Source: a virus. Taken from it: 28,385 nt of DNA. Below, in pieces: positions 1 to 28,385 of this stretch. Position 1 is the first letter of the stretch. Every line of letters begins with the position of its first letter. The stretch is taken from positions 1 through 28,385 of the IMG/VR virus record IMGVR_UViG_3300009135_000011, one strand, 5' to 3'. Under the pieces are notes generated by a model. It was not told where the DNA came from. It saw only the letters and a list, made by a program, of their open reading frames with translations, and searched no databases. The position numbers and the translations under genes are program-made.

Positions 1-1
1 G

Positions 2-661
2 ATTTTAGACCGACAAGAATTTGCAAACATGATTAATTTTATACTGCCTGTTATCCCGAGCGAAGAGAAGACCGGTAGAAATTGCCTTTTCGTCAAGATC
101 GAAGAAGGGAATTATATTTTTACCGGTGGTGGCAATCACTGTGTAAAAAGAGTCATTCTCCTTGCCCAGGACACAACGGTCGAGGCTGCAGGATGCAGGA
201 AAAAAGGAAAGAAACTTCCAGATACTTTTATGATTCCTCGTGGGTCATTAGCAGGATTTGCAGTGATGCTTTCAGATCATAAATCAATCTGTAAAAAGCT
301 TGGTAAGGGAGATCCTAGCCATCTTTTCATAGAGATTGACGATAATGAAATGGAGTCAATCGGCGAATATGTTCATTATAAGCAACCGAAATTCCAGTTC
401 AAGGATCTGCAGCCATTCTTCGAGAATAAAACATCCGCTGTGAATGAATCGATTATCATGTCCTCTGAAATCGAAAGCGCAATGAAAGGATTTTCAAAAA
501 CAAAACAAGTCAAAGCGATATACTGCACTATGGAAAACGACAACGACAAGGCGAACATAATTCATTTCAAGCAGGATGCGAACGAGTATGAAGCGGTGTT
601 TATCTGCCCTCCTGAAGAACTTGGAAAAGATAAAGGTGATAATGAACAGACGGAAATTTAA
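2..661 (+). CDS. Unknown phage protein, possibly sliding-clamp-like; 5' end may lie outside window
   Basis: The first ATG is at 29, but it has no clear Shine-Dalgarno sequence and the frame stays open to the window edge (ILDRQEFAN precedes it), so the true start may be upstream. From the ATG the protein has 210 residues of alternating short beta strands and helices, including a glycine-rich turn (FTGGGNHC, residues 31-38). The two-part pattern (strand-rich half, an IPRGSLAGF stretch, then a second strand-rich half) recalls DnaN/sliding-clamp folds, but I see no diagnostic motif, so this is a weak inference. It overlaps the downstream nuclease gene by 20 bp, which suggests co-translation in a DNA-metabolism block. 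Confidence 0.55.
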   Translation: MLDRQEFANMINFILPVIPSEEKTGRNCLFVKIEEGNYIFTGGGNHCVKRVILLAQDTTVEAAGCRKKGKKLPDTFMIPRGSLAGFAVMLSDHKSICKKLGKGDPSHLFIEIDDNEMESIGEYVHYKQPKFQFKDLQPFFENKTSAVNESIIMSSEIESAMKGFSKTKQVKAIYCTMENDNDKANIIHFKQDANEYEAVFICPPEELGKDKGDNEQTEI

Positions 662-1124
662 ACACCTGTCTGTTGACGACCTGCTCCCAGGCAGGTCCAA
701 AGACACTTTCAAGATTGACGTTGGTAAAAACGGGAAACCGAAAGTAATCAGAGCCAAGAAACCGAAAACTGTTCCCGTTCCATATTGCAAGAAGTACCCA
801 GATTTCTTCCGCTTAATCAATGGAAATCCGGCTATCCCTGATCCAGTTGAAGAGTTTTTTTTTCACCCAATCAGAAAATGGAGAAATGACCTTGCCTGGC
901 CAGAACAGAAATTAATTCTTGAGATCGAGGGTGGCACATACATGAAAAGCGGCGGTGGACATCGCAGCGTTAAGGGATACCATGAGGACATGGAAAAATA
1001 TAACGCTATGTCAGTTTATGGATATTTTCTATTGCGATTCACGCCGCCGCAAATGGAAAGTTGTGAGGCTTACGATGTTCTAAGAGAATGGTTTAAAAAC
1101 AATCACAATAAAAATAGGGTATAA
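642..1124 (+). CDS. PD-(D/E)XK-type phage endonuclease (VSR/DUF559-like)
   Basis: A 160-residue protein. The start at 642 is chosen because AAAGGTG lies just upstream; the frame extends further 5' inside the previous gene without an equally good site. The core reads FHPIRKWRNDLAWPE (74-88) then LILEIEGG (91-98), followed by GGHRSVKGYHEDMEKYN (105-121) and a strand LLRF. This order (Glu-70, Asp-83, Glu-94/Glu-96, then a His/Asp/Lys helix) is that of very-short-patch-repair/DUF559-like nucleases, a family common in phages and used in recombination, repair or host DNA attack. The N-terminal 60 residues are basic and probably bind DNA. The last residues (EWFKNN onward) coincide with a 17-bp repeat that recurs 286 bp downstream, so the C-terminus may have been altered by an insertion. 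Confidence 0.75.
   Translation: MNRRKFKHLSVDDLLPGRSKDTFKIDVGKNGKPKVIRAKKPKTVPVPYCKKYPDFFRLINGNPAIPDPVEEFFFHPIRKWRNDLAWPEQKLILEIEGGTYMKSGGGHRSVKGYHEDMEKYNAMSVYGYFLLRFTPPQMESCEAYDVLREWFKNNHNKNRV
1087..1103 (+). repeat. 17-bp direct repeat, copy 1
   Basis: AATGGTTTAAAAACAAT lies inside the last codons of the nuclease gene and recurs exactly at 1373-1389. The two copies bracket the small gene 1126-1374. Both copies are followed by a short AGGG-type ribosome binding site and an ATG. Confidence 0.85.
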
Positions 1125-1125
1125 A

Positions 1126-1374
1126 ATGCCATCACAAGATCAATTATTAAGAGAATTTTCTAGTTCGATAGGCGTAATAAAGAATGAGTTAACAGAAAAA
1201 CCAAAACGCATTTGCTTAAAAATAACGAACGAATGGAAAGAATATCAATCTATTTCTTTTGGTTTTTATATTGATATTGAAAAAGATGATATTCACAAAA
1301 ATCTATGGGAAATATCTATTTCCTTTCATTTTATCTGGAATATTCGGTTATCTATGGTGATAGGTAAGATCTAA
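1126..1374 (+). CDS. Hypothetical small protein between direct repeats
   Basis: 82 residues, preceded by ATAGGG about 6 bases before the ATG. I do not recognise a family. The protein is mixed charged/aromatic, with an N-terminal helix (LLREFSSSIGVIKNEL) and a strand-rich centre (ISFGFYIDIEK, LWEISISFHFIW). The codons look even more AT-rich than the neighbours. The gene is enclosed by two exact 17-bp repeats. The sequence after the second repeat would complete the nuclease frame (WFKNNKGSK, stop overlapping the next ATG), so this gene looks like a recent small insertion. It may or may not be functional. Confidence 0.5.
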   Translation: MPSQDQLLREFSSSIGVIKNELTEKPKRICLKITNEWKEYQSISFGFYIDIEKDDIHKNLWEISISFHFIWNIRLSMVIGKI

Positions 1375-1389
1375 TGGTTTAAAAACAAT
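1373..1389 (+). repeat. 17-bp direct repeat, copy 2
   Basis: Exact second copy of the 17-mer at 1087-1103. Read in the nuclease frame, it continues to a TGA that overlaps the ATG at 1401 as ATGA, the overlap style used throughout this operon. This suggests the second copy is the original junction. Confidence 0.85.
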
Positions 1390-1400
1390 AAGGGTTCAAA

Positions 1401-1640
1401 ATGAAATTAGAAACAACTGAAGCACTAGCAGATTTCACAGCAAAAAAAGTGAAAAGTTCCAAGTTATCAATACCGGAAATCGCAGAATTATCGGGAATTT
1501 CCACAAAATCCGTGGATCATGCATATTCCAAAGGGCAGAGCAAAAACCCAGGCAGGAACGGAACAAGGGCCAAAGTGCTTAAAACATTGGGCTACGAGGT
1601 TTCTACGGTTTTTATTATAAATAAAGTACAAAAAAAGTAG
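1401..1640 (+). CDS. Small helix-turn-helix DNA-binding protein
   Basis: 79 residues with AAGGG upstream of the ATG. Residues about 22-45 (LSIPEIAELSGISTKSVDHA) fit a helix-turn-helix: a helix with Ile/Ala, a glycine turn after LSG, then a recognition helix. A basic stretch (KNPGRNGTRAKVLKTLGY) follows and could contact DNA or form a last helix. A Cro/repressor-like regulator is a reasonable inference. The next intergenic stretch holds a promoter with an 11-bp direct repeat, an obvious candidate target. No larger effector domain is present. The exact family is not recognised. Confidence 0.65.
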   Translation: MKLETTEALADFTAKKVKSSKLSIPEIAELSGISTKSVDHAYSKGQSKNPGRNGTRAKVLKTLGYEVSTVFIINKVQKK

Positions 1641-1679
1641 AATAGTGCTTGACATGTTCTCCAAATACAGTAGAATAGT
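1636..1679 (+). repeat. 11-bp direct repeat overlapping a promoter (candidate operator)
   Basis: AGTAGAATAGT occurs at 1636-1646 and again at 1669-1679, start to start 33 bp, about three helical turns, so both copies face the same side of the DNA. The second copy contains the -10 hexamer and the first lies just upstream of the -35. A regulator bound here would cover the promoter. The helix-turn-helix protein encoded immediately upstream is the natural candidate (inference). Confidence 0.5.
1649..1676 (+). promoter_or_regulatory. Sigma70-like promoter
   Basis: TTGACA (1649-1654), a 16-bp spacer, then TAGAAT (1671-1676): a consensus -35 and five of six bases at the -10. It lies in the gap between the helix-turn-helix gene and the next small gene, and would start transcription near 1683, some 40 bases before the ATG at 1724. 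It may be the late or middle promoter for the packaging and head genes. Confidence 0.65.
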
Positions 1680-1723
1680 ATTTAACAAGTCAGCAATAAA
1701 GCGGGCTTGAAACGGAGAGAGAC

Positions 1724-1942
1724 ATGAAAGCGAATCTAAACGAGCTTGGCAAAAACGGTGCAGTCATGAGCGAAGTAGATCAACTATTAATTGAGGTCAA
1801 CGGCGGGGATCAGGAATATAAAATCTATGAGAGAGATGGAGAGCTAATCATCAAGAAGATTGAATCAGGACAACCTAATAAAAAAGCAACGGAAAGGATG
1901 CTCATTAAGCCTTACTTTTCTGATCAGATCGGGATTATATAG
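1724..1942 (+). CDS. Hypothetical small acidic protein
   Basis: 72 residues with GGAGAGAG ending 3 bases before the ATG, a good ribosome binding site, and the first gene after the promoter at 1649-1676. The middle (LLIEVNGGDQEYKIYERDGELIIKK in part, residues 22-45) would form a beta hairpin with acidic and lysine residues. The C-terminus (RMLIKPYFSDQIGII) is hydrophobic. No family recognised. Confidence 0.6.
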   Translation: MKANLNELGKNGAVMSEVDQLLIEVNGGDQEYKIYERDGELIIKKIESGQPNKKATERMLIKPYFSDQIGII

Positions 1943-2004
1943 CAATAACAAAACAGCCGGGAAACCGACTTAATTACTATAATGTTGGCAAATGGAGAGA
2001 TGGA

Positions 2005-2163
2005 ATGAAACAACAAAAAATTGATGAAAATCTGACTTTATTTGAAATTACGAATAGAAGAAACCCAACAGTCTATAAAATCGGTAGAGAGTACATTCCA
2101 GAAATAAAAGGTTTTGTTAATGTTAAAGGTCATGTCAGATTTGGTAAGATCACAAAATCATAG
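2005..2163 (+). CDS. Hypothetical 52-residue protein
   Basis: ATG at 2005 preceded by GGAGA with about 8 bases spacing; ends with TAG at 2161-2163. The product (MKQQKIDENLTLFEITNRR, then NPTVYKIGREYIPEIKGFVN and VKGHVRFGKI) looks like a small beta-rich domain. A perfect TATAAT lies 22 bases upstream, but without a convincing -35. Function unknown; support is the ribosome binding site and tight spacing in a run of small genes. Confidence 0.5.
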   Translation: MKQQKIDENLTLFEITNRRNPTVYKIGREYIPEIKGFVNVKGHVRFGKITKS

Positions 2164-2212
2164 AATCCCAATGGATCAAAACTAGAGAAAACTCAAACAG
2201 GCCAAAGAGAAT

Positions 2213-2335
2213 TTGCGGATTTTGAAAGATCTGCGAAAGAACAATACCAGTGATTATAAGAAGTATGGCAGGATTGGGTTGTCTATTTATTCGACAGAAC
2301 AGGAAATTAAACGACTGGAGGAACTATGCAAATAA
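2213..2335 (+). CDS. Small coiled-coil protein with TTG start, or amber-truncated gene
   Basis: The frame 2186-2335 encodes a convincing heptad-like peptide (LRILKDLRKNN near the start, EQEIKRLEELCK at the end). Its stop overlaps the next gene, whose strong GGAGG site lies within this frame. The only in-frame start codons after the upstream stop are TTG at 2213 or 2222, with a weak AAAGAG site before the first. Further upstream the same frame has ATG at 2171 (Met-Asp-Gln-Asn) followed by TAG at 2183, after which RKLKQAKEN leads into the helix. Either this is a 40-residue TTG-start gene, or a longer gene broken by an amber codon. Confidence 0.4.
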   Translation: MRILKDLRKNNTSDYKKYGRIGLSIYSTEQEIKRLEELCK

Positions 2336-2475
2336 TACTAGGCATTTATGAAGCTATCATCTGGGCAATATTCTTTATCTGTGTTGGTGGTGTAATTTGT
2401 TTTTTTAGTCTTTTTTATTTAGCTATAAAGAGCGAGCGGAAAAACTTTCCAACCATGGGCAAAGATGGAGTGTAA
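2326..2475 (+). CDS. Single-span membrane peptide, 49 aa
   Basis: ATG at 2326 is preceded by GGAGG with 4-5 bases spacing, one of the best ribosome binding sites in the window. It overlaps the end of the preceding frame by 10 bases. Residues about 3-33 are strongly hydrophobic (IILGIYEAIIWAIFFICV, then GGVICFFSLFYLAI), followed by a basic, polar tail (KSERKNFPTMGKDGV): one transmembrane helix, probably with the tail in the cytoplasm. Its site ahead of the terminase genes does not match a usual holin position; role unknown. Confidence 0.65.
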   Translation: MQIILGIYEAIIWAIFFICVGGVICFFSLFYLAIKSERKNFPTMGKDGV

Positions 2476-2479
2476 GAAA

Positions 2480-2749
2480 ATGAAATTAAGCGCACTTTTC
2501 GGCAAAGAACAGGAAATTTACACAGATCGTGAAGCGGGAATAACAGCAACTGATCTACTGACAAAATTTACCGGGCTTGTCCATAAACTAAATCTTATAA
2601 TCGAAAAAGACGAAAACAAGGTTCTTTATGCAAGTGACGGATCGGGTGAAATGACTTTAAAGCGTTTTGTTGGAAACAGGGCTTGTTTTATCTGGAGATC
2701 ATATGATTTCAGGCAAGATGCCAGGGCGATATTTGATGTGCAGGATTGA
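2480..2749 (+). CDS. Hypothetical protein, 89 aa
   Basis: The start at 2480 is preferred because GGAG sits 9 bases upstream; an in-frame ATG at 2465 lacks such a site. The protein begins MKLSALFGKEQEIYTDREAG and is a mixed alpha/beta domain with an acidic strand (LIIEKDENKVLYASDGSGEM) and an aromatic-rich end (CFIWRSYDFRQDARAIFD). No known family seen. It is coupled to the next gene through TTGA at 2746. Confidence 0.6.
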   Translation: MKLSALFGKEQEIYTDREAGITATDLLTKFTGLVHKLNLIIEKDENKVLYASDGSGEMTLKRFVGNRACFIWRSYDFRQDARAIFDVQD

Positions 2750-3012
2750 ATAAACTTGTTATTTCTTTAACCAATAGCTATTCAAAACAAATGGCAACTA
2801 AAATAAAATCGATAACTGTAATCAGCGAAAGTAAGCCTTTTAATTATGAAGTTGGGGAGACTTACAGCATGTTATTTTTGGCTAAAATAGAAAATCAAAG
2901 CAGGGTATATGCTGATTCATTGCATCCGATATACACCGGATATACACATGCAAATGAAATTGTTTTTGCAGTAATCAACGCTCCTGTTGTTGTTCAATAT
3001 GATCCAGAATGA
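2746..3012 (+). CDS. Hypothetical protein, TTG start
   Basis: TTG at 2746 overlaps the upstream stop as TTGA, and CAGG precedes it, which supports translational coupling. A later ATG at 2791 has no ribosome binding site. The 88-residue product has strands (KIKSITVISESKPFNYEVGE, YSMLFLAKIENQSRVYADS, EIVFAVINAPVVVQYDPE) typical of a small beta domain. It ends in an ATGA overlap with the next frame. No family recognised. Confidence 0.5.
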   Translation: MNKLVISLTNSYSKQMATKIKSITVISESKPFNYEVGETYSMLFLAKIENQSRVYADSLHPIYTGYTHANEIVFAVINAPVVVQYDPE

Positions 3013-3167
3013 CTTTTTGGACAAAAATGACTGAAGAAGACAGACTTAGAGAAGTGATGATAGGTATTGGTCAAGACCACAGAGAAGATCTGATTGATGA
3101 TAAGCAAGTTGAGAAGAGGGTTCTTTTGTGGGCTGAATTTGAGAATGGGTCTGTTTCTCTCAAATAG
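3009..3167 (+). CDS. Hypothetical 52-residue acidic protein
   Basis: An ATGA overlap at 3009 gives 52 residues; an in-frame ATG at 3027 gives 46 residues starting MTEEDRLREVMIGIG. Neither has a strong ribosome binding site. The product is acidic and helical (REDLIDDKQVEKRVLLWAEF). Position and coupling style suggest a real small gene just before the small terminase. Function unknown. Confidence 0.4.
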   Translation: MTFWTKMTEEDRLREVMIGIGQDHREDLIDDKQVEKRVLLWAEFENGSVSLK

Positions 3168-3196
3168 TTTAATGATGGTTTTAAAAGGTAGGTAAA

Positions 3197-3688
3197 ATGG
3201 TTAGGAAAAGAAAAAGCTTCTATAAAATCACTCCAAAGGTTTTAAAGTCAGTTGAAAGGCTTGCCGGAAAAGGTTGTCATATTAAGGATATAGCTGTTTC
3301 AATCGGTTGGTCTAAAAGCCATTTTTACAAGGTTCTTGAAGGTTTAGATAAGGGTGAAAAAACCAAAGAGTACAAGGATGCTAAGTACTTAGAGGACGCA
3401 ATAAAAAGAGGTCAATCAAAACGGATTGTTAAGGTTGTCAGCAATATTGCAAAACGTGCGGATGGTTATAAGTACAAAGAGATTCACACCGAGGATATTG
3501 TTGATAAGATAACCGGTGAAATTAAAGATCAAAAAGTAAGAACCATTATTAAGCGAATGGCTCCAGACGTTGCAGCAAACATATTCTCCGCTATCAACCT
3601 TGATCCTGAAAATTGGAGCAATAAGCAAGAACTCAACCACAAAGGCGATATCATCATCAAAACTGATTCAGATGATGATGAACTTTAA
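3197..3688 (+). CDS. terS: Terminase small subunit
   Basis: 163 residues with AGGTAGG upstream of the ATG. The N-terminal half has a helix-turn-helix (AGKGCHIKDIAVSIGWSKSH, about 24-43, then FYKVLEGLDKG), as in small terminase subunits that recognise the packaging site. The middle carries a basic helical oligomerisation region (EDAIKRGQSKRIVKVVSNI) and a strand pair (EIHTEDIVDKITGEIKDQKV). The end has the phrase AINLDPENWSNKQELNHKGD, very typical of the C-terminus of phage small terminases. It is followed by one unknown gene and then the large subunit, as expected for a pac/cos recognition partner. Confidence 0.8.
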   Translation: MVRKRKSFYKITPKVLKSVERLAGKGCHIKDIAVSIGWSKSHFYKVLEGLDKGEKTKEYKDAKYLEDAIKRGQSKRIVKVVSNIAKRADGYKYKEIHTEDIVDKITGEIKDQKVRTIIKRMAPDVAANIFSAINLDPENWSNKQELNHKGDIIIKTDSDDDEL

Positions 3689-3701
3689 ATGGAGGTAAAT
3701 T

Positions 3702-4232
3702 ATGTTTTACTGCAGGTGTTCCATAATTCCAATAATACCAATAGAAATTTTAACAGGCTCGGACCTTGACGAATATGCATTAAAATTAACTATTAGGAAT
3801 TTAGGCGAAACTGATGTTGAATTCAGATCTAGATTAAAACAATTAACCAAAAAGGAAACCATGAAAGAATGCACATTGGAAGAAGCTGTTAGATTATGTA
3901 AAAAGAATGGTGGTGTCTTTTGGCCAAACATTATCAATCCATGTAAATATTCATACGATCAAAAAACAAATAGATTTATAAACGAGAAAGAAGAGTGTCT
4001 TGGGCTGATGTCTGAAGCGTTTGAAATCTCATGGATCTACGAACCGCCGGAACAGTCAGTTTTTCAGAAGTGGGAAAATGAACAACCATCTTATTTCCGG
4101 GATGAAAACCCAGGCATCATTAAAGGGGCTAGAAAAGAAGGGTATAACTTTGCTATTGATGAGGCAATGAGAATGACAGATGTTTACGATGGATCACTAA
4201 AGGAGTCATTGAGAGAATTGAAAGAAAAATGA
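3702..4232 (+). CDS. Unknown protein between terminase subunits
   Basis: 176 residues, GGAGG ending 7 bases before the ATG. The first 50 residues contain LTGSDLDEYALKLTIRN and GETDVEFRSRL, a motif (G-LD-A-----R-GETD-EFR-RL) I know from several phage structural proteins. The rest begins like a separate domain at Met-54 (MKECTLEEAVRLCKKNGG, then VFWPNIINPCKYSY). AAGGA lies 4 bases before that internal ATG at 3861, so a second, shorter product from 3861 is possible. The final codons overlap the large terminase start by 4 bases. Function unknown; a packaging or head accessory role is an inference from position. Confidence 0.6.
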   Translation: MFYCRCSIIPIIPIEILTGSDLDEYALKLTIRNLGETDVEFRSRLKQLTKKETMKECTLEEAVRLCKKNGGVFWPNIINPCKYSYDQKTNRFINEKEECLGLMSEAFEISWIYEPPEQSVFQKWENEQPSYFRDENPGIIKGARKEGYNFAIDEAMRMTDVYDGSLKESLRELKEK

Positions 4233-5491
4233 TAGACACCGAAGAATTCTCAATCAAGAAAACTCCAAAGCAAAAAGAAGCAATTCGCCTGATCTCCCAT
4301 AATACAACCACTCTTCTTGAGGGTGGAGGTAGATCAGGTAAAACCTTTATTGCTCTTTACGCAAAAATACTTAGAGCAATAAAATACCCAGGAACTCACC
4401 ATCTAGCAGCTAGATTCCGCTTTTCTCATGCAAAGGTTGCGATATGTCATCAGACAATGCCCGTTTTGCTAAAAACCCTTGGTCTAACCGGACGTGTTCA
4501 CCTTAATAAATCAGAATGGTTTTATGAATTTCCTAATGAATCTAAATTATGGGTTGGTGGTCTAGATGATAAAGATCGGTTAGAAAAGATTCTTGGAAAT
4601 GAATATGCTTCAATATTCCTCAATGAAGCCTCCCAGATATCCTATGATGGATATGAAATAATTCTAACTAGGCTGAATCCACCTCAAGGGGTAAAAGGAA
4701 AAATCATAATAGACTACAACCCTCCTTCAATTGCTCATTGGGGTTATAAAATATTTCATGACCGCCAATTTCCAGACGGAAGGCCTGTTCCTGCAGATGA
4801 TTTTAAAAAGATAAGAATGAACCCGGCTGATAATAAAAAGAATATATCAGAGGAATATTTAAAATACCTATCTTACTTATCCGAAGCAAAAAGACGGCGT
4901 TTCATGGATGGTGAATATTCTCTTGAGGCCGGGAAGCTTTGGAAAAGAGCAAATATTAAATACTATCCTTACCCTGACGATCTACCAGATTTTATCCGTG
5001 TTGTGGTTGCCGTTGATCCATCTGGTTCAGTTGGGGGTGACGAGGTAGGTATAATTGTTGGTGGGTCATATTTTGACGATAGAGGAAATATGAAGCAAAT
5101 GACTATTGATGATTATTCATTACATGGAACGCCCGGCGAATGGTCGGAAGAAGTCAAAGCCGCTTATCATCGATGGAATGCTGATTGTGTGGTTGCGGAG
5201 AAGAATTTCGGTGGCGATATGGTAGAGTCAACAATAAAAAATGCTGACAAAACTATCAATGTTAAGTTAATACATAGTTCAAGGGGTAAGGTTGTCAGGG
5301 CTGAACCGGTTGCCGCACAATATGAGCCTAATCTAGATCAAATCATACACCGAATCCCTTTTATGGCCCTGGAGGATGAAATGTGCACTTATGATCCTGA
5401 AACATCACAGTCTCCTAACCGAATGGATGCTCTTGTTTTTGCTCATGCCGAATTAGGCGGCGGAGAACTATCAATATTGGACGTCATATGA
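4229..5491 (+). CDS. terL: Terminase large subunit (ATPase and nuclease)
   Basis: 420 residues, the usual size. The motor that cuts and pumps DNA into the prohead. Walker A is GGGRSGKT (32-39), Walker B SIFLNEAS (128-135) with catalytic Glu-133, and the coupling motif IDYNPP is at 161-166. The C-terminal RNase-H-like nuclease shows AVDPSGS with Asp-263, VVAEKNFGGD with Glu-324, and SPNRMDALVFA with Asp-400, a full acidic triad. The gene starts in a 4-base overlap with the preceding gene and ends in another with the next, consistent with tight coupling. All key residues are present, so it should be functional. Confidence 0.95.
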   Translation: MIDTEEFSIKKTPKQKEAIRLISHNTTTLLEGGGRSGKTFIALYAKILRAIKYPGTHHLAARFRFSHAKVAICHQTMPVLLKTLGLTGRVHLNKSEWFYEFPNESKLWVGGLDDKDRLEKILGNEYASIFLNEASQISYDGYEIILTRLNPPQGVKGKIIIDYNPPSIAHWGYKIFHDRQFPDGRPVPADDFKKIRMNPADNKKNISEEYLKYLSYLSEAKRRRFMDGEYSLEAGKLWKRANIKYYPYPDDLPDFIRVVVAVDPSGSVGGDEVGIIVGGSYFDDRGNMKQMTIDDYSLHGTPGEWSEEVKAAYHRWNADCVVAEKNFGGDMVESTIKNADKTINVKLIHSSRGKVVRAEPVAAQYEPNLDQIIHRIPFMALEDEMCTYDPETSQSPNRMDALVFAHAELGGGELSILDVI

Positions 5492-5715
5492 TAGATAAAA
5501 TAATAAACTGGGTTTTATCGCTTTATTTAAAATCAATAATTAGTCGTGTTGGCGGCATTGAGGAATTTACCTCAATGCTAAAAAATATTGATTCCGTATT
5601 AGTGGATGAGAATAAAAGCACAACTACAATTAGAAAACCTAGTGAAAAATGGTCTATCACTATTAAAACTAATCCTAAAGATTATCCTAAAGGAAGCCCC
5701 CCAAGGAAGCTATGA
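5488..5715 (+). CDS. Hypothetical small protein between terL and portal
   Basis: 75 residues, overlapping both neighbours by 4 bases (ATGA on each side), strong support for a real gene. The N-terminal third is an amphipathic or weakly hydrophobic helix (IINWVLSLYLKSIISRVGG), followed by a short strand region and a basic, proline-rich end (NPKDYPKGSPPRKL). No family recognised. Confidence 0.6.
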   Translation: MIDKIINWVLSLYLKSIISRVGGIEEFTSMLKNIDSVLVDENKSTTTIRKPSEKWSITIKTNPKDYPKGSPPRKL

Positions 5716-7061
5716 AAGATAAAAATGAACAAGTAATTACAAATTCTCTTTCCGAGCTTGTTGCCGGTGTAGGTGTTTCCTCGATGTTAACCGGTGGCTC
5801 TGATCTTGCTGGATATGGAACAATCGCATACAACAATAATTATTCTCTACTGACAGTCAACAGAACAGTCTTAACCTATCTCTACACATCAAGCGGAATA
5901 TTTCAGACTGCAATTGATTTACCGGTTCAGGACGCATTATCTAGAGGAATCGAGATTGAATCTAGCCAGATGTCATCGACTGATATCGATGATCTATTGG
6001 ATTTCATGGAAGAAACAGACCAATGGACATCTATCCTGGACGCTTGGAAATGGGGCAGGCTTTTTGGTGGTGCCGGACTTGTGGTCAATTCAAATCAAGA
6101 TCCAAAGGAACCTCTAAATTATAAAAAACTCCATAATTCCCCTCTTGAACTTTACGATGCTGACCGGTGGCAATTTGACAATGCCAACCCATATGCAGGA
6201 GGACTTGAGGATAATTTTTACGGTGGTAAGGAGGATTATTTTCACCTTCACGGTCAGAAAATCCACGAATCCAGAGTAATCAGGATCAGAGGAAAAAGAG
6301 CGCCCTGGTACGTTCGAAGACAGCTTAGAGGATGGGGAATGTCAGAGGGTGAGCGCATGATTAAGGATTTGAACCTGTACCTAAAAACTCAAAATGTACT
6401 TTATGAAATCCTTGATGAATCAAAGGTTGATATTTTTAAAATTGAGGGCTTTAATCAAAAACTTATCAACGCTACAGGGACAACGGCTATTACTAGAAGA
6501 ATACAGCTAGCTAACGAGATGAAGAACTATGTAAACGCTTTGATAATGGATGCAAAAGACGATTATGAATCAAAAAACCAAACGTTTACTGGACTCGCTG
6601 AAGTAGGAAGAGAAAACAGGATCGGTATTTGTTCTGCTCTCAGGATGCCGCAAACAAAACTATTTGGCCTATCTGCATCTGGGTTCAATACCGGAGAGTC
6701 TGATCTAGAAAACTACAACATGATGGTAGAGTCTGAAGTAAGAACACCGATGTCCAAGGTAATCAGACAAGTAATCGAGTTGAGCATGTTTCATTTGTGG
6801 GGAAGGAAAGCTCCTTTTCGTTTTAAGTTCCCACCTCTAAGAATTCTCAGCGCAAAAGAAGAGGAGGAGGTCAAAAACTCCCAGCATAGCAGGGCGCTTG
6901 CTCTTTATGATAGGGGCCTGCTTACGTCTTCTGAGTTGGGAGAAATGCTTGAAAATGATGGTGTGGTGACAATAAAGACAGATCTGACAAGCGGTAATTT
7001 GCCAGATCAACCAGACCCTCCCCCTGGTGTATTTAGCGACATTACGGAAACAGGGGAATGA
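5712..7061 (+). CDS. Portal protein (DUF1073-like)
   Basis: 449 residues in the place expected for the portal, right after terL. The portal is the dodecameric ring through which DNA enters and leaves the head. The features match DUF1073 portals: an N-terminal SGIFQTAIDLPVQDALSRG segment, a WGRLFGGAGLVV strand, an HLHGQKIHESRVIRIRGKR strand-turn with the Arg/Gly pattern, the long helix ANEMKNYVNALIMDAKDD, the conserved tail LRMPQTKLFGLSASGFNTG, and ESEVRTPMSKVIRQVI. The acidic/proline-rich end (GNLPDQPDPPPG) is typical. ATGA overlap upstream. Confidence 0.9.
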   Translation: MKDKNEQVITNSLSELVAGVGVSSMLTGGSDLAGYGTIAYNNNYSLLTVNRTVLTYLYTSSGIFQTAIDLPVQDALSRGIEIESSQMSSTDIDDLLDFMEETDQWTSILDAWKWGRLFGGAGLVVNSNQDPKEPLNYKKLHNSPLELYDADRWQFDNANPYAGGLEDNFYGGKEDYFHLHGQKIHESRVIRIRGKRAPWYVRRQLRGWGMSEGERMIKDLNLYLKTQNVLYEILDESKVDIFKIEGFNQKLINATGTTAITRRIQLANEMKNYVNALIMDAKDDYESKNQTFTGLAEVGRENRIGICSALRMPQTKLFGLSASGFNTGESDLENYNMMVESEVRTPMSKVIRQVIELSMFHLWGRKAPFRFKFPPLRILSAKEEEEVKNSQHSRALALYDRGLLTSSELGEMLENDGVVTIKTDLTSGNLPDQPDPPPGVFSDITETGE

Positions 7062-7062
7062 T

Positions 7063-7914
7063 ATGATATTTGCCAGAACAGAAAGTTCAGTAATTGACCA
7101 TATCACAGGAAGCAGCAAAAAAGATGTTAGATATAAACTAAACACTGATTTCAAGGAGGAAGATCACCCACGTGATGATGATGGTAAGTTTGGAAAAGGG
7201 GGCGGTGGAACTGTAAGCAAAAAAGATAAATACATAACTTCAAAAAAGGCAGAAGACCTGAGAAAGGAAGGCAAGGGGGACATAGTATATGCGGGAACCG
7301 GTGGTGAAAAATCCACGGAAATAACACCTTATGGAGAAAAGCTGCCAGGAGGTAGGAAAAATCTATTTGGAGGTATCTTCGCGAGTTATGAATATGAGGT
7401 GGCTGAGTCACATGGTGATAACATACAAGAGCTATTCAGCTCTAACCATATAGACCACGATGACCTTAGACGTGTTGTTTTTTACGATGAGGAAAAAACA
7501 GAAGATGTAAGTAAAAACATAAAAGAAATAATAGAAAAAACAAACCTAGATACTGAAGAACCAAACGAAGACGAATATGTGGAACTATTAGATTATATTA
7601 TGGGAGATGAGAGCATAGACGAATATCGAGTCGACCATGATCAGGAAACCGGAGAAAGTGAAAAAATAAATGAGCCTGAAATGGGAATAGACAGATTTGT
7701 TGATCTGATTGGTTATACAGGCAGCACAAGTGAATATATTGGAGAGGCCGGGTGGGTTTTACAAGGACTAAAGGGGGAATTGGCCAGAAGACTAGGATAC
7801 ACAAGTATAGGCATGCCAGATGAACACGGTGAAAGCGTTCTTGTTCTTCCTGGCAGTCAAATAATCACTGACAAAAAAGCAAACTCTACTAAAAAAGTAT
7901 TCAGGTTAAAGTGA
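7063..7914 (+). CDS. Portal/MuF-linked putative cargo protein, possibly ADP-ribosyltransferase-like
   Basis: 283 residues; the start at 7063 has AGGGGA upstream, better than the in-frame ATG at 7027 inside the portal gene. Residues 34-45 read EDHPRDDDGKFG followed by Gly residues, a linker motif I know from proteins beside phage minor head genes that carry toxin-like domains. The rest shows DIVYAGTGG (73-81), LFGGIFASYEYEVAESHG (101-118), LRRVVFYD (135-142) and, near the end, LGYTSIGMPDEHG (244-256) with ESVLVLPGSQI (257-267). This order resembles the strand pattern of ART-PolyVal-like ADP-ribosyltransferases (HGT, GxYFS, VVF-type end), but the His and Tyr of the usual triad appear as Ala and Phe, so activity is doubtful. 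It overlaps the MuF gene by 4 bases. An unknown virion protein is the alternative. Confidence 0.6.
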   Translation: MIFARTESSVIDHITGSSKKDVRYKLNTDFKEEDHPRDDDGKFGKGGGGTVSKKDKYITSKKAEDLRKEGKGDIVYAGTGGEKSTEITPYGEKLPGGRKNLFGGIFASYEYEVAESHGDNIQELFSSNHIDHDDLRRVVFYDEEKTEDVSKNIKEIIEKTNLDTEEPNEDEYVELLDYIMGDESIDEYRVDHDQETGESEKINEPEMGIDRFVDLIGYTGSTSEYIGEAGWVLQGLKGELARRLGYTSIGMPDEHGESVLVLPGSQIITDKKANSTKKVFRLK

Positions 7915-8837
7915 TGCTGAGATGGAAAGAAGAATATTCAGAACCAACACAAAAAGAGCTTGAATACTATTTTTATGAGCTGTTCTGGTCTGATATTATA
8001 AAAGCCCTGGAAGATCCCTATTTTAGACTTAATGCAAATAACGCACTACTGTCAGCAATCCGAAAAGGAATAATTAGATATTCAAACGGTGAATTTGTTG
8101 GTGATTTCAGTATGAAGATATCAACTGAATTGGATAAGTTTGCCAAGTATGACGGAAGGTCAAAGACATGGAAAGGCGTTCCCCCGGCTTCAATTTCTGC
8201 ATCCGCAACCATTGCAAATCAAAAATCAAAAGCACTTAATGAGAAGATATCAGGTTTAATAGATAGAATTCCATCACGTGTTTCCGCGGCGGTAGATTCA
8301 CTAAAATACTCCATAGAAAAACCTCTTGCTGCAATGAATTACCAGGCAACCCAGGATTTAAAGAACACAGGTATAATTCTCGATGTTACTCCGGAACTCT
8401 CCCAGAACATTATCAACGACTATACCAACAATCTTAATATTTCTATTAAGAATTGGGAACCAAAGCAAACGGAACGACTACGGGGGATGATAGAAAAGAA
8501 TATATTATCCGGGTACAACAGGCTTGAACTGATTGATCAGATATCAAATGAATACGGTGTAACAAATAACAAGGCTAAATTCCTGGCCAGACAAGAAACA
8601 ACCCTCTTAACATCAACTGTCCGTGACTCCAGATATCAGGGAGCCGGTGTTAGGAAATTTAGGTGGTCTGCAACCGGAGGGAAATCAGGAGATGGAAGAA
8701 CCAGGACACTGCATAGAAAACTACACGGGCAAACGTTCTTTTACTCATCTCCCCCAATCATTGACGAACAAACAGGGGGGAGGGGGACACCTGGAAAAGC
8801 GTACGGGTGTAGGTGCGGGGCAATACCGGTTTTATAA
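7911..8837 (+). CDS. Minor head protein, MuF / SPP1 gp7 family
   Basis: 308 residues from GTG at 7911 (GTGATG; the ATG at 7914 is an equal alternative). The C-terminal third carries the MuF signature: ARQETTLLTSTVRDSRYQG (226-244), FRWSA, DGRTRTLHRKLHGQTF (261-276), and the final YGCRCGAIPVL with Cys-Arg-Cys at 300-302. Members sit in a few copies inside the head near the portal, help head assembly and can travel with the DNA. The N-terminal two thirds are helical and variable, as usual. The position directly after the portal and cargo gene is classical. Confidence 0.88.
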   Translation: MMLRWKEEYSEPTQKELEYYFYELFWSDIIKALEDPYFRLNANNALLSAIRKGIIRYSNGEFVGDFSMKISTELDKFAKYDGRSKTWKGVPPASISASATIANQKSKALNEKISGLIDRIPSRVSAAVDSLKYSIEKPLAAMNYQATQDLKNTGIILDVTPELSQNIINDYTNNLNISIKNWEPKQTERLRGMIEKNILSGYNRLELIDQISNEYGVTNNKAKFLARQETTLLTSTVRDSRYQGAGVRKFRWSATGGKSGDGRTRTLHRKLHGQTFFYSSPPIIDEQTGGRGTPGKAYGCRCGAIPVL

Positions 8838-8840
8838 ATT

Positions 8841-8869
8841 TTGACAAATAAAAACAAACATGTTATCCA
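8841..8869 (+). promoter_or_regulatory. Putative promoter ahead of the capsid genes
   Basis: In the only sizeable gap of the head region, TTGACA (8841-8846) is followed by a 17-bp AT-rich spacer and TATCCA (8864-8869). TG two bases before the hexamer (TGTTATCCA) gives an extended -10. The -10 itself is poor, so strength is uncertain. Transcription from here would boost scaffold, decoration and capsid mRNA, ending at the terminator at 11448. Confidence 0.45.
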
Positions 8870-8903
8870 ATAGTCATAAATAATAAATCTCCTCAACAAT
8901 ACT

Positions 8904-9902
8904 ATGAAACCAAAAAGATACCGAACATTGCACATCACGCCCGGCGTTGTCGATTACACCGATGGAGATCAACGAGAGACGGTTTTAGTCAAGAAACAAG
9001 CTCTTGATAAAATGAATCCCTCTTTCCTTGGTAAGCCTGTTTTTAACTTCATCCATAAAGTTATAGAGCCTGAGGTTGCTTTTAATTTTACCGGTGAAGA
9101 ATCAGAAAAACATGCAGTCGGTGTTATTTCGGATGTTGGCTATGATGTAGAATCAGGTTATTTTTTTGCAGACATGATGATATGGGATGAAGAAACACAA
9201 GATAACATCTCAAAAGGGTATGGTGTTTCTAATGCCTATATTCCTGAAGCCGGACCAGGCGGTACATATAATAACGTACCCTACGACGAAGAGGTCACAG
9301 GCGGCGAGTATCATCACATGGCAATTGTTAAGGAACCGAGATACGGAGATGTCCGTATTTTTGAAAACTCTAAAAAGGGTAAAAGAATGTTTAAAATTTT
9401 CAGGAAAAAGGCGGCAGAGGATATGAAAAAGAATGCTGATCCTCCAGCCGATGAAAAGAAAAAAGACGAGGAAATGGAATTGAATTCTGATTCCGTTCTT
9501 GTCGATGAAGAGGGAAGTGAGTTTCCACTCTCAGAAATGATTGAATCCTATAAAAACGAAAATAAAGAAGGCGGCGAGGATTCCAAAGCAACGCTGAACA
9601 TGGAAGACACCGTTGACATTGACGGAAAAAAGGTTTCAGTAAAAGATTTGTATGATAATTTTTGTGCAAAGAAAAACGCTGAACCTGCAACAGACACACC
9701 GTTGGAAGATGTCGTTGATCCTGACTTGAAAAAGAATTCGGCTGATGAGAAAGATAAGCCGAACGACAATTTCAAAAAGCTCAAAATCAATGCAACCAAA
9801 AGCGCCGAACCTGAAAAGATCACGATCAATACCGAGAGATCTAGAATCGATGTAGGCAAAGCTCGTTACGGTTCACCTGTAAAAAACGAAGGAGATAACT
9901 AA
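8904..9902 (+). CDS. Prohead protease-scaffold protein (DUF2213-like)
   Basis: 332 residues. The first 155 residues match DUF2213-type caudoviral maturation proteases: GVVDY and ETVLVKKQALDKM, LGKPVFN, HAVGVISDVGYD (70-81), FADMMIWDEE, GYGVSNAYIPE with Ser-109 as likely nucleophile, and EYHHMAIVKEPRYGDVRI with His-137/His-138. Residues 160-332 are lysine/glutamate rich and low in hydrophobics, as in an internal scaffold that is digested during maturation. No clear Shine-Dalgarno precedes the ATG (CTCCTC lies there instead), which is odd for an abundant assembly protein. The TAATG overlap leads to the decoration gene. Confidence 0.85.
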   Translation: MKPKRYRTLHITPGVVDYTDGDQRETVLVKKQALDKMNPSFLGKPVFNFIHKVIEPEVAFNFTGEESEKHAVGVISDVGYDVESGYFFADMMIWDEETQDNISKGYGVSNAYIPEAGPGGTYNNVPYDEEVTGGEYHHMAIVKEPRYGDVRIFENSKKGKRMFKIFRKKAAEDMKKNADPPADEKKKDEEMELNSDSVLVDEEGSEFPLSEMIESYKNENKEGGEDSKATLNMEDTVDIDGKKVSVKDLYDNFCAKKNAEPATDTPLEDVVDPDLKKNSADEKDKPNDNFKKLKINATKSAEPEKITINTERSRIDVGKARYGSPVKNEGDN

Positions 9903-10387
9903 TGCCAACTCAAAATATGAATCAATTCAGCCCGTCCCTCTTTCCGGGGATGTTGGATTTGCAGGTCGGTGGACTTGGCCCAGCTTTCACATTCCGGATT
10001 GATCCGGATTCCGCTGTTCTTGTCGCTGATGGAATTCAGGGAGGTGAAGGTTTAAAAATTGTTGACGGTGGGGCTAATGATCCAAACGGTGTGCCTCTCT
10101 GTGATGTTCTCGCAGCTGACACTGATATCCCTTTTGGTGCTCGTATCTACGATCTGAAAAACGGGATTGTACAGGCCGGTGATATCGTACAGTGCTCTTA
10201 CAATGGCAATATTCAGTGGATGGCAGCATCCGGCGCTCTTAACAGATGGGCAGAAGTTCAGCTCAATGTTCTTGTTCCTGGTCAGGTAGTGGCCAAAGCA
10301 GCCGGCGCTCTATTTGGTCGCCTTCTCGATAAATCGTTTGCAGCTGGCGACATTGTTCGTGTCCTGGTTGGAACTGGACCAGTATAA
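9902..10387 (+). CDS. Capsid decoration/cement protein (DUF2190-like)
   Basis: 161 residues between protease-scaffold and capsid genes, the usual place of a head decoration protein. It is rich in Gly, Ala and Val and in beta turns: ADGIQGGEGLKIVDGG, DVLAADTDIPFGARIYDLKN, AGDIVQC and GALFGRLLDKSFAAGDIV. The pattern of switching between AGD-type turns and short strands is that of DUF2190-like trimeric cement proteins. No signal peptide. Family assignment by position and composition, not by a diagnostic residue. Confidence 0.65.
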   Translation: MPTQNMNQFSPSLFPGMLDLQVGGLGPAFTFRIDPDSAVLVADGIQGGEGLKIVDGGANDPNGVPLCDVLAADTDIPFGARIYDLKNGIVQAGDIVQCSYNGNIQWMAASGALNRWAEVQLNVLVPGQVVAKAAGALFGRLLDKSFAAGDIVRVLVGTGPV

Positions 10388-10399
10388 AAGGAGATTAAG

Positions 10400-11440
10400 A
10401 TGGAAAGAATTATGAGAATGAATGGTCTCCTGCCTGGTCACATGACAATAGGCGGGCAGATACTTACCAATGCCAATGGAGACATTGTCATTTCTGGAAT
10501 GGGTTATCAATATCTGATTGACACACTGTCAGAGATTCGTTCCGACGTTGTCGAGCAGAAGTTTTATAAAATTGCTCCAGCCGATTTTATGCCCGTTGAC
10601 GTTGGTTTTGGTGCATGGAATGATGAAATTGTTCAAAACCTGACTTTCCAAACAGGTGGCGGCTTTTTCGATGGTGATGTTGATACACAATCTGACACTG
10701 GAAGAATGGCGCAGGTTGACACAGCTCTAGCGCCTATCAGAATGCCTATTATAACTTGGGCTAAACAGGTTGCCTGGACAATTGCCACTATTGCCAAGGC
10801 GGCGGCGGCTTCTAATTGGGATGTGGTTTCAGGTAAAATGGAATCATTGAAAACCAATTGGGATCTAGGTATTCAGGAAGTTGCTTTTCTAGGTCATCCT
10901 GCAAATGCATTAGTTACTGGACTGTTGAATGACGGAGAAGTCAACATCAACACAACGTTGATTCCTGTACCAATTTCAACAATGACGGAAACTCAGTTTG
11001 CTGCATTCGTGGCTGGTGCTCTTGCGGCATATTTCACGAATTCGAATGACACTGAGGATAAGCCTGATATGTTTGTTGTGCCTGCAAATGACTATTTGGG
11101 TTTAACTGCTCCTGCTTCTGCAACATTTTTCAATGTCTCGAAGATCGAGTATTTGCTTAACTCGTTCAGGAAAGCGACTGACAACCCTAATTTCCAGATC
11201 AAAGGGCTTGCATATGCTCAGGACAACAGAAACGCTGACAGAGGGATCGATAAAAACAGGTATGTCCTGTATAAGTCTGATCCAAAAACTATGAAAATGA
11301 CCATACCTGTTGATTTCACCATGTTGGAATCTGCTACGGCAAATAACTTCAACTGGACTCAACCGGCTCATGGCCAATATTCAGGTTTGCTGATCAATCG
11401 TAAGCGTGAGGTTTTGTACTTTGACGAAACTGCAGTATAG
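10400..11440 (+). CDS. Major capsid protein (DUF2184-like, HK97 fold)
   Basis: 346 residues with AAGGAGA 6 bases before the ATG, a strong site suiting high expression. The protein has features of DUF2184 capsid proteins: an N-terminal extension, a strand with VEQKFYKIAPADFMPVDVG (about 51-69), GAWNDEIVQNLTFQTGGGF, the helix IITWAKQVAWTIATIAKAA (spine), LKTNWDLGIQEVAFLGHP, the DMFVVPANDYLGL loop, NRYVLYKSDPKTMKMTIPVD, and the final QYSGLLINRKREVLYFD strand. It follows scaffold and decoration genes and is followed by a terminator. Confidence 0.88.
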   Translation: MERIMRMNGLLPGHMTIGGQILTNANGDIVISGMGYQYLIDTLSEIRSDVVEQKFYKIAPADFMPVDVGFGAWNDEIVQNLTFQTGGGFFDGDVDTQSDTGRMAQVDTALAPIRMPIITWAKQVAWTIATIAKAAAASNWDVVSGKMESLKTNWDLGIQEVAFLGHPANALVTGLLNDGEVNINTTLIPVPISTMTETQFAAFVAGALAAYFTNSNDTEDKPDMFVVPANDYLGLTAPASATFFNVSKIEYLLNSFRKATDNPNFQIKGLAYAQDNRNADRGIDKNRYVLYKSDPKTMKMTIPVDFTMLESATANNFNWTQPAHGQYSGLLINRKREVLYFDETAV

Positions 11441-11447
11441 TTAATAG

Positions 11448-11479
11448 ATAAGCCGGGCTAGTCCTGGCTTATTTTCTTT
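11448..11479 (+). terminator. Rho-independent terminator after the capsid gene
   Basis: Stem ATAAGCCGGG (11448-11457) pairs with CCTGGCTTAT (11463-11472), 10 base pairs with one G-T wobble, loop CTAGT, followed by TTTCTTT. It lies 7 bases after the capsid stop. It probably ends most capsid transcripts and lets only part of the transcription run into the connector and tail genes. Confidence 0.8.
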
Positions 11480-11502
11480 AAATCGCAATATTAAAGGCAA
11501 TA

Positions 11503-12144
11503 ATGGCTAAACAAATCAGAGTACATAACCAAGGAAAAAGGGCGATTGATTACCCACGGAAAAACAAAAAACCGGGGATGATTGAACCGGGCAGAGCTGT
11601 AACGATGGATGAAAAAACGGCATTGAAATACTTGAAAGCGTATCCCAGGGAACTTATTGAATTTGATTCTCTGGTTGTTGGTGGAAAAAAGAATATTAAT
11701 AAGGAGAATTCTAGACTTGAATCTGAAAACAAAACGCTTAATGACAAGATCGTAGAGTTGGAGAAGGGCTTTGAAAATACCAAAAAAGCTTTTTTGGATT
11801 TGGATGGAAAGATATGCACCATTGAAGATAAGAACATTGATGTATTTAAGGTTGTTAATACGTCTTTAAAAGGTTCAGATTTTAAGGATGTCAATTTGTC
11901 ATCATCAATATTTGAAAATGTAAATTTGTCAAAGGTGTTAATCGAAAATTCGAACATTGAAGGTATGAAAATCAATGGGAATCTTATCAGTGATCTTGAA
12001 AATGCTCTCAAAGAGAATCAGGCCAACAAAGACAAGATTTCAGAACTAGAAAAGGAACTGGAGGAAGCAACCAAACCCAAAGAAGAAATTCCTGTTTCTG
12101 CTGAATCTGACAAGAAAAAGGCTGATAAAACAAAAAAGGAGTAA
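11503..12144 (+). CDS. Structural-region protein with pentapeptide-repeat insert between coiled coils
   Basis: 213 residues, AAAGG before the ATG. Residues 1-55 form a small domain (KQIRVHNQGKRAIDY, MIEPGRAVTMDEKTALKYLK) that is also found in the next gene. Residues 62-108 are a coiled coil (NKENSRLESENKTLNDKIVE). Residues about 120-163 form nine five-residue units with central Leu/Phe/Ile (SLKGSDFKDV, NLSSSIFENV, NLSKVLIENS, NIEGMKINGN), the pattern of a pentapeptide-repeat right-handed beta helix. A second coiled coil (NKDKISELEKELEEA) and a lysine/glutamate tail follow. Function unknown; the capsid-adjacent position suggests a virion or assembly factor. Confidence 0.65.
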   Translation: MAKQIRVHNQGKRAIDYPRKNKKPGMIEPGRAVTMDEKTALKYLKAYPRELIEFDSLVVGGKKNINKENSRLESENKTLNDKIVELEKGFENTKKAFLDLDGKICTIEDKNIDVFKVVNTSLKGSDFKDVNLSSSIFENVNLSKVLIENSNIEGMKINGNLISDLENALKENQANKDKISELEKELEEATKPKEEIPVSAESDKKKADKTKKE

Positions 12145-12147
12145 CCA

Positions 12148-12417
12148 ATGTCTAAGCCAGTAAAAGTATATAATAAAGGGGTCAGGCCTGTAGTATTCAA
12201 GCGAGACAGAACCGGAACAGATGCTATTCATCCAGGCAAGTCTTTGGCTTTCGATCCCAAAAAAGCAGAAGTTATCATTAAGAAATTCAAAGATGCCTGT
12301 TCAGAAGCAGACTACAAAAAGCATATTGTTGAAGTCAGCAAAAAGGTTGAAGCGGATCAGAAGAAATCAGAGTCAGAAGCCAAGAAAAAAGCAAAAGAAA
12401 CGGATATTGAAAAATGA
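12148..12417 (+). CDS. Small paralogue of the preceding protein
   Basis: 89 residues, starting 4 bases after the previous stop with AAAAAGGAG upstream. The N-terminal half (SKPVKVYNKGVRPVVFKRD, AIHPGKSLAFDPKKAEVIIKKF) aligns by eye with residues 1-50 of the preceding protein: V-N-G-R near residue 10, I-PG near 27, D-K-A near 37. The C-terminal half is a highly charged Lys/Glu helix (EVSKKVEADQKKSESEAKKK). This is a tandem duplication in which the long middle was gained by one copy or lost by the other. Overlaps the next gene by 4 bases. Function unknown. Confidence 0.65.
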   Translation: MSKPVKVYNKGVRPVVFKRDRTGTDAIHPGKSLAFDPKKAEVIIKKFKDACSEADYKKHIVEVSKKVEADQKKSESEAKKKAKETDIEK

Positions 12418-12848
12418 CTTGCACTATAACCGCAACCGAATTCAAAGAATATTTTGATAGAGGGCAATTCCTGTATGGTGACTCAGAGCCTTATGTTTAT
12501 CCTGAAATCAGGGACAAGGATATTGATTCGGCCATTGCTGAGGCGTTAGCAGTTTTTAATCCTGGACTATTCCCTGATGAGGAAACTTGTAAGCTATCCC
12601 TTTCGTATCTAACAGCCCATTTCTTACAACTTGATTCTGAAGCCATAGAATCTAACGGACAAGCAAAATTTAATCAATCTTCACGGTCTGCTGATGGTAT
12701 ATCAGAATCACTTGAAATACCGGAATGGATGAAAGAGGGCGAATTCGCTTTTTATTGCAATACGTATTATGGCCAAAAATATCTTATTCTAACCAAGCCT
12801 TATCTAGACGGAGCTGTCTCTGTTGTTAACGGTGGGACTCTTCCATGA
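12414..12848 (+). CDS. Head-tail connector (DUF4054-like)
   Basis: 144 residues in ATGA overlap with the gene before it. The pattern ATEFKEYFDRGQFLYG, DKDIDSAIAEALAVFN, DEETCKLSLSYLTAHFLQLD matches DUF4054 connector proteins: a helical adaptor that binds the portal and closes the head after packaging. The C-terminus (FAFYCNTYYGQKYLILTKPY) fits the typical aromatic-rich end. The neighbours are a tail completion set, as expected. Confidence 0.82.
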   Translation: MTCTITATEFKEYFDRGQFLYGDSEPYVYPEIRDKDIDSAIAEALAVFNPGLFPDEETCKLSLSYLTAHFLQLDSEAIESNGQAKFNQSSRSADGISESLEIPEWMKEGEFAFYCNTYYGQKYLILTKPYLDGAVSVVNGGTLP

Positions 12849-13348
12849 GCTTTAGTCATAAATCAGGAAATAGTGAGGTGTCCGGTGATTTCTCAAAACT
12901 TGAAAAGCTTATTGAAAACCTTGAAAAGAAACATTTTGTTGATATAGGCATTTTAGGTTCTGCTGGATCTACGGAAAGCGGAAAAATAACATTGGCTGGA
13001 TTAGGTGCTGTTCATGAATTCGGAACTGATCGAGCAGGAAGAGGAAATACAACCGTTATTCCTTCACGATCCTTTATTCGTATGCCATTGGAAACCGGTC
13101 AAGACGATATCGAAAAGGCAGTTCAACCTAGATTGCAGCCACTCCTTGAAATGTCAAACATTAACGGAATCTTTGAATTGATCGGTATAGCTGGAGAAGC
13201 AAGAATCCAGGAAGCTTTTGAAACCGGTGGTTTTGGAACGTGGGAGGATATCAAAGAATCTACTAAAAAAGAAAAAGGTTCTGATGCCATTTTAATAGAT
13301 CAGGGTCCACTCAGGCAGGGAATAACTTCAAGGGTTGGGGGTCAATAA
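12845..13348 (+). CDS. Tail completion / virion morphogenesis protein (HK97 gp10 / Mu gpG-like)
   Basis: 167 residues, 4-base overlap with the connector gene. HFVDIGILGSAGSTESG and LAGLGAVHEFGTDRAG (about 56-71) followed by IPSRSFIRMPLE are hallmarks of the gp10/gpG-type neck proteins that join head and tail. Later, ARIQEAFETGGFGTWEDI, DAILIDQGPLRQGITSRVG give the usual Leu-x-x-Gly-I end strand. Role: neck or tail completion. Confidence 0.8.
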   Translation: MSFSHKSGNSEVSGDFSKLEKLIENLEKKHFVDIGILGSAGSTESGKITLAGLGAVHEFGTDRAGRGNTTVIPSRSFIRMPLETGQDDIEKAVQPRLQPLLEMSNINGIFELIGIAGEARIQEAFETGGFGTWEDIKESTKKEKGSDAILIDQGPLRQGITSRVGGQ

Positions 13349-13689
13349 TGCCGGTTCCTTATCTTGGTGGAGCTCTGAAAGGCTGGACAAGAAAAACGAA
13401 TATAACGATAATTACTCAGTCTGTTGTCGATCATGAAACTGTTGAATCTGAATCCACCATTTCTTATCCAGCGAATTTACAGCCAATGCCGGCGGCAAAA
13501 GTAAACCGAAAACCGGAAGAGCAGAGGACTTGGAAATGGTGGTCAGTTATTATAAGGGATAAAACGTTGTTGCTGTCTACCGATGATATTATTAAAGTAG
13601 ACTCAGGAAAGAAATTCAGAATCGATCAAGCAAGCGATTGGAGAGAATCCGGTTTTACTAAATACGAAGCCATTGAGGATTACACTTGA
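13348..13689 (+). CDS. Probable head closure / neck protein
   Basis: 113 residues, starting in the TAATG of the previous gene. A small beta protein: ITIITQSVVDHETVESEST, then QPMPAAKVNRKPEEQRTWKW and WSVIIRDKTLLLSTDDIIKV, KKFRIDQASDW. The mid-strand turn and the D-F-x-I-end resemble head closure (stopper) proteins. Position between gp10-like and terminator proteins supports this. No diagnostic residue; assigned by context. Confidence 0.6.
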   Translation: MPVPYLGGALKGWTRKTNITIITQSVVDHETVESESTISYPANLQPMPAAKVNRKPEEQRTWKWWSVIIRDKTLLLSTDDIIKVDSGKKFRIDQASDWRESGFTKYEAIEDYT

Positions 13690-14180
13690 TTAAACCAGAC
13701 ATCATTTTATGCGACATCATCTCGACTGATATGTCTATAGATCCTTCTAGAGTTGTTGTGTATAATCAGAATTGGAAATCCCCAAAGGATGAAGGTATTT
13801 ATATTGTTGTATCCGGTGGAACTGAGCGTATAATCGGAAATACTAATAGTTTTGACCATGCCAACGATAAGGAAATTAAAAAAGTTTCCGTTTCTGCTAC
13901 TTACAATATTGAGATCACCAGCAAGAATACGGATGCAAAATACAGAAAAGCTGAAGTTCTGGCAGCTATCGGCTCAACATACTCAGAACAAAAACAGGAA
14001 GAGAATCAAATAAGGATTTTTAGAGCCGGACAGATTCAAGATCTTTCTTTTATTGATGGTCGGTCAGCATTAAACAGGTACCAAATACCTGTAATTATCA
14101 ACAGTGTTCAAATCTATGAAAAATCAATCATTACTTATAATGGATTTCTACAACCAGAAGTTTTAGCCGAAGCTCCATAA
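13686..14180 (+). CDS. Probable tail terminator protein (TTG start)
   Basis: 164 residues starting at TTG, overlapping the upstream stop as TTGA. The pattern is N-terminal helix, then GIYIVVSGGTERIIGN, KVSVSATYNIEITSKN, a helix AKYRKAEVLAAIGSTYSEQK, and RYQIPVIINSVQIYEKS. This helix-strand order fits the minor tail terminator that caps the tail tube and sheath, and it is followed by the sheath gene after a 23-bp gap. Assignment by fold pattern and position. Confidence 0.62.
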   Translation: MIKPDIILCDIISTDMSIDPSRVVVYNQNWKSPKDEGIYIVVSGGTERIIGNTNSFDHANDKEIKKVSVSATYNIEITSKNTDAKYRKAEVLAAIGSTYSEQKQEENQIRIFRAGQIQDLSFIDGRSALNRYQIPVIINSVQIYEKSIITYNGFLQPEVLAEAP

Positions 14181-14203
14181 TTAATCAAAAATAGGGGGGT
14201 ATT

Positions 14204-15673
14204 ATGTCTTTAGACCTTGGAAACGTTGTCAGAGTATCAATTTCAGGACCAGAAAGAGGGCTTGCAAATGTTAATACATCAGCACTAGCTATTATTACAG
14301 ATGACGCTCCAATCCCTGGTGATTTCGGGGTATCTAGGACTTATCTTAATCCTGATGGAGTAGCATTGGATTTTGGTAGTAGTTCTGATACATACAGGAT
14401 TGCTCTTGCTGTTTTTAACCAAAAACTAAACATCTTAACCGGTGGAGGATTTCTGGTTGTTATACCCAGACTGCAAACAGCTCCAGCCGTAGCCGCTGTC
14501 ATTCTTGGAAATGGACCTGTTAATCTTTTGAGCTTAGCCGCCGAAGACTACAATCTGAATGTTGATGTTGATGGAGGTGGTGCAGGTGATGAACTTATCG
14601 GGGAGATTGACACGACTTCTCTTGAGACTGCTGAGACATCTCTAAACAGTACTGATATTACAGCTGCAGGATTGGTTTTTACACTATCAGGCGAATTGTC
14701 GTCTGCTTTTGTCACTCTTTCGACAATTGCAACGGGTGTCACAAAATCAATTGATATAGGAACAGCTGGAACCGGTACAGATATTGCTGTTCCTCTCGGA
14801 TTGGAAGGAAGCGCAACCGGAGCAGATACAGGAGTTGAACGGGCAAAAGACGCAATACTGAGAACAAAAGCAAGTGTGAATTATTTCGGTATTGTTTATA
14901 ATGCAAAATTTGCTGATGCTGATCTTCTTGAGCTTGCTGCCACTGTTCAAAGCCTGGACAAATTTCAAGCAGTTGGTTCTAATCTTACCGCTGATATAGC
15001 CGGAGTTTTTACGACACTAAAAGATTCTGGTTATACCCAAACAAGGTGTATGCTTTATACAAATTCTGAAGATGATTCACTCGATTTTGCAGCCGGGTAC
15101 ATGTCCAGACTTATGTCAATCAATTTCAATGCATCAGGAACCGCTTTAACAATGCATCTCAAGGATTTTGTTGGACTGGTTGCTGATTCAGGTGTTACGC
15201 AAACATTTTTAGATGCTTCTCAAAATGCAGGGGTTGATGTTCTGGCAGATCTTGGAATTCCAAAGATTTTCATATCAGGCGCAAACCTGTTTTCTGATCA
15301 GGCTTATACAAGACTCGCTCTAAAAGTTGATTTACAGATTGCCGGTTTTAATTATCTAGCCACGACGACGACCAGGATTCCACAGACAGAAGCGGGAATG
15401 GATGGATTAAAGGGCTCTTATCGCGCGGTCATGAAAAGATATGTTGGGGTTGGCGTGTTTGCCCCTGGAACATGGAACAATGCTACACGTTTTGGAAATC
15501 CAGCAGACCATGATAGAAATATTGAGGAATTTGGGTATTATCTTTATTCTCTCCCTGTTTCTCAGCAAGCTCAAAACGTGAGGGAAACAAGAGTGGCGCC
15601 TGTTGTTCAAATTGCTGCAAAAGAGTCTGGAGCAATTCACAGCTCTGATGTCATCGTTTTAGTTGAACCATAA
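14204..15673 (+). CDS. Contractile tail sheath protein (DUF3383)
   Basis: 489 residues, with AGGGGGG 6 bases before the ATG. The protein matches the DUF3383 sheath family: N-terminal LGNVVRVSISGPERGLANVN, INTLALIITDDAP-type strand, YLNPDGVALDFGSSSDTY, an inserted Gly/Ala/Thr-rich beta domain at about 110-215, then ILRTKASVNYFGIVYNAKF, a CMLYTNSEDDSLDFAAGYMS strand, and GLKGSYRAVMKRYVGVGVF. The C-terminal end NVRETRVAPVVQIAAKESG carries a strand that threads to neighbouring subunits. Sheath presence defines a myovirus-type tail. Confidence 0.92.
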   Translation: MSLDLGNVVRVSISGPERGLANVNTSALAIITDDAPIPGDFGVSRTYLNPDGVALDFGSSSDTYRIALAVFNQKLNILTGGGFLVVIPRLQTAPAVAAVILGNGPVNLLSLAAEDYNLNVDVDGGGAGDELIGEIDTTSLETAETSLNSTDITAAGLVFTLSGELSSAFVTLSTIATGVTKSIDIGTAGTGTDIAVPLGLEGSATGADTGVERAKDAILRTKASVNYFGIVYNAKFADADLLELAATVQSLDKFQAVGSNLTADIAGVFTTLKDSGYTQTRCMLYTNSEDDSLDFAAGYMSRLMSINFNASGTALTMHLKDFVGLVADSGVTQTFLDASQNAGVDVLADLGIPKIFISGANLFSDQAYTRLALKVDLQIAGFNYLATTTTRIPQTEAGMDGLKGSYRAVMKRYVGVGVFAPGTWNNATRFGNPADHDRNIEEFGYYLYSLPVSQQAQNVRETRVAPVVQIAAKESGAIHSSDVIVLVEP

Positions 15674-15688
15674 AATAAGGATTAAAAA

Positions 15689-16156
15689 ATGAGTGTATCA
15701 TTAACGGGTAAAGACACGATTGCAATAGGGTCAAGGGGTTTGGCTCCTCGAATTTTCGCTGATTTGGCTGATGGGGATACCGGTGTTCTTGATTTCCCAA
15801 ATAATTTAGTTGAAGCAAAAACAGGAAAGAACGGGAATACTATTTACGCTTTTAACTCTACCGGCGTAGTCTGCACATTTAATGTAAGAGTTATGCGAGG
15901 TTCAGCAGATGACAAATATCTGAACGCAGAAATGAACAGATATAAAAATGAACCTGCAGCTTACACTTTGCTAGACGGTGAGATCGTGAAACGAGTCGGT
16001 GACGGTGAGGGTAATATCACCAATGATGTATATTCACTGGATGGTGGTATTGTCCAAAAAATGCCAAACGTGAAAGAAAATGTTGAAGGGGACACTGAAC
16101 AGGCTGTTACTATCTGGCAAATCATATTCGCTAATTCTGATCGAGGCTTATCATAA
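15689..16156 (+). CDS. Tail tube protein (DUF3277)
   Basis: 155 residues directly after the sheath gene, AAGGA upstream. DUF3277-type tube features: LTGKDTIAIGSRGLAPRIFAD, the acidic GDTGVLDFPNNLVEAKTGKNG, the strand TVFNVRVMRGSADDKYLN-like region, and the C-terminal QAVTIWQIIFANSDRGLS strand. The tube is the inner channel of the contracting tail. The stop overlaps the next ATG by one base. Confidence 0.9.
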   Translation: MSVSLTGKDTIAIGSRGLAPRIFADLADGDTGVLDFPNNLVEAKTGKNGNTIYAFNSTGVVCTFNVRVMRGSADDKYLNAEMNRYKNEPAAYTLLDGEIVKRVGDGEGNITNDVYSLDGGIVQKMPNVKENVEGDTEQAVTIWQIIFANSDRGLS

Positions 16157-16599
16157 TGTCATTAATAGACGGAATTGAACTAAATGTCACCCCTGCATCA
16201 TTTGCCGAAGTGATGGCACTAGAAGAGGCGATATCAAAAGCCCTCAAGGCAGACGGAATCAAGATTGATTTGTCTTCTGTGAATATTGATCTTGAGAATA
16301 TTGAAAAGTTTGAGGCCGGTGACGTTGGATGGGTAGCAGCTCCTATTTTGACATTAGTAACAGATAGTGCAATCAGGGTGCATCTTTTTCAATGTGCTAA
16401 AAGGGCTCTGTTTGGAAAAGATAAAATTGATGTGGATTTCTTCGATAAAGTCGAAAACCGGAAATATTATTATCCGATCATGATGGAGGTATTAAAAATT
16501 AACATAGCCCCTTTTTTCGGCCTAGCGAGTTCAGCGTTCTCGAACCTTCCAGGCCTGACAGAATTACTCCAAAAGTTAAAATCACAGCCTCAGAAGTAG
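16156..16599 (+). CDS. Tail assembly chaperone, zero-frame product
   Basis: 147 residues ending QKLKSQPQK with TAG at 16597-16599. Lies between tube and tape measure, the constant place of tail assembly chaperones. The protein is helical: FAEVMALEEAISKALKADG, a short acidic loop, VAAPILTLVTDSAIRVHLFQ, then RKYYYPIMMEVLKINIAPFF. Residues 119-121 (Pro-Phe-Phe) are encoded by CC-T-TTT-TTC, a perfect slippery heptamer for a -1 shift. The tail may be shortened or extended depending on the shift. Confidence 0.85.
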   Translation: MSLIDGIELNVTPASFAEVMALEEAISKALKADGIKIDLSSVNIDLENIEKFEAGDVGWVAAPILTLVTDSAIRVHLFQCAKRALFGKDKIDVDFFDKVENRKYYYPIMMEVLKINIAPFFGLASSAFSNLPGLTELLQKLKSQPQK

Positions 16600-16754
16600 A
16601 TTTCATCTGTATCAGGATTACTAAAAGCGGATATTATAGCGGTAATCCTGATCTAGTCAGAAAAGCCCCAATCGATGATGTTTTCAGGATACTTGATTAT
16701 GAAAACTTTCTTTCCGAATACGAATTCACAGAATATAAACTAAACGAAAAATGA
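16156..16754 (+). CDS. Tail assembly chaperone, -1 frameshift extended product
   Basis: If ribosomes slip back one base at TTTTTTC (16512-16518), the -1 frame continues without a stop for 78 codons to TGA at 16752-16754. This gives a protein of about 199 residues (121 shared, then 78 new). The extension (FRPSEFSVLEP, KVKITASEVDFICIRITKSG, LVRKAPIDDVFRILDYE) is coding-like and ends in a 4-base ATGA overlap with the tape measure start, as the rest of this operon does. The extended form in known systems bridges chaperone and tape measure during tail assembly. Confidence 0.85.
16512..16518 (+). promoter_or_regulatory. -1 programmed ribosomal frameshift site TTTTTTC
   Basis: In zero frame the bases read T-TTT-TTC, the canonical X-XXY-YYZ layout. 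Downstream, CGAG (16526-16529) can pair with CTCG (16539-16542), nested within GGCCT (16519-16523) and AGGCC (16551-16555): a candidate stimulatory stem-loop starting near the usual spacing. Confidence 0.85.
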
Positions 16755-18250
16755 ATATAGCTGAACTATTCGCCCGTATCGGATTAAAGACAGACGAACA
16801 TAAGGCGAAAAGCTTCCACAGGGCAATGACCACCGTTAAAGTTGGCATGTTTGCCGCCACTGCAGCCGCCGCCGCAACATCACTTGCAATTAGAAAGATC
16901 ACCTCTGACGCAATGGCTGGAGCTGTAGCATTCAAGCAGTTTGAAGTTGAGACAGGGGCTAGTGCTCAACAGCTTCAAAAATGGCAGTCAGTCGCAGAAC
17001 AAACAAATCAATCAGCCGAATCCGTTTCATCAGCAATAAAAGCGATTGTCTCTAATCAAGAAAAGATAAGGCTTGGTCAAGGCGACATATCCGGTTATCA
17101 GTTACTCGGTATCGATCCCAGGCAAGACCCCTTTAAAATTCTTGAAGATCTGAGAGAGAAATCAAAAGGTCTTTCCGATGGAATGAAAAAGAATATTCTG
17201 TCTCAGATTGGTGTTGGTACTGGTCTTCTGCAAACCCTTAATCTTACCAGGGATGAATTTGACTCGATGGCTGATAGGGCATGGATCATTTCACCACAGG
17301 CAATCGAAACACTAAACAAGACAAAATCATCAGTTGATTTGGCTTCTCGTGCTATCAAATACATGAAAACGCAGATAGCAGTTGGGCTTTCACCTGAAAT
17401 CAGAAAGACAACAAAGGATATTCAAGAATTCTTGAAAGCCAATGAAAAAGGCATAATAAAAGGTTTTAAACTCGGTTATAAATATGTATCGATGTTTGTC
17501 GGTGCGATAACAAATGCAGCGTCAATGATCAATAGCCTGGTAAGAAGCACGGTTGGATGGGAAGCGGCAATCAAGGGATTGCTAGGTGTAATAATACTTA
17601 TGAATTCAGCTCTTCTTATTTCTCCTATCGGACTGATAGCTGCTGGTTTTATATTGCTGGTTGCCGTTTTGGATGATCTGTACGTATATTCAAAAGGTGG
17701 TAAATCTCTTTTTGGGGAGTTTATGAAAAGTTTCCCTGAATTGGAGAAATCTTTAAAAGGTTTCTTTTCTTCTTTGAAAGAGGCTTACAATCTTTACAAG
17801 GCTTTTTCCTCAAGTGATGAAATGTCCATTAAGAATATTTTAAAAGAATGGGGAGATCTCGGAAAATCAATATTGTTTGTCTATGAAAAATTAAAAGCTA
17901 TCGGAGATTTTACCAAAAATAATAATATAAAAACACCCGGAATTCTCGATTTTGTTCCTGGAGGGCGCTTTGCAGAGATCGGCCTAAAGTCCGGTGTTGA
18001 TTCGGGCATTATAAAAGAAATAAGAGGTATGTTTTCTGGAATCGGATTAAAATCAAGTTCTGATACTAACATTGTAAAAGCAATAAGTGATATGTTTTCT
18101 AAGATCACAAGCAAGGGCGTTACTCAAAATAATAATATTGACGTAAATATCAGCGGGTCAGGAGATCCGGTTTCAACAGGTGAGGCAGCCGCAAACTCAA
18201 TACAGCGGTCAATTAACGCCGCATCAGCTCAACTACCAAGAGATCAATAA
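16751..18250 (+). CDS. Tail tape measure protein
   Basis: 499 residues, ATGA overlap with the frameshifted chaperone. N-terminal helix region (AELFARIGLKTDEHKAKSFH, Ala-rich 35-48), a TGASAQQLQKWQSVAEQTN segment typical of tape measures, a hydrophobic stretch at about 274-307 (GLLGVIILMNSALLISPIG, then LIAAGFILLVAVL) that may insert into the host membrane, and a C-terminus NNNIDVNISGSGDPVSTG. Using the usual rule of about 0.15 nm per residue, the tail would be short, near 75 nm. Residues 410-430 and 431-451 are a tandem duplicate. No peptidase domain seen. Confidence 0.85.
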   Translation: MNIAELFARIGLKTDEHKAKSFHRAMTTVKVGMFAATAAAAATSLAIRKITSDAMAGAVAFKQFEVETGASAQQLQKWQSVAEQTNQSAESVSSAIKAIVSNQEKIRLGQGDISGYQLLGIDPRQDPFKILEDLREKSKGLSDGMKKNILSQIGVGTGLLQTLNLTRDEFDSMADRAWIISPQAIETLNKTKSSVDLASRAIKYMKTQIAVGLSPEIRKTTKDIQEFLKANEKGIIKGFKLGYKYVSMFVGAITNAASMINSLVRSTVGWEAAIKGLLGVIILMNSALLISPIGLIAAGFILLVAVLDDLYVYSKGGKSLFGEFMKSFPELEKSLKGFFSSLKEAYNLYKAFSSSDEMSIKNILKEWGDLGKSILFVYEKLKAIGDFTKNNNIKTPGILDFVPGGRFAEIGLKSGVDSGIIKEIRGMFSGIGLKSSSDTNIVKAISDMFSKITSKGVTQNNNIDVNISGSGDPVSTGEAAANSIQRSINAASAQLPRDQ

Positions 18251-19047
18251 TGAGTTTTGAGACAATAGTCCAATCAACTAATTCCGGGGTATCAAATGCA
18301 AGGTCATACCTTGATAATAAGGCCAACACCATTCTAAGGCCTAAAGAAAATTGGGGGATTGAGGGTTTTATTTTTGATGTACCTAGTAAGGAATCTCTAA
18401 ACATAACTTACGACATCACGGATCATTTCACTGAGTCTAATTCTTTTCTAAATGATCATAAAGTAAAAAAGCCCATCATAATCACATTAACCGGTTTCAT
18501 TGGTGAGCTGGTTTTCAGGTCTCCGGCTGGCGTGGAGGGTGCGGTTCAGGAAATATCAAACCGTCTTGAAGCTGTTGAGGCTTATACAGGAGATCTAACA
18601 CCAGGGGCAGTCCAAGAAGCACAAAGAGTAGTACAAAGAGCTCAGGCCGCTATATCAGCGATTAACCAGACACTCGACAAAGCACAGAATATTATAGGGT
18701 TTTTTGATGGAGATGGGCCGGAAGAAACGGCGCAGCAAAAGGCTTACAAGGATATTTCTGCTCTAGGAGATACAATTAAACTAGAAGTACAGACACCATG
18801 GGATTTTTTCAACGACATGACAATACAGTCAATTTCTGCAACCCAGGACAAAGAGACAAACCAGATAACAGATTTTTCAGTAACTCTAAAACAGATAAGA
18901 GTCTCAGATACAGAAACAGTTGATTTTGACAAAGACCAATTCCCAGTTAGAGAGAAAGTGCAGTCGGCTCCAGCAGAGGACCAAGGGAACATAAGAGGTC
19001 AGGATGAACTAATCTCCCTACCATTTAAGATTTTTGGGCGCAAATGA
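18250..19047 (+). CDS. Baseplate hub/Dit-like protein
   Basis: 265 residues. The N-terminal pattern GIEGFIFDVPSKESLNITYD, ITDHFTESNSFLNDHKVKK, PIIITLTGFIGELV is that of Dit-like baseplate domains: an acidic DH-type turn and a paired strand. The middle has a helical stretch (GAVQEAQRVVQRAQAAISAI) and the end a FSVTLKQIRVSDTETVD strand. Follows the tape measure, where the distal tail protein lies in many myoviruses. The next gene overlaps by 4 bases. Confidence 0.72.
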   Translation: MSFETIVQSTNSGVSNARSYLDNKANTILRPKENWGIEGFIFDVPSKESLNITYDITDHFTESNSFLNDHKVKKPIIITLTGFIGELVFRSPAGVEGAVQEISNRLEAVEAYTGDLTPGAVQEAQRVVQRAQAAISAINQTLDKAQNIIGFFDGDGPEETAQQKAYKDISALGDTIKLEVQTPWDFFNDMTIQSISATQDKETNQITDFSVTLKQIRVSDTETVDFDKDQFPVREKVQSAPAEDQGNIRGQDELISLPFKIFGRK

Positions 19048-19481
19048 AAAGGCTAGACGGAATAGCAGCAACAGGAGTTCAGGATCTAGCGACAACGGCA
19101 AGTAACGGGGATACTGTTTCAATGAAGCTGTATTATAGATCCGCTGTCCAGGCCTGGTTTATGGATATAACATGGAAAGAATTTATCCTCGAGGGGAACA
19201 GCGTTTTTTCTTCACCGAATTTACTTAGTCAATATGAAGCAATTATCCCTTTTGGAGTGGCAGTAATAACAGAAGGATCAGGAAATCCTTTCCTTATAAA
19301 TGATTTTTCATCTGGTAGGGCAAATATTTACATTCTTTCCCCGGAAGAAGTTGAACAGGTTCAGGAGTTTTATATTGAACAAGGCGAAATCACATTAACA
19401 ACCGAGCCAGGCGTTCAAGATGTAGTCGGGATTGATTCTGAAACCGGAATTTTAGTAAATGGACAATTAATAGGATTGTAA
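19044..19481 (+). CDS. Baseplate plug-like protein (DUF6983/Pam3 gp18-like)
   Basis: 145 residues, overlap of 4 bases upstream. The order VSMKLYYRSAVQAWFMDITW, then FILEGNSVFSSPNLLSQYE, FGVAVITEGSGNPFLINDF, YILSPEEVEQV is a small beta-barrel with conserved W-D/I pairs and the ...G..I..S.NLL..Y motif. I associate it with baseplate plug or hub components in small myoviruses. Assignment by that motif pattern and position between Dit-like and hub genes. Confidence 0.6.
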   Translation: MKRLDGIAATGVQDLATTASNGDTVSMKLYYRSAVQAWFMDITWKEFILEGNSVFSSPNLLSQYEAIIPFGVAVITEGSGNPFLINDFSSGRANIYILSPEEVEQVQEFYIEQGEITLTTEPGVQDVVGIDSETGILVNGQLIGL

Positions 19482-19483
19482 AA

Positions 19484-20650
19484 ATGGCTGACATAGATGT
19501 AATTGATTTTTTGGATATTGATCCACTAGATAGCATTTCAGAGGATGGAAGCTTGCTTGCTTCTAAGTCTGAAGCCGGTCCTATCGGTAGAATATCAATA
19601 GAAGAACTCAGAGATAGGCTACTCGGTGGGAATGTGAAAGCAGATATCTATAAACATGAATTTTTAACAGCTGAGACATGGGAAGCAGTCTCAGGGCTTT
19701 CAGGGAATGAAATAATCAAAACGGTTGTTGACTGTTCTGAAATGTTGCTAGGTGAAGTGATTGTTAAATACGGAGGGGTAACCAAAAAAACACTGGTCCC
19801 CGGAGATGTCGAAACTGTTATCAATAAAAGCACTGATATTGATATTGTGTCAAATAATACGGATTTTGATATCAGTAAGAGCACTTATGACAATAAATCA
19901 AAAGACGTTTCAGCCCAAGAATCTGCATTACAGGGATGCGACTTCAAGCCAGATGGCACAAAAATGTATGTTCTTGGGCAATCATCCGATGCCGTTTTCC
20001 AATATACATTATCTACACCATGGGATGTGTCTACGGCTAGTTATGATTCTATCTCGTTTTCGTTCAGCAACGGTACAGCTATTAGATTCAAGCCAGATGG
20101 AACAAAAATGTATATTCTTTCAGCAGCATCAGTTTATCAATATACATTATCTACACCATGGGATGTGTCTACGGCTGGGTCTCCGGTTTCTAAGTCTCTA
20201 ACTGCAGAAGGGAATGCTAATGCAGGTTTTTGTATTAGCAGTGATGGAACAAATATATATATTTGCGACTCTGCAAACGATAGAATAAACCAGTACTCAA
20301 TGACCGCATGGGATTTATCAACATTAGTATATGATACAGTGAATTTAAGCATAGCAGCACAAGATAATAATTGTACTGGTTTAGATGTAACATCGGATGG
20401 AAATACAATGTATCTTTCCGGTTTTCAGAATAACAAAGTATATCAATATGATTTATCAACAGCATGGGATTTATCAACAGCTAGTTACAGTACGCATTCG
20501 TATGCTCCATCAGAATTATCTTTATCTATCGATATCACGTTAAAAACAGACGACGATAAAATGTATCTATGTGATCAAGATGCCAATATTTATCAGTACT
20601 CAACATCTGGAGAATTTGCCGGGTCAGCATTCGCAATGGTGATAAAATAA
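19484..20650 (+). CDS. Fibre-like protein with five-bladed beta-propeller
   Basis: 388 residues. The N-terminus (IDPLDSISEDGSLLASKSE, IGRISIEELRDRLLG) looks like a fibre attachment segment, with a 55-110 adaptor region. From residue 151 five repeats of about 40-50 residues follow: FKPDGTKMYVLGQSSDAVFQ (blade 1), FKPDGTKMYILSAASVYQY (2), ISSDGTNIYICDSANDRINQ (3), VTSDGNTMYLSGFQNNKVYQ (4), KTDDDKMYLCDQDANIYQY (5), joined by WD(V/L)STASY. Blades 1 and 2 are nearly identical at DNA level. A surface-binding role is likely; a catalytic role is not excluded. Unusually it sits among core baseplate genes. Confidence 0.78.
   Translation: MADIDVIDFLDIDPLDSISEDGSLLASKSEAGPIGRISIEELRDRLLGGNVKADIYKHEFLTAETWEAVSGLSGNEIIKTVVDCSEMLLGEVIVKYGGVTKKTLVPGDVETVINKSTDIDIVSNNTDFDISKSTYDNKSKDVSAQESALQGCDFKPDGTKMYVLGQSSDAVFQYTLSTPWDVSTASYDSISFSFSNGTAIRFKPDGTKMYILSAASVYQYTLSTPWDVSTAGSPVSKSLTAEGNANAGFCISSDGTNIYICDSANDRINQYSMTAWDLSTLVYDTVNLSIAAQDNNCTGLDVTSDGNTMYLSGFQNNKVYQYDLSTAWDLSTASYSTHSYAPSELSLSIDITLKTDDDKMYLCDQDANIYQYSTSGEFAGSAFAMVIK
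20000..20176 (+). repeat. 39-bp perfect direct repeat within propeller gene
   Basis: The 39 bases at 20000-20038 recur exactly at 20138-20176, 138 bp apart (46 codons), encoding the QYTLSTPWDVSTA part of blades 1 and 2. A second near-exact repeat (the FKPDGTKMY part) starts at 19943 and 20087. These mark a recent duplication of one blade. Confidence 0.9.
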
Positions 20651-21501
20651 TGCAAGGTAAATTTGGAAGAACTTACAGTTTGGATGTATTTAATCCAGCA
20701 GGAAAGCAAATTACTATTAAGCCTCCATTTACCATTAAATTTGTTGTTAATAGGAATGTTTTGTCATCTGCCAATCGAGCATCAATAGAACTGATTAACC
20801 TTGGTCCTGCTACCAGGAACCAAATATACAAGGATCGATTTTCTATAACGGATTATTGGCAAGTTCAACTACAGGCAGGATACAATAACCGACTTCATGA
20901 AATATTTACCGGAAATATACACGAGGCTTTTTCAGTGAAAGAAAACACGGAATGGAAAACCAGCCTTGATTGCTTCGACGGAATGAACGCTATTCAGAAT
21001 GGTTTTACTTCGAGCACCGTTGAAAAGAATACTCCAAAAGAAAACATTATCAGACAAGTTGCAAATGACATGCAAAACCTAGTTGTGGGTGTTTTAGGTT
21101 CACCAGTAGAAGGGGAAAGCCCCAGGGGAAAATCACTAATTGGTCAATCATCAGACGTTCTGACGCAATTAGTGGATGGACAATGGTTTATTGATAAAGA
21201 AAAACTTAATATTCTTAGTAGCTCTGAAGTTTTACCCGGAGCCGTGATAAAACTTGATCCTGATGATCTTCTTTCAACGCCACGAAGGCGAGAGACTTTT
21301 TTAGATGTTGAAACGCTTTTCGAACCTCAAGTACAAGTTGGAAGAGTTTACGAAATAGAGAGCCTTGAACCGAGGTACAACGGTCAATACAAAATAGTGG
21401 GATTTAATCACAATGTTGAAATATCTGGCGCTTCTTCCGGTTCTGCAACAACAACCCTATCACTTTATTTTGGAGCAGATGGTCTTCAGGAGTCCGCTTA
21501 A
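20650..21501 (+). CDS. Baseplate hub protein (gp27/gpD-like)
   Basis: 283 residues, starting in the one-base overlap of the propeller gene. N-terminal barrel: YSLDVFNPAGKQITIKPPFT, IKFVVNRNVLSSANRASIEL. Then LQAGYNNRLHEIFTGNI, a helical insert PKENIIRQVANDMQNL and LSSSEVLPGAVIKLDPD, and the end GRVYEIESLEPRYNGQYKI with GFNHNVEISG. This matches the hub protein that forms the ring under the tube, upstream of its spike. Spike gene follows directly. Confidence 0.8.
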   Translation: MQGKFGRTYSLDVFNPAGKQITIKPPFTIKFVVNRNVLSSANRASIELINLGPATRNQIYKDRFSITDYWQVQLQAGYNNRLHEIFTGNIHEAFSVKENTEWKTSLDCFDGMNAIQNGFTSSTVEKNTPKENIIRQVANDMQNLVVGVLGSPVEGESPRGKSLIGQSSDVLTQLVDGQWFIDKEKLNILSSSEVLPGAVIKLDPDDLLSTPRRRETFLDVETLFEPQVQVGRVYEIESLEPRYNGQYKIVGFNHNVEISGASSGSATTTLSLYFGADGLQESA

Positions 21502-22124
21502 TGGAACAAACTATCATACCTCCAGATCTTGACGACTTGCTTGCAGAGAGCCGGAATGTTGTTTTTTCAAATTTTAATTGTGTTCAGGTTGGGGAGCTTC
21601 AGAAAGTCAATGATGATCAAACAGTAGAGATTAAGATTCAGTTTTTACGAAGAATATCTGAAGAAAAGACAGAAAAATATCCCTTGCTCGTTGATTGTCC
21701 CTATGTGGTTATTAGTGGTGGCGGTTCATTTTTAGATATGCCTATCAAAAAAGGCGACTACTGTATTGTTCTTTTTAATGATAGAAATATTGACGACTGG
21801 TGGGACACTGCCAATGTTGCGGTTCCATCCGATACAAGAAAGCATAGTATTTCTGACGGTTTTGCATTAGTTGGTATCAATCCAAAGACAAAAGCGTTTT
21901 CAAATGATGGTGAGTTTGTGCGACTTTTGGGGCTGTCAGGTCCAGGCTCAGAAGAATTTGTAGCACGTCTTGGGGATGAGGTAGTAGTCACTATTCCAGC
22001 AAATACTTTTGTTGTTTCTGTTTCAGGTGGTTCAGGTTCTCCAGCCGTTGGAACATTAAACCCAGATCCAATAGATGTTGAGGGGACGATTACTTCAGCA
22101 TCAGGAGAGGTAAAAATAGGATGA
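21501..22124 (+). CDS. Baseplate spike protein (Gp138 N-terminal-like)
   Basis: 207 residues. CVQVGELQKVNDDQTVEIKI, YPLLVDCPYVVISGGGSFL, MPIKKGDYCIVLFNDRNID, DWWDTANVAVPSD, KHSISDGFALVGINP fit the Gp138 N-terminal (OB-fold-like) domain. The C-terminal part (VTIPANTFVVSVSGGSGSP, VEGTITSASGEVKIG) looks like the start of a beta-helical needle. Together with the hub it pierces the outer membrane. Next gene overlaps by 4 bases. Confidence 0.88.
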   Translation: MEQTIIPPDLDDLLAESRNVVFSNFNCVQVGELQKVNDDQTVEIKIQFLRRISEEKTEKYPLLVDCPYVVISGGGSFLDMPIKKGDYCIVLFNDRNIDDWWDTANVAVPSDTRKHSISDGFALVGINPKTKAFSNDGEFVRLLGLSGPGSEEFVARLGDEVVVTIPANTFVVSVSGGSGSPAVGTLNPDPIDVEGTITSASGEVKIG

Positions 22125-22462
22125 TTATTAGAAACTCAACGGCATCTGGTGATTTCTCATTTGGAAAGGGTCTTTCTGATTATTTAACTGATCAGGACGC
22201 AATCATGCACAACATAAAAACCCGGTTGCTGCAATGGAAAGGTGATTGCTTTTACGCTACCGCTGAAGGTGTTGATTATAATAATTTGCTTGATGTTGGA
22301 ACTAAAAATCTATTAGACTCAGATATAAAAAGGGTCATTTTACAAAGTGAAGGAGTTATAAAAATAAACACGTTTGAGTCATCACTTACAGCGGACACAA
22401 GGGCTTATTCCGGTGAAGCTTTAATAACAACAATTTTTGGAACTGATAAACTAATTTTTTAA
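22121..22462 (+). CDS. Baseplate wedge protein (gp25-like)
   Basis: 113 residues. ASGDFSFGKGLSDYLTDQDA, IMHNIKTRLLQWKGDCFYA, TAEGVDYNNLL are typical of the T4 gp25/Mu gp46-like wedge family, with a final strand (ALITTIFGTDKLIF). It primes sheath assembly at the baseplate. Position in front of a virion protein pair and gpJ-like gene. Confidence 0.85.
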   Translation: MIIRNSTASGDFSFGKGLSDYLTDQDAIMHNIKTRLLQWKGDCFYATAEGVDYNNLLDVGTKNLLDSDIKRVILQSEGVIKINTFESSLTADTRAYSGEALITTIFGTDKLIF

Positions 22463-22463
22463 T

Positions 22464-23699
22464 ATGCCAAGTAATAATGATGTATTGTCGCTTGAGGGAC
22501 TAAAAGATTGCTACGTCATACAGCTTAACGAAAAGCGCGCGCTTGCTGTTAACTCCGGCGGGGTACCGCTGGATGTCCACATAAGGCAGGCTGTCACAGC
22601 ATTTAACGAGGTTGCCGTTTCTGAATTTAAGCCCCAAACAGGTTGGTCGTTTTCGTACAATATAAATGAGCAGATGGCTCATTTCATAACTGAAAACGGT
22701 GGCAGTGTTACTCATGACAACGTATACGCCAAATGCGATACAGGTATTGACCCAAATGGGTCTGCTATTATCAGGACAAACAGACCGCTTGCTTACACTC
22801 CTGGCCGTGGCGCAAGAACTATATTTACAACTCTTTTTAGTCCTCCCAAGTCAGAAAGTAATCAACTGCAGGGTGTTTTTAACGATGCGGATGGATGGGC
22901 CTTTGGATATCAAGGTGAAATATTTGGCGTATTGAGGCGTAGGAGTGGTATTGATTATTTTATACCACAGTCAGAATGGAATATTGATAAAAGACCAGAC
23001 CTAGATCCAACAAAAGGAAATGTCTATGCAATAGATTTTCAATGGTTAGGTTTTGGTGCTCAGTATTTTTCAATTGAAGATAAAGATGGTAAATTATCTG
23101 CGGTACATATTATTGTATACGCCAATACTCACGAGCACGTATCTGTGGAAAACGCATCACTCCCTTTGTCGGCTTTTGTTGAAAATACGGGAAATACGTC
23201 AAGTATAATTATAAGGACACCTTCGGCCGTTGGTGGCTTGTATGGGATACCATATGATCCAGCTTTTGAGGCTATTGTTTCATATGATTTTAGGCTATCT
23301 GTGGTTGCAGGTGAAACATATCTCTTTTCATTTATGAACCCAAAAGTATGGCTCGGTAAAGATAACAGATTATACGTTTTACCGAGAATACTTGCTGTTG
23401 CATCGGAGGGGAATAAACCTGTAACATTTAGGGTTTATTCTCGACCAACAATTTTAAATCCAATATGGCAGGATGTGGAAACAGGAGTATCGCCGCTGCA
23501 ATACGATGAAGAAGGAACTTTGGTTATGAACGGAGAAACCAAAGTTTTGACTCTTCCAGTGGCAAAATCAGACAGCAAGGAAATCGATTTAAGCATTATT
23601 GATGCCTATATACTTCCTGATCAAACACTGGCTTTGACTGTTGACGCTGACAGTTTATCTGATGTTAGGGTCGGAGTTACATTTAAGTCTAGAACATAG
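22464..23699 (+). CDS. Beta-rich virion protein of unknown role
   Basis: 411 residues. The centre shows an arrangement I recognise from virion proteins of many unrelated tailed phages: GSAIIRTNRPLAYTPGRGA, QGVFNDADGWAFGYQGEIF, GVLRRRSGIDYFIPQSEWN, IDFQWLGFGAQYFSIED, VHIIVYANTHEHVSVENA, PLSAFVENTGNTSS. This would be a concanavalin-like beta sandwich. The C-terminal part (KEIDLSIIDAYILPDQTLAL) is another beta domain. It is inserted between gp25-like and gpJ-like genes, so it may be a baseplate decoration or adhesin. Function unknown. Confidence 0.6.
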   Translation: MPSNNDVLSLEGLKDCYVIQLNEKRALAVNSGGVPLDVHIRQAVTAFNEVAVSEFKPQTGWSFSYNINEQMAHFITENGGSVTHDNVYAKCDTGIDPNGSAIIRTNRPLAYTPGRGARTIFTTLFSPPKSESNQLQGVFNDADGWAFGYQGEIFGVLRRRSGIDYFIPQSEWNIDKRPDLDPTKGNVYAIDFQWLGFGAQYFSIEDKDGKLSAVHIIVYANTHEHVSVENASLPLSAFVENTGNTSSIIIRTPSAVGGLYGIPYDPAFEAIVSYDFRLSVVAGETYLFSFMNPKVWLGKDNRLYVLPRILAVASEGNKPVTFRVYSRPTILNPIWQDVETGVSPLQYDEEGTLVMNGETKVLTLPVAKSDSKEIDLSIIDAYILPDQTLALTVDADSLSDVRVGVTFKSRT

Positions 23700-23701
23700 A
23701 T

Positions 23702-23935
23702 ATGAAAATAAAGGAAGGATCTGGAAAAAAAGTATTTTCAGGGAATGGGAATATCCGAATTGAAGTTTTGTTGTCGTCATCACCTATTTTCTATAGAGTG
23801 AACAATGGGGATGAAAATGAAGTTAGAGAAAAAACAATCTATGTTTCTTCAAAAAATAAAGTCTATATCCATATGAAATCTGAGGGTGATTTTACCATTA
23901 AAATATTTCATAACGGAAAGATAAAGAGGTTTTAA
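23702..23935 (+). CDS. Small beta-rich protein
   Basis: 77 residues, 2 bases after the previous stop and overlapping the next start by one base, so almost surely coding. It is a short beta protein: KKVFSGNGNIRIEVLLSSSP, IFYRVNNGDENEVREKTIYV, KVYIHMKSEGDFTIKIFHNG. No family recognised. It probably partners the preceding virion protein; both are inserted together in the baseplate cluster. Confidence 0.6.
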   Translation: MKIKEGSGKKVFSGNGNIRIEVLLSSSPIFYRVNNGDENEVREKTIYVSSKNKVYIHMKSEGDFTIKIFHNGKIKRF

Positions 23936-25122
23936 TGCCGGACGAATTAGACGAAAATGGCCTACAGGTCAAAACCCTGGAAGAACTCAGGGATGAATTA
24001 GTTGCTGACTTTATAGCTATCTATGGAGATGATATTAATGTCGATCCAAACTCACAGGACGGCCAGCAACTAAATATATATGCTCAGGGCGGTGTAGATC
24101 TCCGGGAAATACTCCAACAAGTAAACGCCAATTTCGATCCTGATCAGGCTTTTGGACGTGTACTGGATCAACGTGTTGTTATTAACGCTATCTCAAGAAA
24201 CGGTGGAACATATACATTAACTCCGGTTGAAATAACGAATGATGTAGCCATTAATCTAATTGGGCTCGATGATCAATCAGACGAACTCAACCCGACTGTA
24301 TCAAATCTTTACACCGTCAAAGACGATGCCGGAACAGAGTTTTATCTATTGGATTCTATTTCTATAGTTGGTCCTGATTCCCAATTACTGACATTCAGAG
24401 CTGCTAAAATAGGAATAGTCGAAATACAAACCAATACCATTACCGAGCCAGTAACAGTTATTGCAGGCGTAACAGGAATAAACAATCCATCAGGCGCTTT
24501 ATCTATCGGGGTAGACGAAGAATCAGATGCAGACTTAAAAGTAAGACGGAGGGCATCAGTGGCCATATCTTCAACCGGTTATCTTGACGGAATTGAGGCG
24601 GCACTGGCAGATCTGGACGGTGTTTCAGTCGCAAGGGTGTATGAGAATGATACAAAAATTGTTGACCCGGACGGAACTGAACCAAATACTATCTGGTGTA
24701 TCGTTGAGGGCGGGAGCGATAAGGAAATCGGTGAGGTTATATATCGTAAAAAATCTTCTGGTTCAGGAATGAGAGGCGCTGAATCAACTGTGATAAAAAG
24801 ACCTGATAATCGTTTCTATACTTCAAAGTTTGATAGGCCAGGATCAGAAGATCTTTATATAAGATTTTCTATTGAACTGATCGGCGGGGGATTCATAGAC
24901 GATGATTACATAAAAAGGCTGATCGTTGACGGTATTTTTTGGAAAATTGGAGGAGATGCCGGATCAGATGATATCATTGATTTCCTAAAAGACATTGATG
25001 ATCAATACAGGATAACCGGAATGGAAGTTTCTTCTGATGATGCAACATGGCTAGAGGTAGAACCTATCTTATCCCCTCAAAATAGATTTGTTAATGATGT
25101 AGCGAGAATTACAATCACATGA
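23935..25122 (+). CDS. Baseplate wedge protein (gpJ-like)
   Basis: 395 residues. LDENGLQVKTLEELRDELVA, YGDDINVDPNSQDGQQLNIY, and GRVLDQRVVINAISRNGGTY mark the N-terminal domain of gpJ/Mu gp47 wedge proteins. ESDADLKVRRRASVAISSTG, YLDGIEAALADLDGVSVARV and WCIVEGGSDKEIGEVIY give the central domain, and IDFLKDIDDQYRITGMEVSS the C-terminus. Full length for the family. Next gene overlaps by 4 bases. Confidence 0.9.
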   Translation: MPDELDENGLQVKTLEELRDELVADFIAIYGDDINVDPNSQDGQQLNIYAQGGVDLREILQQVNANFDPDQAFGRVLDQRVVINAISRNGGTYTLTPVEITNDVAINLIGLDDQSDELNPTVSNLYTVKDDAGTEFYLLDSISIVGPDSQLLTFRAAKIGIVEIQTNTITEPVTVIAGVTGINNPSGALSIGVDEESDADLKVRRRASVAISSTGYLDGIEAALADLDGVSVARVYENDTKIVDPDGTEPNTIWCIVEGGSDKEIGEVIYRKKSSGSGMRGAESTVIKRPDNRFYTSKFDRPGSEDLYIRFSIELIGGGFIDDDYIKRLIVDGIFWKIGGDAGSDDIIDFLKDIDDQYRITGMEVSSDDATWLEVEPILSPQNRFVNDVARITIT

Positions 25123-25733
25123 ACGATGAATTAATTGCTTATTATACGAACCTCTTAATACTGCAATACAAGAACAAGCCAAACTCAGAAGGGACTATTT
25201 CATCCATAATCAGAGCATTGATGATCTATGATCTTATCAGGTCGGTTGAAAATGGATATAATGTTGATACTGCTATCGGTGTTCAGCTTGATGTGTTAGC
25301 AAAATACGCAGGCGTTGCAAGGGTTTCATCTGGTATAGATTTTTCAAGAACATATTTTGGATTTGTGGATTATGATGAGCCAACACCATATGAAGATGTA
25401 GTTGGTTTAATATTGTATGACGAAGAAAACCCTCCAGACGCTCAGTTTTTGGAGTATGAAACGGACGAGGGGTCATTGTATGAACTAACTGACTCTGAAC
25501 TCAGAATATTAATAAAATTTAAAATTGCCCAAAATAATATAAATAATTCAGTTGGTGAAATAGACGACATAATAAACGAAGCATTTCCAGGACAGGTTGT
25601 TTTTGATGATAATTTCGACATGACAATATCATACACTTTTAGCAGTGATCTAAGTAGAATGGTCAGCATAATGGTATCACAAAATGCAATACCGAAACCT
25701 GCAGGGGTAGGTCTTATAGTTAACTTCGATTAA
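25119..25733 (+). CDS. Baseplate/tail protein I-like (DUF2612)
   Basis: 204 residues. YYTNLLILQYKNKPNSEGTI, VENGYNVDTAIGVQLDVLAK, YAGVARVSS and DSELRILIKFKIAQNNINNS match DUF2612, a baseplate protein that follows gpJ. The C-terminal strand region (FDDNFDMTISYTFSSD) ends with PKPAGVGLIVNFD. It serves to attach the tail fibre encoded next. 4-base overlap with the gpJ-like gene. Confidence 0.82.
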   Translation: MNDELIAYYTNLLILQYKNKPNSEGTISSIIRALMIYDLIRSVENGYNVDTAIGVQLDVLAKYAGVARVSSGIDFSRTYFGFVDYDEPTPYEDVVGLILYDEENPPDAQFLEYETDEGSLYELTDSELRILIKFKIAQNNINNSVGEIDDIINEAFPGQVVFDDNFDMTISYTFSSDLSRMVSIMVSQNAIPKPAGVGLIVNFD

Positions 25734-25750
25734 TATTTTAAGGGTATAAA

Positions 25751-26662
25751 ATGTCACTTCTGACAAGAATAGCACAAAAGATATTTGGAACAACAGGTAC
25801 TTCTAGTGAGTTTTCTCAGATTGGATCAAAGAGGGCTGGTGCTCCTGTTAAGACAAAAGATCTTGAATTAATGCAAACTCTCGCTCAATATGCCGCTGGA
25901 CTAAATGCGATTGTATCAGATCAAGGGACTAGTGTTTTGCCGTATCTTGAAGATCTAAATTCATTGTTTTACCTCATTACTTCTCAGTTAGCCTACCTGA
26001 TGCAATCCGGGATTCCAGAATGGAACGATGAGACAGAATACTATCAAGGGGTTTCACTTGTTCTTTATGACGGTGAAATTTTGATTGATCTTTACGGAAC
26101 TCCTGGAACTCCAAACTTGAATTTTGAGCCGGACACTAATCCATTAAAATGGAAAATCCTTTCATCCGACTACCTATTTAAAGCCCAAAACCTTGCTGAT
26201 CTACCAAACGCATCAACTGCAAGGTCTAACTTGGATGTTTATTCAGAAGCGGAATCGGATAGTGGGGGGCAAGTATTCACAAATAAAAGCCTATCAGGTG
26301 ATAGTAATACAATTACTGAAGTTGCAAGCATCAAAGACCAAGGAGGAATTGCCGCTTCTGGATTAAAATGCAAGGTTATCGCTATAGGTGATTGGGACAT
26401 GAATGCTACTGCTAATATAAGTATCCCACATGGTCTTATTGATACCAGTATCAGAGGTATTATTTGCACAATAAGGGACGATTTAAACATTGCTTATTAT
26501 GATTTTGCTCAGGTTCGTGCCTCTGACAATGGTACTGGAGGAGTAAATACAGCCATCGGAAACGTACTATTAAATCGCACACCAAGCGGGGCTTTTGATA
26601 GTGCAAATTTTAGCTCTACTTCTTATAATCGTGGATGGGTAACAATTTGGTATGAGGCTTAA
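25751..26662 (+). CDS. Tail fibre protein
   Basis: 303 residues, AAGGG upstream of the ATG. N-terminal half: SEFSQIGSKRAGAPVKTKDL, ELMQTLAQYAAGLNAIV and EWNDETEYYQGVSLVLYDG, YGTPGTPNLNFEPDTNPLKW, a known short fibre adaptor pattern. Middle: NLADLPNASTARSNLDVYSE, the repeated phrase used in tail fibres and their trimer shaft. C-terminus (SIPHGLIDTSIRGIICTIRD, to GWVTIWYEA) is a beta-rich knob that likely contacts the receptor. No separate fibre chaperone seen in the window. Confidence 0.82.
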   Translation: MSLLTRIAQKIFGTTGTSSEFSQIGSKRAGAPVKTKDLELMQTLAQYAAGLNAIVSDQGTSVLPYLEDLNSLFYLITSQLAYLMQSGIPEWNDETEYYQGVSLVLYDGEILIDLYGTPGTPNLNFEPDTNPLKWKILSSDYLFKAQNLADLPNASTARSNLDVYSEAESDSGGQVFTNKSLSGDSNTITEVASIKDQGGIAASGLKCKVIAIGDWDMNATANISIPHGLIDTSIRGIICTIRDDLNIAYYDFAQVRASDNGTGGVNTAIGNVLLNRTPSGAFDSANFSSTSYNRGWVTIWYEA

Positions 26663-26677
26663 TTCAAAAAGGCTTTA

Positions 26678-27013
26678 ATGCACATTGAAAAAAAGACAAT
26701 ATCGACATCTATAAAAGCTGCTATGTTTGGCATATGCAGTGTCGTTATATTCGTTTGGTATGTCTCTGGGTATGCTTACGATATTAGTCTGATGAAAAAA
26801 CATCTTTTAGAACATCCTGCAAAAATAGCTAGATATGAAAAGATAATATCCAATCAGAATGTTATAAACAAAACGTGGGAGCTTGAAGCAAAAGCAGAAA
26901 AAGAGCATCGAGAGAGGCTTGAAAATAGATTTGATAGATTGCTGAGGCAGCTAGGAAGGTTGCAGATCGTGGCATCCAATGAAGAAAACACAAATAACCA
27001 AATAATAAGGTAA
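26678..27013 (+). CDS. Membrane-anchored coiled-coil protein (spanin-like candidate)
   Basis: 111 residues with AAAAAGG 5 bases before the ATG. One N-terminal transmembrane helix (about 12-31, IKAAMFGICSVVIFVWYVSG), then a charged coiled coil (WELEAKAEKEHRERLENRFD, RLLRQLGRLQIVAS). That layout fits an inner-membrane spanin (Rz-like) or a holin-associated protein; location before the endolysin supports a lysis role. I find no convincing overlapping lipoprotein partner. Confidence 0.6.
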   Translation: MHIEKKTISTSIKAAMFGICSVVIFVWYVSGYAYDISLMKKHLLEHPAKIARYEKIISNQNVINKTWELEAKAEKEHRERLENRFDRLLRQLGRLQIVASNEENTNNQIIR

Positions 27014-27015
27014 TT

Positions 27016-27153
27016 ATGACAGAAATTAAAAAGCCAGAAAGAATTTTTACGATTAAAAAACCAGACGGAAGTAAGGTCACTATAAAAGATCCCTCTAAAA
27101 CCATTACTATTCACAAAAAACCAAAAACAGATTCATCTTCTGATACTAAATAA
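27016..27153 (+). CDS. 45-residue basic peptide with TIK-type repeats
   Basis: ATG at 27016 with AAGG 5 bases upstream; ends at TAA 27151-27153, 2 bases before the endolysin start. The peptide has three short repeats, FTIKKPDG, VTIKDPSK and ITIHKKPK, each like one beta strand and turn, and a Ser/Asp end. No signal or lipobox. Function unknown; context suggests lysis or its control. Confidence 0.55.
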   Translation: MTEIKKPERIFTIKKPDGSKVTIKDPSKTITIHKKPKTDSSSDTK

Positions 27154-27155
27154 TT

Positions 27156-27614
27156 ATGAAATCATGGAAAAGAATAGTTATTCATTGCTCAGATAGTTTT
27201 TGGGGATCTGCTCCAGAAATTAGAGATTGGCATATCAATGGAAATGGATGGAGGGATATTGGTTATCAATACGTAATAAACAACGGAAAGATAAAAGTCG
27301 ATTATTATCTTGATAGCATGAATGGAGCTATTGAAATCGGTAGGCCGATAGACGGTGATATGATAGTTGATTCACTTGAAAAAGGAGCACACGCTTATGG
27401 GTATAATTCAGACTCAATAGGCATATGTTTGGTAGGAAAAGAGCATTTTTCACCGTCACAAATTGGAACTTTGATTGATCTTGTTTCTGATTTAATGGTA
27501 AAATTCAAAATACCAATTAAAAATGTAGTTGGTCATTATGAACTTGACCCAAAAAAGACATGCCCAAACATTGATATTGATTCATTCAGAAAACTTTTAA
27601 GAACGGTAAAATAA
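27156..27614 (+). CDS. Endolysin: N-acetylmuramoyl-L-alanine amidase (amidase_2, zinc)
   Basis: 152 residues, close to T7 lysozyme size. It cuts the amide bond between N-acetylmuramic acid and L-alanine in peptidoglycan. KRIVIHCSDS carries zinc-binding His-10; GWRDIGYQYVI (31-42) the conserved tyrosine region; GAHAYGYNSDSIGICLVG (77-94) the usual HA-N-IGI core; and VVGHYELDPKKTCPN (124-138) the second zinc His-127, Lys-134 and Cys-136. No cell-wall-binding domain is attached, as in globular endolysins of phages of Gram-negative hosts, and there is no signal peptide, so a holin is needed. Confidence 0.93.
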   Translation: MKSWKRIVIHCSDSFWGSAPEIRDWHINGNGWRDIGYQYVINNGKIKVDYYLDSMNGAIEIGRPIDGDMIVDSLEKGAHAYGYNSDSIGICLVGKEHFSPSQIGTLIDLVSDLMVKFKIPIKNVVGHYELDPKKTCPNIDIDSFRKLLRTVK

Positions 27615-27916
27615 TGGAAATAGCAACAGCATGGTTAATTAATTACGGTCTAATAACGGTTGGAAGTACACTTGCTGCTATCATATGCGGGTGGATTTTA
27701 AAGAAGATTCCTTTTGATAAATTCGCGAAATGGGCCGAAAGAGTCGGGGAGATCCAAGGAAAGGCAATCACAAAGTTTTTCAATACAAAATTACCGGCTC
27801 TATGGAACTCAATAATTGAGCCGATTTTCATAGACACAATCAACGCTTTCCTTTTTTCTTGGATACGTGGTTTTATCGGGGGGTTAAAGTCAGACAATAC
27901 TAAAAGCAAAAAATAA
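27614..27916 (+). CDS. Holin-like membrane protein
   Basis: 100 residues starting in the one-base overlap (TAATG) with the endolysin gene. Residues about 6-30 are a hydrophobic helix (AWLINYGLITVGSTLAAIIC, then GWILKK), the middle is basic/amphipathic (FDKFAKWAERVGEIQGKAI), and a second weaker hydrophobic stretch sits near 72-89 (FIDTINAFLFSWIRGFIGG) with a basic end. Linkage to the endolysin makes a holin the best guess, though the layout does not match a named class well. Confidence 0.55.
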   Translation: MEIATAWLINYGLITVGSTLAAIICGWILKKIPFDKFAKWAERVGEIQGKAITKFFNTKLPALWNSIIEPIFIDTINAFLFSWIRGFIGGLKSDNTKSKK

Positions 27917-27947
27917 AATCCTGGCTGAACAATACCAAGCCAGGATT
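27908..27947 (-). terminator. Rho-independent terminator, - strand
   Basis: AATCCTGGCT (27917-27926) pairs perfectly with AGCCAGGATT (27938-27947), loop of 11 bases. On the - strand the stem is followed by TTTTATTTTTT, so it should end transcripts that come from the methyltransferase gene. On the + strand it is followed by A residues and would not work as a simple terminator. Confidence 0.7.
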
Positions 27948-27965
27948 AAAAAAGATAATACAATT

Positions 27966-28027
27966 GACCTCTGATACCCCTTGGATAATAAAATCGGTTC
28001 TAAGGCGTTTTCAGGGGTCTTTTTGTT
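27966..28027 (+). terminator. Rho-independent terminator of the late operon
   Basis: GACCTCTGA (27966-27974) pairs with TCAGGGGTC (28011-28019) with one G-T wobble. Inside, CCTT and AAGG can also pair. TTTTTGTTT follows on the + strand. It would end transcription of the lysis cassette just before the convergent methyltransferase gene. Confidence 0.65.
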
Positions 28028-28385
28028 TCAATTCCTCATTTGCTTTAAAAAATGAACAATAACATCTTTTGTAAATCCGTTTCCTGACATTTTATACCGT
28101 TGTGTATTGCTGATCTTTTTAATCGTTCCATTGAAATCTCCAAATTCTGTATAGTTTTTTTCCATTGTTTGAAGTGACTCGCACTCTGTCGGAGTAAATC
28201 GCCTGAATGAAAAATCATTATAAAGAATTAAATCCATTGAAGAATGATCTCCTCCAGATTTTGCGCCGGCCGTTAAAGTACTTGCCTTTTTTTGGTCTGG
28301 TTTCCTTCTTAGCTTTTTTGATACTTTTAGAAAAGTCTTTTCATCTCCCTGCTGTCTAATTGTCTCGAGCAGGTGATTATTATCA
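28028..28385 (-). CDS. DNA cytosine-5 methyltransferase, C-terminal part (runs off right edge)
   Basis: The - strand frame is open from the right edge to TGA at 28028-28030, 118 codons before the stop, so this is the 3' end of a larger gene, not a small gene starting at the internal Met. Near the middle KASTLTAGAKSGGDHSSMDL is the segment before the conserved motif IX of 5-methylcytosine methyltransferases; RRFTPTECESLQT is motif IX; ISNTQRYKMSGNGFTKDVI is motif X. The catalytic PC motif lies outside the window. The enzyme would methylate phage DNA against host restriction. It is transcribed against the late operon, with its own terminator. Confidence 0.88.
   Translation of the reverse strand, partial: DNNHLLETIRQQGDEKTFLKVSKKLRRKPDQKKASTLTAGAKSGGDHSSMDLILYNDFSFRRFTPTECESLQTMEKNYTEFGDFNGTIKKISNTQRYKMSGNGFTKDVIVHFLKQMRN

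Follow-up and report, generated by a model that had tools for sequence, protein, structure and literature searches.

A stretch of 28,385 bases (the window; IMG/VR virus record IMGVR_UViG_3300009135_000011, one metagenomic contig) carries a gene for a predicted beta-propeller between the plug-like and hub genes of a baseplate cluster. We consider it fairly probable that a small contractile-tail phage gained this accessory gene by insertion at its plug–hub junction, that the product is a closed five-bladed propeller and most likely a baseplate-borne host-binding head, and that the blade identity arose by intragenic exchange. More broadly, and as a tentative possibility, the five-bladed propeller adhesins of environmental phages may diversify by intragenic exchange of blades, with the ring fixing the count at five and whole rings gained or lost as units, one ring having moved into the baseplate cluster of the window. 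If this is true, a large family with near-fixed blade number, frequent blade-to-blade identity and ring-level copies offers a simple and testable model for the evolution of tail adhesins under geometric constraint.

Table 1. Features of the window around the plug–hub junction (positions in the window; residues are those of the propeller protein)
Feature	Position	Strand	Basis
Dit-like baseplate gene	18250..19047	+	PF21821
Plug-like gene, 145 aa	19044..19481	+	PF22479 Pam3_gp18, 27.5 bits, cut-off 24.2
Segment missing from relatives: plug C-terminal extension and propeller gene, 1276 bp	19374..20649	+	Junction alignments
Five-bladed beta-propeller gene, 388 aa	19484..20650	+	ORF, AlphaFold2 model, family relatives
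N-terminal part, residues 1-127, no relatives found, fold not confidently predicted	19484..19864	+	Profile and sequence searches, AlphaFold2
Closing strand, residues 134-141, completes blade 5	19883..19906	+	DSSP of model; presumed role from strand order
Blade 1, residues 149-193	19928..20062	+	AlphaFold2 model
33-nt repeat, copy 1, residues 154-164	19943..19975	+	Repeat search
39-nt exact repeat, copy 1, QYTLSTPWDVSTA, residues 173-185	20000..20038	+	Repeat search
Blade 2, residues 197-238	20072..20197	+	AlphaFold2 model
33-nt repeat, copy 2, 94%, residues 202-212	20087..20119	+	Repeat search
39-nt exact repeat, copy 2, residues 219-231	20138..20176	+	Repeat search
Blade 3, residues 246-289	20219..20350	+	AlphaFold2 model
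Blade 4, residues 297-340	20372..20503	+	AlphaFold2 model
Blade 5, strands A-C, residues 348-373	20525..20602	+	AlphaFold2 model
Baseplate hub gene	20650..21501	+	PF22759 E217_GP41, 57.3 bits, cut-off 27; phrog_196
Tail-fibre gene, end of cluster	25751..26662	+	PHROG fibre families

The junction between plug and hub, and a probable role

Pfam and PHROG matches place the propeller gene where a preliminary description of this DNA had it, within the baseplate gene cluster, between the plug-like and hub genes and apart from the tail fibre; the open reading frame itself was also recovered as described. The gene starts 2 nt past the plug stop, and its own stop shares 1 nt with the hub start. The plug is 145 aa long in the window versus 116-117 aa in the four close relatives with a complete plug gene. 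The Pfam families matched by plug and hub are named for the baseplates of cyanophage Pam3 and phage E217.

We compared 13 related junctions, namely those of L082-L085, L101, L092 and seven named phages of the 101 phage records with a hub relative at E 1e-10. L098, L099 and L100 stem from the contigs of L085, L083 and L082 and were not recounted; L102, which stops before the junction, was uncounted, and L086, whose match starts 16 bases from the locus start, was left out. In L082 and L083, whose hubs are 76% and 72% identical to that of the window, the plug gene encodes 117 aa and runs 11 nt into the hub gene. Alignment of their DNA to the window stops at 19373 (L082) or 19374 (L083) and restarts at 20650, so that 13 nt in L082 and 12 nt in L083 take the place of the approximately 1276-bp window segment. 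The same 11-nt overlap is seen in L101 and in L084, where the plug is cut at its 5' end; plug and hub abut in L085 and are 2 nt apart in L092. Plug and hub also overlap in Bdellovibrio phage phi1422, Vibrio phages 1.052.A and VBM1 and Psychrobacter phage pOW20-A. The presumed plug of Haemophilus phage Aaphi23 lies 286 nt from the hub, and in Salmonella phage vB_SE1_KM and Proteus phage vB_PmiM_ZX7 about 310 nt, with at most one small annotated gene inside, separate the preceding gene from the hub; the plug is probably unannotated in these two phages.

Unlike the window, none of the 13 related junctions (Pam3 and E217 themselves lie outside this set) has a propeller between plug and hub, and none has space for a 1.2-kb gene. 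Given this, and because plug and hub overlap in four and abut in one of the five closest relatives, we interpret the propeller as an insertion in the window. The clean presence/absence at the plug–hub junction marks it as a site where a small contractile baseplate can accommodate an additional gene. No other record with a propeller inserted between plug and hub was found among the matches listed, and the plasmid collection gave no match at E 1e-10. The only hub relative in the genome-collection scan, L092, is in the bin of an uncultured bacterium and thus provides no named host. Base composition did not identify the insert as foreign DNA: its GC content is 0.375 versus 0.389 for the window, and 27% of stretches of the same size have a value as low or lower.

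Our best guess for the putative function of the protein is host binding, because family members elsewhere have tail-fibre neighbours, because a partial family match falls within a phage gene annotated as a wedge protein and because there is a precedent in a characterised receptor-binding protein. Among 91 immediate-neighbour proteins from 62 family loci on other contigs, tail assembly chaperone PF16778 was found in 17 (the other 74 had no PF16778 match), DUF7483 in 8, the Mtd N-terminal domain and Laminin_G_3 in 4 each and capsid protein PF19821 in 3. The commonest neighbour PHROGs among the 25 of 194 families listed were tail fibre assembly and tail fibre families, with 17/91 each, and gp51 of Lentibacter phage vB_LenP_ICBM2 is flanked by two genes annotated as tail fibre assembly. 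In Synechococcus phage S-SCSM2R, a gene with the annotation baseplate wedge protein 53 contains a match to residues 141-294 at 29.9% identity. The precedent is Gp45 of Staphylococcus phage phi11, which the available part of its description presents as a baseplate receptor-binding protein with five-bladed propellers (PMC4901313). The PHROG scan of ten window proteins detected no fibre chaperone. The propeller protein, as an accessory gene product, would give the baseplate an additional host-binding head that recognises a surface glycan or another receptor. It would be present in the virion, attached perhaps through residues 1-125 or through the lengthened plug.

Alternatively, the protein may be a structural part of the baseplate, such as a spacer or stabiliser, that binds tail proteins instead of the host. 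We find this unlikely. In its favour, core baseplate genes surround the propeller gene, the junction also has a lengthened plug gene and a partial family match occurs within the gene annotated as wedge protein 53. Against it, close relatives have the same cluster without a propeller, indicating that such a baseplate can do without it, and on other contigs the named neighbours of family members are most often the tail-fibre assembly proteins counted above (17/91).

The predicted ring and its N-terminal part

The host-binding head that we favour would be built on a ring predicted by AlphaFold2. The model was made with a 48-row family alignment (the window and 47 of 48 selected single-ring relatives), the rows of which were picked as single-ring relatives with six blade-profile hits, so that model and five-blade count are not separate lines of evidence. 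It has a mean pLDDT of 78.6 and a pTM of 0.69, with pLDDT of 91-99 in ten-residue blocks from residue 131 to 370; a single-sequence prediction (mean pLDDT 33.7) was set aside. According to DSSP, the predicted strands are 134-141 and 19 others, that is, five times four. By the strand order of the model, radial four-stranded blades would close into a ring, as expected for a beta-propeller fold. The preliminary description had named structure prediction as a check on ring closure, and it yielded a five-bladed ring and no open solenoid; the five blades that had been described are also the number on which blade-profile counts and model agree. From the strand order and the alignment to PDB entry 3qqz we infer a closed ring in which the first strand would complete the last blade.

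VIA-align superimposed residues 129-374 onto 3qqz, the YjiK C-terminal domain of 243 residues (Z 22.4, rmsd 2.8, 224 aligned). The rows below it were mostly NHL and designed Pizza6 propellers, and thus the structure search backs the fold and does not fix the blade number. Foldseek matches in the PDB were loose, with TM of 0.29-0.42 by query among the 50 rows listed.

The N-terminal part is the exception to an observation that was otherwise confirmed. It had been called fibre-type, yet for residues 1-125 neither PHROGs nor Pfam gave a listed match up to E 10, the viral-contig scan showed no relative and the AlphaFold2 model is of low confidence; against the phage records these residues gave three matches, at E 6-9 only. 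A recognised attachment domain is absent from this part in the PHROG and Pfam searches.

Comparison with known systems places the protein in a five-bladed family like ICBM2 gp51, a grouping made here on the basis of whole-propeller similarity and five blade starts. The window protein is 42.8% identical to gp51 over residues 128-374, and an ICBM2 protein of the length of gp51 is predicted to fold in the same way, with an rmsd of 1.1 across 258 alignment columns. The settings differ, as ICBM2 belongs to the Zobellviridae and its gene lies between tail fibre assembly genes, whereas the window gene lies between plug and hub in the baseplate cluster of a contractile tail. Like the window prediction, phi11 Gp45 is a baseplate protein with a five-bladed propeller closed by an N-terminal strand. 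It also has a coiled-coil stem and a C-terminal tower, at least in the portion of the paper at hand (PMC4901313); neither was seen in the window protein, whose N-terminal model is of low confidence. Gp45 was not among the sequence matches listed for the window propeller, and the propellers of phi11 Gp45, PRD1 P2 and phiKZ gp131 were not among the matches listed in the fold searches (50 rows each).

An enzymatic role, in which the baseplate would carry a depolymerase resembling a lactonase or glycosidase, appears improbable. The SMP-30/gluconolactonase family (Pfam SGL) matches the window protein weakly, at 1e-5 and 25.7 bits, slightly under the gathering cut-off of 26.3, and at E 0.001 SGL is matched by 45 and Lactonase by 32 of 48 family members; however, the best solved match of the family profile is the surface-layer protein 1l0q (2.8e-19), with lactonase-like chains at 0.0014 and above, and each blade has the conserved positions in its AB and CD turns, a pattern that looks structural.

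Blade number and a proposed exchange of DNA between blades

The 39-bp perfect repeat that had been noted between blades 1 and 2, at an offset of 138, was found again. It is the exact core of a 45-nt direct repeat at 96% (19994-20038 and 20132-20176). The second, near-perfect repeat is also present, with 33 nt at 94% and an offset of 144. As the offsets differ by 6 nt, an indel separates the two repeat blocks. Synonymous codons were shuffled 300 times with protein and codon usage preserved; the longest exact repeat in frame then had a mean of 13.1 nt and a maximum of 29 nt, versus 39 nt in the window gene. Thus, shared amino acids alone are insufficient to account for the repeat.

Similar tracts are frequent in the family. 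After near-identical reading frames were merged, 49 of 105 distinct propeller genes surpassed each of their own 50 shuffles in the length of the longest exact in-frame repeat, where about two would be expected by chance, and 56 did not; repeats of 39 nt or more occur in 26 of the 105, window gene included. When the blades of related pairs were compared, 106 of 373 proved closer to a blade at a different position than to their positional counterpart, the margin in DNA identity exceeding 5 points; this count was made without a null control and is inflated by near-duplicate loci. It omits pairs above 99.5% identity, with a length gap of 80 aa or more or with unequal full-blade counts. Several close pairs, one of them at 89.7% identity, have no off-position match. 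The repeats and the off-position matches fit exchange between blades, whether by gene conversion or by duplication with compensating loss. This supports the recent duplication or gene conversion that had been proposed for blades 1 and 2, and we suggest that intragenic DNA exchange between blades best explains their identity.

The propeller family is large: tblastn found relatives in 20 phage records at E 0.001, and at least 591 of 598 candidate stretches of viral contigs encode one. Blade number was studied in the best 80 of these at least 591 loci, which were chosen with a five-bladed query and may favour five. After removal of 22 reading frames truncated at contig ends and of 18 duplicates, 98 complete distinct ORFs remained, of which 54 have five blade starts, 37 have ten and one has fifteen (92/98). 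The other six have 4, 6, 8, 9, 14 and 14, four of them unexplained. In the ORF with nine, the last blade falls one column below the threshold, and loosening by one column leaves no nine; the ORF with eight (L008) aligns with one of ten blades in L010 at 100% identity across 515 aa. The propeller of L042 has five blade starts.

Related genes differ in the same unit. Many family pairs are copies from different samples, so that the following pair counts are not independent. At 80% identity or more, counts are equal in 63 of 67 pairs, the others being 10/5, 5/10, 5/10 and 8/10. Between 70 and 80%, three of six are equal, two differ by five and one by nine, and between 60 and 70% counts are equal in 106 of 174, with 61 of the remaining 68 differing by five or ten. 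L002 and L004 share 97.6% identity in the two flanks of a site at which L004 has 823 nt, a second ring, versus 16 nt in L002. The unit that differs between family genes is mostly the ring. One whole five-blade ring differs within the same gene between L002 (3379-3396) and L004 (6684-7508). Six contigs (L017, L020, L022, L031, L033 and L043) each carry three or four consecutive propeller genes, of one or two rings each.

The preliminary description had further suggested that the repeat is a way to change blade number, with unequal exchange adding or removing single blades and so altering the binding surface. We judge this very unlikely. Exact repeats between blades reach 160 nt in the family and could serve as substrate, and the six ORFs with other counts, four of them unexplained, could be its products. 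Counter to this, 92 of the 98 ORFs hold five, ten or fifteen blade starts, counts agree in 63 of 67 close (non-independent) pairs and, where they do differ between related genes, mostly do so by five or ten, and the L002/L004 difference is a whole ring. Relatives with the same repeat number, which had been named in advance as speaking against the suggestion, are seen at the family level; no relative with a propeller at the same site was found. In the reading that we prefer, blades would exchange DNA inside the gene while ring closure would hold the count at five, and copy-number differences in the family would mostly be whole rings.

The position of the repeats bears on binding as well. The BC and DA loops share one face of a propeller. 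Column entropies from 633 representative blades, with means computed by hand from the column table, gave 2.98 bits for the BC loop (columns 15-18) and 2.42 bits for the DA loop (columns 44-49; 2.05 over 43-51, with gaps of 43% and 77% at columns 50 and 51), against 1.35 bits for the AB loop (columns 4-8) and 1.40 bits for the CD loop (columns 26-33). Columns 2, 13 and 19, in or beside strands, also exceed 3 bits. This comparison is within one propeller family, and one-sided loop variability may be a general propeller property. If the protein does bind a host ligand, the face of the BC and DA loops would be the candidate surface. The repeated blocks, residues 154-164/202-212 and 173-185/219-231, cover the AB and CD turns together with strands A-B and C. 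Outside these blocks lie the BC and DA loops, in which blades 1 and 2 are not alike. Thus, the copied DNA encodes the more conserved face, and a role of the repeat in changing the binding surface, also proposed earlier, is not upheld. The earlier interpretation is therefore partly supported: the propeller in the baseplate cluster and the duplication or conversion of blades 1 and 2 hold up, and the parts on blade number and binding surface are not supported.

Some of this was already known from other proteins. Recent blade amplification has been described for highly repetitive beta-propellers (PMC9218822), which resemble the window gene in having blades that are near-identical in protein and DNA. 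The available part of that work reports diverse blade numbers, in contrast to the window's family, where the number of blade starts is, with few exceptions, divisible by five; the word 'phage' is absent from its main text. Propeller heads are likewise known in phage receptor-binding proteins, from few solved cases according to the accessible sections of the phi11 paper (PMC4901313). Beta-propeller lectins are reported in some fibres in a catalogue of extracellular injection system receptor-binding domains, as far as its available part goes (PMC12923769). The word 'propeller' is absent from the main text of the ICBM2 paper (PMC6775973) and of the CRP-9/CRP-13 paper (PMC8528129). Among the titles and abstracts listed from the open-licence literature, we found none describing the phage propeller family, with its near-fixed five-blade count and its differences by whole rings, or a plug–hub junction that holds a propeller.

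The contig and other variation in its baseplate cluster

That the junction is an assembly chimera is hardly credible: the window is one metagenomic contig and no second record with the insertion occurs among the matches listed, but packing is tight at both joins (a 2-nt gap and a 1-nt overlap) and the insert is close to the window in GC content, as given above.

The cluster varies at other points. A second variable slot lies between the phrog_120 wedge gene that follows the spike and the baseplate J-like wedge gene. It holds a 411-aa phrog_1645 protein in the window (22464-23699), a 488-aa ORF in L082 (8006-9472) and a 273-aa ORF in L085 (5826-6647), and no ORF is listed there in L083 (7992-8002) or L084 (2062-2381). 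The spike occurs in two types, one of 207-212 aa with an EVKIG end in the window (21501-22124), L084 (1086-1724) and L085 (4849-5484), and one of 268 aa with a different C-terminus in L082 (6852-7658) and L083 (6848-7654). Finally, the hub gene of L083 (6001-6848) gives a full-length match, yet its ORF stops after 238 aa, an apparent frameshift.
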